Shown here: positions 1 through 55,638 of the stretch, piece after piece
How positions within the stretch are numbered: the stretch's first letter is position 1
Layout: each line of letters starts with the position of its first letter
Origin: an uncultured Bacteroidales bacterium
GTDB lineage: Bacteria; Bacteroidota; Bacteroidia; Bacteroidales; WCHB1-69
NCBI GenBank assembly: GCA_900316305.1
Contig: ONCM01000015.1
Location: forward strand, 1-55,638
Direction of reading: 5' to 3'
DNA: 55,638 bases
Program-made: the position numbers and the translations under genes
Notes under the pieces: model-generated
What the model saw: the letters and a program-made list of their open reading frames with translations, nothing else
What the model was told of the DNA's origin: nothing
The model's database searches: none

Positions 1-3183
<3,183 letters not shown>

Positions 3184-3212
3184 TTAACGCAATTTGCAAC
3201 GGAATCCGCCAA

Positions 3213-3306
3213 GCGTGCCAGAAGCACGCCATCTTATTAACCCCACATAAGCGTAACGGAGTGGAGCGCAGTGTGGGGTTATTGAAATATCGTGCTTCCA
3301 GCACGA
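3213..3306. repeat. REP-like composite of three hairpins
   Basis: Two outer hairpins are similar in inverse orientation (GCGTGC..GCACGC at 3213-3229 and TCGTGC..GCACGA at 3290-3306). They flank a larger one with arms AACCCCACA and TGTGGGGTT (3239-3280). The central element matches, in the other orientation, the hairpin at 9178-9211. Confidence 0.7.
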
Positions 3307-3376
3307 GGCTGTGATAAGTATATGCTTCCCTTAAATCATCGAAAGAGGTCATTTATTATCAATTTAATAGAAGTGG

Positions 3377-3384
3377 CAAAGTTA
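3377..3384 (-). promoter_or_regulatory. Putative -7 box for the GH2 gene
   Basis: The minus strand reads TAACTTTG followed by GCC, fitting TAnnTTTG. It would give a leader of about 220 nt that includes the REP-like composite. Confidence 0.5.
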
Positions 3385-3447
3385 TAAAATCTGTGATTCT
3401 TTACGTGAAAATCTTCAAATCTACTCAAAAAAATTGCGATTTTGATC

Positions 3448-4749
3448 TCAATTTTCCTGTTTGATAAAAGGAAATGTCTTGATTACCTTGTTTTTACGAA
3501 TCACCAAAACATATTCACCGGCGGGCATGCTTCTGTCATCCAATGATATAAAACGTTCCCTCAACGCACCCTCCGCCACTTTCTGACCGTTGAGATTGAA
3601 AATTTCGTATTTCATACCTGATAAATGTTTCGGGCAGTCAATATATATCATATTGGAAACAGGATTGGGATAGATACGAATCTCGTCAATGGGTTTGTAA
3701 TCTTGTATAACTGTTTGATGATCAGACACCCCGAATTGACTCAAATACGGAAGAAGGTAATCACGCAAATTCACTCGTTGAAGTTTGGCAGGAAGATTAA
3801 AGGGGATGCCCATGACAGTGGTTTCAAAATGCTCGTTTGTAATGTAATAGTCCAATCCATTATGCGTGGCGATGGCTTCCACTTGCGACTTGACCGTGGA
3901 CTTGAAATTCAGCCGTCTTTTATTGCCAGAAAAGAAACGATGGTCTTTATAGTCGTACAACAAGACGAGGAACGGCCGAAGGGATGAGACCTTAACCTTG
4001 CTGCTATAACTATAACCGCAAAGAACTATCAGTTGATATTCAGGCATATATGTAGCCCCTGTAACGAGACCATTGACATTATAGGTTTCGCGGCGTTGCG
4101 CAATATGTGTACCCGGCGTTTTAGGAAGGCTGTAAATAGTAGTTTGTGTAGATGCCCACTGTTTGGTAAAAAGATAGATGCTGTCATCGGTGACAACAAA
4201 GGCCTCGCAATCGAAATCGGTGGCTTGCGGTTGTGCGGTGAAATCCGTTTGGTCTTCGTAGGAGAAAGCTATCGTATCGATTGCAAATGTCTGATTCAGA
4301 ATAGATTCCTTGCTGATGCGCAGGATATGTAGGTCATGTCGGTTTCCTCTGTTGTTGCCCATATCGCCAAAGTAAAGATAGAGGCTGTCTTGTGAGATTT
4401 CTTCCATATCATGACTACTTATATTATTGATACAGAGGGTTTCCGTGGTGGTCGCGTTGGTACTGTCTATTCGGTAAAGACAATTGTCGTTGTGGTCGTT
4501 GAAGGTCCAATAACCGTTATTCCAAAAGAACAGCGTGGAGGAACCGTCAAGCAGAGAATCCAAGGTACCTATTTCAGAGGTCTCGATGGTGGTGGACGCA
4601 TATTCGCAGCTGCCGTCGTTGACGGTAGTGACAGGGTTGTAATTGATGGCCAGCGAGTCAGTGCAGCCGCACACCTGTGCATAACCTCTCCCCATTGTGA
4701 CGATGAGAAGGCAGAAAAACACAAGTGCCGTATGTATATAGAATTTCAT
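3448..4749 (-). CDS. Secreted protein with T9SS type A sorting domain
   Basis: The protein has 433 residues when started at the ATG at 4749, which gives a clean signal peptide ending near GRGYAQ. Just after it is a Cys-rich segment of the GCTD..NYNP..DDGSC type found in Bacteroidetes surface proteins (here GCTDSLAINYNP and NDGSC). The middle has beta-propeller-like content with no enzyme motif I recognise. The last about 75 residues are a Por-type sorting domain: IYPNPVSN, then LNGQKV, then PAGEYVLVI. Such domains direct export through the type IX system and attachment to the surface. A longer frame starting at a TTG (4785) runs through the promoter and is not credible. The function of the cargo is unknown. 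Confidence 0.85.
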   Translation of the reverse strand: MKFYIHTALVFFCLLIVTMGRGYAQVCGCTDSLAINYNPVTTVNDGSCEYASTTIETSEIGTLDSLLDGSSTLFFWNNGYWTFNDHNDNCLYRIDSTNATTTETLCINNISSHDMEEISQDSLYLYFGDMGNNRGNRHDLHILRISKESILNQTFAIDTIAFSYEDQTDFTAQPQATDFDCEAFVVTDDSIYLFTKQWASTQTTIYSLPKTPGTHIAQRRETYNVNGLVTGATYMPEYQLIVLCGYSYSSKVKVSSLRPFLVLLYDYKDHRFFSGNKRRLNFKSTVKSQVEAIATHNGLDYYITNEHFETTVMGIPFNLPAKLQRVNLRDYLLPYLSQFGVSDHQTVIQDYKPIDEIRIYPNPVSNMIYIDCPKHLSGMKYEIFNLNGQKVAEGALRERFISLDDRSMPAGEYVLVIRKNKVIKTFPFIKQEN

Positions 4750-4774
4750 ACGAAAAAGCAGAATTTTCATACGG

Positions 4775-4782
4775 CAAAAATA
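4775..4782 (-). promoter_or_regulatory. -7 box for the T9SS-sorted protein gene
   Basis: The minus strand reads TTGTATTTTTGCCG, a perfect TAnnTTTG, 26 bp upstream of the ATG at 4749. Confidence 0.7.
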
Positions 4783-4814
4783 CAATATATTTCAACAGAG
4801 AATCGGAAAAAGTG

Positions 4815-4822
4815 TATTTTTG
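4815..4822 (+). promoter_or_regulatory. -7 box for the chagasin-like / glycosyltransferase pair
   Basis: TATTTTTG followed by CGGCC, 24 bp before the ATG at 4846. It is divergent from the box at 4775-4782; no clear -33 TTTG is visible. Confidence 0.7.
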
Positions 4823-4845
4823 CGGCCTAATCAATTCGAAATAAA

Positions 4846-5223
4846 ATGAAAAAAATACTGTATTTAAGCGTAGTTATCCTTCTTTTCACCGGGTGCAAAG
4901 CACAACAAAAGCTGGTTTCGGTGGATAAAGAGACCAACGAGGTGGAACTCAAAAAGGGACAGGAGTGCGAAATCGAATTCATCACCAACGCTTCCACTGG
5001 CTTCTGGTGGCAGCTGGTCAACGAGGACGAAATCACCGTGGTGAAAAGCGTGGGCGACCGCTACACCAGCAACGCACCCAAAGGCATGGTCGGCGCCTCC
5101 AGTCATCGCTTCTGGAAATTCGAGGCGGTGGAGAAGGGCACGCAAACGCTCCATTTCGCGTATGCACGCGCCAACGTCGATGAGGCTGTGCGCACCCGCG
5201 ATGTCATTGTGACTGTCAAGTAG
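4846..5223 (+). CDS. Chagasin-family (I42) cysteine protease inhibitor lipoprotein
   Basis: A 125-residue lipoprotein with lipobox LFTG before Cys17. The body is one chagasin-type Ig fold: loop BC reads NASTGFWW (48-55), the hallmark NxTTGF/Y-like motif, and loop DE is GMVGASSHRFW (80-90). The third loop, usually RPW, is replaced by YARAN. I42 inhibitors plug the active site of papain-family (C1) cysteine proteases. In a Bacteroidales cell this could protect against its own secreted proteases or those of the host or competitors. Its stop codon directly touches the ATG of the glycosyltransferase at 5224, so the two are co-transcribed. Confidence 0.85.
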   Translation: MKKILYLSVVILLFTGCKAQQKLVSVDKETNEVELKKGQECEIEFITNASTGFWWQLVNEDEITVVKSVGDRYTSNAPKGMVGASSHRFWKFEAVEKGTQTLHFAYARANVDEAVRTRDVIVTVK

Positions 5224-6441
5224 ATGCACACCATTCGGGTTGCCATCCCCGCTATGGACGAGCTGGACTTCCTGCCCGCCACATTGGATGCGCTCTCTCG
5301 TCAGAAAACCGACTCTCCTTTTGAAGTCTATATCTGTGTAAATCAGCCCGAAAGCTATTGGGAAAACCCGGCAGGAAAGCTGGTTTGCGAACACAATCAA
5401 CAGCTGCTGGAATATCTCTCCCATTATGATTTTTTAACCCTTCACGTGTTGGACTTCGCCTCTCCCGGAAAAGGCTGGCCAAAGGGGAAAAAGGGGGTTG
5501 GACATGCACGTAGAGTGCTGTTTGACAGTATTTTAACTGTATCAGAATCCGACGACCTCATCGTGAGCATGGACGCAGACACGTTGGTGGAACCTGGCTA
5601 CTTGTCCTCTTTGGCCGAGAATTTCTCGAAGCATCCTGAGATGAGTGCCTTGGCGGTACCCTATTATCACCGACTTGACCCTACCGACGAAACGGCCACC
5701 AGAGCCATGCTGCGATATGAAATCTACATGCGCAACTACGCCATCAACCTTCTGAAAATCAACAGTCCATACGGATTCACAGCCCTGGGATCCGCCATCG
5801 TCATGCGAGCCAAGGCATTACAGAAAATCGGCAACATCACCCCTTTGCAGTCGGGAGAGGATTTCTACCTCGTACAGAAATTCTGCAAGATGGGCGGATT
5901 AAGGCTTTTTAACTCCGAATGCGTCTATCCCGCGTGCCGATACTCCGACCGCGTGCCGTTCGGGACCGGTCCAGCCATGAAATTGGGATCGCAAGGTATC
6001 TGGGACAGCTACCCGATCTACCATCACTCGGTTTTCGAACCCATCAAGGAGGCTTATCGGCACCTTCGCGACCTCTACGAAGGTTGCTTTCATTGTAACG
6101 ACAACGATTTTTTGGCTTTTCTGCAAAAAAACAACAACCAGGAAGACATTTGGATAACGATTCGCCAAAACGTGTCCGATTTCCCGCATTTCGTCAAAGC
6201 ATTCCATCAAAAGTCCGACGGACTGCGTATCCTACAGTATGTGAGACACAAATATTCGCAAAATAGACACTCGGAATCCTCTGCTATTCTGGATAATACC
6301 AAAACTTGGTGGCCCGACCGCTTTCCCAAATGGCTCTCCGAGGGTCACTCCTTGGACCACTATTCCATCCTCCAACTGGATGAGCTTCGGAACCGAATGT
6401 TTGAGGAAGAAAATGTGCTCAGAAAGCACTATCCAAACTAA
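5224..6441 (+). CDS. Family 2 glycosyltransferase
   Basis: A 405-residue GT-A fold protein. It opens with a nucleotide-binding strand VAIPAMDELDFLPATLDAL, has the metal-binding DAD at 117-119 (VSMDADTLV) and an acceptor-side SGEDFYLV acidic motif. No membrane helix is visible. The C-terminal about 120 residues are a helical tail of no clear family. It probably transfers a sugar to a lipid or glycan in the cytoplasm; donor and acceptor cannot be read. It is translationally coupled to the chagasin-like lipoprotein (no gap) but has no other glycan genes around it. Confidence 0.8.
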   Translation: MHTIRVAIPAMDELDFLPATLDALSRQKTDSPFEVYICVNQPESYWENPAGKLVCEHNQQLLEYLSHYDFLTLHVLDFASPGKGWPKGKKGVGHARRVLFDSILTVSESDDLIVSMDADTLVEPGYLSSLAENFSKHPEMSALAVPYYHRLDPTDETATRAMLRYEIYMRNYAINLLKINSPYGFTALGSAIVMRAKALQKIGNITPLQSGEDFYLVQKFCKMGGLRLFNSECVYPACRYSDRVPFGTGPAMKLGSQGIWDSYPIYHHSVFEPIKEAYRHLRDLYEGCFHCNDNDFLAFLQKNNNQEDIWITIRQNVSDFPHFVKAFHQKSDGLRILQYVRHKYSQNRHSESSAILDNTKTWWPDRFPKWLSEGHSLDHYSILQLDELRNRMFEEENVLRKHYPN

Positions 6442-6463
6442 TTTTCCACAACCTTATTCTCAA

Positions 6464-6590
6464 TCTTGAAAAAAAGCAAAAATTGCATTTTCAAGATACT
6501 TTTTTGCGTTTTTTTGATGTAAAAATTGCATTTTTGCATCAAAATATGCATTTTTCGATATATTTTTCGCAAAATGCAATTTTTATATCG
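6464..6590. repeat. Array of three AT-rich hairpins around a TTGCATTTT core
   Basis: Successive inverted repeats are 6464-6496 (TCTTGAA / TTTCAAGA), 6514-6542 (TTGATG / CATCAA) and 6556-6590 (CGATATA / TATATCG). Each encloses AATTGCATTTT or its complement; two weaker copies (ATGCATTTTTCG, ATGCGATTTTTT) also occur. The array lies in the 279-bp gap before the LytTR gene, so it may contain regulator sites. The first hairpin could also end the upstream transcript. Confidence 0.6.
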
Positions 6591-6720
6591 TTATTTGCAG
6601 ATTTTATACTGTAATATGCGATTTTTTATATGAAAAATGTCATTTCGTCACTTTTTTCATCTTTTTTATATGTAGTAATGATAATATTATTTACTTTTAC
6701 GAAGACAAATACTAAAAACA

Positions 6721-7476
6721 ATGAACAATCAAGACATAGAAGTGGTCATTCTTAGTGATGACGAGATAAAAGTAAACAAGCTAAGATGCTTGTTATCAAA
6801 ATTTTATCCGGTGAATGTTGCTTCTGTTTGCCATTATCCGGCCGAAGCGATACTGTATTTGAACAATCACAGAACCTCGATTTTCTTTCTGGATTTGGGG
6901 TTTTCGGAGGTCCTTCATGACATACGGAAACCGCCGTTCATCGTTGGTCTTTGTGACGCAGTAAACACAAAACGGGTGAAATCATTCCTCAAGATGGGCT
7001 TTTTTGAAGTGTTTTATTCACCCTATTCGGAGAACGAGTTCAATTGCATTATGGGGAAGATCCTAAACATCTATGGGACTTACAACAAGGTGGAACACCG
7101 CGTTTTGAAACGGGTGGAAGAGGAAAACATGGCCTACAACGCTGAAAATCCCTATCAAAAAGCGGTATTCATCATGGGCAAGCGGAATGAGGATTCCATG
7201 CGTGTTGTATTTGATAATGTTTTGTATTTCAAGAAAATAGGCAATCAGGTTTGTATCTATTTTGAAGATGGGTTGAAAAGGTATTACAAAACCAACCTCA
7301 AGATGTTCCACAACCGGTTCCCAAAATCGCAATTTGTGAAAATCAACAAATCCGTGGTGATCAATATCAACAAGTTGACAGGGATGAAGAAAAACCGAGT
7401 GGAAATCGCCCACAACTCTATCTTCGAGCTGTCCAGGTCGTTCAAGAAATCGCTCATGGAGAGTCTATCGAAATAG
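6721..7476 (+). CDS. LytTR-type DNA-binding regulator with degenerate receiver
   Basis: A 251-residue protein. Residues 1-120 resemble a response-regulator receiver: acidic pair Asp13-Asp14 and a candidate phosphoacceptor Asp58 in FFLDLG. The usual Thr/Ser is replaced in VGLCDA and the invariant Lys-Pro is a Ser-Pro (YSPYSE), so normal phosphorylation switching is doubtful. Residues about 152-250 are a LytTR domain: VLYFKKIGNQVCIYFEDG, then FVKINKSVVININ. LytTR proteins bind direct repeats and bend DNA. No LytS-type kinase is adjacent. The AT-rich repeat array upstream is a plausible autoregulatory site. Confidence 0.85.
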   Translation: MNNQDIEVVILSDDEIKVNKLRCLLSKFYPVNVASVCHYPAEAILYLNNHRTSIFFLDLGFSEVLHDIRKPPFIVGLCDAVNTKRVKSFLKMGFFEVFYSPYSENEFNCIMGKILNIYGTYNKVEHRVLKRVEEENMAYNAENPYQKAVFIMGKRNEDSMRVVFDNVLYFKKIGNQVCIYFEDGLKRYYKTNLKMFHNRFPKSQFVKINKSVVININKLTGMKKNRVEIAHNSIFELSRSFKKSLMESLSK

Positions 7477-7478
7477 CC

Positions 7479-8441
7479 TTAGTGCTTGTTCGGGTGTGTC
7501 TTATGGTGTTGCGCCGCCAGCGTATTCCGTTCCCAAAAAACACCGTCCGAGTAGCCTTGGATATCCGAATCTGAATCGGCCTTCAACAACCGTTTCTCGG
7601 CCCAAAGGCAATACTCTTCGTTGATCTCCACTCCGCAATAGTGACGGCCTAACTTCTTGGCCACCACACTCGCAGTGCCGCTACCGAGAAACGGATCAAA
7701 AACCGTTTCTCCAGGCTGTGAGGAGGCGAGAATCAGCTTGGCATACAGTTTTTCGGGTTTCTGGGTCGGGTGGTCGGTGTTCTCCGGCATGGACCAGAAC
7801 GGGACACTGATGTCGTCCCAAAAGTTGGATGGGTGTGTGAGGCGGAAATTGCCATCCTCTGAAGATTCCCAATCCTTGGGCATGCCATGCTCTTTATAGG
7901 GGGCGAGAACTTGTCGCTTCATCATCACCGCATCTATGTTAAAACAGTAATTATCAGTATCTTTGACAGCAAACCAGATATCTTCCATGCTGTTTTTCCA
8001 ATTGGCCTTGGCCCCCCTACCCTTCTCACGCTGCCAAGTGATGCGATTGAGGATGGTCAGTTCCTGATCTACGGCCCGCTGCAATGCTGCAGTACACTTC
8101 CAGTCGCCACAAATGTAGAGTGAACCGTTGGGTTTCAGTTTCTTACATACTTCAGGAAACCACGATGCCAGAAATTTCGCATACGCATCCTCGGACCGCG
8201 AACAAAACTTCATTCCATGAAAATCCTTCGTCAGATTATAGGGTGGGTCGATGATGATCAAATCCGCAAAACCGTCCGGAAGATAGGGTAGCACCCGCAG
8301 CAAATCGCCACAAATGGTCTTGTCCAAAAAGTCAGGGTGATGCGGAAGAGCCTCTTCTGTCAGCAATCGCTGCTTTAACGGAGCGATTTCGTCGTCCGTA
8401 AGAGTCAGCGTACGGTTGCGGGGAGCGCGGGATCGTTCCAT
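7479..8441 (-). CDS. Orphan beta-class N4/N6 DNA methyltransferase
   Basis: A 320-residue protein. Catalytic motif IV is DPPY at 65-68 and SAM-binding motif I is FDPFLGSGT at 248-256; motif IV before motif I defines the beta class. HPTQKP, the usual motif X region of this class, is at 224-229. DPPY favours adenine-N6 or cytosine-N4 methylation. The N-terminus (first 40 residues) is a short basic extension. No restriction endonuclease or specificity subunit is near, so it is either solitary and regulatory (CcrM-like) or a remnant. It begins 9 bp after the ispD stop and is probably in the same transcript. Confidence 0.88.
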   Translation of the reverse strand: MERSRAPRNRTLTLTDDEIAPLKQRLLTEEALPHHPDFLDKTICGDLLRVLPYLPDGFADLIIIDPPYNLTKDFHGMKFCSRSEDAYAKFLASWFPEVCKKLKPNGSLYICGDWKCTAALQRAVDQELTILNRITWQREKGRGAKANWKNSMEDIWFAVKDTDNYCFNIDAVMMKRQVLAPYKEHGMPKDWESSEDGNFRLTHPSNFWDDISVPFWSMPENTDHPTQKPEKLYAKLILASSQPGETVFDPFLGSGTASVVAKKLGRHYCGVEINEEYCLWAEKRLLKADSDSDIQGYSDGVFWERNTLAAQHHKTHPNKH

Positions 8442-8450
8442 ATTTAAATA

Positions 8451-9161
8451 TTAACGTTCCAAGTTCAACGTCTGCTCGAGCATAATGGCATCATCAGGAT
8501 AAGTGAGCTTCCTGTTGGAAACATCGCCCTGCACAACGGAGATGGGCACCTCGGGACAATAGCGGAGGAGTACACCACAATCGTCAGTGCTGGTGAAATT
8601 CGGATCCTGCAATGCACGACAATACGCCTCGCGAATCACGTCAATACGGAACGCTTGCGGGGTCTGGGCACAACGCAAACGACTGCGCACGGGAATGTCG
8701 GTGATACGTCCGCCATCGTCGGTCACTTGGAAAACGGTGTCCGTCGCAGGGATAGCCACCGCCACCGCCGGATGCGTCTGCAACGCCGTAACCACATCGT
8801 TGATAATCCGTTGACTCACGGCAGGCCGTGCTGCATCATGGAAAATCAGGTTTACATTGTCAACACTTTTATAGGCGTTAATGGCGGCCAAGGTAGAGAG
8901 GTAGCGTTCTGCACCTCCGGGCAACAGCTTGCGCACCTTGAGCCAACCGTTACGGTCGATAATCTCCTGCATCTGAGGCAGATAGTCGGCATTCATCACT
9001 ACGGCGATTTCATCGATACCGCTGTTGCGCTCGAACGCCTCCACACTGTACTCCATCACCGTCCGACCCGCCAACGGCAGGAACTGCTTGGGGAGCGCTG
9101 TCCCGAATCGCTGCCCGGAACCACCGGCGAGGATTACTGCTATGTTCGTACTTTTTTTCAT
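8451..9161 (-). CDS. ispD: 2-C-methyl-D-erythritol 4-phosphate cytidylyltransferase
   Basis: A 236-residue protein starting at the ATG at 9161. It catalyses CTP + MEP to CDP-methylerythritol in the non-mevalonate isoprenoid pathway. The nucleotide-binding signature LAGGSGQRFG is at residues 11-20 and PKQFLPLAG follows. FHDAARPAVS and AIPATDTVFQV match the family, and RCAQTPQAFR is the second signature. Length is normal. An upstream in-frame ATG at 9185 would add eight residues lying partly in a REP-like hairpin and is not preferred. Confidence 0.95.
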   Translation of the reverse strand: MKKSTNIAVILAGGSGQRFGTALPKQFLPLAGRTVMEYSVEAFERNSGIDEIAVVMNADYLPQMQEIIDRNGWLKVRKLLPGGAERYLSTLAAINAYKSVDNVNLIFHDAARPAVSQRIINDVVTALQTHPAVAVAIPATDTVFQVTDDGGRITDIPVRSRLRCAQTPQAFRIDVIREAYCRALQDPNFTSTDDCGVLLRYCPEVPISVVQGDVSNRKLTYPDDAIMLEQTLNLER

Positions 9162-9177
9162 TGCTTGTTCTGGTCTT

Positions 9178-9250
9178 CCCCACACTGCGCTCCTTCGTCG
9201 CTTGTGTGGGGCTAATTGCGCTTCGCGCGTTTTGTCCCTTCGGGACTGTT
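9178..9250. repeat. REP-like hairpins
   Basis: Arms CCCCACAC (9178-9185) and GTGTGGGG (9204-9211), followed by small hairpins GCGCTTCGCGC and GTCCCTTCGGGAC. The first is the reverse-complement relative of the hairpin at 3239-3280 (shared CTGCGCTCC). It sits between the ispD and YitT-like genes. Confidence 0.7.
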
Positions 9251-9268
9251 TAAAGAAGTTGTTTCAAA

Positions 9269-10210
9269 TTACTCCGTGGGTAACGCCTTGAATCCCTGTC
9301 CCATAATTTCTGCGCTGTCAATGATGTTCACGAAGGCAGTCGGGTCAATATGGCGGAGGTTGTTTTTCAGTTTTACGAGGTCGGCACGTTCGAGGGAAAC
9401 ATAAATCATGCTTCGCTCGGTACCGGCATAGAGGCCTTGGCCGAGGAACAGCGTGCCACCGCGGTGGAGGTCGTTGAGGATGTAGTTCCGCATGGCATCC
9501 ACGTTGTTAGTCACAATATAGACGGTCTTGTAGGTCTTCAAACCTTCCACAATCAGGTCAATCACCTTGCCTTCTATAAGTATTAATATGATGGAGTAAA
9601 TAGGCAAACGAATCTGCTTGAAAGCAATGAGGGTGGTAAAAGTAATGGCAGAATCAACAATCATCACCAAGGTACCCAAAGATATTTTGGTATATTTGTG
9701 GATAATCATGGAGATGATATCGCTGCCGCCGGAAGTAGCTCCCGACTTGAAAATCAGGCCAATAGCGATACCATAGATGATGCCAGCGACCACCGTGTTC
9801 AGGAAGTAGTCGGGAATGAAGAACTGCTCACTGTGGGGAATCTGGACCATGGTGGGCATACTCGCCACATCCACAATACCTTCGTGAATGACAGGGTTAT
9901 AACCCCAGAAAGTCTCTAACAACCAAGTAAATGCGAAAATCAAGATGGTGGAAAGCACCGTTTTGAAACCGAACTTCGGTCCGAGAATCCAAGTGCCGAT
10001 GAGCAGCAACGGAATATCCATGCAGATGGCGTAATAACTGATTTTCCAAGGCCAGACAGTGTTCAGCACGTTAGAAAGACCATAAGTACCGCCAGGGGCC
10101 AGCAGGTACGGGTTGACAAACATCACGTCGCCGACTGCAAAAAGGAAGCTGCCGACGATAAGCATTAAGTATGCAATAATCTGTTCTTTAACTTGGTTTT
10201 TTTGCTCCAT
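9269..10210 (-). CDS. YitT-family (DUF2179) membrane protein
   Basis: A 313-residue inner-membrane protein. About five to six hydrophobic helices fill residues 10-210 (AYLMLIVGSFLFAVGDVMF, YYAICMDIPLLLIG and others), with the family motif NPYLLAPGG near residue 30. A cytoplasmic DUF2179 domain follows at about 225-310 (KTVYIVTNN, DLHRGGTLF, DPTAFV). The molecular role of the family is not settled; DUF2179 domains resemble small-ligand regulatory domains. The start is the ATG at 10210; a longer TTG-initiated frame runs through the -7 box. It is divergent from the permease at 10291 through mirror-image promoters. Confidence 0.88.
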   Translation of the reverse strand: MEQKNQVKEQIIAYLMLIVGSFLFAVGDVMFVNPYLLAPGGTYGLSNVLNTVWPWKISYYAICMDIPLLLIGTWILGPKFGFKTVLSTILIFAFTWLLETFWGYNPVIHEGIVDVASMPTMVQIPHSEQFFIPDYFLNTVVAGIIYGIAIGLIFKSGATSGGSDIISMIIHKYTKISLGTLVMIVDSAITFTTLIAFKQIRLPIYSIILILIEGKVIDLIVEGLKTYKTVYIVTNNVDAMRNYILNDLHRGGTLFLGQGLYAGTERSMIYVSLERADLVKLKNNLRHIDPTAFVNIIDSAEIMGQGFKALPTE

Positions 10211-10227
10211 TTCTCTCAATTTTTTGC

Positions 10228-10278
10228 GGCGGCAAAAGTACAATATTTTTAGTATGAAAAAATTGTACTTTTGCCGCC
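10228..10278. promoter_or_regulatory. Mirror-image divergent promoter pair
   Basis: A perfect 17-bp inverted repeat (10228-10244 and 10262-10278) has arms reading GGCGGCAAAAGTACAAT and its complement. Each arm carries TACTTTTG, a -7 box: 10233-10240 on the minus strand for the YitT-like gene and 10266-10273 on the plus strand for the permease. The transcripts diverge from only 25 bp apart. Confidence 0.75.
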
Positions 10279-10290
10279 TTATTAGAGATT

Positions 10291-11364
10291 ATGCTCCGCT
10301 ATATTGTTAAAAAAATATTGTACGGCCTGCTGCTGATGCTCGGCGTGACCACGCTCGTGTTCTTTTTGTTCACAGTGTTGCCCTCCGACCCCGCCCGCAT
10401 GATTATGGGACAGCGCAGCGACCTGGAAACCGAAGAAGCCATCCGCAAGGAGATGGGCCTCGACCTTCCGCTCGGAGTGCAATATCTCGCCTACCTCAAT
10501 GACGTGTCGCCCATCTCCTGGCATAGGACGGAGGATGCCGACTCTTTCTTCTACCTTAATGATGACAACTATCACTATGTCAAGCTGATACAAACAAAAA
10601 AATCAGCTATCGTGCTGAAAGCACCGTACTTACGCCGATCCTACCAAAGCAAACGACCGGTGACGGAAATCATCGGCGAAGCATTCCCCAAGACCGTGCT
10701 GCTGGCCTTGGTCTCCATCTTCTTCGCCCTGGTAGTGGGTATCATCATCGGCATTTTCTGCGCTTTACACAAGGACACCTGGTTCGACAAGAGCGCTCTC
10801 GTGATTTCCGTGCTGGGCATGTCTGTACCCTCATTTTTTGCAGCCATCCTCTTCGCATGGGTGTTCGCCTTCCTGCTTGCGGATGTCACCGGACTCAACA
10901 TGTTCGGTAGCTTATATACCGTAGATGACTATGGTTCAGGACAATACATAAACCTCAAAAACCTGATTCTGCCCGCACTGACTTTGGGTATCCGTCCGTT
11001 GGCGGTTGTCATCGAGCTGACCAAAAACTCGCTACTAGACGTGCTTTCGCAGGATTACATCCGGACTGCGAAGGCTAAAGGACTGAGTCAAAAGACGATA
11101 GTGGTAAAACATGCGCTGAAGAACGCCCTCAACCCGGTGGTAACGGCCATCTCAGGCTGGTTGGCGGGACTGCTGGCCGGCGCCGTTTTCGTGGAGTACA
11201 TCTTCGACTGGAAGGGAATGGGCGTGGTCATCCTCGACGGACTCGACAAATACGACTTTCCCGTAGTGATGGGCTCTCTGCTCTATGTTTCCATCATCTT
11301 GGTGATTATCAACATTATATGTGACATTATCTATGGCTGGCTGGATCCGAAGGTGACATTGTAG
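10291..11364 (+). CDS. OppB/DppB-type ABC transporter permease
   Basis: A 357-residue inner-membrane permease of peptide-type ABC importers. An N-terminal helix (YGLLLMLGVTTLVFFLF) precedes the family motif LPSDPARMIMG. Five more helices follow from residue 125. The EAA loop reads DYIRTAKAKGLSQKTIV and KHALKNALNPV near residues 254-284. In characterised systems this subunit pairs with a DppC permease, two ATPases and a binding protein. None is in the window. A periplasmic insert of about 50 residues (residues 70-120) is a little longer than usual. The stop codon lies inside a dispersed palindrome. Confidence 0.92.
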   Translation: MLRYIVKKILYGLLLMLGVTTLVFFLFTVLPSDPARMIMGQRSDLETEEAIRKEMGLDLPLGVQYLAYLNDVSPISWHRTEDADSFFYLNDDNYHYVKLIQTKKSAIVLKAPYLRRSYQSKRPVTEIIGEAFPKTVLLALVSIFFALVVGIIIGIFCALHKDTWFDKSALVISVLGMSVPSFFAAILFAWVFAFLLADVTGLNMFGSLYTVDDYGSGQYINLKNLILPALTLGIRPLAVVIELTKNSLLDVLSQDYIRTAKAKGLSQKTIVVKHALKNALNPVVTAISGWLAGLLAGAVFVEYIFDWKGMGVVILDGLDKYDFPVVMGSLLYVSIILVIINIICDIIYGWLDPKVTL

Positions 11365-11388
11365 AGACGCGCCATGGCACGTCTCTAC
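11361..11388. repeat. GTAGAGACG palindrome, copy 1
   Basis: Arms GTAGAGACG and CGTCTCTAC enclose a GCCATGGC centre. The permease stop codon TAG is the second to fourth base. It may fold as a terminator-like hairpin but lacks a T-run. Confidence 0.75.
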
Positions 11389-11676
11389 GGTGCCAAAAAT
11401 CAGAAAAAATTTTTTTTGTCAATAAGTCGCTAATAATCAATTCAAAAAAAATATCAACGGCTTTTTGTTAATAATTATAACTGTCGGCAAGCGGTTTTTT
11501 CCGATACAATTATCTATTTTAGCAACCTCGAAAGTAGCGTTTCTTTTCTCGTGAAACTTGTTGAATATCAATTTATTAGCATTTTTCTTATAAAATAAAT
11601 TGTACAAAAGAGGCGAAAAAAAGCGAAAAAGGCGCCTTTCGGAAAAAGAAGAAAAAAACCAAAAACCGCCATAATT
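11389..11676. other. AT-rich leader region before nrdJ
   Basis: About 290 bp without a gene. It is A/T-rich, purine-rich near the end, and has a short GGCGCC stem at 11630-11635. I looked for a cobalamin riboswitch or an NrdR box and saw neither. No clear -7 box was found. Confidence 0.4.
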
Positions 11677-14394
11677 ATGAAAGAAGATCTATCCCTTTTC
11701 AATTCGGTGAATGAAGAAGAAGCCGAGCAGGAAATGATGGAACAGCAGCTGCAAAAGTCGATGAGCGAGTTGATTGCCAACCGCAACTCGGCGATGCAGA
11801 AATATTCACAGGAGACCGTATCCGCTATTTCGGACGAGGAGCCGGAAGACGTTGCGGAGCCGACCGTTTACACGAAGGAGGAGATTTTCTCCGACGTGGC
11901 CCGCTATTTTGGCGGTGACGAATTGGCTGCAGGCGTGTGGATTGACAAATATGCGTTGAAGAACGCCAACGGACAGCTGGTGGAGCGCACTCCTGAGGAC
12001 ATGCACAGACGTATGGCCCGCGAGTTCGCACGCATTGAAAGACGGTATCCTCACCCCATGAGCGAGGAGGAGATCTTCAACCTTTTCGACCACTTCAAGT
12101 ATGTGATTCCGCAAGGCAGCCCCATGGCTGGCATCGGCAACAAATACCAGGTGGTCTCCCTCTCCAACTGCTTCGTGATCGGCAACAATGGCGGTGCCGA
12201 CTCCTACGGCGGTATCATGAAAATGGACGAGGAGCAAGTACAGTTGATGAAACGCCGTGGCGGCGTGGGGCATGACATGTCGGACATCAGACCTTCCGGA
12301 AGCCACGTGCAGAACTGCGCTCAAACCTCCACCGGTATCGTCCCCTTCATGGAACGCTACTCCAACTCCACCCGTGAAGTGGCCCAGGACGGCCGCCGTG
12401 GTGCCCTGATGCTCTCCATCTCCATCAAACACCCTGATGCAGAGCAATTTATTGATGCAAAAATGACGCAAGGCAAAGTCACCGGAGCCAATGTCTCCGT
12501 CAAAGTGGATGACCAATTCATGCAAAGCGTCCAAAACCATACCTCTTACACCCAACAGTATCCCGTTGACAGCAACGACCCCAAGGTAGTTCGCGAAACC
12601 GACGCCAAGAAACTGTGGGACAAGATCATCCACAACGCGTGGAAATCCGCCGAACCCGGCGTCCTCTTTTGGGACAACATCCGCAGGGAGTCCATACCCG
12701 ACTGTTACAAGGACGAAGGCTTCGAGACGGTTTCCACCAACCCTTGCGGCGAAATCCCGCTCTGCCCGTACGACAGCTGTCGTCTTATCTCCATGAATCT
12801 CTATAGCTACGTCGATAATCCGTTCACCGACAACGCCACCTTCAACATGCCGCGCTTTCGCCAGCATGTGCAGTACGCGCAACGCCTGATGGACGACATC
12901 ATCGACCTCGAGCTCGAAAAAATCGATGCCATCCTCGCCAAGATTGAGAGCGACCCGGAGAGCGAAAACGTGAAACGCGTGGAAAAAGAGCTCTGGCTCA
13001 AGATCCGCAAACAGTCGTTGAAAGGCCGCCGTACCGGTCTGGGCATCACCGCCGAAGGCGACATGCTCGCCGCCCTCGGTCTCACCTACGGCACCGACGA
13101 GGCCAACGCATTCTCCACGGAAGTACACAAACAGCTGGCACTGGCCGCCTACCGTTCCTCTGTCACCATGGCCAAGGAGCGCGGCGCCTTCCCCATCTAC
13201 AGCTGCATCAAGGAAGGACACAACCCCTTCATCCAACGTCTCCGCGACGCCGATCCCAAACTCTACGAGGATATGATTCGCTACGGCCGCCGCAACATCG
13301 CCCTGTTGACCATCGCCCCGACAGGAAGTGTAAGTATCTGTACACAAACCACTTCTGGTATCGAACCCGCCTTCAACGTGGTCTATAAACGTCGCCGTAA
13401 AATCAACCCCAACGACATGGCTACCAAGAAAACGGTTGTAAAAGACACCGTTGGCGACCTGTTTGAGGAATACATGGTCTTCCACCACAAATTCGTGGTT
13501 TGGGCCGAAACCAAAGGCTACACGCTGGAACAGATGAAGAACATGAGCGAGAAGGAGATCTTCGCACTTGTGGAACAGTCCCCTTACTACAAAGCCACCG
13601 CCGCCGACACCGACTACATCAAGAAAGTTGAGTTGCAAGGTTCGGTGCAAAAGTGGGTGGACCACTCCATCTCCGTCACCGTCAACCTGCCCGCCGACAT
13701 CACCGAGGAGGTGGTCGGCGACCTCTACATGAAGGCCTGGCAAGTGGGCTGCAAGGGCCTGACCGTCTATCGTGAAGGCTCCCGCGACGGCGTGCTGAAC
13801 TCCCTCGAACAGTCCAAAAAGGAGGAAAAGGACGAGAAACCCAAGAACTTCAAGCGTCCGCGCGAACTGCACGCAGACGTTATCCACTTCAAGAACAACA
13901 ACGAAGACTGGGTGGCCTACATCGGTATCTATAACAACAAACCTTACGAGATCTTCACTGGAAAGACCGGCGACGAGAGCTTCCTGCTTCCGAAGTGGGT
14001 TGATCACGGCACGATTGTGAAGAACCGTCACGACGACGGCACCAAATCCTACGACTTTGTCTATCAGGACAAGGCCGGCTACGAGGTGATCCTCCGCGGT
14101 TTGGACCGTTGCTTCGATCAGGAATTCTGGAACTATGCCAAGATGACCTCCGCCCTGCTGCGCAATGGCATTCCGGTAAACCACGTCGTGAACATCATCT
14201 CCGGTCTCAACTTCCGTCAGGAAAGCATCAACTCTTGGCGTAACGGTGTCTGCCGCGCGTTGAAGAAATTCATCCAAGACGGCACCAAACAGAAAGGTGT
14301 GGAATGTCCCAACTGCCACCAAAAAGACACGATGGAGTTCAAGGAAGGATGCCTGACATGCTCGAACTGCGGCTACGCAAAATGCGGTAATTAA
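11677..14394 (+). CDS. nrdJ: Adenosylcobalamin-dependent (class II) ribonucleotide reductase
   Basis: A 905-residue protein reducing ribonucleotides to deoxyribonucleotides with a B12-derived radical, so it works with or without oxygen. The catalytic loop NPCGEIPL places the thiyl Cys at 357 and Glu at 359. SNCFVIG has Cys165, one of the redox pair. IAPTGSVS and the TGL-rich barrel follow. The C-terminus ends with CPNC..CLTCSNCGYAKCG, a Cys-rich tail that delivers electrons and may bind zinc. The TSCPD-like domain around residues 770-870 is typical of long NrdJ. The acidic N-terminal about 60 residues are variable. It stands alone, and its cofactor links it to mutA and the binding lipoprotein at 28288. 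Confidence 0.95.
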   Translation: MKEDLSLFNSVNEEEAEQEMMEQQLQKSMSELIANRNSAMQKYSQETVSAISDEEPEDVAEPTVYTKEEIFSDVARYFGGDELAAGVWIDKYALKNANGQLVERTPEDMHRRMAREFARIERRYPHPMSEEEIFNLFDHFKYVIPQGSPMAGIGNKYQVVSLSNCFVIGNNGGADSYGGIMKMDEEQVQLMKRRGGVGHDMSDIRPSGSHVQNCAQTSTGIVPFMERYSNSTREVAQDGRRGALMLSISIKHPDAEQFIDAKMTQGKVTGANVSVKVDDQFMQSVQNHTSYTQQYPVDSNDPKVVRETDAKKLWDKIIHNAWKSAEPGVLFWDNIRRESIPDCYKDEGFETVSTNPCGEIPLCPYDSCRLISMNLYSYVDNPFTDNATFNMPRFRQHVQYAQRLMDDIIDLELEKIDAILAKIESDPESENVKRVEKELWLKIRKQSLKGRRTGLGITAEGDMLAALGLTYGTDEANAFSTEVHKQLALAAYRSSVTMAKERGAFPIYSCIKEGHNPFIQRLRDADPKLYEDMIRYGRRNIALLTIAPTGSVSICTQTTSGIEPAFNVVYKRRRKINPNDMATKKTVVKDTVGDLFEEYMVFHHKFVVWAETKGYTLEQMKNMSEKEIFALVEQSPYYKATAADTDYIKKVELQGSVQKWVDHSISVTVNLPADITEEVVGDLYMKAWQVGCKGLTVYREGSRDGVLNSLEQSKKEEKDEKPKNFKRPRELHADVIHFKNNNEDWVAYIGIYNNKPYEIFTGKTGDESFLLPKWVDHGTIVKNRHDDGTKSYDFVYQDKAGYEVILRGLDRCFDQEFWNYAKMTSALLRNGIPVNHVVNIISGLNFRQESINSWRNGVCRALKKFIQDGTKQKGVECPNCHQKDTMEFKEGCLTCSNCGYAKCGN

Positions 14395-14398
14395 TCCA

Positions 14399-14426
14399 GT
14401 AGAGACACGGCGCGCCGCGTCTCTAC
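14399..14426. repeat. GTAGAGACG palindrome, copy 2
   Basis: Arms GTAGAGAC and GTCTCTAC around a CGGCGCGCCG centre, directly after the nrdJ stop codon. Confidence 0.75.
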
Positions 14427-14428
14427 CT

Positions 14429-14460
14429 CAATAACCTATAACCCATAACCTATAACCATT
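14429..14460 (+). repeat. Heptamer array, ATAACCN family
   Basis: Units ATAACCT, ATAACCC, ATAACCT, ATAACCA. The array ends 4 bp before the ATG of the next gene (14465). Confidence 0.85.
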
Positions 14461-14464
14461 AAGT

Positions 14465-15223
14465 ATGAGCGATTCGCAACAGACAGTGTTCCTATACGTA
14501 CCATGTCAGATGGACCTCTTCCAGGCTGATACGGTAACCAGTGCCATCACGGTGCTCAACCGCCTGAACCAGTTCTGCCATTATGATAAGGAGAACACCT
14601 GCTGCGGTCGTCGCTTCTTTATGGAAGGGGAAATGCAGTACGCCAAGGATTTGGGCTATCAGGTCATCAAATCCTACACAGAATACTGTGAACTGCATAA
14701 GAAAAGATTTCCGGTAGTCATCCCTGATGCCGCCTGTGCCGGCTTTATGCACCGCCATTTTGACCTCATCCTGAAAAACGCCACATTGCCTAACGAATTA
14801 AACAGCTTCATCAATAACGTGCACGAACTCTGCGACTACATCGTGAACGAATTGAAAGTGGAATCGCTAGGCAATGCATTCCGCCACCGCGTGTTCTACT
14901 TCAAGTCCTGCGCAGCAAAACACCTCTATCCTGATAATAACGCACCGGAAACGCTGCTGAAGAACACTATAGGACTGGATTTGGTGGAAGACACCGAAGA
15001 GAAAAACTGCTGTTGCGGTGCTAATGGACGTTTCCCCATGCTGAACCCTGAAGCCTCCGAAAAGATGACCGGAGAGATTGTGCTCCGTGCTTATAATCAG
15101 GGCGCCGAATTCATAACCTCCACCGACATCCACTGCCTGCAAATGATGGATGCCTATCGACAAGAGCATGAGGTGGATGTGAGGATTATCCATATTGCGG
15201 ATATCCTGCGAGGCGAGGAATAA
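14465..15223 (+). CDS. CCG-domain (LutA/LldE/GlpC-like) redox protein
   Basis: A 252-residue protein with two cysteine-rich CCG domains: CQMDLF..CCGRRF (Cys about 14 to 50) and SCAAKH..CCCGANGRF (about 155 to 195). Each CCG motif set can bind a [4Fe-4S] cluster or a heterodisulfide-type site. The closest named relatives are the LutA/LldE subunits of lactate oxidation complexes. The partner genes lutB and lutC are not here, so the electron donor and substrate are open. It follows nrdJ across 70 bp of repeats and may use read-through from it. Confidence 0.82.
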   Translation: MSDSQQTVFLYVPCQMDLFQADTVTSAITVLNRLNQFCHYDKENTCCGRRFFMEGEMQYAKDLGYQVIKSYTEYCELHKKRFPVVIPDAACAGFMHRHFDLILKNATLPNELNSFINNVHELCDYIVNELKVESLGNAFRHRVFYFKSCAAKHLYPDNNAPETLLKNTIGLDLVEDTEEKNCCCGANGRFPMLNPEASEKMTGEIVLRAYNQGAEFITSTDIHCLQMMDAYRQEHEVDVRIIHIADILRGEE

Positions 15224-15228
15224 TATTC

Positions 15229-15256
15229 GTAGAGACGTTTCATGAAACGTCTCTAC
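15229..15256. repeat. GTAGAGACG palindrome, copy 3 (perfect 28-mer)
   Basis: Arms GTAGAGACGTTTCA and its exact complement meet at the centre without a loop. It lies between converging genes (stops at 15223 and 15264). Confidence 0.85.
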
Positions 15257-15263
15257 GACAATT

Positions 15264-16214
15264 CTATGACAATTTCGATAACTGTTTTGAAAGGATTGTT
15301 TCCCAAAATTTGTTTTTGTAAATCCGCACGAAAGGAATTAGGTGTTCGGTACTGCCAAAACCTTGGTATAGGCGTGCGACGTTCGGGTTGCGGGAGCCAT
15401 TGAAATCAAGAAAAAGCTCCGACTCTGCATGGTCGCGGATGTAGGCGTCGAGCAGTAGGAACATAGGTTTGCACTCCGACAGCCGATTGTCACGACCGGA
15501 AAACCAGAACCAACGACGTTTTCCATCTTTCACGATTAAGGCACCTGCTGCCAGTTTGTTGTCGCTTGTGCGCACTCCGTAAATTTCTAACAGATTGTGT
15601 TCCAGCAAATAATCAGACACTCTTTGTAATCTCGCATAATCGTCATCGCGAAAGTGAACAGCCTCTTCCGAACCTTTGTTTTCCCTAAACAGCGCGATAA
15701 TATCCGACACTTTCTCCTCCTGCACCGTAATCCGGCACTGGTGTTTTTGCGAAGCCTTAATGTTCCGCTTCGTGTTCTCATGAAATCGGATAAATAACTC
15801 ATTATAAGATTGTTGCAAAGGCAATTTATATGAGATAAAATAAGGTGGGAACTCTAATTCATCAATATCCCAAGCATTTTGTTCGTTCATTAACAGATCA
15901 GCTAGCACATAATGTTTAGAAATCTCTTCAAGAAAGCGGACATAGACAGACATTCGGATATCTTGTCGATAAAAGATGCCCATCTGCGGTAAGAAGAACG
16001 GTGTATAAACATATTTTAACACTCCTTTTTTGCGAGTCGGGAGCGGCATCACAGCCTGATAGTCATCATCGACAAGCGCATGCCAAGTGTCGTCGCCCGT
16101 GAGCAGATCCAACAACTCATATTCTGCCAATACATTAGGAGACAAACTGTTACGTACAGCTTGATTCCATTTTTCTGAATCAATTTCGGAATGTTTGAGA
16201 TAACGGATCATCAC
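15264..16214 (-). CDS. FemAB/GNAT-fold acyl- or aminoacyl-transferase-like protein
   Basis: A 316-residue soluble protein. The C-terminal half resembles the FemAB/GNAT fold: HENTKRNIKASQKHQC is the typical RNxRK-like segment, and GALIVKDGKRRWFWFSG and LFLDFNGSRNPNVARLYQGFG match the core strands of that fold. Relatives transfer amino acids or acyl groups to cell-wall or lipid targets. The acceptor is unknown. Its ATG overlaps the gpsA stop by 4 bp, so translation is coupled. The pairing with gpsA hints at lipid or envelope synthesis, but that is inference. Confidence 0.72.
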   Translation of the reverse strand: MMIRYLKHSEIDSEKWNQAVRNSLSPNVLAEYELLDLLTGDDTWHALVDDDYQAVMPLPTRKKGVLKYVYTPFFLPQMGIFYRQDIRMSVYVRFLEEISKHYVLADLLMNEQNAWDIDELEFPPYFISYKLPLQQSYNELFIRFHENTKRNIKASQKHQCRITVQEEKVSDIIALFRENKGSEEAVHFRDDDYARLQRVSDYLLEHNLLEIYGVRTSDNKLAAGALIVKDGKRRWFWFSGRDNRLSECKPMFLLLDAYIRDHAESELFLDFNGSRNPNVARLYQGFGSTEHLIPFVRIYKNKFWETILSKQLSKLS

Positions 16215-17257
16215 ACAAAATGTTCGGCGATGCGCTGCATTTCAGAGGAAACGTTGTTGTTTTCGTACAAAATGCCGTAAATAGTCTCCACGATGGGGAT
16301 TTCTGCACCAATTTTCTTGTTGATTTCGTGTACGCAACGGCAAGCGGTATAACCTTCCGATACCATACGCAACTCCAACAACGACACGCGTACAGACAAA
16401 CCGTGACCGATCATGATGCCGAACAGACGGTTGCGGCTGAAGGTGGAGTAGGCAGTCACCAGAAGGTCTCCGAGATAGACGGAGTCGGAAATATGGCGAT
16501 TTTCGTTGGGGTAAACCTCTGATACAAAGTACTTCATCTCTTTCAGACAGTTGGCCACGTAGGCAGCAATAAAGTTGTCGCCATAACCGAGACCACTGTA
16601 AATACCAGCACCGAGTGCGTAGATATTTTTGAGCACGATAGAAAGCTCTGCACCCATCACATCGCTGGAGACAGAAGTGCGACAGTAACGCGTGGTGAAA
16701 AACTTGGCAACGGTTTCCGCCAATTCCTGATTGGTGGAGGCGGCGGTCAGGAAGGTGAATTTCTCCTGCGCAATCTCCTCCGCGTGGGAAGGGCCGCTGA
16801 TGATACAAAGCTGATCCAGAGGCACTTTGAACTGCGACTGCATGTAGTCACTGATCAACTGCATGGTTTCGGGCACAATACCTTTAACGGCCAAGATAAT
16901 TTTCTTTTTGGAGAGTTGGGAACGTTTCAGCGGCTCCAAAGTTTTATGCAGGTAAGCAGACGGTGTGACGATAATCACATAGTCAGCACGAGAGACCGTG
17001 CTTTTGATATCGGTACTAACTTTCACATCTTCAGGGTTAATGAAGACGGAGCTCAGGTATTTGGGGTTGTGACCGTATTTGACGATACTTTCCGCAATCG
17101 CCTCCTGCCGGACCCACCAGTGGATGTGTTCCAAGTTGACCGAGAGAATCTTGATAATAGCTGTCGCCCAACTGCCACTGCCAATCACCGCCACCCGGTA
17201 GCGGGCACGGGATTTTCTGCTGCGAGGAGCTATTGCCGAAGATAAATGTTCATTCAT
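16211..17257 (-). CDS. gpsA: Glycerol-3-phosphate dehydrogenase [NAD(P)+]
   Basis: A 348-residue cytosolic enzyme that reduces dihydroxyacetone phosphate to sn-glycerol 3-phosphate for phospholipids. The Rossmann motif is VIGSGSWATAI at about residues 25-35. The substrate-binding Lys lies in AVKGI, with SGPSHAEEI nearby, and the second family signature region is KNIYALGAGIYSGLGYGDN. Length is normal apart from a basic 18-residue N-terminal extension before YRVAVIG. It precedes the FemAB-like gene with a 4-bp ATGA overlap. Confidence 0.95.
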   Translation of the reverse strand: MNEHLSSAIAPRSRKSRARYRVAVIGSGSWATAIIKILSVNLEHIHWWVRQEAIAESIVKYGHNPKYLSSVFINPEDVKVSTDIKSTVSRADYVIIVTPSAYLHKTLEPLKRSQLSKKKIILAVKGIVPETMQLISDYMQSQFKVPLDQLCIISGPSHAEEIAQEKFTFLTAASTNQELAETVAKFFTTRYCRTSVSSDVMGAELSIVLKNIYALGAGIYSGLGYGDNFIAAYVANCLKEMKYFVSEVYPNENRHISDSVYLGDLLVTAYSTFSRNRLFGIMIGHGLSVRVSLLELRMVSEGYTACRCVHEINKKIGAEIPIVETIYGILYENNNVSSEMQRIAEHFV

Positions 17258-17280
17258 CGTTTTAACTTTTTTTAAGCGTG

Positions 17281-17288
17281 CAAAAATA
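17281..17288 (-). promoter_or_regulatory. -7 box for gpsA
   Basis: The minus strand reads TATTTTTGCACGC, 24 bp before the gpsA ATG. Confidence 0.65.
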
Positions 17289-17331
17289 CGATATTTTTCC
17301 GTACTACGCCCAAAAAAGTTTTCGACGGTGA

Positions 17332-19191
17332 TTAAAAATCTCCACGCAAGGTTCTGTAGCGATTACGCGCCTGCACTACATAGAGGCTGTCGCTGTAATC
17401 TTTTAAGATTTTTTGGTAATATTCCATGGCTTTCGGAACGTCTTTGAGGTAATACTCGTACAATTCCGCCAGTTGAAAGACTGCATCGTCAGCCAACAGC
17501 TGATCGCCATAGTCCTCAACAATCCGCTTGAGCAACTTTTCAGCCTCAAAGAAGTTCTTTTGCTTGATAAGGATGAGAGCTTTCTGATATAAGGCATCAT
17601 CCACTAAAGTACCAAAGGGCGAGAGAATCATCACGGAATCAAGGGCTTTAAGCGCTTCGTCGTCCTTGTTTTGGAAGATCAAGAACTCGGCCTTGGCATA
17701 CATCTTCAGTGCAAGATTACCCTCGGAATTGCCAAATAAAGCCATTGTGGTGTCTGTTTCGTCCCTTTCTTCCTCTTCCAAGTTGTCAGCGATGAGCATG
17801 GAGGAGTAGATGGCATCATTAGCAATCAGCTTGGTGGTGGCAGCCGCCAGCACATCCAGCTGACTCTTCGCCCAGCTGAACTCTCCTATATAGAACGATA
17901 ACTTGGCATTCTTAAACTTTGCCTCGTTGCCCAGCACATCGTTGGGCATGTCCTTATCGACTTGCGAATAGTTGAGCGAAGCATCCCAGATTTCACCAAT
18001 ATACAACTGTACATCAGCCAGATCAATCTTATACTGGTTTTTCTCTTTCGCGTCTCTTGTGGCGGCCATTGCTTGGTTGAGTACCTCGATGGCCTCCTGC
18101 GGTTTATTCACGTAAAAAGCCAGCAAATGGGCATATTTGCGAATCCAGTCCATGGTGCCGGAATGGATGCCATTCTCCTCCAAAGCTTTCTTGAAGTCCT
18201 GCTCCAAATTCACGGCATCGACCATCTTCACCGGAGAGGTTTCAATCAGCTGCATATATTTGACATCCAAGATTTTCATCTTGGCCTGCACATAGTTATG
18301 CGTTTCCTCACCTCTCTTAATAATGTAATTTAACGCCTCAATGGCGGTGGCATAATCGTGATTTTCAGCCGCAACGGTGGCCAGCTCGTAAGTATAAACG
18401 CCCTCCACCTTTAACCGTTTGTCCAACGCCTTTGCCAAGACGAAAGCTTCCTCAAAATCCTTATGCAGTTGGCTTATCCAATATAATTCTTTGATACAGA
18501 GTATATTGTTTGGATACTTCTGCGAGAACTTCTGCAAAGCCGTGCGGATAGCCATATATTGCTGATCATCGTCATCATCCACCAACAAATCCTGAATGGC
18601 TGTCTGCACATCTTTCTCATACTTTTCATTATCCGTTTTCACCAAAGCGATAATCTCATCAATGATCTTATCGTTCATGTGCAGGATTTTGTAAATGCTA
18701 ATGAGGTTTTTAGAAAGATACTGCTCGTCATTCAGCAATTTTCTGCCTTTTTGGATGGCTTCGGCCGCATATTCGTACTTACCCCGCGACATAAACGCAT
18801 TGTTCAGCTCGCTGACAGCAGTCTCCTTGGCCTGCATGTTTTTAAGGCATTCCTGATAGATTTTCTCCGCTTTGGCATTATCTCCGGAGCGTTCATAGAC
18901 GTAGCCGAGATCGACCTTATAGCGCTGCACATTAGGATAGGCTTTCACTTGCTTTTTGAGCATTTTCTCCGCATCATTGTAGCGTTCCAGCTCCAAAAGC
19001 GCATGGTAATAGTAATAGTAAATGTAGGAATCCGGCTTTTTGGCGTGGATTTTTTCAAAAAGCTCCACAGCCTTGTCGTATTCCTTATCCTTGTAATACT
19101 GCATGGCAAGCTGCTCTTCCTGGCTTTGTTGCGCAATGGCGACACCTGCGCAGGAGAAGAGCAGCAAGAGTATGACGATTGCCTTTTTCAT
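17332..19191 (-). CDS. Secreted/periplasmic TPR-repeat protein
   Basis: A 619-residue protein with an N-terminal signal peptide ending near AIAQQ. The rest is helical tetratricopeptide repeats, for example YYKDKEYDKAVELFEKI, LELERYNDAEKMLKKQ and VYERSGDNAKAEKIYQ at the N-terminal end and AEKLLKRIVEDYGD and AMEYYQKILKDY near the C-terminus. TPR arrays bind protein partners, and similar periplasmic ones serve envelope assembly or secretion complexes. No catalytic motif is seen. It begins 6 bp after the serS stop, so serS and this gene form an operon. Confidence 0.83.
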   Translation of the reverse strand: MKKAIVILLLLFSCAGVAIAQQSQEEQLAMQYYKDKEYDKAVELFEKIHAKKPDSYIYYYYYHALLELERYNDAEKMLKKQVKAYPNVQRYKVDLGYVYERSGDNAKAEKIYQECLKNMQAKETAVSELNNAFMSRGKYEYAAEAIQKGRKLLNDEQYLSKNLISIYKILHMNDKIIDEIIALVKTDNEKYEKDVQTAIQDLLVDDDDDQQYMAIRTALQKFSQKYPNNILCIKELYWISQLHKDFEEAFVLAKALDKRLKVEGVYTYELATVAAENHDYATAIEALNYIIKRGEETHNYVQAKMKILDVKYMQLIETSPVKMVDAVNLEQDFKKALEENGIHSGTMDWIRKYAHLLAFYVNKPQEAIEVLNQAMAATRDAKEKNQYKIDLADVQLYIGEIWDASLNYSQVDKDMPNDVLGNEAKFKNAKLSFYIGEFSWAKSQLDVLAAATTKLIANDAIYSSMLIADNLEEEERDETDTTMALFGNSEGNLALKMYAKAEFLIFQNKDDEALKALDSVMILSPFGTLVDDALYQKALILIKQKNFFEAEKLLKRIVEDYGDQLLADDAVFQLAELYEYYLKDVPKAMEYYQKILKDYSDSLYVVQARNRYRTLRGDF

Positions 19192-19197
19192 TCGAAC

Positions 19198-20469
19198 TTA
19201 GTCGATGATGTCGAAACGGGTGTAAGGACGTAACACTTCGGGGATAACGATGCCCTTTTCGGTTTGGTTGTTCTCCAACAGGGCAGCGAGCACGCGCGGC
19301 AATGCCAAGGCACTGCCATTGAGCGTGTGAGCGAGTTTCGTCTTGCCAGTGGCATCTTTATATCTCAGTTTCAAACGGTTAGCCTGATAGGATTCGAAGT
19401 TGGACACGGAGCTGACCTCCAGCCATTTCTGCTGAGCCTTGGAATAGACTTCCAAATCGTAGGTGAGGGCGGAGGTGAAGCTGATGTCGCCACCACAGAG
19501 ACGCAATACGCGGAACGGCAAACCAAGCTTGGTGAGCAGCATCTTGCCGTGGTTGGTCATCTGCTCCAACGTTTCGTAAGAGCGGTCAGGGTGCTCGATG
19601 GTCACAATCTCAATCTTGTCGAACTGGTGCAGACGGTTGAGACCGCGCACGTCCTTGCCGTAAGAACCGGCTTCGCGACGGAAACAGGCGGAGTAGGCAC
19701 AGTTTTTCAACGGAAAATCGCTCTCCTTGAGGATGACATCACGGTAGATGTTGGTGACAGGCACCTCAGCGGTGGGAATGAGGTAGAAGTTATCCACTTG
19801 GCAGTGGTACATTTGTCCCTCTTTATCAGGCAGTTGGCCAGTACCGTAGGCAGAATCCTCATTCACCATATAAGGCGGTTGGATTTCCACGAAGCCAGCA
19901 GCCGTGGCCTCGTCGAGGAAGAAGTCGATGAGGGCGCGTTGCAGGCGTGCGCCTTTGCCCTTATAGACGGGGAAACCGGCGCCGGTAATCTTGGTACCGA
20001 GCTCGAAATCAATGATGTCGTATTTCTTCACAAGTTCCCAGTGCGGAAGTGCGCCTTCCGGCAGATTGGAATCGTCGCCTTGCTTGTAAACAATTTCGTT
20101 GTCCTCAGCACCTTTACCAGGTTTCACGGCAGCATTGGGCAGGTTGGGGAGCAACACCATCTTGCTTTGCAGCAGTTCCTCTTGTTCCTGCAGTTTGGCG
20201 CGGTCGGTGCGCTCACTCTCCTTCAGGGTAGCCATCTCGGCTTTCAGGGCCTCGGCCTCATCGCGCTTGCCCTCTTTGAAGAGCTGCCCGATCTTCTTGG
20301 CACCCTGGTTCTGCGCCATCAGGTTGTCATCAATTTTTTTCTTCAGGTTGCGGTTTTCGCTATCCAGTTCACGAATTTCAGCCACCAGTTCCGTAGCATC
20401 GAAATTCTTGATTTTCAGTCTGTCAATAACCTCTTGGGGATTTTCTCTTAAAAGTTGGATCTGTAACAT
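19198..20469 (-). CDS. serS: Seryl-tRNA synthetase
   Basis: A 423-residue class II synthetase. The N-terminal about 110 residues form the coiled-coil tRNA-binding arm (LDSENRNLKKKID, EAEALKAEMATLKESERTDR). Catalytic motif 2 is FRREAGSYGKD and motif 3 is LALPRVLAALLENNQ. SSVSNFESYQANRLKLRY is a typical serine-site stretch. Length matches bacterial SerS. It leads the transcript with the TPR gene downstream. Confidence 0.97.
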   Translation of the reverse strand: MLQIQLLRENPQEVIDRLKIKNFDATELVAEIRELDSENRNLKKKIDDNLMAQNQGAKKIGQLFKEGKRDEAEALKAEMATLKESERTDRAKLQEQEELLQSKMVLLPNLPNAAVKPGKGAEDNEIVYKQGDDSNLPEGALPHWELVKKYDIIDFELGTKITGAGFPVYKGKGARLQRALIDFFLDEATAAGFVEIQPPYMVNEDSAYGTGQLPDKEGQMYHCQVDNFYLIPTAEVPVTNIYRDVILKESDFPLKNCAYSACFRREAGSYGKDVRGLNRLHQFDKIEIVTIEHPDRSYETLEQMTNHGKMLLTKLGLPFRVLRLCGGDISFTSALTYDLEVYSKAQQKWLEVSSVSNFESYQANRLKLRYKDATGKTKLAHTLNGSALALPRVLAALLENNQTEKGIVIPEVLRPYTRFDIID

Positions 20470-20490
20470 CGGTTTGAAATTTTAAGGCGG

Positions 20491-20498
20491 CAAAGATA
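20491..20498 (-). promoter_or_regulatory. -7 box for serS
   Basis: The minus strand reads CGTATCTTTGCCGCC, 22 bp before the serS ATG. Confidence 0.7.
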
Positions 20499-20573
20499 CG
20501 ATTTTTTAGGCAAAAGACAACAAGACCAAAGTCAAGTTTAAGAGGTGGGACGCGAAATTGGTGTAACCTTAAG

Positions 20574-20603
20574 ATTCAGGTTTCAGGTTTCAAGTTTCAA
20601 GTC
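20574..20603 (-). repeat. Heptamer array, TTTCARG family
   Basis: Units ATTCAGG, TTTCAGG, TTTCAAG, TTTCAAG, immediately after the stop of the YD-repeat-like gene. Confidence 0.8.
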
Positions 20604-20605
20604 TA

Positions 20606-21496
20606 CTACCCTCTCACATACACCGTTTCCCGCAACATGCGGAAATTCTCCGGTTCCACCTCGTCATGGATAAATTCGCGAGCCATGCTTTGGCGGCCGT
20701 CGTCGGCGTATTCGTACTCTGCCCAGCCGGTGATGTCTCCATTTTTATTGAACATGGTGTTCTTCACCACCTTATCACCGTCATATTCCATGGTAATACG
20801 GCGGTAAGTGTCCAAATCTTCCTCCACAATTTCGGTCTGACGATATTGTTCGTCAAACGTGCGGTTCACCTTGGCAATCAGCGTCATATCATAATTGTAA
20901 ATCAAATCTTTAACGCGGTCGCCGTTATCATTGTAGGTAAACTCATACGTGCGGCGGTCGTTGTTCTGCACCTCATCACGAGAATAGACCGACACCTGAC
21001 CTTTCTCATTGTACTGATAATGATGAATATACATCGGTTTACCGTAATCATCGTTTTCGGTCATCGTCTCAAGCCTACCATCCTTGTAGGTGGTCGTCTT
21101 CTCCACAAAATCCAGTTTCCCGTTGACATAAACCTCCTGTTTCACGATATTGTCCGCCTCATCATAGTAAAACTTGGTGACATATTCATCGGAGGCATCG
21201 CCATAATAGTTCGATTGTGACATAAGTCGCTGATTATCATCATACTGATTCACAGTCTTTTGCAACAGGATATGATCTTGGTCATACTCTTCCGTCTGAA
21301 GCAGATCACCATGGTCATTGTAGGTGTTGACGGTCAAGGTGTTAAGGGTTCCGTCGGGTTCGTAGCGTTCCTCGCGGAGAAGCAGGCCGTTATCGTCATA
21401 TTCAGCATAGCCTTCGGTATATTCCAATGGTTCAATGTCTTGCGCATCATAACCGACCCGCTGATATTCTTTCTTGATGATTTTGAGACTTTTCAT
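20606..21496 (-). CDS. YD/MORN-like repeat protein of unknown function
   Basis: A 296-residue soluble protein with no signal peptide. It is built of repeated strands of the form Y-x-D-x-G-x-L: AEYDDNGLLLREERYEPDG, NTYNDHGDLLQTEEYD, HYQYNEKGQVSVYSRD, FTYNDNGDRVKDLIYNYD. It resembles RHS/YwqK-type repeats, which form extended beta structures. It is strongly acidic. No enzyme motif or toxin domain is visible, so its role is unknown. It has its own -7 box and stands as a single gene. Confidence 0.7.
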   Translation of the reverse strand: MKSLKIIKKEYQRVGYDAQDIEPLEYTEGYAEYDDNGLLLREERYEPDGTLNTLTVNTYNDHGDLLQTEEYDQDHILLQKTVNQYDDNQRLMSQSNYYGDASDEYVTKFYYDEADNIVKQEVYVNGKLDFVEKTTTYKDGRLETMTENDDYGKPMYIHHYQYNEKGQVSVYSRDEVQNNDRRTYEFTYNDNGDRVKDLIYNYDMTLIAKVNRTFDEQYRQTEIVEEDLDTYRRITMEYDGDKVVKNTMFNKNGDITGWAEYEYADDGRQSMAREFIHDEVEPENFRMLRETVYVRG

Positions 21497-21520
21497 TGCT
21501 ATGGGGTTTTAAAGTTGGGG

Positions 21521-21528
21521 CAAAGATA
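21521..21528 (-). promoter_or_regulatory. -7 box for the YD-repeat-like gene
   Basis: The minus strand reads TTGTATCTTTGCCCC, 25 bp before the ATG at 21496. Confidence 0.7.
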
Positions 21529-21537
21529 CAATTTTTT

Positions 21538-21635
21538 AGTTTAAGGTTTAAGGTTTAGGGTTTAGAAGCTTAGGAGCTTAAGAGCTTAGGAGCTTAAGAG
21601 CTTAGGAGTTTAGGAGCTTAGAAGCTTAAGTTCAA
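21538..21635 (-). repeat. Mixed 7- and 8-mer array (GTTTARG then TTAGGAGC)
   Basis: It starts as heptamers (GTTTAAG, GTTTAAG, GTTTAGG) and switches to octamers (TTAGGAGC, TTAAGAGC alternating, about eight copies). The octamer part is the complement of the arrays at 41226 and 44556. Confidence 0.85.
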
Positions 21636-21648
21636 GAGAGTGGGCAAC

Positions 21649-21675
21649 AAAAAAGGCGACCCTTGAGAGTCGCCT
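21649..21675 (-). terminator. Rho-independent terminator of pruA
   Basis: On the minus strand AGGCGAC..GTCGCCT forms a 7-bp stem with an 8-base loop, followed by TTTTTTGTTG. It lies 25 bp after the pruA stop codon. Confidence 0.85.
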
Positions 21676-21699
21676 CTTATCATATTGTCAATTAATGTA

Positions 21700-23325
21700 T
21701 TATCCAAGGAACGGATAACCGTAGTCCGTGGCGGGAACATAGGTTTCCTTGATGCAGCGGGAGCTGATCCAACGGACAAGGTTGAGGATACTGCCGGCCT
21801 TGTCGTTGGTGCCGGAAGCGCGGGCACCGCCGAAGGGTTGGCAACCCACCACCGCGCCTGTCGGCTTGTCGTTGATGTAGAAGTTGCCAGCGCAATGACG
21901 CAGGATATTCTCGGCCTGCATGATGGCGTAACGGTCGCGGGCAATGATGGAGCCGGTGAGGGCGTACGGAGAAGTCTCGTCACAGACGTGCAGCATTTCT
22001 TCGTATTTGTCGTCCTCATAGACGTACACCGTGATGACCGGTCCGAAGATCTCCTCACAAATGGATTCGTAAGTGGTGGTCTTGGCGAGGATGATAGTGG
22101 GTTCCACGAAGTAACCGACAGACTTGTCGTAGTTACCGCCGAGTACGATTTCAGCGTCCTTTGATGCTTTCGCACGGTCGATGTAGCCAGCGATGTTGTC
22201 GAAGGACTTCTCATCGATGACCGCGTTAATGAAGTTGGAGAAGTCGCGGACATCACCCATCTTCACGGTCTTCATCATATCTTTAATATGCTTCAGCGTT
22301 TCAGCCCAGATGGATTTGGGCACGTAAGCGCGGGAAGCAGCGGAACATTTCTGACCTTGGTATTCGAAAGCACCGCGAAGGATGGCGACGGCCAGCTCGC
22401 GGGCGGGAGCGGTCTTGTGGGCGAAGATGAAGTCTTTACCACCGGTCTCACCCACGATCTTCGGGTAGGTGTTGTAAATGTCAATGTTTTCACCGATGAG
22501 CTTCCAGAAACTCTTGAAAGTGCCGGTGCTGCCAGTGAAGTGGATACCAGCCAGATGCGGTGACTTGAAAGCCACATCGCTGATGACGGAGCCGCTGCCG
22601 GGCAGGAAGTTGATGACGCCGTCGGGAAGACCAGCCTCCTGGAGGAGTTTCATCAGGTAGTAGTTGGAAAGGATAGCCGTTGTGGACGGTTTCCAGATGG
22701 TGACGTTACCCATCAGTGCGGGAGCCACATTGAGGTTCAACGCGATAGAGGTGAAGTTGAACGGGGTGATGGCATACACGAAACCTTCCATGCCGCGATA
22801 TTCGTTGCGGTTGAGCGTAGCATGGTCGGAGATGGGTTGCTGGCTATAGAGCTGGGAAGCGAAATAGGTGTTAAAACGCAGGAAGTCGATAGCCTCGCAC
22901 GGGCAGTCGATTTCGGCCTGCATGGGGCTCTTACCTTGACCCAACATACAAGAAGCGTTCAGGATGTAGCGATATTTCGTGGCAAGGAGCTCGGCGGCCT
23001 TCATCATGATGGAAGCGCGTTGGATCCAAGGGGTCTCCTCCCAGTCCTTCTTGGCAGCCATAGCTGCGTCGATGGCCATCTGAACCTCTTTTTTACCCAC
23101 TTTGTGGTATTTGGCCAGCACGTGGTTGTGCTCGGTCGGCATCACCACCTGACCCATGTCACCAGTCTTGACCTCTTTTCCGCCGATAATCAACGGAATT
23201 TCAATCTCTTGGTTATATTGTCTTTCTAACTCTTTTTGCAATAATGCTCTTTCCGGCGTGCCGGGTGCATAAGAGAAAACCGGTTCGTTTTGCGGTTCTC
23301 TGAATACATAATTGGCGTTGTTCAT
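21700..23325 (-). CDS. pruA: L-glutamate gamma-semialdehyde (1-pyrroline-5-carboxylate) dehydrogenase
   Basis: A 541-residue aldehyde dehydrogenase that oxidises glutamate semialdehyde to glutamate in proline and arginine breakdown. The catalytic Cys is in YQGQKCSAASR and the general base Glu in GETGGKDF. FTGSTGTFKSFW is the NAD-binding turn and CEEIFGPV the C-terminal ALDH signature. The N-terminal FREPQNEPVFSYAPGTPER is typical of the single-domain P5CDH branch. There is no fused PutA proline dehydrogenase domain. It is monocistronic with its own promoter and terminator. Confidence 0.95.
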   Translation of the reverse strand: MNNANYVFREPQNEPVFSYAPGTPERALLQKELERQYNQEIEIPLIIGGKEVKTGDMGQVVMPTEHNHVLAKYHKVGKKEVQMAIDAAMAAKKDWEETPWIQRASIMMKAAELLATKYRYILNASCMLGQGKSPMQAEIDCPCEAIDFLRFNTYFASQLYSQQPISDHATLNRNEYRGMEGFVYAITPFNFTSIALNLNVAPALMGNVTIWKPSTTAILSNYYLMKLLQEAGLPDGVINFLPGSGSVISDVAFKSPHLAGIHFTGSTGTFKSFWKLIGENIDIYNTYPKIVGETGGKDFIFAHKTAPARELAVAILRGAFEYQGQKCSAASRAYVPKSIWAETLKHIKDMMKTVKMGDVRDFSNFINAVIDEKSFDNIAGYIDRAKASKDAEIVLGGNYDKSVGYFVEPTIILAKTTTYESICEEIFGPVITVYVYEDDKYEEMLHVCDETSPYALTGSIIARDRYAIMQAENILRHCAGNFYINDKPTGAVVGCQPFGGARASGTNDKAGSILNLVRWISSRCIKETYVPATDYGYPFLG

Positions 23326-23370
23326 AAATTCTTTGTTCTTAATTTTATGTTAGGGAATAAAATTTCGGTG

Positions 23371-23378
23371 CAAAAATA
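23371..23378 (-). promoter_or_regulatory. -7 box for pruA
   Basis: The minus strand reads TTGTATTTTTGCACC, 46 bp before the ATG at 23325. Confidence 0.65.
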
Positions 23379-23397
23379 CAAAAATATCGTTTAATTC

Positions 23398-23448
23398 GGC
23401 TTTTGGCTTTTAGCCAATAGCCAAGGGCTAATAGCCAACAGCTAATAC
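23398..23448. repeat. Heptamer array, AGCCAAY / GGCTNTT family
   Basis: GGCTTTT, GGCTTTT then AGCCAAT, AGCCAAG, GGCTAAT, AGCCAAC, AGCTAAT. It changes orientation at its centre (TTGGC / GCCAA), so it can fold. It reaches the stop codon of the gene at 23442. Confidence 0.75.
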
Positions 23449-23954
23449 GCCCACTTTTGCATGTCTGCCTTAAGGATTTGGATGGCCAGTTCCACCACAG
23501 GTTTTTGGGCGGTGACGGCGAGCACGGTTTCAGCAAATTCGCGACTCTCGGCATTTTTGTCATAGTCCGCGGCCACCGTATTGATGATGGATTCGATATC
23601 GGACTTTGCCTCGCACACCTTCTGCCACACGGTATCTGAAAGGTATATTTGCTGGGAAATGTTGTGTTCAAACTCGCTACGGATAGCGGTGAGCAGGAGA
23701 TTCTGCTCCTGAGAAACCGTCAGTCCGGGGGCATGGATGCGCATCACCAGCTGGTTGGGATCTATGCGCTCAAGAAACAGAGCCATGCGCTCGTATGCCT
23801 GCAGACGCAACGGAAGCACCACGGGCTGGTTCTTCTTCGCACTCACCAGCGCTGCCATCTTCGCCTTTGCTTCAATCACCATTTTTGTAATGTAAACGGC
23901 GCCTGCGACCAGCACCACAACTCCTGCTAAAATACAAATTCCTAATATGTTCAT
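23442..23954 (-). CDS. Conserved single-helix membrane protein, unknown function
   Basis: A 170-residue protein with one N-terminal helix (ICILAGVVVLVAGAVYI) and a cytoplasmic, mostly helical body. It contains LPLRLQAYERMALFLERI and LLLTAIRSEFEHNISQQIYLSDTVW, segments I have the impression are shared among Bacteroidetes proteins but cannot assign to a named family. No catalytic motif is seen. It has its own -7 box. Its last codons run into a heptamer array. Confidence 0.65.
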   Translation of the reverse strand: MNILGICILAGVVVLVAGAVYITKMVIEAKAKMAALVSAKKNQPVVLPLRLQAYERMALFLERIDPNQLVMRIHAPGLTVSQEQNLLLTAIRSEFEHNISQQIYLSDTVWQKVCEAKSDIESIINTVAADYDKNAESREFAETVLAVTAQKPVVELAIQILKADMQKWAY

Positions 23955-23958
23955 AACT

Positions 23959-23993
23959 TTGACTGTTGACTATTAATCATTGACTATTGACTA
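23959..23993. repeat. Heptamer array, TTGACTN family
   Basis: Units TTGACTG, TTGACTA, TTAATCA, TTGACTA, TTGACTA, between the start codon at 23954 and its promoter at 24012, so it lies in the 5' leader. Confidence 0.8.
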
Positions 23994-24011
23994 ATGCCTA
24001 AAAAAACGCGG

Positions 24012-24019
24012 CAAAAGTA
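24012..24019 (-). promoter_or_regulatory. -7 box for the single-helix protein gene
   Basis: The minus strand reads TGTACTTTTGCCGCG. The leader of about 50 nt contains the TTGACTN array. Confidence 0.65.
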
Positions 24020-24077
24020 CAGAAAATTAGTATAGGCTCCATTTATTTTTGAATAAAAAAGATACTCAAAAAAAGTG

Positions 24078-24085
24078 TATTTTCG
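24078..24085 (+). promoter_or_regulatory. -7-like box for the MATE gene
   Basis: GTGTATTTTCGCGGG has one mismatch to TAnnTTTG and lies 20 bp before the TTG start at 24106. Confidence 0.5.
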
Positions 24086-24105
24086 CGGGCTTAAAAATAT
24101 AGGTA

Positions 24106-25491
24106 TTGGAAACGTTAGATAGAACAAAAGAACTTGAAACTAAAAATATAGGAAGTCTGCTCTGGACCTACGCTTTGCCAGCGGTCATCAGCCAGATTAT
24201 CGCTTCTGTTTATAATATTGTGGACCGCATTTTTATCGGACACGGTGTGGGTGCACTGGCTATCGCCGGTCTGGCCATCACATTTCCGCTGATGAACATC
24301 ATCCACGCATTTGGTTCGCTAATTGGGGTGGGCTCCGCTTCCCGCATGTCCATTGTTTTGGGCAAAAAAGACAAGGAATGGGCTGAGAATATTCTTGGTA
24401 ACAGTATGATTTTCACATTGATACTGGGTGTGATTGTGGTCTCTCTCTGTTATCTCTTCTTGGACAAAATCCTGATGTTGTTCGGTGCCACGCCTGAAAC
24501 GGTGGCCTACGCTCATGAGTACATGATATACATCCTACCAGGTATGTTCTTGATTACCATTGCCTTCAACCTCACCGGTCTGATCCGTGCCTCGGGTTAT
24601 CCGATGAAAGCCATGCTCATCATGGCGGGCGGTGCCATCTTGAACATGATTTTGGATCCCATCTTCATCTTTGCACTGGATATGGGCATCAAAGGGGCGG
24701 CCATCGCTTCCACCATCTCCATCTTCTTGATGGCCTTGGTTTCTGTCCTGCATTTCGTTAACCCCAACTCTTTCATCCACTTCAAGTCACACGCTTGGAA
24801 GCTGAAAGGATACATCTTCAAAAACATCACCCTCATCGGTATGAGTCCGTTCCTGATGAACCTTGCTGCCGCCGGGGTGGTCGGCATCCTGAACTCCCAG
24901 CTGCTGCGCTACGGCGGTGACTACGCCGTGGGCGCTTACGGCATCTGTAATACATACGGTAACTTTTTGGTACTCATGATACTAGGTGTTTGCCAAGGTA
25001 TGCAGCCCATTGCCGGCTACAACTACGGTGCCGGCCACGGAGAACGCCTCAAGCACGTTTATACGCTGACTATGTGGATTTGCGTGGCTATCGGTCTGGT
25101 AGGGAGTGTGATTTCCTGTCTCATCCCGGGTGCGATGATGCGCGTCTTCACCACCGACAGCCATCTGATTGAAATTGGCCGCGTCGCCCTGCGCTACAGC
25201 ATGGTGATGTTCCCGCTCATCGGCTTCACCATCGTCAACTCCAACTTCTTCCAGTCCATCGACAAACCTTGGGTGGCCATCGTCACCAGTTTGTCACGCC
25301 AGGTGATCTTCCTCGTGCCCATGAGCATCCTGATTCCGATGTTGTACGTGAAGATGGGCTTGAACGGTCTGAATGGTGTCTGGATTTCCCTGACCATCTC
25401 CGATGTTCTCGGGGCCACCCTTGCCGCTATTCTGTTGTACACCCAAAGACATGTCTTCTCCATTAATGATGAGGATGAGAGGATAAGATGA
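24106..25491 (+). CDS. MATE-family multidrug/cation exporter
   Basis: A 461-residue inner-membrane transporter with about 12 helices in two similar halves. LLWTYALPAVISQIIASVYNIVDRIFIG and ALAIAGLAITFP form the N-terminal MATE signature. MGIKGAAIASTIS is the mid-protein loop and GYNYGAGHGERLK is the start of the second half. MATE proteins export drugs or metabolites in exchange for sodium ions or protons. The best start is a TTG at 24106; there is no ATG before the first helix. Its stop TGA overlaps an ATG and begins an ATGA ladder leading to the tatD gene. Confidence 0.92.
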   Translation: METLDRTKELETKNIGSLLWTYALPAVISQIIASVYNIVDRIFIGHGVGALAIAGLAITFPLMNIIHAFGSLIGVGSASRMSIVLGKKDKEWAENILGNSMIFTLILGVIVVSLCYLFLDKILMLFGATPETVAYAHEYMIYILPGMFLITIAFNLTGLIRASGYPMKAMLIMAGGAILNMILDPIFIFALDMGIKGAAIASTISIFLMALVSVLHFVNPNSFIHFKSHAWKLKGYIFKNITLIGMSPFLMNLAAAGVVGILNSQLLRYGGDYAVGAYGICNTYGNFLVLMILGVCQGMQPIAGYNYGAGHGERLKHVYTLTMWICVAIGLVGSVISCLIPGAMMRVFTTDSHLIEIGRVALRYSMVMFPLIGFTIVNSNFFQSIDKPWVAIVTSLSRQVIFLVPMSILIPMLYVKMGLNGLNGVWISLTISDVLGATLAAILLYTQRHVFSINDEDERIR

Positions 25492-25527
25492 AACGATGAG
25501 ACGATGAAAAGCGATGAAATTATGATG
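25488..25527 (+). repeat. GATGA ladder between MATE and tatD genes
   Basis: The MATE stop (25489-25491) overlaps an ATG at 25488. ATG AAA CGA TGA runs to 25499, its TGA overlapping the ATG at 25496. ATG AGA CGA TGA runs to 25507, its TGA overlapping the ATG at 25504, the start of the tatD frame. Spacing is 8 bp. Confidence 0.8.
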
Positions 25528-26301
25528 AGTTTTTACATAGATACCCATGCCCATTTGTACCGCGAGTACTACCCCGAAGACCTCCACGAGGTGATTCAGC
25601 GGGCGATTGACGCCCGTGTGGAACGGGTTTTGCTCGCCTGCGTGGATGCCCTTACTCCACCCATGATTGCGGAAGCAGTGGAGATGTTCCCGGAGAACAT
25701 TTACGGACTCATCGGTCTGCACCCTTCCGATGTGCGCGAAAACTACGAAGAGGTGCTAGCCGAGCTGGAAACCCATATCAATGACCGCAACATCGTGGGC
25801 ATCGGTGAAATCGGGCTCGATTACTACCACGACCGCGACTTCGAGCAAGAACAACAAATTGTATTCAAACGGCAGCTCGACTGGGCACACGACCGTCATT
25901 TGCCCCTGTCGTTACACATCCGCAACGGCTACAGCGAGGCCATCCCGATATTGAACGAATACGAAATTGGCTCACTTTCAGGCGTTTTACACTGCTTTTC
26001 GGGAGGCATCCAAGAGGCGGAATGGGCGGCCAAGCACGGTTTTGTCATCGGCATCGGCGGCATCGTGACTTTCAAGAACAGCAAGCTGCAGGAACTGATT
26101 CCGAAGATTGGCCTCGACCACATCGTGCTGGAGACCGACGCCCCCTACCTCGCCCCCACCCCACACCGCGGCACCCCCAACGAAAGCAGCTACATCCCGC
26201 TCATCGCCCAGAAAATCGCTGAAATTATGGAAGTGCCGGTGAAGGAGGTGATGGAGAGGACGACGGAAAATGCATTACGTATTTTTGAGAGGATGAAATA
26301 A
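25504..26301 (+). CDS. tatD: TatD-family metal-dependent hydrolase/DNase
   Basis: A 265-residue amidohydrolase-fold protein. The metal site motif DTHAHL comes at residues 13-18, GEIGLDYYHD and PLSLHIRNG supply the middle ligands, and LETDAPYLAP is the final Asp motif. TatD proteins act as 3'-5' exonucleases or phosphoesterases on DNA or RNA. The usual N-terminus would be the ATG at 25522 or 25525; the ATG at 25504 adds MKSDEI, encoded by the GATGA repeat, and is kept because the ladder leads to it. Confidence 0.92.
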   Translation: MKSDEIMMSFYIDTHAHLYREYYPEDLHEVIQRAIDARVERVLLACVDALTPPMIAEAVEMFPENIYGLIGLHPSDVRENYEEVLAELETHINDRNIVGIGEIGLDYYHDRDFEQEQQIVFKRQLDWAHDRHLPLSLHIRNGYSEAIPILNEYEIGSLSGVLHCFSGGIQEAEWAAKHGFVIGIGGIVTFKNSKLQELIPKIGLDHIVLETDAPYLAPTPHRGTPNESSYIPLIAQKIAEIMEVPVKEVMERTTENALRIFERMK

Positions 26302-26320
26302 TAAGAGAATATTCCAAAAA

Positions 26321-26377
26321 GGGCTGAAAGCCCGACCTATGTTAACTTAGGGTGAAGCGAAGCGGAGCCCTAGGCAT
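26321..26377. repeat. REP-like pair of hairpins
   Basis: GGGCTGAAAGCCC (26321-26333) is followed by a longer imperfect hairpin with arms CTTAGGG and GCCCTAG around GAAGCGAAGCGGA. It sits in the 92-bp gap before the outer-membrane protein gene. Confidence 0.7.
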
Positions 26378-26393
26378 ATAAGAACCTAAAAAT

Positions 26394-26945
26394 ATGAAGA
26401 ACTTAATAATCACCATCGCAATCATCTGCGCAGCCGTAATAGCAGCGGTGGCGCAGCCGCGAGCCATCGGAGCCCGTGCAGGTTACAACTTCGAAGTGTC
26501 CTACCAACATGAGTTGGCGAACGGCATGCTCGAAGTCGATGCCGGATTCTCCCCTTTCCTGTTCCAAAAGGGGGTCATGTATGACATTGACGGGAATCCC
26601 ATGGAACAAACCTACCATTACGGTCGTGCGCAGATCACCCTCGTTTACGACTGGCTGATGAACATCACCCCCAATCTAAACTGGTACATCGGTCCTGCTG
26701 TGGGTGTGAGTTGGGGCTACGGCGAATTCTTCGATATCCCGCATTATGACAAAAACGGGAACTTAACCACATACCGCCGACTGGGTCTGCCTGCCGGTGG
26801 ACAAATCGGATTGGAATACAACTTCGACTTTCCGCTGAACCTCAGCTTGGACTGGCGCCCCATGTTCAACATTTTCGGTCTTCGTCAAGGGGATCTCGTG
26901 CCCAACCTGCTTAACATCGCCGCCGGCATCCGCTATCGTTTTTAA
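26394..26945 (+). CDS. Small outer-membrane beta-barrel protein
   Basis: A 183-residue protein with a signal peptide ending near AAVAQ. The mature part alternates hydrophobic residues in strands: IGARAGYNFEVSYQHEL, RAQITLVYDWLM, WYIGPAVGVSWGYG, AGGQIGLEYNF and a C-terminal GIRYRF with the terminal Phe that outer-membrane barrels carry. It is probably an eight-strand barrel. Function is unknown; such small barrels are often structural or adhesive. Pro-rich or catalytic motifs are absent. Confidence 0.8.
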   Translation: MKNLIITIAIICAAVIAAVAQPRAIGARAGYNFEVSYQHELANGMLEVDAGFSPFLFQKGVMYDIDGNPMEQTYHYGRAQITLVYDWLMNITPNLNWYIGPAVGVSWGYGEFFDIPHYDKNGNLTTYRRLGLPAGGQIGLEYNFDFPLNLSLDWRPMFNIFGLRQGDLVPNLLNIAAGIRYRF

Positions 26946-26959
26946 AAAATACAACATGA

Positions 26960-26983
26960 GGGCGAATAATTATTCGCCCCTAC
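26960..26983. repeat. Intergenic palindrome GGGCGAAT..ATTCGCCC
   Basis: A perfect 20-bp palindrome (26960-26979) followed by CTAC, just after the barrel gene. It is the intergenic copy of the element found in the coding region at 2317-2340. Confidence 0.8.
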
Positions 26984-26990
26984 CATCCCT

Positions 26991-27020
26991 CAATAACCTA
27001 TAACCCATAACCTATAACCT
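26991..27020 (+). repeat. Heptamer array, ATAACCN family
   Basis: Units ATAACCT, ATAACCC, ATAACCT, ATAACCT, ending 5 bp before the ATG at 27026. Confidence 0.85.
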
Positions 27021-27025
27021 TTAAA

Positions 27026-28276
27026 ATGATTGAATCACCTATTTTCACGCCCTGCCAAATTGGGCCTATCACATTAAGAAACAGAACGATACGTTCCGCC
27101 GCATTTGAAAACATGGCGGTCAACAACGCACCTTCGGAGAAGTTGTTTAACTACCATACGGCGGTGGCCCGTGGTGGCATCGGCATGACTACGGTGGCCT
27201 ACGCTTCCGTAAGCCGAAGCGGACTTTCATTCAACGGCCAGCTCTGGCTGCGCGAGGAGATTGTGCCGGAACTGAAGAAGCTGACAGATGCCATCCATGC
27301 GGAGGGCGCAAAGGCTTCCATCCAGATCGGACACTGCGGCAATATGACCCACCGCGCCACTTGCGGTGAAAAACCACTGTCGCCCTCGGGTCGTTTCAAT
27401 CTTTACTCGCCCACTTTCACCCGCAAGATGACCATCAAGGACATCGACCAGATTGTCGATGATTTTGGTAAAGCCGTCGATCTCTGCCGCCGTGCCGGCT
27501 TCGACTGCATCGAGGTGCACGCCGGCCACGGTTACCTCATCAGCCAATTCCTGTCGCCCTACACCAACCACCGCCGCGACGAATATGGCGGCTCCCTTGA
27601 AAACCGCATGCGCTTCATGCGCCGCGTCATCACCCGCGTGATGGAGGAGGCCAAGGATGACATGGCTATCGTAGTGAAAACCAACATGTACGATGGTTTC
27701 CATACCGGTATGCACGAAGAGGAATGCCTCCAAGTGGCACAAGAACTTGAGAAATTGGGCGTTCATGCGCTGGTGCTCACCGCCGGCTTTGTCAGCAAAG
27801 CCCCGATGCACGTGATGCGCGGTGCCATGCCTCTCAAAACGCTGGCTTACTACATGGATATGAAGAAGTTCTGGTGGCTGAAACTCGGTCTGCACATCGG
27901 CGGCCGCCTCGTCATCCCCACTGTGCCCTACAAAGATGCCTATTTCTACGACACTGCCATGCGGTTCCGTCAAGCGGTGAAAATGCCGTTAATCTATGTC
28001 GGCGGTATGGTCGATAAAAACGATATGGAAAAAGTGCTCGACTCCGGTTTCGTAGCTTTCCAAATGGCCCGCGCCCTCGTGCACGACACCGATTTCGTCA
28101 ATAAACTGCACAGCGGCGAGGTCACCCGCAGCGGCTGCAAACACTCCAACTACTGCATCGGCCGCATGTACACTCTCGACATGGTCTGCCACCAATGCAT
28201 GAAGGAAGGACTTCCTGACAAGCTACAACGCGAAATTGATAAGGCCGAAGACGCTATTCCGGATAATCATAGGTAA
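27026..28276 (+). CDS. Old Yellow Enzyme-family NADH:flavin oxidoreductase
   Basis: A 416-residue FMN TIM-barrel reductase. Motifs are IGPITLRNRTIRSAAFE, IQIGHCGNM, EVHAGHGYLISQFLSPYTN, RRDEYGGSLENR and IYVGGMVD with FQMARALVHD, the phosphate-binding end. Family members reduce activated C=C bonds using NAD(P)H. After the barrel there is a Cys set C-x5-C-x10-C-x2-C (GCKHSNYC and CHQC) where 2,4-dienoyl-CoA reductases bind a [4Fe-4S] cluster, with unusual spacing. The second FAD domain of those enzymes is absent. The substrate is unknown; enoates, quinones or steroids are possible. Confidence 0.87.
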   Translation: MIESPIFTPCQIGPITLRNRTIRSAAFENMAVNNAPSEKLFNYHTAVARGGIGMTTVAYASVSRSGLSFNGQLWLREEIVPELKKLTDAIHAEGAKASIQIGHCGNMTHRATCGEKPLSPSGRFNLYSPTFTRKMTIKDIDQIVDDFGKAVDLCRRAGFDCIEVHAGHGYLISQFLSPYTNHRRDEYGGSLENRMRFMRRVITRVMEEAKDDMAIVVKTNMYDGFHTGMHEEECLQVAQELEKLGVHALVLTAGFVSKAPMHVMRGAMPLKTLAYYMDMKKFWWLKLGLHIGGRLVIPTVPYKDAYFYDTAMRFRQAVKMPLIYVGGMVDKNDMEKVLDSGFVAFQMARALVHDTDFVNKLHSGEVTRSGCKHSNYCIGRMYTLDMVCHQCMKEGLPDKLQREIDKAEDAIPDNHR

Positions 28277-28285
28277 ATAGTTTCA

Positions 28286-28306
28286 GGTCAACGGTCAATG
28301 GTCAAT
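28286..28306. repeat. Heptamer array, GGTCAAY family, overlapping a gene end
   Basis: GGTCAAC, GGTCAAT, GGTCAAT. On the minus strand it encodes the last residues (TLTIDR and stop) of the lipoprotein gene ending at 28288. Confidence 0.75.
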
Positions 28307-29184
28307 GTACGGATATAATCCACTGCCTGCATATTACGCAGTGACACCACGTCTATCCAACCACTTTCGATGGGATAGACGTGGTTGTTTTTTACAGCCT
28401 TGAGTAAGGTATAAGGATAGCGCGACACAAAGGCGTCCTTGTCCTCCTGGCGCACCACGATGATGTCGGGATCAACTTTGAAGAGGTATTCGCGACTGAT
28501 GTTCCAGCCCGTAAGCGAGTCACCGGCGTTACGGGCACCTGCCAATTCGATAATTTCCTGAATATGCGTGTTTTTCGGGGCAGTAAAATCACCTCCATCC
28601 CCGAATCCAACCACATAATAGACGCATTTGCGGTTTTCGGGTGCGGGTGCATTAGCTTTCCGTTCGGCAATTTTCTCTTTCCATTTTGCGGCTTCGGTGT
28701 TCCCCTTCTCTTCATGCTGCGTAATTTTCCCGACCACTTCCATCATCTCGGCCATGCCCTCCAGCGACGACTCCTCCACAATGCAAATCACCGGAATGCC
28801 CATTTTTTCGATAGCATCCACGTCTTTCTGAGATATCATTGAGCCTATAAGCACCACATCTGGATGCAACGAGAGCAGCACCTCGAAGTTGATGTTATGC
28901 ATTCCTCCAACTTTAGTAATTTTCTCAGTTTCAGGCGGATAGTTACAAAAGTCGGACACACCGACGAGTTTGTCCTGCGCCCCCACGAGGAACATCACCT
29001 CAGTAATAGCGGGCGAAATGGAGACGATCCGCCGTGGAGCCGTGTCCAGCTGTACCTGCCGGTGATAGGAATCTTCCCACGTGAAAAAGGCTTCCTTTGG
29101 GGTGCTTTTCGGGGAATTGCATCCAGTAAAAAACAGTGCCATCCCCAACATCAAAACAGCGAAAAAACGAACAGTTCTCCTCAT
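28288..29184 (-). CDS. BtuF/FhuD-type ABC substrate-binding lipoprotein
   Basis: A 298-residue lipoprotein (lipobox LFFTGC) with the helical-backbone fold of class III binding proteins. RRIVSISPAITEVMFLVGAQDKLVGVSDFCNYP is the N-lobe start, HPDVVLIGSMIS and IPVICI follow, and DPDIIVVR marks the C-lobe. The family carries cobalamin, haem or ferric siderophores. Because mutA and nrdJ in this window depend on B12 enzymes, cobalamin is attractive but unproven; no BtuC, BtuD or TonB receptor is adjacent. The ATG at 29184 is chosen because the signal peptide starts there. Confidence 0.83.
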   Translation of the reverse strand: MRRTVRFFAVLMLGMALFFTGCNSPKSTPKEAFFTWEDSYHRQVQLDTAPRRIVSISPAITEVMFLVGAQDKLVGVSDFCNYPPETEKITKVGGMHNINFEVLLSLHPDVVLIGSMISQKDVDAIEKMGIPVICIVEESSLEGMAEMMEVVGKITQHEEKGNTEAAKWKEKIAERKANAPAPENRKCVYYVVGFGDGGDFTAPKNTHIQEIIELAGARNAGDSLTGWNISREYLFKVDPDIIVVRQEDKDAFVSRYPYTLLKAVKNNHVYPIESGWIDVVSLRNMQAVDYIRTLTIDR

Positions 29185-29210
29185 AAACAAACGGATTTTG
29201 AAAACGGCGG

Positions 29211-29218
29211 CAAAAATA
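29211..29218 (-). promoter_or_regulatory. -7 box for the binding-lipoprotein gene
   Basis: The minus strand reads TTTATTTTTGCCGCC, 27 bp before the ATG at 29184. Confidence 0.65.
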
Positions 29219-29258
29219 AAAAAATCCCCCACCAAAATGGAAGGGGATTTGTTTCATT

Positions 29259-29356
29259 GTAGAGACGTTTCCTGAAACGTCTCCGTAGATACGCAATACA
29301 TCATATCTAGAGACGCGATACATCACATCTAGAGACGCGATACATCACGTCTCTAC
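29259..29356. repeat. GTAGAGACG palindrome, expanded composite copy
   Basis: An imperfect palindrome (29259-29283) is followed by a 22-bp direct repeat (unit beginning ATCTAGAGACGCGA, at 29305-29326 and 29327-29348), ending in CGTCTCTAC at 29356. It lies 4 bp from the mutA stop. Confidence 0.75.
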
Positions 29357-29360
29357 AGGG

Positions 29361-31208
29361 TTATTTCAACAACAATTGGTTGTATTTTCTCAAATATTCC
29401 AAGATATTGACTCTCACGTGGATGAAGTCATCCGTGCCAGCCTCTTTGAGCGCGTCAATGCACTCGGTGGGGTTGCCGGCCACGAGGAACGGCGTGTTCG
29501 GGAACTGTGCCTTGCACTGCTTAGCTGCCTCCACACCGAGGGTGGCGTACTCCTCGTCGGAGCTACAGACCACGATGAGATCGGGTTTCGCATCGCCAGC
29601 GGCCTTCACGCCCTCTTCCACGGTCGGGAAACCGGCGGGCTCCACGATTTTGTAGCCGGCACAACCGAAGAAGTTGGTGATGAAGCCAGCGCGCGCCTGA
29701 CGCATGGCCAGATTACCGACTTTCAGCAGGAACACAGACGGACGATGGTTCTTGGCAGCATATTTCTCAGTATCCAAACGCAGCTCTTCGAATGCCATGG
29801 CACCGCGATAAGTTTTCAAACCCTCGCAGTCGTCCTTCTTCACACGCTCGATTTTGTCGGCCATCGTTTCATTGATGTTCGGATATTGGTTGGTGCCGAG
29901 CAAGATGTAACGACGGGTGGCGATATTCATGTCACGTTTCTGGCAACTGGCTTCGATGGCCTCGCGCATAGAACCGTTTTCGATAGCTGCGAGTGCACCG
30001 CCCTGTTGCTCAGTGGTTTGAAACAGCTTCCAGGCGTTTTCCGCAATGGAGTTGGTGAGGTTCTCCACATAGTAGGAGCCAGCGGCGGGATCGACCACGC
30101 GGTCCATGAAGGCTTCCTCCTTGAGAATCACCTGTACGTTGCGGGAGATGCGGCGGGAGAACTCGTCAGATTCCTTGTAGGCTACATCAAACGGTTGCAG
30201 CGAGATGGAGTCGGAACCGCCAATGGCTGCCGACATACCCTCGGTAGTACTGCGCAACATGTTGACATACGGATCGTAAAGGGTTTTGTTCCAAGTAGAT
30301 GCAACGGTGTTGATATGGATTTTGTACGCGCAATCGCATTCCGGCTTGTACTGGGCCACCATCGTGGACCAGAGCAGACGCGTAGCGCGCAACTTGGCGA
30401 TTTCCATGAAATAGTTGGAACCAACGGAGAGCGTGAGCTGCATCCGGGAGGCCACCTTTGCGGGTTTGACGCCCTTTTCGGTGCAGAAGGCAAGGTATTC
30501 GTTGGCCATATTGAGTGCGTAAGCCAACTCTTGAACGATAGTCGCACCAGCGTTGTGCAACACGATGCCATTCACGTTAATCACCTTAAAGTTCTTCATA
30601 CAGCCATTCAGCTCTATCAGTTCGACGGCTTGCTGCATGTCTTCCTCGGCGGACTTCCAGAACTTGTTGTGACGCAGACGATAGGTCAGCGGGTCAAAGT
30701 TGAGGCTGCCAGACACTTTCTCCTTGTCGAAATTATTGGCTTCCACGTAGTTGACGAAACGTTTCATCAAATCCAGATAGCTCTTCACGTGGTTGAACTG
30801 CACACCGTTGACGTTCAAGTCAATATCTTTCAACAACGTGGCCAAAGCCGCATCGCTGTCAATATTGGCGGCGTTGAAGGCGATACAGGTGGCACCGCGT
30901 TTCAAGGCATCCACGGCAATGGCGTTCGCCTTGGCAGGATCGGCCTCCTCAATTTCTTGAACGATATCCCAGTGGTTGTCACGGGCTTTCGTGCCACGCG
31001 TGTAAGGAAACTCGTTCGGCATAGTCTTCAGGTAATCCAAATCCTGAAGATTTTCAGCGCGATAATACGGACGGACTTGGAAACCTTCGTCAGTTCTCCA
31101 GACCAATTTCTTCTCGTAATCGGCGCCTTTAAGGTCTTTATTGATGGTAGCTTCCCACTGTTCCGTGGTCACGGGCGGGAATTCGGTGAATAATTTTTCG
31201 TCGTTCAT
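29361..31208 (-). CDS. mutA: Methylmalonyl-CoA mutase small (beta) subunit
   Basis: A 615-residue subunit of the heterodimeric mutase that interconverts succinyl-CoA and methylmalonyl-CoA, part of propionate formation in Bacteroidales. The N-terminal TIM barrel (WRTDEGFQVRPYYRAENL, SYYVENLTNSIAENAW, ARRYILLGTNQYPN-like) is followed by a flavodoxin-like domain at about 470-615. That domain lacks the DxHxxG cobalamin ligand, as expected for the non-catalytic subunit (ARAGFITNFFGCAGY occupies the place). The catalytic mutB gene, usually directly downstream, is not here. The start at 31208 avoids a longer TTG-initiated frame through the promoter. Confidence 0.92.
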   Translation of the reverse strand: MNDEKLFTEFPPVTTEQWEATINKDLKGADYEKKLVWRTDEGFQVRPYYRAENLQDLDYLKTMPNEFPYTRGTKARDNHWDIVQEIEEADPAKANAIAVDALKRGATCIAFNAANIDSDAALATLLKDIDLNVNGVQFNHVKSYLDLMKRFVNYVEANNFDKEKVSGSLNFDPLTYRLRHNKFWKSAEEDMQQAVELIELNGCMKNFKVINVNGIVLHNAGATIVQELAYALNMANEYLAFCTEKGVKPAKVASRMQLTLSVGSNYFMEIAKLRATRLLWSTMVAQYKPECDCAYKIHINTVASTWNKTLYDPYVNMLRSTTEGMSAAIGGSDSISLQPFDVAYKESDEFSRRISRNVQVILKEEAFMDRVVDPAAGSYYVENLTNSIAENAWKLFQTTEQQGGALAAIENGSMREAIEASCQKRDMNIATRRYILLGTNQYPNINETMADKIERVKKDDCEGLKTYRGAMAFEELRLDTEKYAAKNHRPSVFLLKVGNLAMRQARAGFITNFFGCAGYKIVEPAGFPTVEEGVKAAGDAKPDLIVVCSSDEEYATLGVEAAKQCKAQFPNTPFLVAGNPTECIDALKEAGTDDFIHVRVNILEYLRKYNQLLLK

Positions 31209-31230
31209 ATTCCTTTTATATTTGAGCGGG

Positions 31231-31238
31231 CAAAGATA
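31231..31238 (-). promoter_or_regulatory. -7 box for mutA
   Basis: The minus strand reads TTGTATCTTTGCCCG, 23 bp before the ATG at 31208. Confidence 0.7.
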
Positions 31239-31310
31239 CAATTTTTTTAGGTTAAAAGGTCAGAAGGCAAACCTAATATTATTCATGGTCTTATCCGATT
31301 CTATTTGCAT

Positions 31311-31360
31311 GGCTTTTGGCTGTTAGCTTTTGGCAATTGGCTAACAGATAACAGCCAATT
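31311..31360. repeat. Heptamer array, GGCTNTT / AACAGCC family
   Basis: GGCTTTT, GGCTGTT, AGCTTTT, GGCAATT, GGCTAAC then AGATAAC, AGCCAATT. The two halves are complementary and can pair. Confidence 0.75.
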
Positions 31361-31400
31361 AATAATAAAAATAGTTTATGTGGGCAAACTATAAAAAATG

Positions 31401-31408
31401 TATCTTTG
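31401..31408 (+). promoter_or_regulatory. -7 box for the DRTGG / RsbW-like / hydrogenase-like operon
   Basis: ATGTATCTTTGCGG, 39 bp before the ATG at 31447. Confidence 0.7.
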
Positions 31409-31446
31409 CGGATTATTTTCATCAATCATTGTAGAAACCATTAGAA

Positions 31447-31794
31447 ATGACAATCGAAGAAATCAAAAACCTGGTACAAGGTGAGGTAATTTGTGGTGAA
31501 GAGTATTTGGACCATCCCATCAACAGCGTTTTCGCTTCAGATCTGATGAGCGATGTGCTCACCTTGAAAGACATCAACAACTTGCTGCTGCTCACGGGAT
31601 TGAGCAATCTGCAATCCATCCGCACGTGCGAAATGTCAGACATCCAATACATGCTGATCGTGCGTGGCAAGGAGGTGACGGAGGAGATGAAGGAGCTGGC
31701 CGAAGACAACGACATGGTCATCATCCGGACGAAGTTCTCCATGTACAAGACCTCCGGCATTTTGTACAACGCAGGTCTTCCTGCAGTTTATTAA
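31447..31794 (+). CDS. DRTGG-domain-like protein
   Basis: A 115-residue protein that reads as one DRTGG-type domain: IEEIKNLVQGEVICGEEYLDHPINSVFASDLMSDVL is the start, and KGKEVTEEMKELA-like and NDMVIIRTKFSMYKTSGILYNAG-like segments end it. DRTGG domains are thought to bind small ligands or regulate. In other anaerobes (for example Thermotoga hydrogenase loci, from memory) such proteins lie beside an RsbW-like ATPase and an [FeFe]-hydrogenase-related protein, the order seen here. The next gene starts 27 bp later. Confidence 0.75.
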   Translation: MTIEEIKNLVQGEVICGEEYLDHPINSVFASDLMSDVLTLKDINNLLLLTGLSNLQSIRTCEMSDIQYMLIVRGKEVTEEMKELAEDNDMVIIRTKFSMYKTSGILYNAGLPAVY

Positions 31795-31821
31795 TCCGAT
31801 TATTAACCAGAATCTTACATT

Positions 31822-32235
31822 ATGAATTTTGTCTATCACGTTGAAGGCGGCGATTTCACCAACGCGGGGTCCACATCCAGCCAGGTGAAACGGATGCTTA
31901 AGAAGATCGGGGTGAGTCCCGAAATTGTGAAGAAAACGGTCGTGGCCCTGTACGAGGCGGAAGTCAACATTGTGGCACACGCCTACCGCGGCGACATCAC
32001 CGTTGATTTGGAAGAGGATCACATCAAGATCGTGCTCGATGACGAAGGTCCCGGCATTCCCGACATTGACAAGGCCATGCAGAAGGGCTATTCCACTGCC
32101 TCCCAGAAAGTTCGGGAGATGGGATTCGGTGCCGGCATGGGCCTCCCCAACATCAAGAACAATTCCGACTCGCTGAACATCACCTCCGAAGTCGGCAAAG
32201 GCACCACCATCGAAATGATCAATTATTTTCAATAG
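31822..32235 (+). CDS. RsbW-like anti-sigma/serine kinase-type ATPase
   Basis: A 137-residue stand-alone GHKL ATPase domain. The N box is YEAEVNIVAHAY, the G1 box DDEGPGI and the G2 box FGAGMGLPNIKNNSD. There is no sensor, dimerisation or receiver domain, as in RsbW and SpoIIAB, which phosphorylate an antagonist and bind a sigma factor. No RsbV-like antagonist or sigma gene is in the window. Its position between the DRTGG and hydrogenase-like genes suggests that the module signals a redox or hydrogen state; this is inference. Confidence 0.85.
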   Translation: MNFVYHVEGGDFTNAGSTSSQVKRMLKKIGVSPEIVKKTVVALYEAEVNIVAHAYRGDITVDLEEDHIKIVLDDEGPGIPDIDKAMQKGYSTASQKVREMGFGAGMGLPNIKNNSDSLNITSEVGKGTTIEMINYFQ

Positions 32236-32246
32236 AAACACGCCAT

Positions 32247-32274
32247 GTAGAGACGTTTCATGAAACGTCTCTAC
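32247..32274. repeat. GTAGAGACG palindrome, copy 5 (perfect 28-mer)
   Basis: It is identical to copy 3 at 15229-15256 and lies inside the presumed operon, between the RsbW-like and hydrogenase-like genes. Confidence 0.85.
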
Positions 32275-32282
32275 AGCCTCCT

Positions 32283-32347
32283 TTAACCGTTAACCATTAA
32301 CCTCTAACCTTCTAACCTCAATAACCTATAACCCATAACCTATAACC
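32283..32347 (+). repeat. Heptamer arrays, TTAACCN merging into ATAACCN
   Basis: TTAACCG, TTAACCA, TTAACCT, CTAACCT, TCTAACC then ATAACCT, ATAACCC, ATAACCT, ATAACCT, ending 8 bp before the ATG at 32356. Confidence 0.85.
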
Positions 32348-32355
32348 TTTACATT

Positions 32356-33732
32356 ATGGCAGTAGATTTCCACCACGCATTAAAATTCAAATACGACCTC
32401 TGCATCGGCTGTTCCCACTGCACGGGCGTCTGTCCCACCAGCGCCATCCATGTGGATGACGGTCATCCGGTGCTAGACCCGAACCGCTGCGTCGATTGCG
32501 GCCGCTGCTACGTGGCCTGTCCGGTGAACGCCATCTATATCGAGCAGGATGACTTCCAAACGGTGTATGACTATAAATACCCTGTTTTGCTGGTGCCCTC
32601 TATCTTTTTGGCGCAGTTCGAGGAGAAAATCCGCGAGCGCACCATCCTCTCTGCGCTGCTCCACATCGGCTTCAAGTATGTGTATGAAGTAGAGAAAAGC
32701 GTGGATTTCATGAAGGAGTATCTTCGCAGGGATATGGAAGGCGGCAACGCATCACTTGAGAAACCGGTCATCTCCTCTTTCTGTCCGGCTATCGTGCGCC
32801 TCATTCAGGTCAAATTCCCGGTTTTGGTGGATAATATCTATTTGTCAAAGGCACCGTTCGACATGACGGCCGAATATATCAAGAAAAGCCTGACGGAAAA
32901 AGGAGTGAAACCAGAGGATATCGGCATTTTCTATGTGTCACCGTGCGCCGCGAAGATTGCCGCCATCAAGAGTCCCGTGGGTGAGGATAAATCTCCCGTG
33001 AATGGGGTTATTAACATGAACTATCTGTACAGCAAGGTATTGCGTGTAATTAAGACGGGCGAATACAAGATGTGCGACGAGTCGGTACGTTTCCACCGGT
33101 TGTCGAAAGCCAGCATCACTTATCCGCTCACCGGCGGCGAAACCAAGATGCTGCGCACCGGCCGTAACCTAGCCATCGACGATATTCACAACGTCTCCGA
33201 ATTCCTCGAAAAGGTGGAAGACGAGGATATTCAAGATATTGATTTCCTTGAACTTAGAGCCTGTGACGGCAGCTGCTGCGGTGGTATCCTCACGGCCGAG
33301 AACCGTTTCCTCATGATTGAGCGCCAGCGCAAAAGAATGGCGAAATGTTCCGAAGAGGTGGATGCGGAAGACAACGACTTGCTTAACTATTTCGACTATC
33401 TGGCCGACAAACGGCACGTGAGTGTGGTGGAGCCGCGTTCCATGGACAAGATGGACGACAATGTGGCGGCGGCCATGCAGAAGATGAAACGGGCGTTCGA
33501 GATCAACCAAAACCTGCCGCAGGTCGATTGCCACCTGTGCGGCTACCCCTCCTGCAAGGCGCTCGCCGATGCCGTGGTCACCGACAAGGCTCAGATCCAG
33601 CAGTGCATTTTTGTGCAACGCGCCATGGAGCACTACGACCTCATGACCCCCAAGGAGGCGCACGACATCTCCGCCAAGGTCTGGGGCGCGAAAAAGACGG
33701 ATCCCACGATTGCGAAAAACCTGAATCTTTAA
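32356..33732 (+). CDS. [FeFe]-hydrogenase-like protein with altered active-site motif
   Basis: A 458-residue cytoplasmic protein. Two [4Fe-4S] ferredoxin motifs come first (Cys16-19-22-26 and 45-48-51-55). The hydrogenase core follows: L1 reads SSFCPA (Cys143; catalytic enzymes have TSCCP, so the proton-shuttle Cys is Phe142). L2 is SPCAAK (Cys197, Lys200) and L3 is RACDGSCCGG (Cys303, Cys307). All four cluster-ligating cysteines are therefore kept. An extra Fe-S domain follows (CHLCGYPSCK with a later Cys near residue 417). This pattern fits the sensory or non-canonical hydrogenase groups more than an H2-producing enzyme. Maturases HydE, F and G are not in the window. Confidence 0.85.
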   Translation: MAVDFHHALKFKYDLCIGCSHCTGVCPTSAIHVDDGHPVLDPNRCVDCGRCYVACPVNAIYIEQDDFQTVYDYKYPVLLVPSIFLAQFEEKIRERTILSALLHIGFKYVYEVEKSVDFMKEYLRRDMEGGNASLEKPVISSFCPAIVRLIQVKFPVLVDNIYLSKAPFDMTAEYIKKSLTEKGVKPEDIGIFYVSPCAAKIAAIKSPVGEDKSPVNGVINMNYLYSKVLRVIKTGEYKMCDESVRFHRLSKASITYPLTGGETKMLRTGRNLAIDDIHNVSEFLEKVEDEDIQDIDFLELRACDGSCCGGILTAENRFLMIERQRKRMAKCSEEVDAEDNDLLNYFDYLADKRHVSVVEPRSMDKMDDNVAAAMQKMKRAFEINQNLPQVDCHLCGYPSCKALADAVVTDKAQIQQCIFVQRAMEHYDLMTPKEAHDISAKVWGAKKTDPTIAKNLNL

Positions 33733-33735
33733 AAT

Positions 33736-33763
33736 GGTTATTGGTTATAGGTTATTGGTTATT
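33736..33763 (-). repeat. Heptamer array, GGTTATN family
   Basis: GGTTATT, GGTTATA, GGTTATT, GGTTATT, 4 bp after the hydrogenase-like stop; it is the complement of the ATAACCN family. Confidence 0.85.
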
Positions 33764-33774
33764 GAAGCTGTGTG

Positions 33775-34665
33775 ATGGAGTGTTTTGGGGGAATATTTTG
33801 GGAGGCGTTGAAGGAATCGGTATCCATCACGCTATTGGTATTGTTGTTGATGGCCATTATTGAGTCCATCAACATCACATCCTCAGGAAAATTGTTTCAG
33901 AAATTGCAGGGACGGCCAGTGGCGGCTGTGGCGTTGGCGTGCCTGTTGGGTGCGATACCCGGTTGTGCCGGCGGTTTTGTAGTGGTGTCAATGTTCACGC
34001 ACCGGCTGCTCTCCTTTGGTGCACTGATGGCCGGGATGGTGGCCACTTTCGGCGATGAGGCACTCTTCCTCGCCGCACAAAGTCCGAAATATGCCCTCCT
34101 GCTGACCGGAATACTGTTCGTTATCGGTTTTATCGTTGGACTAATACTGTTGAAAATACCTGAAAACAAGATCGTTGACTTCGGCGATCACAACTTCGTC
34201 ATCCATGAAGAGCACCAACATACGCATACGGATCCTGAAGATCACCATTGGCGAGAGCGGGTGACGCATTTTTTACGCGAGCACGTGTGGGAACATGTCA
34301 TCAAAAAACACGCTCTCACCCTCTTCCTCTACGCTTTCGGCACCTTACTAATACTCGGAATCCTCAACCATTTCGTTGATTTGCAATCCATTATGGAGAA
34401 TAACGTATGGACCAAATGGTTACTGCTGCTGATTGCGGTGGCTGTGGGTTTCCTGCCCGTTTCCGGTCCGCACCTTATCTTCGTGATGCTGTTCCTCCAA
34501 GGCAGCATCCCTTTCGGCGTACTGCTGGCCAACTCCATCGCCCAAAACGGTCACGCCGGCATCCCGCTCATGGCTCAGTCGAAACGCAACTTCCTTATCA
34601 TGAAAGCCATAACCATGGCAATAGGATTGGTAATAGGAACCACAACTCTTTTAGTTAGCAGTTAG
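33775..34665 (+). CDS. Putative metal/arsenic permease (ArsP_2-like) with His-rich loop
   Basis: A 296-residue inner-membrane protein with eight to ten helices in two halves: SVSITLLVLLLMAIIESIN, GAIPGCAGGFVVVSMFTH and ALMAGMVATFGDEALFLAA in the first, AVAVGFLPVSGPHLIFVMLF and LLANSIAQNGHAGIPLMAQS in the second. The repeated Pro-Gly-Cys/Ser-Gly-Pro motifs match my memory of the predicted 10-helix heavy-metal exporters. The loop between halves is rich in His (EEHQHTHTDPEDHHW), a likely metal-binding site. Substrate is unproven. It follows the hydrogenase-like gene by 42 bp; GTG at 33772 is an alternative start. Confidence 0.78.
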   Translation: MECFGGIFWEALKESVSITLLVLLLMAIIESINITSSGKLFQKLQGRPVAAVALACLLGAIPGCAGGFVVVSMFTHRLLSFGALMAGMVATFGDEALFLAAQSPKYALLLTGILFVIGFIVGLILLKIPENKIVDFGDHNFVIHEEHQHTHTDPEDHHWRERVTHFLREHVWEHVIKKHALTLFLYAFGTLLILGILNHFVDLQSIMENNVWTKWLLLLIAVAVGFLPVSGPHLIFVMLFLQGSIPFGVLLANSIAQNGHAGIPLMAQSKRNFLIMKAITMAIGLVIGTTTLLVSS

Positions 34666-34687
34666 TAGTTAGTAGTTAGCAGTTAAT
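34653..34687. repeat. Heptamer array, AGTTAGY family, overlapping a gene end
   Basis: AGTTAGC, AGTTAGT, AGTTAGT, AGTTAGC, AGTTAAT. It encodes the last residues (LVSS and stop) of the permease. Confidence 0.8.
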
Positions 34688-34733
34688 GGGGAATTAAGAT
34701 ATGAATGAAGAATAGTACTTATACCCCTCTTCA

Positions 34734-34782
34734 TTCATAATTCATAATTCTACATTCTACATTCTGCATTCTACATTCTACA
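34734..34782 (+). repeat. Heptamer array, TTCATAA then TTCTACA
   Basis: TTCATAA twice, then TTCTACA, TTCTACA, TTCTGCA, TTCTACA, TTCTACA, ending 2 bp from the stop codon of the 5-alpha-reductase-like gene. Confidence 0.85.
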
Positions 34783-34783
34783 T

Positions 34784-35572
34784 TTAATAGATGTACGGAA
34801 ATATCTTGTACCGTTTCAGCGAGGTAAACTCTTCGCCGAAAAACTGCGTGTAGCGTTCATAGACGGCTTTGGAACGCGGGATGATATTGGCCATGCTCCA
34901 GATAAGGAACACCGCACCGGCCCATGACCATGTGAGGATGGCAAAACCGGCCCATTCGAGAATCTCCCCGAAGTAATTGGCGGAGCTGATCTTCTCGAAC
35001 ATCCACCCATGCGGAATGTAGTAGTTGTTGTCTGTCACATCGCTGCGCAAATTGCGTATCACACGGTCGGAGTGCAAGTTAACGACCATTCCAAACAAGA
35101 ACAGTGCCGTGCCGAAAAGAAATTGCGGTGACCAGAACCAAGAAATCGGATAGGCGTCTTCCGGAGAGAAAAAGAAGAGCCAACCGCCCTGCATAATGGC
35201 GTTGAAGGTGTTAAACAACATACCCGTCATGATGATTGACAACGGCATCTTGCTCTGGCCCTTCATCAGCAGCGGAAAGATGAACGACCGCTGGAAATAG
35301 TGAAATTCGAAAAAGATGAACATCACGCAGGTGACTATGTTGAACGGTTTCACCCCTGTGGCAAAGGAGATGAAATAGAGCACCAACATGGTGAAAAAGA
35401 CCGGGCACTCCATGATGAACCAACCCAAATTGCTGCGGATGGAGACACCCCAACGGTTGTTAAAGGTCATACCGTATGCCGGCGTGACAAACTGCAGGAT
35501 AATGAAGACCAAGATGCCAAGAACGGTCATCACAGGCAGCAAATAGTGGTAAAATTGGGCAAAAAATTCCAT
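34784..35572 (-). CDS. Steroid 5-alpha-reductase-family membrane protein
   Basis: A 262-residue membrane protein with six to seven helices. The C-terminal half carries the 3-oxo-5-alpha-steroid 4-dehydrogenase pattern: HSDRVIRNLR, then YYIPHGWMFEKISSANY, FGEILEWAGFAI, a helix, and IPRSKAVYERYTQFFGEEF with KRYKIFPYIY at the end. In eukaryotes this family reduces the delta-4 bond of 3-ketosteroids, or polyprenols, with NADPH; gut Bacteroidetes homologues act on bile-acid and hormone intermediates. Length matches the 5AR family (about 255). No hydroxysteroid dehydrogenase is adjacent. It is in the same direction as the glycosyltransferase at 35582, with 9 bp between. Confidence 0.85.
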   Translation of the reverse strand: MEFFAQFYHYLLPVMTVLGILVFIILQFVTPAYGMTFNNRWGVSIRSNLGWFIMECPVFFTMLVLYFISFATGVKPFNIVTCVMFIFFEFHYFQRSFIFPLLMKGQSKMPLSIIMTGMLFNTFNAIMQGGWLFFFSPEDAYPISWFWSPQFLFGTALFLFGMVVNLHSDRVIRNLRSDVTDNNYYIPHGWMFEKISSANYFGEILEWAGFAILTWSWAGAVFLIWSMANIIPRSKAVYERYTQFFGEEFTSLKRYKIFPYIY

Positions 35573-35581
35573 AATAAAGGA

Positions 35582-36592
35582 TTATTTGAACGACTTTCCG
35601 TCAAATATTTTCTTACGTTTCAGATAATGCAACTTCACAACCGACTCCGGATAACAATCCTGGAAAGCGAGTTTCGGCAAAGTACTCCGCTTGGCATGGT
35701 AATGCTTCCATGTGCGCGCCACCGTGAAAAGGGCTTTATACACCGCCCCGAAATCCTTGACATGCCCCTGCGCCAGAAAAGAGAACGCCGCCACTTGGTC
35801 GAGGAAGAAGCGGATTACCATCGTCTTCACCAGTCGCTCCTCCGGCAGGTTTTTGATGAGCAGATAGAGGCTGTTGCGGAAATTGAGGAACGTCTTCAAG
35901 GAATTGTTCTTGGGGAGGGTGCCACCGCCAATGTGATAGACCACCGACGCAGGGTTGACCTTGATCTTGAAACCGATGTTCTTGATGCGCCAGCAGAAAT
36001 CAATCTCCTCCATGTGGGCGAAAAAGTCGTCATCAAGACCGCCCATGGTATGATAGACCTCGCTACGCACGAACATGGCCGCACCAGTCGCCCAGAACAC
36101 ATCCTCAACCGTATCATACTGTCCCTCATCTTTTTCCACGTTTGCGAACACGCGGCCGCGACAGAAAGGATAGCCATACTTGTCAATGAACCCACCGCTG
36201 GCGCCAGCATACTCAAACTCATCGCGATGATGGAAGGAGAGCAACTTGGGTTGCACCGCGGCAATCTTCTCGTTGGCGTCCATCTGCTCGATGACCGGCT
36301 CAATCCAACCGTCTGCCACCTCAATGTCGGAATTGAGCAGACAGTAGTATTTGGCTTCAACCCGCTGAAGGGCAAGGTTATAGCCGCGCGCAAAACCCTC
36401 ATTCCGTTCATTGAGCAACAGGCGCACCTGCGGGAAATGCTCCTGCATGAACGCGACAGAATCGTCTGTGGAGGCATTGTCGCACACCACTGCCTCCGCA
36501 TAGTCAGGCAGCGTCTTCAGCAAGGTGGGCAGAAACTGTTCCAAGTATTTCCGTCCATTCCAATTCAATATTACAACCGCTAATTTCGCCAT
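35582..36592 (-). CDS. Family 2 glycosyltransferase, rhamnosyltransferase-like
   Basis: A 336-residue protein from the ATG at 36592. It has the GT-A opening VVILNWNGRKYLEQFLPTL, VCDNASTDDSV, NEGFARGYNLAL and NSDIEV, then the acceptor motif FFAHMEEIDFCWR. This arrangement is typical of rhamnosyl- and other sugar transferases of surface polysaccharides. The C-terminal about 90 residues are helical (FRNSLYLLIKNLP), probably a membrane-associated end. It shares a transcript with the downstream 5-alpha-reductase-like gene. A second ATG (36607) would lie at the transcription start and is less likely. Confidence 0.88.
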   Translation of the reverse strand: MAKLAVVILNWNGRKYLEQFLPTLLKTLPDYAEAVVCDNASTDDSVAFMQEHFPQVRLLLNERNEGFARGYNLALQRVEAKYYCLLNSDIEVADGWIEPVIEQMDANEKIAAVQPKLLSFHHRDEFEYAGASGGFIDKYGYPFCRGRVFANVEKDEGQYDTVEDVFWATGAAMFVRSEVYHTMGGLDDDFFAHMEEIDFCWRIKNIGFKIKVNPASVVYHIGGGTLPKNNSLKTFLNFRNSLYLLIKNLPEERLVKTMVIRFFLDQVAAFSFLAQGHVKDFGAVYKALFTVARTWKHYHAKRSTLPKLAFQDCYPESVVKLHYLKRKKIFDGKSFK

Positions 36593-36615
36593 TTTCGGTA
36601 AGTTCATTAAAACGG

Positions 36616-36623
36616 CAAAAATA
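36616..36623 (-). promoter_or_regulatory. -7 box for the glycosyltransferase / 5-alpha-reductase-like pair
   Basis: The minus strand reads TTTATTTTTGCCG, 24 bp before the ATG at 36592. Confidence 0.65.
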
Positions 36624-36663
36624 AAAAAGTTTTCGCAATAATCAGTTTTTTTCCGTAATTTTA

Positions 36664-36671
36664 TAATTTTG
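36664..36671 (+). promoter_or_regulatory. -7 box for the SAM hydrolase / amidase pair
   Basis: TATAATTTTGCAAAG contains TAATTTTG, 31 bp before the ATG at 36702 and divergent from 36616-36623. Confidence 0.6.
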
Positions 36672-36701
36672 CAAAGTTGTATGCTTGTATTTTAATTGTC
36701 T

Positions 36702-37475
36702 ATGAGTCAGATTATTACTTTGTTGAGCGATTGGCGTCTGCGCGACCCTTATGTCGCAATGCTTAAGGGCGAGATATTGAAAATCCTGCCTGATGCACAA
36801 ATCGTGGATATCACGCATTATGTGAACAAGTTCGATTTGTTGCAGACCGCCTTGTTGATGAAAACCTGTTACTCTTCCTTTCCAGAAGGCACTATCCACC
36901 TGATACTCACCAATATGTCGCTCAACTCCACCTTCCCTCCGGTGCTGCTGAACGCACACGGTCGCCACTTTATCGGGGAAGACAATGGCGTTTTCCATCT
37001 GATGTTCGGTCAAGAATTCGCCTTGAGAGGCAAGCAAGTTGCTGATAATAGCGGTAATACACTCTCCCAGCTCCTTCATCTGCTATCGCTGGCGGCAAAC
37101 GGTACTGTGGACGGACCGGAGACCACCGAATACCTGCAATTCAAGCGGATGCTGACATTAGAATCCGACCACACACCTGAAAATCAGCAGATTGAAGGTC
37201 AAATCATCTATATTGATGCCTTCAACAACGCCGTCACGGACATTCCCGTCAAGATGTTCGAAGAGGTGGTGGGGGATCGTCCGTTCACCGCGACCATCCA
37301 ATCCAAAGGCGTATGGAAAATCACACAACATTACAACAGCTATAATGGTTCAGACAGTGAAATGTACCTATGTAACAATGCTTTAGGATTCATCGAAGTG
37401 GCTGCTTACCAGTCGGATGTGGCTGTACTGGCCGATCTGGATCTTGGCGACAAAATTTTCATCCATTACGAATAA
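36702..37475 (+). CDS. SAM hydroxide adenosyltransferase (DUF62 family)
   Basis: A 257-residue protein of the DUF62 family, whose members hydrolyse S-adenosylmethionine to adenosine and methionine or are halogenase-related. LLSDWRLRDPYVAMLKGEIL and IVDITHYVNKFDLLQTALLM are the N-terminal signatures, with the substrate Asp in DPYV. The family's usual TDFG is SDWR here. IIYIDAFNNAVTDIP begins the C-terminal domain, where the family's Asp/Asn cluster holds the ribose. A TTG six bases upstream is a less likely start. It shares a transcript with the amidase, which starts 2 bp after its stop. Confidence 0.85.
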   Translation: MSQIITLLSDWRLRDPYVAMLKGEILKILPDAQIVDITHYVNKFDLLQTALLMKTCYSSFPEGTIHLILTNMSLNSTFPPVLLNAHGRHFIGEDNGVFHLMFGQEFALRGKQVADNSGNTLSQLLHLLSLAANGTVDGPETTEYLQFKRMLTLESDHTPENQQIEGQIIYIDAFNNAVTDIPVKMFEEVVGDRPFTATIQSKGVWKITQHYNSYNGSDSEMYLCNNALGFIEVAAYQSDVAVLADLDLGDKIFIHYE

Positions 37476-37477
37476 TT

Positions 37478-38245
37478 ATGATTACCGTAGGACTGGTCCA
37501 AGCGGACATCAAGGCGCATAACAAGGCGGGTAATCTGGCCCATTATGAGGAGTGGCTGACCGAGGCGATTCAGGAGCCGATTCATCTGCTGGTGTTTCCG
37601 GAAATGTTCCATTGCGGTTTTTCGCCCGACATCCGCCAGGAGGCGGAACCTCACAACGGCAACGGCATCTATTTTCTCTATATGATGGCCTACAAATTCC
37701 AGTGTGACGTGGTAGCCACACTGCCCATCCTATATAATAATATATTGTATAACCGCTTGGTATGGCTCTCGCGCGACCGCATTTTAGGGGCGTACGACAA
37801 GCATCACCTTTTCATGGGCGAAGAGGAATTTTTCACGGCAGGCACGGAGAAGACCATCGTCAATACGCTGGGTTACAAATTCTTGCCACTCATTTGTTTC
37901 GATGTGCGCTTTCCGGAGTGGAGTCGCAACCGGGTGAACGGAGGCCGTTTCGACTATGACTGTCTGCTCTACACGGCCAATTTCCCGCAACCGCGTGAGA
38001 GCGAGCTGCTCACGCTGGCGCGTGCGCGTGCTATCGAGAACCAATCCTACGCGCTCGTGGTCAACCGTGTGGGCACCGACGGGTACCAGCGCAGGTACGC
38101 TGGCGGTACCGCCATCATCAACCCGCATGGCGAAATCGAAGCGCAAACATCATCTGATAAAGAAGAGATTTTGATCCATTCTTGCGATTTTGACTCCATA
38201 AAAGCGCTTCGGGAGAGCTTCCCCATCTCCAAATTTTGGCAATAA
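37478..38245 (+). CDS. Nitrilase-family omega-amidase (YafV-like)
   Basis: A 255-residue carbon-nitrogen hydrolase. The catalytic triad is Glu42 (VFPEMF), Lys108 (YDKHHLF) and Cys140 (LICFDVRFPEW). Omega-amidases deamidate 2-oxoglutaramate and 2-oxosuccinamate, closing methionine-salvage transamination. That activity is assigned from the short length and the YDKHHLF motif, typical of the YafV/NIT2 group. It follows the SAM hydrolase with a 2-bp gap, and together they point to SAM and methionine side-product clean-up. Confidence 0.9.
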   Translation: MITVGLVQADIKAHNKAGNLAHYEEWLTEAIQEPIHLLVFPEMFHCGFSPDIRQEAEPHNGNGIYFLYMMAYKFQCDVVATLPILYNNILYNRLVWLSRDRILGAYDKHHLFMGEEEFFTAGTEKTIVNTLGYKFLPLICFDVRFPEWSRNRVNGGRFDYDCLLYTANFPQPRESELLTLARARAIENQSYALVVNRVGTDGYQRRYAGGTAIINPHGEIEAQTSSDKEEILIHSCDFDSIKALRESFPISKFWQ

Positions 38246-38330
38246 CAGTATAAAATGAAAAATTATTTATCTGATAAACAGTATCTTATAAAAATTTTTC
38301 AAAAAGTGTGGCAGCATTAGAAAAAAAGTG

Positions 38331-38338
38331 TATTTTTG
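38331..38338 (+). promoter_or_regulatory. -7 box for tRNA-Phe
   Basis: GTGTATTTTTGCAGCC, 18 bp before the tRNA. Confidence 0.7.
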
Positions 38339-38356
38339 CAGCCTCAAACCAACGAT

Positions 38357-38429
<73 letters not shown>

Positions 38430-38431
38430 CA

Positions 38432-38457
38432 AGCCCTGCGAAAGTAGGGCTTTTTTT
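38432..38457 (+). terminator. Terminator of tRNA-Phe
   Basis: AGCCCT / AGGGCT stem with a loop of GCGAAAGT and a run of seven Ts. Confidence 0.85.
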
Positions 38458-38496
38458 GTATCCAGCCAACACTGAATAAAAAAAGTTCACAGCCCG

Positions 38497-38526
38497 TTGT
38501 TGGTAACGAAAAAAAATGTATTTTTG
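38497..38526 (+). promoter_or_regulatory. Promoter of rpsF-rpsR-rplI
   Basis: A TTG at 38497-38499, exactly 19 bp, then TATTTTTG (38519-38526), the best -33/-7 pair in the window; 41 bp before the rpsF ATG. Confidence 0.75.
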
Positions 38527-38567
38527 CCGCCCAAAATTTTAGTACAAATAATTAAATAAAAAACAGT

Positions 38568-38978
38568 ATGGCAAATCATTACGAAACCGTTTTCATTATG
38601 ACGCCCGTTTTGTCTGAAGAACAGATGAAGGAAACGGTACAAAAATTCGAGAAGATTCTCACCGACCAAGGTGCAGAAATCGTCCACCAGGAGAACTGGG
38701 GCCTCCGCAAGCTGGAATACCCCATCCAAAAGAAGTCCTCCGGATTCTATCACCTGATTGAGTTCAAGGCTGACGGTAACGTCGTCAACGAGCTGGAACT
38801 GCAATACCGCCGTGACGAGCGCATCATCCGCTTCCTGACCGTGACGATGGACAAATACGCCATCGCCTTCGCTGAGAAGAGACGCAACAACCGCAAGGAG
38901 AAAGCCGCCGCTCAGGAAGAGCAACAACCCGTTGCTGAAGAAGTAGTTAACCAAGAGTCTAACCCTGTAGAAGCTTAA
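38568..38978 (+). CDS. rpsF: 30S ribosomal protein S6
   Basis: A 136-residue ribosomal protein of the small-subunit platform, partner of S18. [22 protein letters not shown] and [23 protein letters not shown] are characteristic. The last about 25 residues are an acidic, Gln/Glu-rich tail ([13 protein letters not shown]) common in Bacteroidetes S6. It is first in the conserved rpsF-rpsR-rplI operon, with 4 bp to rpsR. Confidence 0.98.
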
Positions 38979-38982
38979 GATT

Positions 38983-39255
38983 ATGGCACAACAGAACGAT
39001 ATCAAATACATTGCTCCCGTAGCAGTTGACATCAAGAAGAAAAAATATTGTCGTTTCAAAAAGAGCGGTATCAAGTACATCGACTACAAAGATGCTGAAT
39101 TCTTGAAAAAATTCGTGAACGAACAAGGCAAGATCCTGCCTCGCCGCCTCACCGGTACTTCCCTGAAATACCAAAAGAAAGTGGCTCAGGCCGTGAAACG
39201 CGCCCGTCATCTGGCCCTCCTGCCGTTCGTAACCGATAATTTAAAATCTAACTAA
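38983..39255 (+). CDS. rpsR: 30S ribosomal protein S18
   Basis: A 90-residue protein binding S6 and 16S r[22 protein letters not shown] and [29 protein letters not shown] are the S18 hallmark. The N-terminal [12 protein letters not shown] is basic and keeps a Cys. It lies between rpsF and rplI in the standard order. Confidence 0.98.
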
Positions 39256-39270
39256 TAAAAGAACATTGTC

Positions 39271-39729
39271 ATGGAAATCATATTGAAACAAGACGTAGCT
39301 AATCTGGGTTATGCCGATGATCTCGTAAAGGTGAAAGACGGTTATGCCCGCAATTACCTCATTCCGCAAGGTTATGCCGAACTCGCTACCCCGGCAAAGA
39401 AGAAACAACTGGCGGAAACCATCAAACAACGCGCTTTCAAGGCTGAGAAAATCCGCAAGGAAGCTGAATTCCTGGCCGGCAAAATCGAAGGCCTCGAAGT
39501 CAACATCCCCGCTAAGGCTTCTGAGAATGGCACGCTGTTCGGTTCTGTGAACAACATCATGGTGGCTGAGGCTCTCAAGGCTCAACATGACATCGACATC
39601 GATCGTCACAAAATCACCATCAACGAAGACAGAATCAAAGAGTTGGGTCAGTACACCGCTCAGGTGAATCTGCACCGTGAGTTCAAAGTGGAACTCAAGC
39701 TCAACGTGGTTCCCGAAACCGCTGAGTAG
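39271..39729 (+). CDS. rplI: 50S ribosomal protein L9
   Basis: A 152-residue large-subunit protein. The N-terminal globular domain has MEIILKQDVANLGYADDLV and VKDGYARNYLIPQGYA. A long basic helix links it to the C-terminal domain (FGSVNNIMVAEAL). Length is normal. It ends the ribosomal operon, followed by a strong bidirectional terminator. Confidence 0.98.
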   Translation: MEIILKQDVANLGYADDLVKVKDGYARNYLIPQGYAELATPAKKKQLAETIKQRAFKAEKIRKEAEFLAGKIEGLEVNIPAKASENGTLFGSVNNIMVAEALKAQHDIDIDRHKITINEDRIKELGQYTAQVNLHREFKVELKLNVVPETAE

Positions 39730-39755
39730 TAAATACGATTATTTTACTGATATAC

Positions 39756-39788
39756 GAAAAAAGCCTGCGGAATCCGCAGGCTTTTTTC
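39756..39788. terminator. Bidirectional terminator between rplI and gcvH
   Basis: An 11-bp stem AAGCCTGCGGA / TCCGCAGGCTT is flanked by A- and T-runs and serves the converging rplI and gcvH transcripts. Confidence 0.88.
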
Positions 39789-39809
39789 TTTCCGTTAAGC
39801 AAATTGGGA

Positions 39810-40187
39810 TTATCCCAGCATGGCGGTGTAGGCGGCAGCGTCCATCAGGTCGTTCACCTGAGCGGGATCCGTCATTTTGATCTTGATGATCCAACCTTCA
39901 CCGTAAGGATCGCTGTTCACGAGAGCAGGCTCGCCTTCGAGTGCTTCGTTGAATTCAACGATTTCGCCACCAACGGGCAACAACAGGTCAGCGACGGTCT
40001 TCACGGCCTCGATAGAACCGAAAACCTCGTCTTTTTCCAGGGTCTCACCCACAGAGGGGATGTCGAGGAAAACGATGTCGCCTAATTCGTTAGCAGCATG
40101 AGCGGAGATACCCACCAATGCGAATTCACCATCCACTTTTAACCATTCGTGGTCTTGGGAATACTTCAAATTTTCAGGAATATTCAT
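39810..40187 (-). CDS. gcvH: Glycine cleavage system H protein
   Basis: A 125-residue lipoyl carrier that shuttles the aminomethyl group between the P and T proteins of glycine cleavage. The lipoylated Lys is in GSIEAVKTVADLL (near residue 63). YSQDHEWLKVDG opens the fold. P, T and L proteins are not nearby. It follows frr by 24 bp and is probably in the pyrH-frr transcript. Confidence 0.96.
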   Translation of the reverse strand: MNIPENLKYSQDHEWLKVDGEFALVGISAHAANELGDIVFLDIPSVGETLEKDEVFGSIEAVKTVADLLLPVGGEIVEFNEALEGEPALVNSDPYGEGWIIKIKMTDPAQVNDLMDAAAYTAMLG

Positions 40188-40211
40188 ACTTTTAGATTTT
40201 ATAAATGATGA

Positions 40212-40769
40212 TTAAACGGTCATAATTTCTTTTTCCTTGGCTTCCATGATCTTATCAACCTTACTGATAGCCTCGTCGGTAGCCTTTTGGATGTCACCCT
40301 CCAATTTCTTAACAGCATCCTCTTCCACGCCGTCGTCTTTCAGCTTCTTGGCGTCATCGTTGGCGGTGCGGCGGATGTTGCGGATGGCCACTTTGGTCTG
40401 TTCGGCCTCCTGCTTGGCCTTCTTCACGAGCTCTTTACGACGCTCTTCGGTCGGGGCGGGAACCACCAAACGGATAAACTCGCCATTGTTTTGCGGGGTC
40501 ACGCCGATATTGGCAGCCAAGATGGCTTTCTCGATGATGGGCAGCATGTTACGCTCCCAAGGTTGGATAACGATCTGGTGTGCATCAGGGGTGTTCACGT
40601 TGGCCACCTGGTCGATAGGCGTGGGATTGCCGTAGTAATCGACCTTGATGCCGTCCAGCATTTGCGGGGAGGCCTTGCCGGCGCGAACCTTCTGGAGTTC
40701 TTTATCAAAATGCGCCACAGTGGCGTTCATCGTCTCTTTCGCTTGTTTCAAGCAGTTTTGTGTATCCAT
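40212..40769 (-). CDS. frr: Ribosome recycling factor
   Basis: A 185-residue factor that, with EF-G, splits the post-termination ribosome. KVRAGKASPQMLDGIKVDYYG, PTPIDQVANV and LPIIEKAILAANIGVTPQNNG are diagnostic, and the C-terminal helix has VRNIRR-like AIRNIRRTANDD. Length is normal. pyrH and frr are classic neighbours; here a 2TM-domain gene separates them. Confidence 0.97.
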   Translation of the reverse strand: MDTQNCLKQAKETMNATVAHFDKELQKVRAGKASPQMLDGIKVDYYGNPTPIDQVANVNTPDAHQIVIQPWERNMLPIIEKAILAANIGVTPQNNGEFIRLVVPAPTEERRKELVKKAKQEAEQTKVAIRNIRRTANDDAKKLKDDGVEEDAVKKLEGDIQKATDEAISKVDKIMEAKEKEIMTV

Positions 40770-40780
40770 TCTATCTATTT

Positions 40781-41218
40781 TTAATCAATAATGTTTCGGT
40801 TTATGAAATTGCTCTTCTCCTCGTTTTCCTCCTCGGAGTCGTCGGTCTCTTCCTCAGAATCCGCATCACCCTTGTGCATCTCCGCCTTCAGCCGTTCAAT
40901 CTCCTCTATCTGGCGCATACGCAGTTTCTTCAGCGAGGAAAGCTCCCTCTCCTTATAGGACTTGGTCCACTTATAGACAATCATGTAATGCAAAATGACG
41001 GCTAACAGCCAAACTATCAGCACAAACAAGATGGCTTTCAAGAAGGTGGTATCCTCTTTCCCTTTGAACAGGAAAAACCAAACGACCCACAGGAAAGCGT
41101 TGGCCAAGATGAAGATGGCAAGATGAATCTTGAAAGAGGTTCTACGGCCGGCCATTTTCGCCAGTTTTGCCTCTTCTTCGGGAGTGATTTCGGGAACAGT
41201 GGGGTTATTTTCTTCCAT
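40781..41218 (-). CDS. 2TM-domain membrane protein
   Basis: A 145-residue protein with two helices (HLAIFILANAFLWVVWFFLF and AILFVLIVWLLAVILHYMIVY) separated by a short KGKED loop. A basic, coiled-coil-like C-terminal region (SLKKLRMRQIEEIERLKAEM) and an acidic tail follow. This matches the 2TM domain seen in Bacteroidetes, often fused to LytTR or kinase parts. Here it stands alone in the pyrH-frr operon. Function is unknown. Confidence 0.75.
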   Translation of the reverse strand: MEENNPTVPEITPEEEAKLAKMAGRRTSFKIHLAIFILANAFLWVVWFFLFKGKEDTTFLKAILFVLIVWLLAVILHYMIVYKWTKSYKERELSSLKKLRMRQIEEIERLKAEMHKGDADSEEETDDSEEENEEKSNFINRNIID

Positions 41219-41225
41219 TATTTGT

Positions 41226-41309
41226 TTCTAAACTTCTAAACTACTAAACTTTTAAGCTTCTAAGCTTCTAAGCTCCTAAGCTCCTAAGCTTCTTAAACTC
41301 TAAACCATT
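41226..41309 (+). repeat. Octamer array, RCTNCTAA family
   Basis: About nine units of ACTTCTAA, ACTACTAA, GCTTCTAA, GCTCCTAA and similar, between the pyrH stop and the 2TM gene start. It is the same family as at 44556 and, inverted, at 21538. Confidence 0.88.
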
Positions 41310-41314
41310 AACCG

Positions 41315-42019
41315 TTAGTATAAGAGGGTTCCGATAGGTTCGCCGTTGAGCACTTTCAGCAGATTGCCCTTGGTGTTGGCGTCATAGACGTAAATGGGCA
41401 TCTTGTTGTCCTGACAGAGCGCAAAAGCGGTCATGTCCATGATTTTGAGATTTTTCTGATAAGCCTCAGCAAGGGAGATTTCCGTGAATTTGACAGCGTT
41501 GGGATCCTTTTCGGGATCGGCAGTGTAGACACCATCCACGCGGGTGCCCTTGATGAGCAAATCGGCCTTGATTTCGAGTGCACGAAGGGCGGCACCAGTG
41601 TCGGTAGTGAAGAACGGGTTACCCGTACCGCCGCCGATGAGCGTCACATAGCCAGCCTCCAGCGATTCGATAGCCTTGCGCCAGGATGTTTTCTCGCACA
41701 CGCCCTCAATGGTGACAGCGGTCAGCACTCTGGCCTTCACACCCATCTCCTCCAAAACGCCCTGCACGGCAAGCGCGTTAATGATCGTGGCCAGCATACC
41801 CATCTGGTCACCCTGGCGGCGTTCGAATCCGGCGGACGCACCCTGCACACCGCGGAAGATGTTGCCGCCGCCGATGACTACCGCCACCTGCACGCCAGCA
41901 TCCACCGCCGATTTGATTTCCGTAGCGTAATGCACAATGTGATCGTAACTTACGCCGTAACCGTCGTCACCTGTCAACGACTCACCGCTCAATTTCAGTA
42001 ATATGCGTTTATATTTCAT
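41315..42019 (-). CDS. pyrH: UMP kinase
   Basis: A 234-residue hexameric kinase converting UMP to UDP for nucleic acids and cell envelope. RILLKLSGESLTGDDGYG, VVIGGGNIFRGV, GDQMGMLATIINALAVQ and KGTRVDGVYTADP are the family motifs. The start at 42019 fits the N-terminal MKYKRILLKL of the family; a TTG-initiated longer frame runs through the -7 box. Confidence 0.97.
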   Translation of the reverse strand: MKYKRILLKLSGESLTGDDGYGVSYDHIVHYATEIKSAVDAGVQVAVVIGGGNIFRGVQGASAGFERRQGDQMGMLATIINALAVQGVLEEMGVKARVLTAVTIEGVCEKTSWRKAIESLEAGYVTLIGGGTGNPFFTTDTGAALRALEIKADLLIKGTRVDGVYTADPEKDPNAVKFTEISLAEAYQKNLKIMDMTAFALCQDNKMPIYVYDANTKGNLLKVLNGEPIGTLLY

Positions 42020-42038
42020 ATTTCTAAATATCAGGTTG

Positions 42039-42046
42039 CAAAAATA
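42039..42046 (-). promoter_or_regulatory. -7 box for the pyrH operon
   Basis: The minus strand reads TTGTATTTTTGCAACC, 20 bp before the pyrH ATG. Confidence 0.7.
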
Positions 42047-42095
42047 CAAAAATAACGATTATACCAACACATACTGAATAGTTATTTTATTGACT

Positions 42096-42155
42096 TTGGC
42101 TATTGGCTGTTAGCTGTTGGCCACCTACAGCCAATAGCTAAAAGCTAACAGCTAA
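42096..42155. repeat. Heptamer array, TTGGCTN with complementary half
   Basis: TTGGCTA, TTGGCTG, TTAGCTG, TTGGCC then CAGCCAA, TAGCTAA, AAGCTAA, CAGCTAA: the two halves are complementary and could form a hairpin between the divergent pyrH and comF genes. Confidence 0.8.
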
Positions 42156-42211
42156 ATACAATAATTCCGTCACTTTCACGTTGTACCTTGTGTAAACAAA
42201 ATAAAAAACCA

Positions 42212-42901
42212 ATGAAACTAATAAATAATCTGTTATCCCTATTTTATCCTCGGTTGTGCGCAGCTTGTGGCGATGCGTTGCAACAGAATGAATCGTGTAT
42301 CTGCTTGAACTGTATGCTGCATCTTCCTGAAACACAATTTCATAAGGAACATTTTAATCCCTTGCGACGAGTGTTCGACGGACGGGTGCCAGTGGAGGAA
42401 GTAACTGCCTTGATGAGCTACAAGAAAGCGAATCACACCCAAAAGATCCTCCACAACCTAAAATATAACGGACAGAAAGAAATCGGGGCAATACTAGGAG
42501 AACATCTTGGGGGACAATTGCTTACGGAAGAGCGCTATCGGGGGATCCAATACATCCTCCCGATTCCGCTGCATCCGAAAAAGTTACGCAAAAGAGGCTA
42601 CAACCAGAGCGAATGGATCGCCATGGGGCTCTCAAAAGGGATGGGCATCCCCTACCTGACAGATGTGCTGGTACGCACGCAATTCACCGAAACGCAGACG
42701 CGGAAAGGCCGTTTCGCACGCTGGCAGAACGTAAAGGAGGTGTTCGAGGTGCAAAACCCTGAGAAAATAGCCTATACACACGTGTTGGTCTGCGACGACG
42801 TGCTCACCACCGGCGCCACCACCGAAGCCGCCATTCGGAAACTGTTGGAGGTGGAGGGCGTGCGGGTCAGCGTAGCGACGTTGGCAGCGACGACACTATG
42901 A
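42212..42901 (+). CDS. comF: ComF-family phosphoribosyltransferase-like protein
   Basis: A 229-residue protein. An N-terminal zinc finger (CAACGD..CICLNC) precedes a phosphoribosyltransferase fold with VPIPLHPKKLRKRGYNQSE-like signature IPLHPKKLRKRGYNQSEWIA and the PRPP loop VLVCDDVLTTGAT. ComF proteins are needed for DNA uptake in competent bacteria and are widespread elsewhere. The start at 42212 places the protein right before FYPRLCAACG. Its stop TGA is the first bases of a TGACCNT heptamer array. Confidence 0.9.
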   Translation: MKLINNLLSLFYPRLCAACGDALQQNESCICLNCMLHLPETQFHKEHFNPLRRVFDGRVPVEEVTALMSYKKANHTQKILHNLKYNGQKEIGAILGEHLGGQLLTEERYRGIQYILPIPLHPKKLRKRGYNQSEWIAMGLSKGMGIPYLTDVLVRTQFTETQTRKGRFARWQNVKEVFEVQNPEKIAYTHVLVCDDVLTTGATTEAAIRKLLEVEGVRVSVATLAATTL

Positions 42902-42972
42902 CCATTGACCTTTGACTGTTGACCTTTGACCATTAACCAACTTCTATAACCAATAACCCATAACCTATAACC
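42899..42972 (+). repeat. Heptamer arrays, TGACCNT followed by ATAACCN
   Basis: TGACCAT, TGACCTT, TGACTGT, TGACCTT, TGACCAT then ATAACCA, ATAACCC, ATAACCT, ATAACCT. It starts with the comF stop codon and ends upstream of the next promoter. Confidence 0.85.
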
Positions 42973-42983
42973 TTTAAAAAGTG

Positions 42984-42991
42984 TATCTTTG
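42984..42991 (+). promoter_or_regulatory. -7 box for the small lipoprotein gene
   Basis: GTGTATCTTTGCCGTATG: the ATG lies 4 bp after the box, so the transcript would be leaderless or nearly so. Confidence 0.65.
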
Positions 42992-42995
42992 CCGT

Positions 42996-43187
42996 ATGAA
43001 AAAGAGACTGACAATTATCACCATTATCTGCGCAATAATTTGTTTATCAACATCTTGCGCAAGAAAAATCAACGGTGCGACCCCACACCGCCGCGACCGC
43101 AACTGCGGATGCGAGAACATTTACCAAAAGCAGATCGAGTGCGATTTGGCGATGACATACGATGAAAGGGGCGATGAAAAACGATGA
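42996..43187 (+). CDS. Small lipoprotein of unknown function
   Basis: A 63-residue product with lipobox LSTSC (Cys at about 22), a basic central stretch (PHRRDRNCGCENIYQ) with the CGC motif I associate with small Bacteroidales lipoproteins, and a C-terminus (DERGDEKR) encoded by GATGA repeat units. It is probably an outer- or inner-membrane-anchored peptide. The start is forced by the -7 box. Its stop codon is in the first rungs of the GATGA ladder. Confidence 0.65.
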   Translation: MKKRLTIITIICAIICLSTSCARKINGATPHRRDRNCGCENIYQKQIECDLAMTYDERGDEKR

Positions 43188-43268
43188 AAAACGATGAAAA
43201 ACGATGAAAAACGATGAAAAACGATGAAAAACGATGAAAAACGATGAATATACGATGAATATACGATG
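43152..43268 (+). repeat. GATGA ladder: 10-bp and 11-bp tandem repeat
   Basis: ATG codons at 43174, 43184, 43194, 43204, 43214, 43224, 43234, 43244, 43255 and 43266 within units ACGATGAAAA (then ATACGATGAAT). Stop codons overlap the starts as ATGA so that a chain 43184 to 43204 to 43224 to 43244 to 43255 to 43266 links the lipoprotein stop to the next gene's ATG. Confidence 0.9.
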
Positions 43269-44006
43269 AAAAAGGTACTGTTATTAGTAGTTTTTGCCAT
43301 CAGTTTGGTGGCTTGTACGGACCGGAATGTGTCGGTCAAAATTTCCGGTGATATCCAAGACGGCGGAAACAAGAAGATCCGACTGGCGCTGATTACCGCC
43401 AATGGCATGGACATCATCGATTCCACGACCATGCACAACGGTCATTTCGAATTCAAACTATCCTCTGAAAATGAGCTGATAAAAGAACGCGAGAACAGTC
43501 CGATGATGTTCCAGCTCTTCCTGACGGAGGAGAACAGTCTGGCAACGATGGCCAAAAAGGGCGAGCATCTCAAAATTACCGCCAACGCAGACGATCTGAC
43601 GCGTACCTACCACGTCAGCGGCGGCGAGGAGGCGGTGCTGATGCAGCAGCTCGACAGCGCTTTGACCGCTTTTGTGATTCCGACCGAAAAACTCTATGAA
43701 ACCTATCAGAAAAATGTGGACAACGACTCGGCGCGGGCCGAAATTGAGGCACAATATGTGGAAATGTTGAAGCATCATCGCGCTTATCTGCAGCAATTTA
43801 TCGACAACCATCCGAACAATATGGCCTGCTACATCGCATTTTACCAAAGTTATAACCGGCGCAATTTCTTCGACCCCTATCTAGATCTGGACGTGCTGAA
43901 GCGGATCAACGCCAACCTGTCAAAGGTCTATCCTGAAAGCGAATACGTGAAGACGATGACGCATGTGGCAGAGATGATGGAGCGGCGGACGCAGGAGAAT
44001 GAATAA
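43266..44006 (+). CDS. DUF4369-type lipoprotein
   Basis: A 246-residue lipoprotein (lipobox SLVAC). Residues about 20-110 resemble the DUF4369 domain that precedes thioredoxin-like domains in Bacteroidetes thiol:disulfide proteins (KISGDIQDGGNKKIRLALI, DSTTMHNGHFEFKL). The remainder is helical (LDSALTAFVIPTEKLYETY, HHRAYLQQFIDNHPNNMACYIAFYQSY), the linker region of such proteins. The C-terminal thioredoxin domain with CxxC is missing, so this is the front half of that family. Its ATG is the last rung of the ladder. Confidence 0.78.
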   Translation: MKKVLLLVVFAISLVACTDRNVSVKISGDIQDGGNKKIRLALITANGMDIIDSTTMHNGHFEFKLSSENELIKERENSPMMFQLFLTEENSLATMAKKGEHLKITANADDLTRTYHVSGGEEAVLMQQLDSALTAFVIPTEKLYETYQKNVDNDSARAEIEAQYVEMLKHHRAYLQQFIDNHPNNMACYIAFYQSYNRRNFFDPYLDLDVLKRINANLSKVYPESEYVKTMTHVAEMMERRTQENE

Positions 44007-44015
44007 CCTTTTTCG

Positions 44016-44023
44016 TACTTTTG
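44016..44023 (+). promoter_or_regulatory. -7 box for purE
   Basis: TCGTACTTTTGTC, 31 bp before the purE ATG. Confidence 0.6.
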
Positions 44024-44054
44024 TCTTTTCATTAATTATTAAAAATAGAGAACT

Positions 44055-44561
44055 ATGCAACCCTTAGTCAGTATTATCATGGGCAGCACCTCCGATCTTC
44101 CGGTGATGGAAGCTGCCTTCAAATTCTTTGACAGTCAAGAGATTCCGTTTGAAGTGCTGGCTTTGTCGGCACACCGCACACCCGACGAGGTAGCCGAATA
44201 TGCCAAGAACGCGCACCAGCGCGGCATCAAAGTGATCATCGCCGGCGCTGGCATGGCCGCTCATCTGCCCGGCGTAATTGCCGCCATGACCCCGCTGCCC
44301 GTCATCGGCGTGCCCATCAAGTCCTCCCTCGAAGGTATGGATGCCGCCCTTGCCATGCTGCAGATGCCTCCCGGAATCCCCGTGGCCACCGTCGCCATCA
44401 ACGGCGCCCAGAACGCCGCCATCCTCGCCCTGCAAATGCTCAGCGTCAATAATCCCGAAATGATGGCTAAAGTGGTGACCTTCAAGCAGAACCTCAAGCA
44501 GAAAATCGTCAAGGCCAACGCCGACCTCGCCCAAGTCTCCTACACCTTCAAGACCAACTAA
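44055..44561 (+). CDS. purE: N5-carboxyaminoimidazole ribonucleotide mutase
   Basis: A 168-residue class I PurE that moves the carboxyl of N5-CAIR to give CAIR in purine synthesis. [12 protein letters not shown] is the phosphate-binding motif, [14 protein letters not shown] has the catalytic His, and [25 protein letters not shown] follows. Length is normal. purK is not adjacent. Its last codons blend into an octamer array. Confidence 0.96.
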
Positions 44562-44625
44562 ACTCCTAAACTACTAAGCTCCTAAGCTCCTAAGCTACTA
44601 AACTTCTAAGCTCCTAAACTTTTAA
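44556..44625 (+). repeat. Octamer array, RCTNCTAA family
   Basis: ACTCCTAA, ACTACTAA, GCTCCTAA, GCTCCTAA, GCTACTAA, ACTTCTAA, GCTCCTAA, ACTTTTAA, starting at the purE stop codon and ending 8 bp before the next ATG. Confidence 0.88.
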
Positions 44626-44632
44626 CCCCCTC

Positions 44633-47600
44633 ATGTTCAAGGTCTATTCCGCCTCCGCTGGCGCTGGCAAAACCTACAATCTGGTGCTCGACTACTTGGC
44701 CGCCTGTTTCAAAAGCCATCTGTCTGGTTTTCTGAAACTTGTCAACAAGAAAGAGTACCAATGCGATCATTGTACCGGTTACAAGCAGATTCTGGCCATC
44801 ACGTTCACCAATAACGCCGGCTCAGAGATGAAGGACCGGGTGGTGAGGCAATTGCACGCCTTTGCCTTCGTCCAAACGGTGGAAGACCTCAACGCAGACG
44901 ATTTCGACAATCTGAGTATCAAAGTTTTCGGAGATGACTCCCCCTTGTCAGCAGAAGACCGTTTTATCTTCCTGAATCGAACTGCCAAGGCATTGCTACA
45001 CGACATTTTGTACGATTACGCCCAGTTCAGCATCACCACCATCGACAGTTTCATCCAACGGGTGATTCGCTCCTCGGCACTCTACCTCAACCTCAGCATG
45101 AACTACGCCGTCCAAATTCGTCTCAACGACTTCTTCAGGATGGCTATCGAACAGTATATCTGCGAGTTGTCTTCTAATAATGGACAATTCGATGTGGTGG
45201 TGAAAGAGCTGATACAACAGATGGAGGACAAGGGGAAGGCGAACATCCGCCGCTTCCTCACCAACAATCTGAAAATCCTCTATCAAGACACGGAAAAGAG
45301 CCATCCTTTTGTAAAGAATCTGTCAGATATTACTGTTTTACAGAAGGTTATAGACTCCTGGCGCATGGAATGCAAAACCATTGAGAACGTCTGCAAGGCC
45401 GCCATAAAACCGCTATGTGAAGAAGCATTAGCGATTTTCATCCAAGCAGGATTGGAAGGCATCGCCCCTAACGGCTCCTCGAAATGGAACGAATGGTTCA
45501 AGACGGTGCAAGAAGATCCTTTCGAGAAGAGCAAAGGATTCGAAAACAGTAAGTTACAGAAAGGTATCAACCCAGACAGAATCTTCAACAAGGCTCCAAA
45601 AGCGGAAGATTTACGGGATTCTTACATTCAGCAAATCATCGCTCTTTTTGAGCAAATCAAAGCGAAAGTGGAACCTTTCGCCCGACGTTATTTCACCTGT
45701 CGCGCACTAAGTCAGAACGCCAACGGATTGCTGGTACTCAGCACTTTAGCAAGTCATATCGAAGAAATCAAGACGAAGACCGACTCCTTCTTCCTATCGG
45801 AAAGCAACCCATTGCTGAACGACAAGATTACCAGCGGTGAAGGGGATTCGCTGTTCGACAAATTCCACTTTTACCGGCATCTCTTCATCGATGAGTTCCA
45901 AGACACCTCGCTGATGCAGTGGGAAGATTTGAAACCAATGATAATCAATGCTTTAAGCGATGGTGGAGATACAACCCTCTTCGGCGACGTGAAGCAATCG
46001 ATTTACCGGTTCCGGAATGGGGATGTGGACCTTTTCTACTGGTTGATGGATTACGACCGGCTTACGAAATCCGCCACTGACCAAGATGTCGCAAACCTGG
46101 TGCACAAAGATTCGTTCAAAACGGAGCCTTTGAGAGTCAACAGGCGTTCGTATTCCTCTATCATTCAGTTTAATAACAACTTTTTCCAGTATTATGCGAA
46201 AAAGGTAAACAAAGAAGGATACTACAGCGAAGTAGAGCAGGATTATCCGGAGAAAAAAAAGGGTGGTTTAGTACAACTTTTTTGCTATAACAAAAAGGAT
46301 TTCAAAGACATACGAACTGTATGGAGCGGTTGTTCGGAGGAATTCTTCCAGAATGTTTATTTGCAGATGAAGGCCGAAGAGGCGGAACTATTGTATGCGG
46401 TGATGGATGCGAAAAACAGAGGTTACGAATATGGGCAAATGGCAGTGCTGCTACGGGGGCGTGCCAAGTGCAATCTCTTTGCCCAACGGCTGATGGCCGC
46501 AGGGGTCCCTGTGGAAACTTCCGATTCGCTACAACTCTGCGATAATCCAGGGATCAACCTGTTAATCAGCACCTTGAATCGAATTATCCATCCTGATGAC
46601 AAACTCGCACAAACGACCATCCTGCACTATCTCGCCAATAAATGCCAACTGCCACTCCATTCCGTGTTGGAAAAGTGTGAACGGACGAGTTTCTTCGAGG
46701 TGATGGCTTCGCAATTCCAAAAACCTGATATCCAAGAACTTTTCAGTCGTTGGAAGCAGGAACCGCTGCAGGTAACAGTCAAAGAGTTGATTCGGTTCTA
46801 CGATTTCCAAGAGGACGAGAATCCGTTCATCGCCGATTTTCTGGATCTGGTGCACGAGTATGTGCAGACTCAGGCGGCCTCCATCGGCGGCTTCCTCGAC
46901 TGGTGGAACGATCTCCACACGTCTGGGGAGACCATTCCGCGCCTCTCCCTGTCAGGCTCCACCGGCGCCGTACGCTTGATGACCATCCATGCCTCCAAAG
47001 GAATGGAATTCCCCGTGGTCATCACATGGTGCAACGCCTCCACCCCACAACCCACCTCCTATTGGGTTCAGGACACAGTTTCCGAACAATACTGCTACAT
47101 AGAGCATAAAAAGAATTTGCAATTCTCTGATTTTCAACCAGAATACGAAGAAGAGGAGGACAAGCGACAACTGGATGTACTGAACCTGTGGTATGTCGAT
47201 TTCACCCGCGCGAAAGACATGCTCTACATCCTGACGGAGTTTCCGGAACAGTCCAAATCCGACGAGTACGACATCAAAAATCTGTTAAAATCTTTTGCCA
47301 ACAACGAATATACAGACTCCCAAATCGAAGTGCAGAAACAGCACGAGACGCTTTACTATTACGGCGATTTCGACTGGCAGAAGCCTAACAAGAAGGCCGA
47401 AAAGCAGGAAAAGGAGAATCCGCTTCGGGTCACCTGCTCAGAAATGACTTTCTGCGACAACGAATCGATGTCCGTCAAATCCTCCGAAACTGTTTCCGAG
47501 GCTATCGACACGGGTACGCATATCCACCAGTTTTTGCAAAAATTAACACAGTTCCCCAACACACAAGAAGAGCGCGAAAAACTGGTGGCCGACGAACCGG

Positions 47601-47902
47601 AAGAGATTCGCGAACGTCTGCTCCAACTGTTCGAACGAACGGAAAAAGACCCCACCTTACGTCCCTATTTCTATCTGGATGAGGGAGATAGCGTACTGAA
47701 CGAAATCCCCATCGTCACCCAAAACGGAGCCACGTTGCGACCCGACCGCATCGTCATGAAATCCGACCATGTGATGATTATCGACTACAAGACGGGGCGG
47801 GAATATGCCGCCAAATACGAAGCGCAATTGGAAGAGTACGTCCAGTGTTTGAGAGAGATGGGTTACCCCGACGTGCGCAAGGATATCTTGTATGTGAGCT
47901 GA
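44633..47902 (+). CDS. AddA/RecB-like UvrD helicase with PD-(D/E)XK nuclease
   Basis: A 1089-residue double-strand-break repair enzyme. Walker A is ASAGAGKTYNLVL (7-19), the Walker B motif is FIDEFQDTSLMQW (near residue 420), and the SF1 motif DVKQSIYRFRNGD follows. MTIHASKGMEFPVVI and LWYVDFTRAKDML complete the helicase. The C-terminal nuclease has RPDRIV and IIDYKTG. Bacteroidetes use a two-subunit AddAB-type complex to process DNA ends, but the AddB partner is not adjacent (purE is upstream, guaB downstream). Confidence 0.9.
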   Translation: MFKVYSASAGAGKTYNLVLDYLAACFKSHLSGFLKLVNKKEYQCDHCTGYKQILAITFTNNAGSEMKDRVVRQLHAFAFVQTVEDLNADDFDNLSIKVFGDDSPLSAEDRFIFLNRTAKALLHDILYDYAQFSITTIDSFIQRVIRSSALYLNLSMNYAVQIRLNDFFRMAIEQYICELSSNNGQFDVVVKELIQQMEDKGKANIRRFLTNNLKILYQDTEKSHPFVKNLSDITVLQKVIDSWRMECKTIENVCKAAIKPLCEEALAIFIQAGLEGIAPNGSSKWNEWFKTVQEDPFEKSKGFENSKLQKGINPDRIFNKAPKAEDLRDSYIQQIIALFEQIKAKVEPFARRYFTCRALSQNANGLLVLSTLASHIEEIKTKTDSFFLSESNPLLNDKITSGEGDSLFDKFHFYRHLFIDEFQDTSLMQWEDLKPMIINALSDGGDTTLFGDVKQSIYRFRNGDVDLFYWLMDYDRLTKSATDQDVANLVHKDSFKTEPLRVNRRSYSSIIQFNNNFFQYYAKKVNKEGYYSEVEQDYPEKKKGGLVQLFCYNKKDFKDIRTVWSGCSEEFFQNVYLQMKAEEAELLYAVMDAKNRGYEYGQMAVLLRGRAKCNLFAQRLMAAGVPVETSDSLQLCDNPGINLLISTLNRIIHPDDKLAQTTILHYLANKCQLPLHSVLEKCERTSFFEVMASQFQKPDIQELFSRWKQEPLQVTVKELIRFYDFQEDENPFIADFLDLVHEYVQTQAASIGGFLDWWNDLHTSGETIPRLSLSGSTGAVRLMTIHASKGMEFPVVITWCNASTPQPTSYWVQDTVSEQYCYIEHKKNLQFSDFQPEYEEEEDKRQLDVLNLWYVDFTRAKDMLYILTEFPEQSKSDEYDIKNLLKSFANNEYTDSQIEVQKQHETLYYYGDFDWQKPNKKAEKQEKENPLRVTCSEMTFCDNESMSVKSSETVSEAIDTGTHIHQFLQKLTQFPNTQEEREKLVADEPEEIRERLLQLFERTEKDPTLRPYFYLDEGDSVLNEIPIVTQNGATLRPDRIVMKSDHVMIIDYKTGREYAAKYEAQLEEYVQCLREMGYPDVRKDILYVS

Positions 47903-47951
47903 ACGGGAAAAATATTTTGCGGGACAATGGCCGTATATCAAAAAATTTCCT

Positions 47952-47959
47952 ATTTTTGC
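47952..47959 (+). promoter_or_regulatory. -7 box for guaB
   Basis: CCTATTTTTGCGCG, 22 bp before the guaB ATG. Confidence 0.65.
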
Positions 47960-47969
47960 GCGAAAATAA

Positions 47970-49460
<1,491 letters not shown>

Positions 49461-49487
49461 GTCAGAAATCATTTAAAATTAAACGTT

Positions 49488-50336
49488 ATGAAAAATAAGA
49501 ATCTCATTGTAGGTGTTGACTTCTCCAACAGCTCCCTCAACGCCATGCGCCATGCCGTTTCCATCGCGATGAAGACTGGCGCCGACCTGCACCTCGTGTG
49601 GGTGAAAACCCCCGGTGTCGCGCATAATATTGTCGAAGACGACGGTGGCAATTACATCAGCAAAGGCCAAGCCACTTTGGAAGATTGGAAGAACCAATGC
49701 AAGATGGAATCCCCTGAAACAGATGTTTTTACCGTCATTTTGGAAGGAAAAGTTCATCTGGAACTGACCAAATATGCCGCCAACCAGCCCAACGCCATGA
49801 TTGTGATGGGCACCCACGGCACCTCCGGATTCGAAGAAGGCTATATCGGTAACAACGCCAACCGACTGATCAGAAACTCCAACGTGCCGATCCTGATCAT
49901 GCGTGAGAACATTGAAATCAAACGCGACCTGCACAATATCTATGCCCCTATCGACCTTAGCTTCGAGACGTTGCAGAAGATGCGCTACGCCACCTATCTG
50001 GGCAAACGCTTTGCTGCCAAAGTCTCCATCGTGGGCATCTATTATCCGAACAACGCCGACACGCGCCACATCATCAACGTGCAGATGCGCCACGCCGCCG
50101 ACATGTGCGAAGATGCCAACGTACGTCATGAAATGATTCCATTGACCGTGCAAAAGGACTATGTGCAGACGCTGCTGAACCACGCCCATGAACTGGACTC
50201 CAACCTGATCGTCATCATGCGCGAGGAGAGCGAAACGGACTTCACCTCCAACTCGAACATGACGGAGATCCTCAGTACCTCCAAGATGCCGTTGCTGATT
50301 ATCCCCAACGTACAATCCGCAGGTCTCGGCAGATAA
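49488..50336 (+). CDS. Tandem universal stress protein
   Basis: A 282-residue cytosolic protein with two Usp-like domains. The first (1-145) has LIVGVDFSNSSLNAMRHAV and the nucleotide-binding pattern MGTHGTSGFEEGYIG..NRLIRNSNVPILIM, with Asn where an ATP-binding Usp has Ser/Thr. The second (150-282) is divergent and lacks the GxxG loop. Usp proteins are induced by starvation or damage. Its stop overlaps the flavin reductase ATG by one base, so the two are coupled. Confidence 0.85.
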   Translation: MKNKNLIVGVDFSNSSLNAMRHAVSIAMKTGADLHLVWVKTPGVAHNIVEDDGGNYISKGQATLEDWKNQCKMESPETDVFTVILEGKVHLELTKYAANQPNAMIVMGTHGTSGFEEGYIGNNANRLIRNSNVPILIMRENIEIKRDLHNIYAPIDLSFETLQKMRYATYLGKRFAAKVSIVGIYYPNNADTRHIINVQMRHAADMCEDANVRHEMIPLTVQKDYVQTLLNHAHELDSNLIVIMREESETDFTSNSNMTEILSTSKMPLLIIPNVQSAGLGR

Positions 50337-50914
50337 TGGCAAAAATCCGAAAACGGCTGCTGCGCGGCGGAAACATGCTCAACCCCACTCCGGTGGTGAT
50401 GGTTTCCTGCGGAAGCACGCCGGATGAATACAATATAATTACCATCGCATGGGCGGGTACGATTAATTCGGACCCGCCTATGTGTTCCATTTCTGTACGC
50501 CCCGAAAGACACTCCTACGACATCATCAAACGGGAAGGCTCATTTGTTATCAATCTGGTAAACAAAGAGTTGACCCCATTTGCCGACTGGTGTGGCGTTC
50601 GTTCGGGCAAAAAGTACAACAAGTTTATGGAAACCGGACTTACCCCAGTCCGCGCCTCCAAGGTCAATGCCCCGATGATTGAGGAATCGCCTGTGAATCT
50701 GGAATGTAAGGTCACGCAGATCATCCCGATGGGTTCTCATGATCTCTTCCTTGCCGAAGTGGTCGCCGTACATGTCAACGAATCCCTGTTTTCCAAGAAA
50801 ACGGATGCCATAGAGCTGTTTCGTGCTAATTTGGTGACCTATTCGCACGGTCATTACTACACCTTGGGCGAAAAACTTGGAAAATTCGGCTTTTCGGTGG
50901 AGAAAAAGAAATAA
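50336..50914 (+). CDS. Flavin reductase-like (FMN-binding split barrel) protein
   Basis: A 192-residue protein. PVVMVSCGSTPDEYNIITIAWAG, PPMCSISVRPERHSY and GSFVINLVNKEL match the FMN split-barrel core. YTLGEKLGKFGFSV at the end resembles ferric or flavin reductases of the Bacteroidetes. Partners and electron acceptor are unknown. Its start overlaps the universal stress gene stop. Confidence 0.87.
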   Translation: MAKIRKRLLRGGNMLNPTPVVMVSCGSTPDEYNIITIAWAGTINSDPPMCSISVRPERHSYDIIKREGSFVINLVNKELTPFADWCGVRSGKKYNKFMETGLTPVRASKVNAPMIEESPVNLECKVTQIIPMGSHDLFLAEVVAVHVNESLFSKKTDAIELFRANLVTYSHGHYYTLGEKLGKFGFSVEKKK

Positions 50915-50931
50915 ATTCGCTGAAAACGTAG

Positions 50932-51714
50932 TTAGAAATCGATTTCTATCCCGTCCTCTTTTAAGTATTGGTAAATCTGGTGGAATTTTTCCTCTTCAGG
51001 CAGGTCTGCATCGACCCAGCGGATGTGGAAACCCATACGCTCCATCCGACGGAACCAGGTCATCTGCCGTTTGGAGAATTGATGGATGGCGATGTTCAGC
51101 TGCGACACCATATCGCCATAGTGCAACTCGCCTAAAAGATACAGTGTAACATACTTATATTCAAGTCCATATCGAATCAGCCGTTCGGCTGAGATCCCTT
51201 CGTCCAGCAACGCTTTGACCTCATCCACCATACCTTCCTGCAAGCGTGCCTGCAGTCTGCGGGTGATGCGTTCGCGAATATGGTCGCGCTCGCCTCGAAG
51301 TCCGATGATGGCCGAAGGAACAGGATCCGACAAAATCTGGGCATCTTCCTGAAACTGAAAACGATAACCCTGCAGTACGGCATCAATATAGAGACCGCTG
51401 CCACCACAGAGCACCACCCGTCGACCACGGTTCCGAATGTCGTTAATCGCTTTGAACGCCTCCTGTTGGTAACGATACACATTGTACCTCACCCCTGGCT
51501 CCTCCACATCGATGAGATGGTAAGGAATCGGATTCCCATCATATTGGTACTCAGATAAATCCTTTCCGGAACCGATATCCATGCGACGAAAGACCTGGCG
51601 GGAGTCCGCACTGACGATTTCCCCGCCCAGTTCGGCGGCAATACGCACCGCTACACCGGTTTTTCCGGTAGCGGTAGGTCCTAACACGGTGATTATCGGT
51701 TCGTAGTCGTTCAT
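50932..51714 (-). CDS. miaA: MiaA-like tRNA dimethylallyltransferase lacking part of the insert domain
   Basis: A 260-residue protein. The P-loop is GPTATGKTG (11-19), SADSRQVFRRMDIGSGK is the substrate region and VLCGGSGLYIDAVLQGY the next motif. C-terminal KRQMTWFRRMERM is the family's RQ..WFR motif. Compared with E. coli-type MiaA, about 45-55 residues between the GLYI region and RERITRRLQARL are missing, including the usual PND..R.RALE segment. MiaA adds dimethylallyl to A37 of tRNAs reading UNN codons. Bacteroidetes carry MiaA paralogues, so this may be a second, shorter form. It overlaps the phosphoesterase by 4 bp. Confidence 0.88.
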   Translation of the reverse strand: MNDYEPIITVLGPTATGKTGVAVRIAAELGGEIVSADSRQVFRRMDIGSGKDLSEYQYDGNPIPYHLIDVEEPGVRYNVYRYQQEAFKAINDIRNRGRRVVLCGGSGLYIDAVLQGYRFQFQEDAQILSDPVPSAIIGLRGERDHIRERITRRLQARLQEGMVDEVKALLDEGISAERLIRYGLEYKYVTLYLLGELHYGDMVSQLNIAIHQFSKRQMTWFRRMERMGFHIRWVDADLPEEEKFHQIYQYLKEDGIEIDF

Positions 51715-52217
51715 TTGACAGGGGTTTGCTTGGGAATGTCGAAAATGTCCATATTCTTGATTTCTTCGCCCTCAATCTCGAAACGAAGCATGGTAAGTCG
51801 GGTATGGATTCCATACTTACCCGCCGCTCCTGGGTTGATAAAGAGGAGGTTATGGTATTTGTCGTACATGATTTTCAGGATGTGGGAGTGGCCCGCCACG
51901 AAAATAGTGGGTTTCTCCTTGCGGATAATCTCCAACGCCTTGGGCTGGTAACGTCCCGGAGAACCAACGATATGCATCAACGCAACTTTGTGCTTTTCGC
52001 ACGTAAAGATCTCATATTCATCGATTTCACGACGAATATCCCAGTCATCGCAATTGCCATAGACCGCACGGACCGTCGGGGCTATGGCCCGCAACTCGTC
52101 AAGGATAAAGTCATCCACGATGTCACCGGCATGCCAAATCTCATCGCAGCCCTTGAAAAATTCAAAGGCATCAGGGTGCAAGTACCCATGCGTGTCGGAA
52201 AGTACGCCTATTTTCAT
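51711..52217 (-). CDS. YfcE/MJ0936-like metallophosphoesterase
   Basis: A 168-residue calcineurin-fold phosphoesterase. The metal sites are GVLSDTHGYLHP, WHAGDIVDD, VYGNCDDWD and AGHSHILK with INPGAAG before the end. Such enzymes hydrolyse phosphodiesters with Mn or similar ions; the physiological substrate is unknown. It overlaps both neighbours by 4 bp (ATGA), placing it in the middle of a coupled rlmB-phosphoesterase-miaA operon. Confidence 0.92.
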   Translation of the reverse strand: MKIGVLSDTHGYLHPDAFEFFKGCDEIWHAGDIVDDFILDELRAIAPTVRAVYGNCDDWDIRREIDEYEIFTCEKHKVALMHIVGSPGRYQPKALEIIRKEKPTIFVAGHSHILKIMYDKYHNLLFINPGAAGKYGIHTRLTMLRFEIEGEEIKNMDIFDIPKQTPVK

Positions 52218-52963
52218 TCTTTCACAGGATGACGTTGTTTCACAATCTCAAACAGGGCGATACCCGTGGCCACGGAAACATTCAGTGAACGGACTGTGCC
52301 GACCATCGGGATGTTGACCGTATCGTTGCAGTGGCGCAGATAGTCCCACGCAATGCCTTCGTACTCGTTACCCATGATCAGGCAGACAGGACCGGTGAAA
52401 TCCTTGTTATAGTGTGCATGGTTGGCTTTTTCGGTCACGCCAATCACTTCGATACCGCTATCTTTCAGGTACTGAATTACTTCCACTAGATTGGAATGCC
52501 GACACACTGGCACTTTATGGAGGGCTCCGGCGGAACTTTTCACCGCATCCTCGTTCAATTGTGCCCCACCGTTGAGCGGCAGGATGATGGCATCCACGCC
52601 AGCGCACTCGGCCGAGCGCGCGATGGCCCCCACGTTGCGCACGTCCGTGATCTTGTCAAGCATCAGCAGGAACGGCACACGCCCCTCCTCGAAGATGGTG
52701 GGTACAATATTATAGATGTCGCAATATTCGATAGCAGACAGAAAGGCAATCACCCCTTGGTGGTTCTGACGGGTCAGGCGGTTCAGCTTCTCCTGCGGCA
52801 CATACTGGAACGGAATCTTCCGCTGCCGCACCTCATAGAAGAGCTGCTTGAACAGTTCACCCTGCAAACCCTTCTGAAACAGCACCTTGTCGATGGTTTT
52901 ACCGCTCTCAATGGCTTCCATTACCGGCCTCATGCCGTAGGTTATTTCGGTGTCGTTTTTCAT
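52214..52963 (-). CDS. rlmB: 23S rRNA (guanosine-2'-O)-methyltransferase, RlmB-like
   Basis: A 249-residue SPOUT methyltransferase. The N-terminal substrate-binding domain has YGMRPVMEAIESGKTIDKVLFQ. The knotted C-terminal domain has LDKITDVRNVGAIARSAECAGVDAIIL, LIMGNEYEGI and IPMVGTVRSLNVSVATGIALFE, the three SpoU motifs. E. coli RlmB methylates G2251 of 23S rRNA; the exact target here is inferred. It leads the operon, with its ATG preceded by an ATAACCN-type array (minus strand). Confidence 0.93.
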   Translation of the reverse strand: MKNDTEITYGMRPVMEAIESGKTIDKVLFQKGLQGELFKQLFYEVRQRKIPFQYVPQEKLNRLTRQNHQGVIAFLSAIEYCDIYNIVPTIFEEGRVPFLLMLDKITDVRNVGAIARSAECAGVDAIILPLNGGAQLNEDAVKSSAGALHKVPVCRHSNLVEVIQYLKDSGIEVIGVTEKANHAHYNKDFTGPVCLIMGNEYEGIAWDYLRHCNDTVNIPMVGTVRSLNVSVATGIALFEIVKQRHPVKE

Positions 52964-52971
52964 TTCTTAAT

Positions 52972-53033
52972 GGTTATAGGTTACTGGTTATTGGTTATTG
53001 AAGCAGGTTATAGGCTATTGGTTATTGAAGCAA
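52972..53033 (-). repeat. Heptamer array, GGTTATN family, with a higher-order repeat
   Basis: GGTTATA, GGTTACT, GGTTATT, GGTTATT, GAAGCA, then GGTTATA, GGCTATT, GGTTATT, GAAGCA. On the rlmB coding strand it reads ATAACC and ends 8 bp before the ATG at 52963. Confidence 0.85.
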
Positions 53034-53087
53034 GTTGTTGTAAATATTTCTGATTTTTGTCTCTGAACGGTAAGCCATTAACTATTA

Positions 53088-53154
53088 AACAAAAACAAAA
53101 ACAAAAACAATAAACAATAAACATCAATAACCTATAACCCATAACCAATAACCA
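53088..53154. repeat. AAAAAC hexamer array followed by ATAACCN array
   Basis: Four AAAAAC units, two ATAAAC-type units, then ATAACCT, ATAACCC, ATAACCA, ATAACCA. It touches the PAS gene stop codon at 53155. Confidence 0.8.
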
Positions 53155-53493
53155 TTACAACTTAGGTTGTCTGATAAAATGCGGCATTTCCGCAGGCAAT
53201 TCCATGGATAGCTCGATATACCCCGCGAATTCGCCGTTTTCGAACCAAGGAGATTGGTAAATCAGCTTTTTGACTCCGTTTTTCTCAATCGTGTAGGCGT
53301 TGAGGTTATGGTTCTGGAGCATCTGCATCAGTTTGGTGCGGGCTGGTTCAGGATGGCAGTCCAGCAAATTTTGACCTATGATGTGATTGCCGTGACTGAG
53401 CACGCGCTCAGCCATATCGTTCATCTCCAGTATTTTACCGTCTTTATCGCAAACGGTGACGGAAAATGGGACGTTGTGAAAGTAATTCAACAT
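53155..53493 (-). CDS. Stand-alone PAS-domain protein
   Basis: A 112-residue protein that is one PAS domain: FSVTVCDKDGKILEMNDMAERVL, GQNLLDCHPEPARTKLMQML and KKLIYQSPWFENGEFAGYIEL. The NLLDCHPEP motif resembles PAS domains that bind haem or a small ligand in anaerobe redox sensors. There is no kinase, cyclase or DNA-binding part; it may be a soluble sensor subunit. Partners are not adjacent. Confidence 0.8.
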   Translation of the reverse strand: MLNYFHNVPFSVTVCDKDGKILEMNDMAERVLSHGNHIIGQNLLDCHPEPARTKLMQMLQNHNLNAYTIEKNGVKKLIYQSPWFENGEFAGYIELSMELPAEMPHFIRQPKL

Positions 53494-53523
53494 AATGACA
53501 ATATTTAGAAAGTGGGATAACGG

Positions 53524-55287
53524 TTATTTTCCAGAATCCACTTTGTATTTCTTAAAGATTTTCTTGTTGTTCATAATCTCGACGGCCTGCTGGAAGGTAT
53601 CGTCGCTTTCGAGGAAGACACGGTAGGCGTCGCCATAGCCATAAAGACCACGGGCGATTTCAAAACGCAGATACTCCTTGATGAATTCGGCGGCGTGTTC
53701 CTCGTTGCGCAGATGCTGCATCTCGGCATACGTCTTGTTGATGTAGTTGGTAAACATCGTGTCAAAAGTCTGCTGGTCAAAGTCTTCTGCATTCTTATAG
53801 AGCGAATCCAGCTTTGCTTTGTTCTCCTTGACAAACGCGTTGGCAAAATCGCTGAAGACGAACGGAGCCTTGTCGCTCACACCCTCTTCCTTGGCGAAAT
53901 CCATAAATTCCTTGTAGAATTCGTCCGAAATCTTGTAATTTTTCTGGAAATCATCGAATTTCGGATACTGTTTCAGCAACGGTTCGCGGTTTGTTTCGAG
54001 ATAATCGACGGTAAAGTTGCCAAAAACACCTTTTCTGACAATTTCATTGAAAAGCGTCGAATATTTGGTGGTGTCCAGCGGGATGAAGATGTCGGGCATG
54101 ATGCCGCCACCGCCATACACCACACGACCGTGCGGAGTCTTATATTTCAGTGAATCAGGGAATTTAATATTTTCGGCGGTGTAATACTCGCCGTTGTTGG
54201 CACGAGTTTGCAGATCTTTGAAGTAAGCATCCAGACCATCATCGTAGGGTTTCTGGATGCAGCGCCCTGTAGGCGTGTAATAGTGGGAAATGGTGAGGCG
54301 CACCTCGGATTGGTCAATTAGGCGTAACGGTTTCTGCACCAATCCCTTGCCGAAAGTACGACGTCCCACAACCAGACCACGATCCCAGTCTTGGATGCAG
54401 CCGGAGGTGATTTCGGAGGCGGAAGCAGAGTTCTCATCCACCAGCACAATCAGCTTGCCCTCCTCGAAGAGACCGTCCTCGGAAGAGTAGTACTTCTCGC
54501 CCGTCTTGCGGAAGTTGTCGGTATAGACAATCATACGTTTGCCAGAGATGAACTGGTCGCAAATTTCGAACGCCACGTTGAGATAACCGCCGCCGTTGCC
54601 GCGCAGGTCAAGGATGAGGTTCTTCATGCCCTGCTCTTTAAGTTCGCGGATGGCTTTTTTGAGTTCCGTAGTGGAGGTGGCGGCGAAACGCTCCAACTTG
54701 ACGTAGCCAGTGAGAGAATCCGCCATGAAACTGACATTGATGCTGTACATCGGGATGGCACCGCGGGTGATGACAAATTCGATGGGCTCTTTTTTGCGAC
54801 CGCGCACCACCGTGACGGTCACTTTGGTGCCCTTCTTGCCGCGCAGGTGTTTGCGCACCCAGTCGTTGGTGATATCCTTGCCAACAGCCACTGTATCATC
54901 CACTTTGATGATCTTGTCGCCCGGCATCAGACCGACCTTTTCAGACGGACCGTCGATGATGACCTCCATCACGTTGATAGTGTCCTTGATGAGCTGGAAG
55001 GTGACGCCGATGCCGTCGAAGGAGCCCTGCAACGGCTCGGTCATGGCAGCCACGTCCTTAGAGGGGATGTAGGCGGTGTGGGGATCCAGTTCCTTGAGCA
55101 TCTCATCGATGGACCGGTCCACCAGCGGGTCGAAATCCACGGAATCCACATACATGGAGTTGATGGCATTGAGCAACTGGTCCATCTTGGTTTTGTTCTG
55201 TTGGTAATGTTTGTTCGGGGACTGCGCAAAAAGGGTAGTTCCCATGGCTAACAGGCTGAAAACAGCGACAATGACTTTATTCTTCAT
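53524..55287 (-). CDS. C-terminal processing protease (S41 family)
   Basis: A 587-residue secreted serine protease from the ATG at 55287, with signal peptide MKNKVIVAVFSLLAMG to LFAQ. A PDZ domain (about 85-170: GSFDGIGVTFQLIKD, GLMPGDKIIKVDD) precedes the S41 core. LDLRGNGGGYLNVAF is the oxyanion region, the catalytic Ser is in VDENSASASE and Lys in GRRTFGKGLVQ. The C-terminal about 190 residues are a helical extension. The family trims periplasmic proteins. A TTG/GTG-extended frame to 55359 passes through the promoter and is rejected. Confidence 0.93.
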   Translation of the reverse strand: MKNKVIVAVFSLLAMGTTLFAQSPNKHYQQNKTKMDQLLNAINSMYVDSVDFDPLVDRSIDEMLKELDPHTAYIPSKDVAAMTEPLQGSFDGIGVTFQLIKDTINVMEVIIDGPSEKVGLMPGDKIIKVDDTVAVGKDITNDWVRKHLRGKKGTKVTVTVVRGRKKEPIEFVITRGAIPMYSINVSFMADSLTGYVKLERFAATSTTELKKAIRELKEQGMKNLILDLRGNGGGYLNVAFEICDQFISGKRMIVYTDNFRKTGEKYYSSEDGLFEEGKLIVLVDENSASASEITSGCIQDWDRGLVVGRRTFGKGLVQKPLRLIDQSEVRLTISHYYTPTGRCIQKPYDDGLDAYFKDLQTRANNGEYYTAENIKFPDSLKYKTPHGRVVYGGGGIMPDIFIPLDTTKYSTLFNEIVRKGVFGNFTVDYLETNREPLLKQYPKFDDFQKNYKISDEFYKEFMDFAKEEGVSDKAPFVFSDFANAFVKENKAKLDSLYKNAEDFDQQTFDTMFTNYINKTYAEMQHLRNEEHAAEFIKEYLRFEIARGLYGYGDAYRVFLESDDTFQQAVEIMNNKKIFKKYKVDSGK

Positions 55288-55328
55288 TGGGTTATTGGTT
55301 TTATACATTCTTATCTGACAAAAGGCGG

Positions 55329-55336
55329 CAAATATA
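55329..55336 (-). promoter_or_regulatory. -7 box for the S41 protease gene
   Basis: The minus strand reads CGTATATTTGCCGCC, 42 bp before the ATG at 55287. Confidence 0.65.
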
Positions 55337-55350
55337 CGATTTTTTAGGAG

Positions 55351-55370
55351 CCGCGGCATTCCTGCCGCGA
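55351..55370. repeat. GC-rich hairpin upstream of the S41 protease promoter
   Basis: CGCGGCA and TGCCGCG arms around TTCC, in an otherwise AT-rich gap. No T-run follows on either strand, so it is more like a REP unit than a terminator. Confidence 0.5.
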
Positions 55371-55471
55371 AAAAGATTAGTCGTATAATAAAAAAACGCC
55401 CCCAAAGGTCATACCATGCAAACTTGACATTATATGGGTGCTGAGTTAATTACGCGAAAACTACTAATTAA

Positions 55472-55638
55472 TCACCGCTCCACCGCCTTCCATCTCTCTA
55501 TCCGGCGTGTCTCGGAGGAGAAGTTCACCCCGATTTTGTAGAGCTTGCGCGGGTCGTGGGCGAAGGGCAAGGCGTACTCCCTTTTCTCGATCTGCGCCAA
55601 CGCTTCCTCGACGGATTTGTCCAACTTGAACTCGAAAA
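55472..55638 (-). CDS. C-terminal part of an AAA-ATPase-like / PD-(D/E)XK (DUF1703-type) protein
   Basis: Only the last about 55 codons are present. The sequence reads FEFKLDKSVEEALAQIE, then YALPFAHDPRKLYKIGVNFSSETRRIERW. The FEFK, the Gln-rich helix and the KIGVNFS ending are typical of the nuclease-like domain that follows an AAA-ATPase-like domain in a large Bacteroidetes family. The upstream part lies beyond the right edge. Confidence 0.82.
   Translation of the reverse strand, partial: FEFKLDKSVEEALAQIEKREYALPFAHDPRKLYKIGVNFSSETRRIERWKAVER

Follow-up and report, generated by a model that had tools for sequence, protein, structure and literature searches.

An array of CGATGAA units that lies between two lipoprotein genes of this uncultured Bacteroidales genome is best explained as one locus of a lineage-restricted minisatellite whose units carry both a stop and a start codon and that has expanded at a tight gene junction. 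We give this reading a probability of roughly two in three. The ladder of overlapping ATGA sequences in the array looks like a by-product of a genome-wide repeat rather than a dedicated translation device, because the focal array is one of many copies of the family at gene ends. Of more interest than the ladder is the CGATGAA family itself, which is lineage-restricted and has a near-invariant core. The analysis started from a stretch of DNA of 55,638 nucleotides, which we call the window.

The explanation that we prefer can be stated as a series of proposed steps. Short tandem repeats of the CGATGAA family would expand at gene ends, perhaps by slippage or by misalignment between cores. Each unit contains an ATGA, whose letters spell a stop and a start in different frames, and because each unit brings both, an array might grow at or even across a gene boundary without fusing the genes. 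The array would thereby give the upstream gene a new stop and sometimes the downstream gene its start. At the focal junction, the genes probably overlapped or nearly touched in the ancestral state, and expansion of the array would have left them 78 nt apart. Step sizes of 10 and 11 bp would then account for the ATGA chain by arithmetic. Selection would presumably ask only for a working stop and a working start, and any residual reinitiation along the chain would be incidental and probably weak.

The local features of the window are collected in Table 1. An earlier note on this DNA had described an unbroken ATGA chain built on a 10-bp period followed by two 11-bp units, and both its coordinates and its units hold when checked on the sequence. 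The stop of the small gene (43185-43187) overlaps the first ATG of the chain, which then proceeds, as confirmed by script, through five intermediate reading frames that encode MKNDEKR three times and MNIR twice. The array begins earlier than the note had placed it, with cores at 43150, 43160, and 43172 inside the small gene, and these first cores encode the tail of its product (MTYDERGDEKR). Chains begun at each of the 11 upstream ATGs of the array all finish at 43266; any core is a valid entry because the final two 11-bp steps merge both 20-bp phases. As a repeat, the array is far beyond chance (tandem-repeat score 172). A search of Rfam covering only positions 42800-43600 of the window returned no family, with one sub-threshold match of 18.6 bits against a gathering threshold of 50. 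The window also carries a second array of the family, at a junction whose MATE and TatD-like gene names are presumptive, given from the look of the sequence rather than by family search.

Table 1. Features of the window associated with CGATGAA arrays
Feature	Position	Strand	Details
Small lipoprotein gene, 63 aa	42996..43187	+	Lipobox LSTSC; motif HRRDRNCGC; TGA within the 4th core, tail encoded by the array
CGATGAA array	43150..43270	+	12 cores; core-to-core steps 10, 12, 10 (seven times), 11, 11; TRF period 10, score 172
Chain ORF 1, MKNDEKR	43184..43207	+	Script-checked chain
Chain ORF 2, MKNDEKR	43204..43227	+	Script-checked chain
Chain ORF 3, MKNDEKR	43224..43247	+	Script-checked chain
Chain ORF 4, MNIR	43244..43258	+	Script-checked chain
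Chain ORF 5, MNIR	43255..43269	+	Its stop overlaps the ATG at 43266
DUF4369 lipoprotein gene, 246 aa	43266..44006	+	Pfam PF14289, E 1.9e-7; start codon within the last core
Second CGATGAA-family array	25486..25518	+	4 cores; at a MATE/TatD-like gene junction

The repeat family extends far beyond this junction. Its members consist of the CGATGAA core and 1-7 free bases, the spacer being mostly 3 or 4 nt, which gives units of 8-14 bp. The two-unit pattern CGATGAANNNCGATGAANNND has 127 matches in the genome versus 0 for a reversed control, and three-core matches, with overlapping ones counted, number 530. At least one three-core match is present in 18 of 40 genomes of the genus, this one included, and several others are rich in them (G050 116, G055 72, G021 68, G002 55, and G006 49). 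Outside the genus, 5 of 291 sampled genomes of the order have 1-9 matches (the order sample held 295 genomes, four of them in the genus). There is no signal above background in this set because the reversed control matches more genomes (9/291). For a closer survey, we used 815,761 bases, or about 25% of this genome, drawn from five whole contigs and 40 stretches that had been picked for listed array matches, mostly of 10-bp spacing. Genes were called with a home-made script and at most one mismatch was allowed per core, and 86 arrays were thus delineated. Among the papers listed in literature searches, none described arrays of CGATGAA or a ladder of ATGA sequences.

These arrays favor the ends of genes whose sense they share. 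In co-directional spacers, 47 arrays are in the sense orientation and 11 in the antisense orientation (one-sided binomial p 1e-6). The other placements among the 86 are convergent (16), divergent (9), inside called genes (2), and at a contig end (1). A sense gene lies upstream of 64 arrays; 28 of these overlap the gene end and 17 begin 0-5 nt past the stop (45/64), although 16 of the 64 are convergent and so sense-upstream by construction, and overlap with a stop codon arises partly by definition, since an open reading frame ends at its first in-frame TGA. In comparison, only 1 of 27 gene 3′ ends that face an array from the opposite side overlaps or abuts it. Convergent spacers alone (n = 16) give the same picture, with 11 arrays abutting the stop of the sense gene and one abutting the stop of the opposite gene. 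The 47:11 bias exists because arrays anchor at gene ends, and it is gone among arrays without stop or start anchoring (12 sense versus 11 antisense). In five of the 16 convergent cases, a terminator-like hairpin of the same sense lies no more than 120 nt past the array, whereas one has an opposite-sense hairpin, none has an upstream hairpin, and none of the 47 co-directional arrays is followed by one. These five arrays are probably transcribed as 3′ UTR with no gene for ribosomes beyond them. Thirty loci from relatives (34 arrays: UsDs 21, UaDs 4, UaDa 4, UsDa 3, U?Ds 2) are not counted as independent support because some are duplicates and at least two of them, L103 and L119, belong to this genome. 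A replication-strand bias was considered and rejected; by inspection, 22 arrays on whole contigs do not track GC skew. As a separate observation, one array (G000:C26:83617-83715, seen in L035-L037) lies within a called reading frame with 21-bp steps, where it encodes repetitive sequence resembling MKNDEKA close to the end of the protein.

Core and spacer of the family contrast clearly. When neighboring units of equal length are compared, core positions differ by 1.3% in sense-upstream arrays (188 pairs, 48 arrays) and by 0.6% in antisense and divergent arrays (76 pairs, 18 arrays), beside 22-23% at spacer positions. The spacers change more than the cores in 47 of 66 arrays and less than the cores in 4. 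Between genomes, an array of 23 cores in this genome (L151:4634-4899) corresponds to one of 14 cores in G007 (L094:1501-1653), with cores intact, spacers changed, and flanks 75-90% identical. Under slippage by itself, the core would lose its sequence as fast as the spacer does, so the core is conserved or selected by something. Either misalignment needs an intact core, which would produce a neutral survivor effect, or the core might itself be recognized. Step lengths are also restricted, with 10-11 bp accounting for 429 of 546 steps and 9 bp for only one, while 12-bp steps are common. Helical phasing was rejected as the reason for this pattern, since steps of 8 and of 12-14 bp occur and steps of 9 bp hardly do, which leaves no clean rule. 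The near-invariant core beside free spacers and the near absence of 9-bp steps are left unexplained by the minisatellite expansion that we favor.

It is a minor but real possibility that a lineage-specific factor or copying mechanism reads the 7-bp core and builds arrays or acts at 3′ ends in the mRNA sense, with ladders as a tolerated side effect. In a related and unlikely form of this proposal, CGATGAA would either be bound by a factor, as DNA or as RNA, or serve a dedicated copying mechanism as its target, the arrays would be multi-site platforms at 3′ ends, and the ATGA chain would be irrelevant. The expected signature of a recognized core is near-invariance that extends equally to arrays not traversed by ribosomes of an upstream gene, and the cores are indeed nearly invariant in sense and in antisense or divergent arrays alike. 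Clustering of the steps at 10-11 bp, the hundreds of matches in this genome and the tens to more than 100 in several others of the genus, and the hairpin-followed convergent arrays, which place some copies in 3′ UTRs, are all consistent with such a role. However, core-anchored recombination could give the same picture neutrally, and the array definition itself tolerated a single core mismatch at most, although few broken cores escape it (two flanking exact cores at 15-40 nt around the 86 arrays). The factor is hypothetical, and the replacement of one repeat type by another at orthologous gene ends, described below, argues against an essential role. If the core is recognized, then ATGA ladders would be what lets arrays invade gene overlaps.

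The reading offered by the earlier note is that the array acts as a serial termination-reinitiation ladder, in which ribosomes hop from ATGA to ATGA through five open reading frames of 4-7 aa and the length and phase of the array set the output of the downstream gene. We consider this quite unlikely, even though several observations are compatible with it. The chain is unbroken and can be entered from every upstream ATG of the array, and the RNA at the focal junction has no unusual structure (fold z 0.9). The ATGs of the array have A at -3, which favors initiation in Flavobacterium johnsoniae according to a report on that species (PMC6847099). In E. coli and Haloferax volcanii, coupling is described as tight where overlaps are short and as almost lost at about 20 nt (PMC10666635), and because of this a chain of hops would be the likely route by which any coupling could cross 78 nt. 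Ribosome loss would nevertheless be expected at each of the five hops. The same Flavobacterium report notes that AUGs near starts are under-represented in Bacteroidetes, for which reason the array, though it offers acceptable start contexts, is likely also a burden.

To weigh this ladder against the expansion reading, it is useful to consider how often a chain arises without selection. When the spacers of the focal array were placed in random order, a stop-to-start connection formed in 2298 of 5000 null arrays, and when spacers were drawn from the genome sample it formed in 1522 of 5000, so that the focal chain appears in 30-46% of nulls overall. In a pure 10-bp array, the chain hits the last ATG for all odd core numbers tried (3 to 11) and misses it for all even core numbers (2 to 12). 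Because the nulls and this odd-core arithmetic so often yield a connection, the chain requires no selection. The focal chain was scored from the true stop of the 63-aa gene, which the gene caller had missed.

The rest of the family gives a similar answer. A called downstream start lies within a core in only 11 of the 86 arrays, in nine of them in the last core, and the other 75 have no such start. The strict chain reaches the in-core start in 4 of the 11 (C26:43765, C61:25486, L149:7279, and the focal array), and in the remaining seven it is lost or overshoots. If reinitiation is allowed from -4 to +12 nt of each stop, then C33:20719 also connects and six of the 11 still fail. In the 82 arrays usable for a shuffle test (those whose last core has an ATG), chains reach the last ATG from a fraction of 0.38 of the cores in real arrays and from 0.38 in spacer-shuffled ones, and among co-directional sense arrays (n = 45) this fraction is 0.40 real versus 0.41 shuffled.

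Counts of steps divisible by three can be read at two levels. By array, they occur in 17 of 64 sense-upstream arrays (12/47 co-directional UsDs, 5/16 convergent UsDa, 0/1 UsD?) and in 5 of 20 antisense or divergent arrays, which is no difference and speaks against the ladder. By step, they are rarer in sense-upstream arrays (29/392) than in antisense or divergent ones (35/142), as a ladder would favor, with 28 of those 35 lying in just two arrays. Mismatches at core positions 1-7 are similarly two-sided; across 632 cores they number 12, 3, 0, 10, 11, 2, and 22. The four ATGA positions together have 23 and the C, G, and last A have 37 over three positions, or about half as many per position within ATGA. 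However, the T and G shared by ATG and TGA (10 and 11 mismatches) are kept no better than the first C (12), and the core is equally invariant in antisense and divergent arrays.

A search of 39 other genomes turned up relatives of the DUF4369 gene (E ≤ 0.001) in 36. Those that are named are Bacteroidales metagenome-assembled genomes, one of them from water-buffalo rumen, and we take two with RUG names to be rumen genomes as well. A Pfam search with the window copy of the small lipoprotein at E 0.001 gave no match. Its family, marked by the HRRDRNCGC motif, comprises proteins of 53-85 aa with a variable tail (window 42996-43187, L045-L066). Of 25 loci examined, the focal one included, 24 have the small gene just before the DUF4369 gene; in the remaining one, G017, it is absent from the 420 nt searched. 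For this comparison, 23 of 30 fetched loci were used, all of the same genus, with seven from other families left out, and in a separate set of five loci L039, L042, and L043, which share junction sequence with L050, L052, and L061, were counted once. Gaps were measured to the start homologous to the first residues of the query; distant alternative in-frame starts exist in G020, G005, and L040, and neighboring ones in G007 and G002.

The two genes are close together in most relatives. The stop-to-start gap is exactly -4 in 6 of 24 loci (G021, G013, G003, G023, G015, and G022), a direct stop/start overlap like that of known termination-reinitiation pairs. It ranges from -11 to +9 nt in 16 of 24 loci, or in 18 of 24 if the upstream in-frame ATGs of G005 and L040 are the starts. 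This close spacing makes coupling plausible, and ordinary coupling of the two lipoprotein genes is thus a plausible common trait of the junction, whereas the ladder is not. The focal gap lies beyond the overlap or separation of about 10 nt expected of a coupled pair, and the focal junction differs from ordinary pairs in having five serial overlaps through tiny reading frames. The three longest gaps, 78 nt (focal), 48 nt (G014), and 38 nt (G010), all contain out-of-frame CGATGA arrays, as do G006 (gap 22) and L040 (gap 24 or 6). Intermediate gaps without an array occur in G007 (21-24), G005 (16 or -11), and G002 (12-15). In G013, G020, and G009, the junction holds unrelated low-complexity filler (ACAATGT- and ATCACTA-like). 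Despite this filler, the stop of the small gene overlaps the next start in G013 and G020 and lies 6 nt before it in G009.

Seven loci of the focal junction bear arrays. The strict chain is kept in four (the focal genome G000, G010, G006, and G021, where the connection is direct and the array forms an in-frame stretch of the small protein) and broken in three (G014 and contigs L040 and L041). A ladder maintained by selection is therefore rejected on both the chain statistics and the orthologous junctions. With respect to the earlier note, the chain and the plausibility of coupling stand, and selection for a ladder does not. The comparison with related genomes and the null model of repeats of the same unit, both of which it had proposed as checks, went against an unbroken serial reinitiation device. 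The alternative that it had named, passive duplication around a start codon, here a start or stop, is the better fit.

That short-read misassembly created the array or set its length is very improbable: the assembly is in 99 contigs and arrays of about 100 bp may approach short-read length, but CGATGA arrays occur at the same junction in other genomes, and two orthologous array pairs are identical (65/65 and 41/41 bases, flanks 90-97% identical).

Short tandem repeats in intergenic DNA are familiar from the STRR heptamers of cyanobacteria and from phase-variable VNTRs, and the CGATGAA arrays resemble both in this respect. A further parallel is TAACTGA, a heptamer that has been described in direct repeats from Beggiatoaceae, from cyanobacteria, and from a few Bacteroidetes (MacGregor 2015, PMC4679880), with a function proposed rather than shown. 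By the same account, TAACTGA repeats are, like CGATGAA, short, stop-bearing, genome-wide, mostly intergenic with some overlapping gene ends, and patchy in distribution. They differ in being direct heptamers of fixed length, whereas CGATGAA is a 7-bp core that alternates with a variable spacer, and in the main genome described there, they mostly precede start codons, whereas CGATGAA arrays mostly follow stops (45/64). Therefore, the CGATGAA arrays fall outside the TAACTGA family in both motif and placement.

TAACTGA doublets also served as a control. They occur in 7 of 40 genomes of the genus (G043, G011, G049, G001, G005, G042, and G054), six of which lack CGATGAA triples altogether while G054 has one, and the ten genomes with at least 17 CGATGAA triples have no TAACTGA doublets. 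This genome has 0 TAACTGA doublets, and the reversed control is not clean, as it matched this genome 17 times, presumably through another heptamer. Among 23 sets, from 20 stretches of G043, G011, G049, and G001 chosen among the matches listed, 8 were co-directional sense (UsDs) and 11 antisense (UaDa), showing no sense bias, and of the 11 sets whose upstream gene is in sense, one lay within 5 nt of that gene's stop. The notion that any stop-bearing repeat is stop-anchored is thereby ruled out, and carrying a stop is insufficient for anchoring because TAACTGA sets are neither stop-anchored nor sense-biased.

MIRUs (mycobacterial interspersed repetitive units) provide another comparison. They are described as lying between co-oriented genes with an internal open reading frame that couples to its neighbor by a -4 overlap (PMC12548453), and their insertion is tolerated because of this coupling. 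The CGATGAA arrays share with them the presence of repeat units between co-oriented genes with stop/start overlap. However, MIRUs appear mobile and insert at start codons according to the same source, whereas the CGATGAA unit measures about 10 bp, seems to have multiplied where it lies, is found mostly after stops, and occurs also without a downstream start. With tandem units of 8-14 bp and an in-core start in only 11 of 86 arrays, the family does not belong to the MIRUs.

The preferred reading, expansion of a stop/start-bearing minisatellite, suggests how such a repeat might spread through gene-dense DNA, even between overlapping genes, without breaking them. The analysis also yields a natural set of junctions of one gene pair, separated by 0, 1, 3, or 5 ATGA hops, which could be used to probe the distance over which ribosomes relay in a phylum without Shine-Dalgarno initiation. 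The contrast between core and spacer is a puzzle about how arrays of this kind arise.

Exchange of repeats at gene ends is not limited to CGATGAA. Four junctions compared between orthologues have a spacer that, together with the last residues or the stop of the gene before it, is made from different repeats in different species, while the body of the protein is conserved. The types that replace one another are AATAGGC, CGATGAA, TTATGAA, TTAGTAG, and ACAATGT. For example, FLRKGIDAYK is followed by GNR*, GNKE*, or GNRE* where the repeat is AATAGGC-like and by AMKIDE* in this genome, where it is CGATGAA. The downstream genes at three of these filler-swapping junctions are presumably lnt, tsaB, and tatD, as named from the look of the sequence rather than by family search. 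The tabulated loci were 10 of 13 for lnt (L172 near a contig end and the partial matches L181 and L182 were left out), 13 of 15 for tsaB (without the weak paralogues L196 and L197; 2 of 14 rows lacked the anchor), and 14 of 15 for tatD (without the weak paralogue L212). The whole contigs sampled (442,868 bp) hold 119 short tandem arrays (period 6-20, at least three copies), of which 77 have period 7 and 16 contain CGATGA. AATAGGN arrays are found in 14 of 40 genomes of the genus.

Other repeats are also abundant in the window. Its intergenic DNA is crowded with degenerate tandem repeats of 7-8 bp (ATAACCT, TTAGGAGC, TTCTAAAC, CTAAACTC, ATTCTAC, and others), as seen at 14431, 21562-21628, 23411, 32280, 34747, 41226-41305, 42944-42977, 44558-44625, and 52967. 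A 22-bp repeat, TAGAGACGCGATACATCACATC, is present at 29286-29352 in three copies with 91% matches. Finally, a longer interspersed element (approximately CTTGAGCAGCCTCGAAGAGGCAA... AACCCCACATAAGCG... GTGTGGGG) recurs in the spacers upstream of tatD and tsaB in G002, G003, G007, G055, and G017 (L198, L199, L201, L202, and L188).
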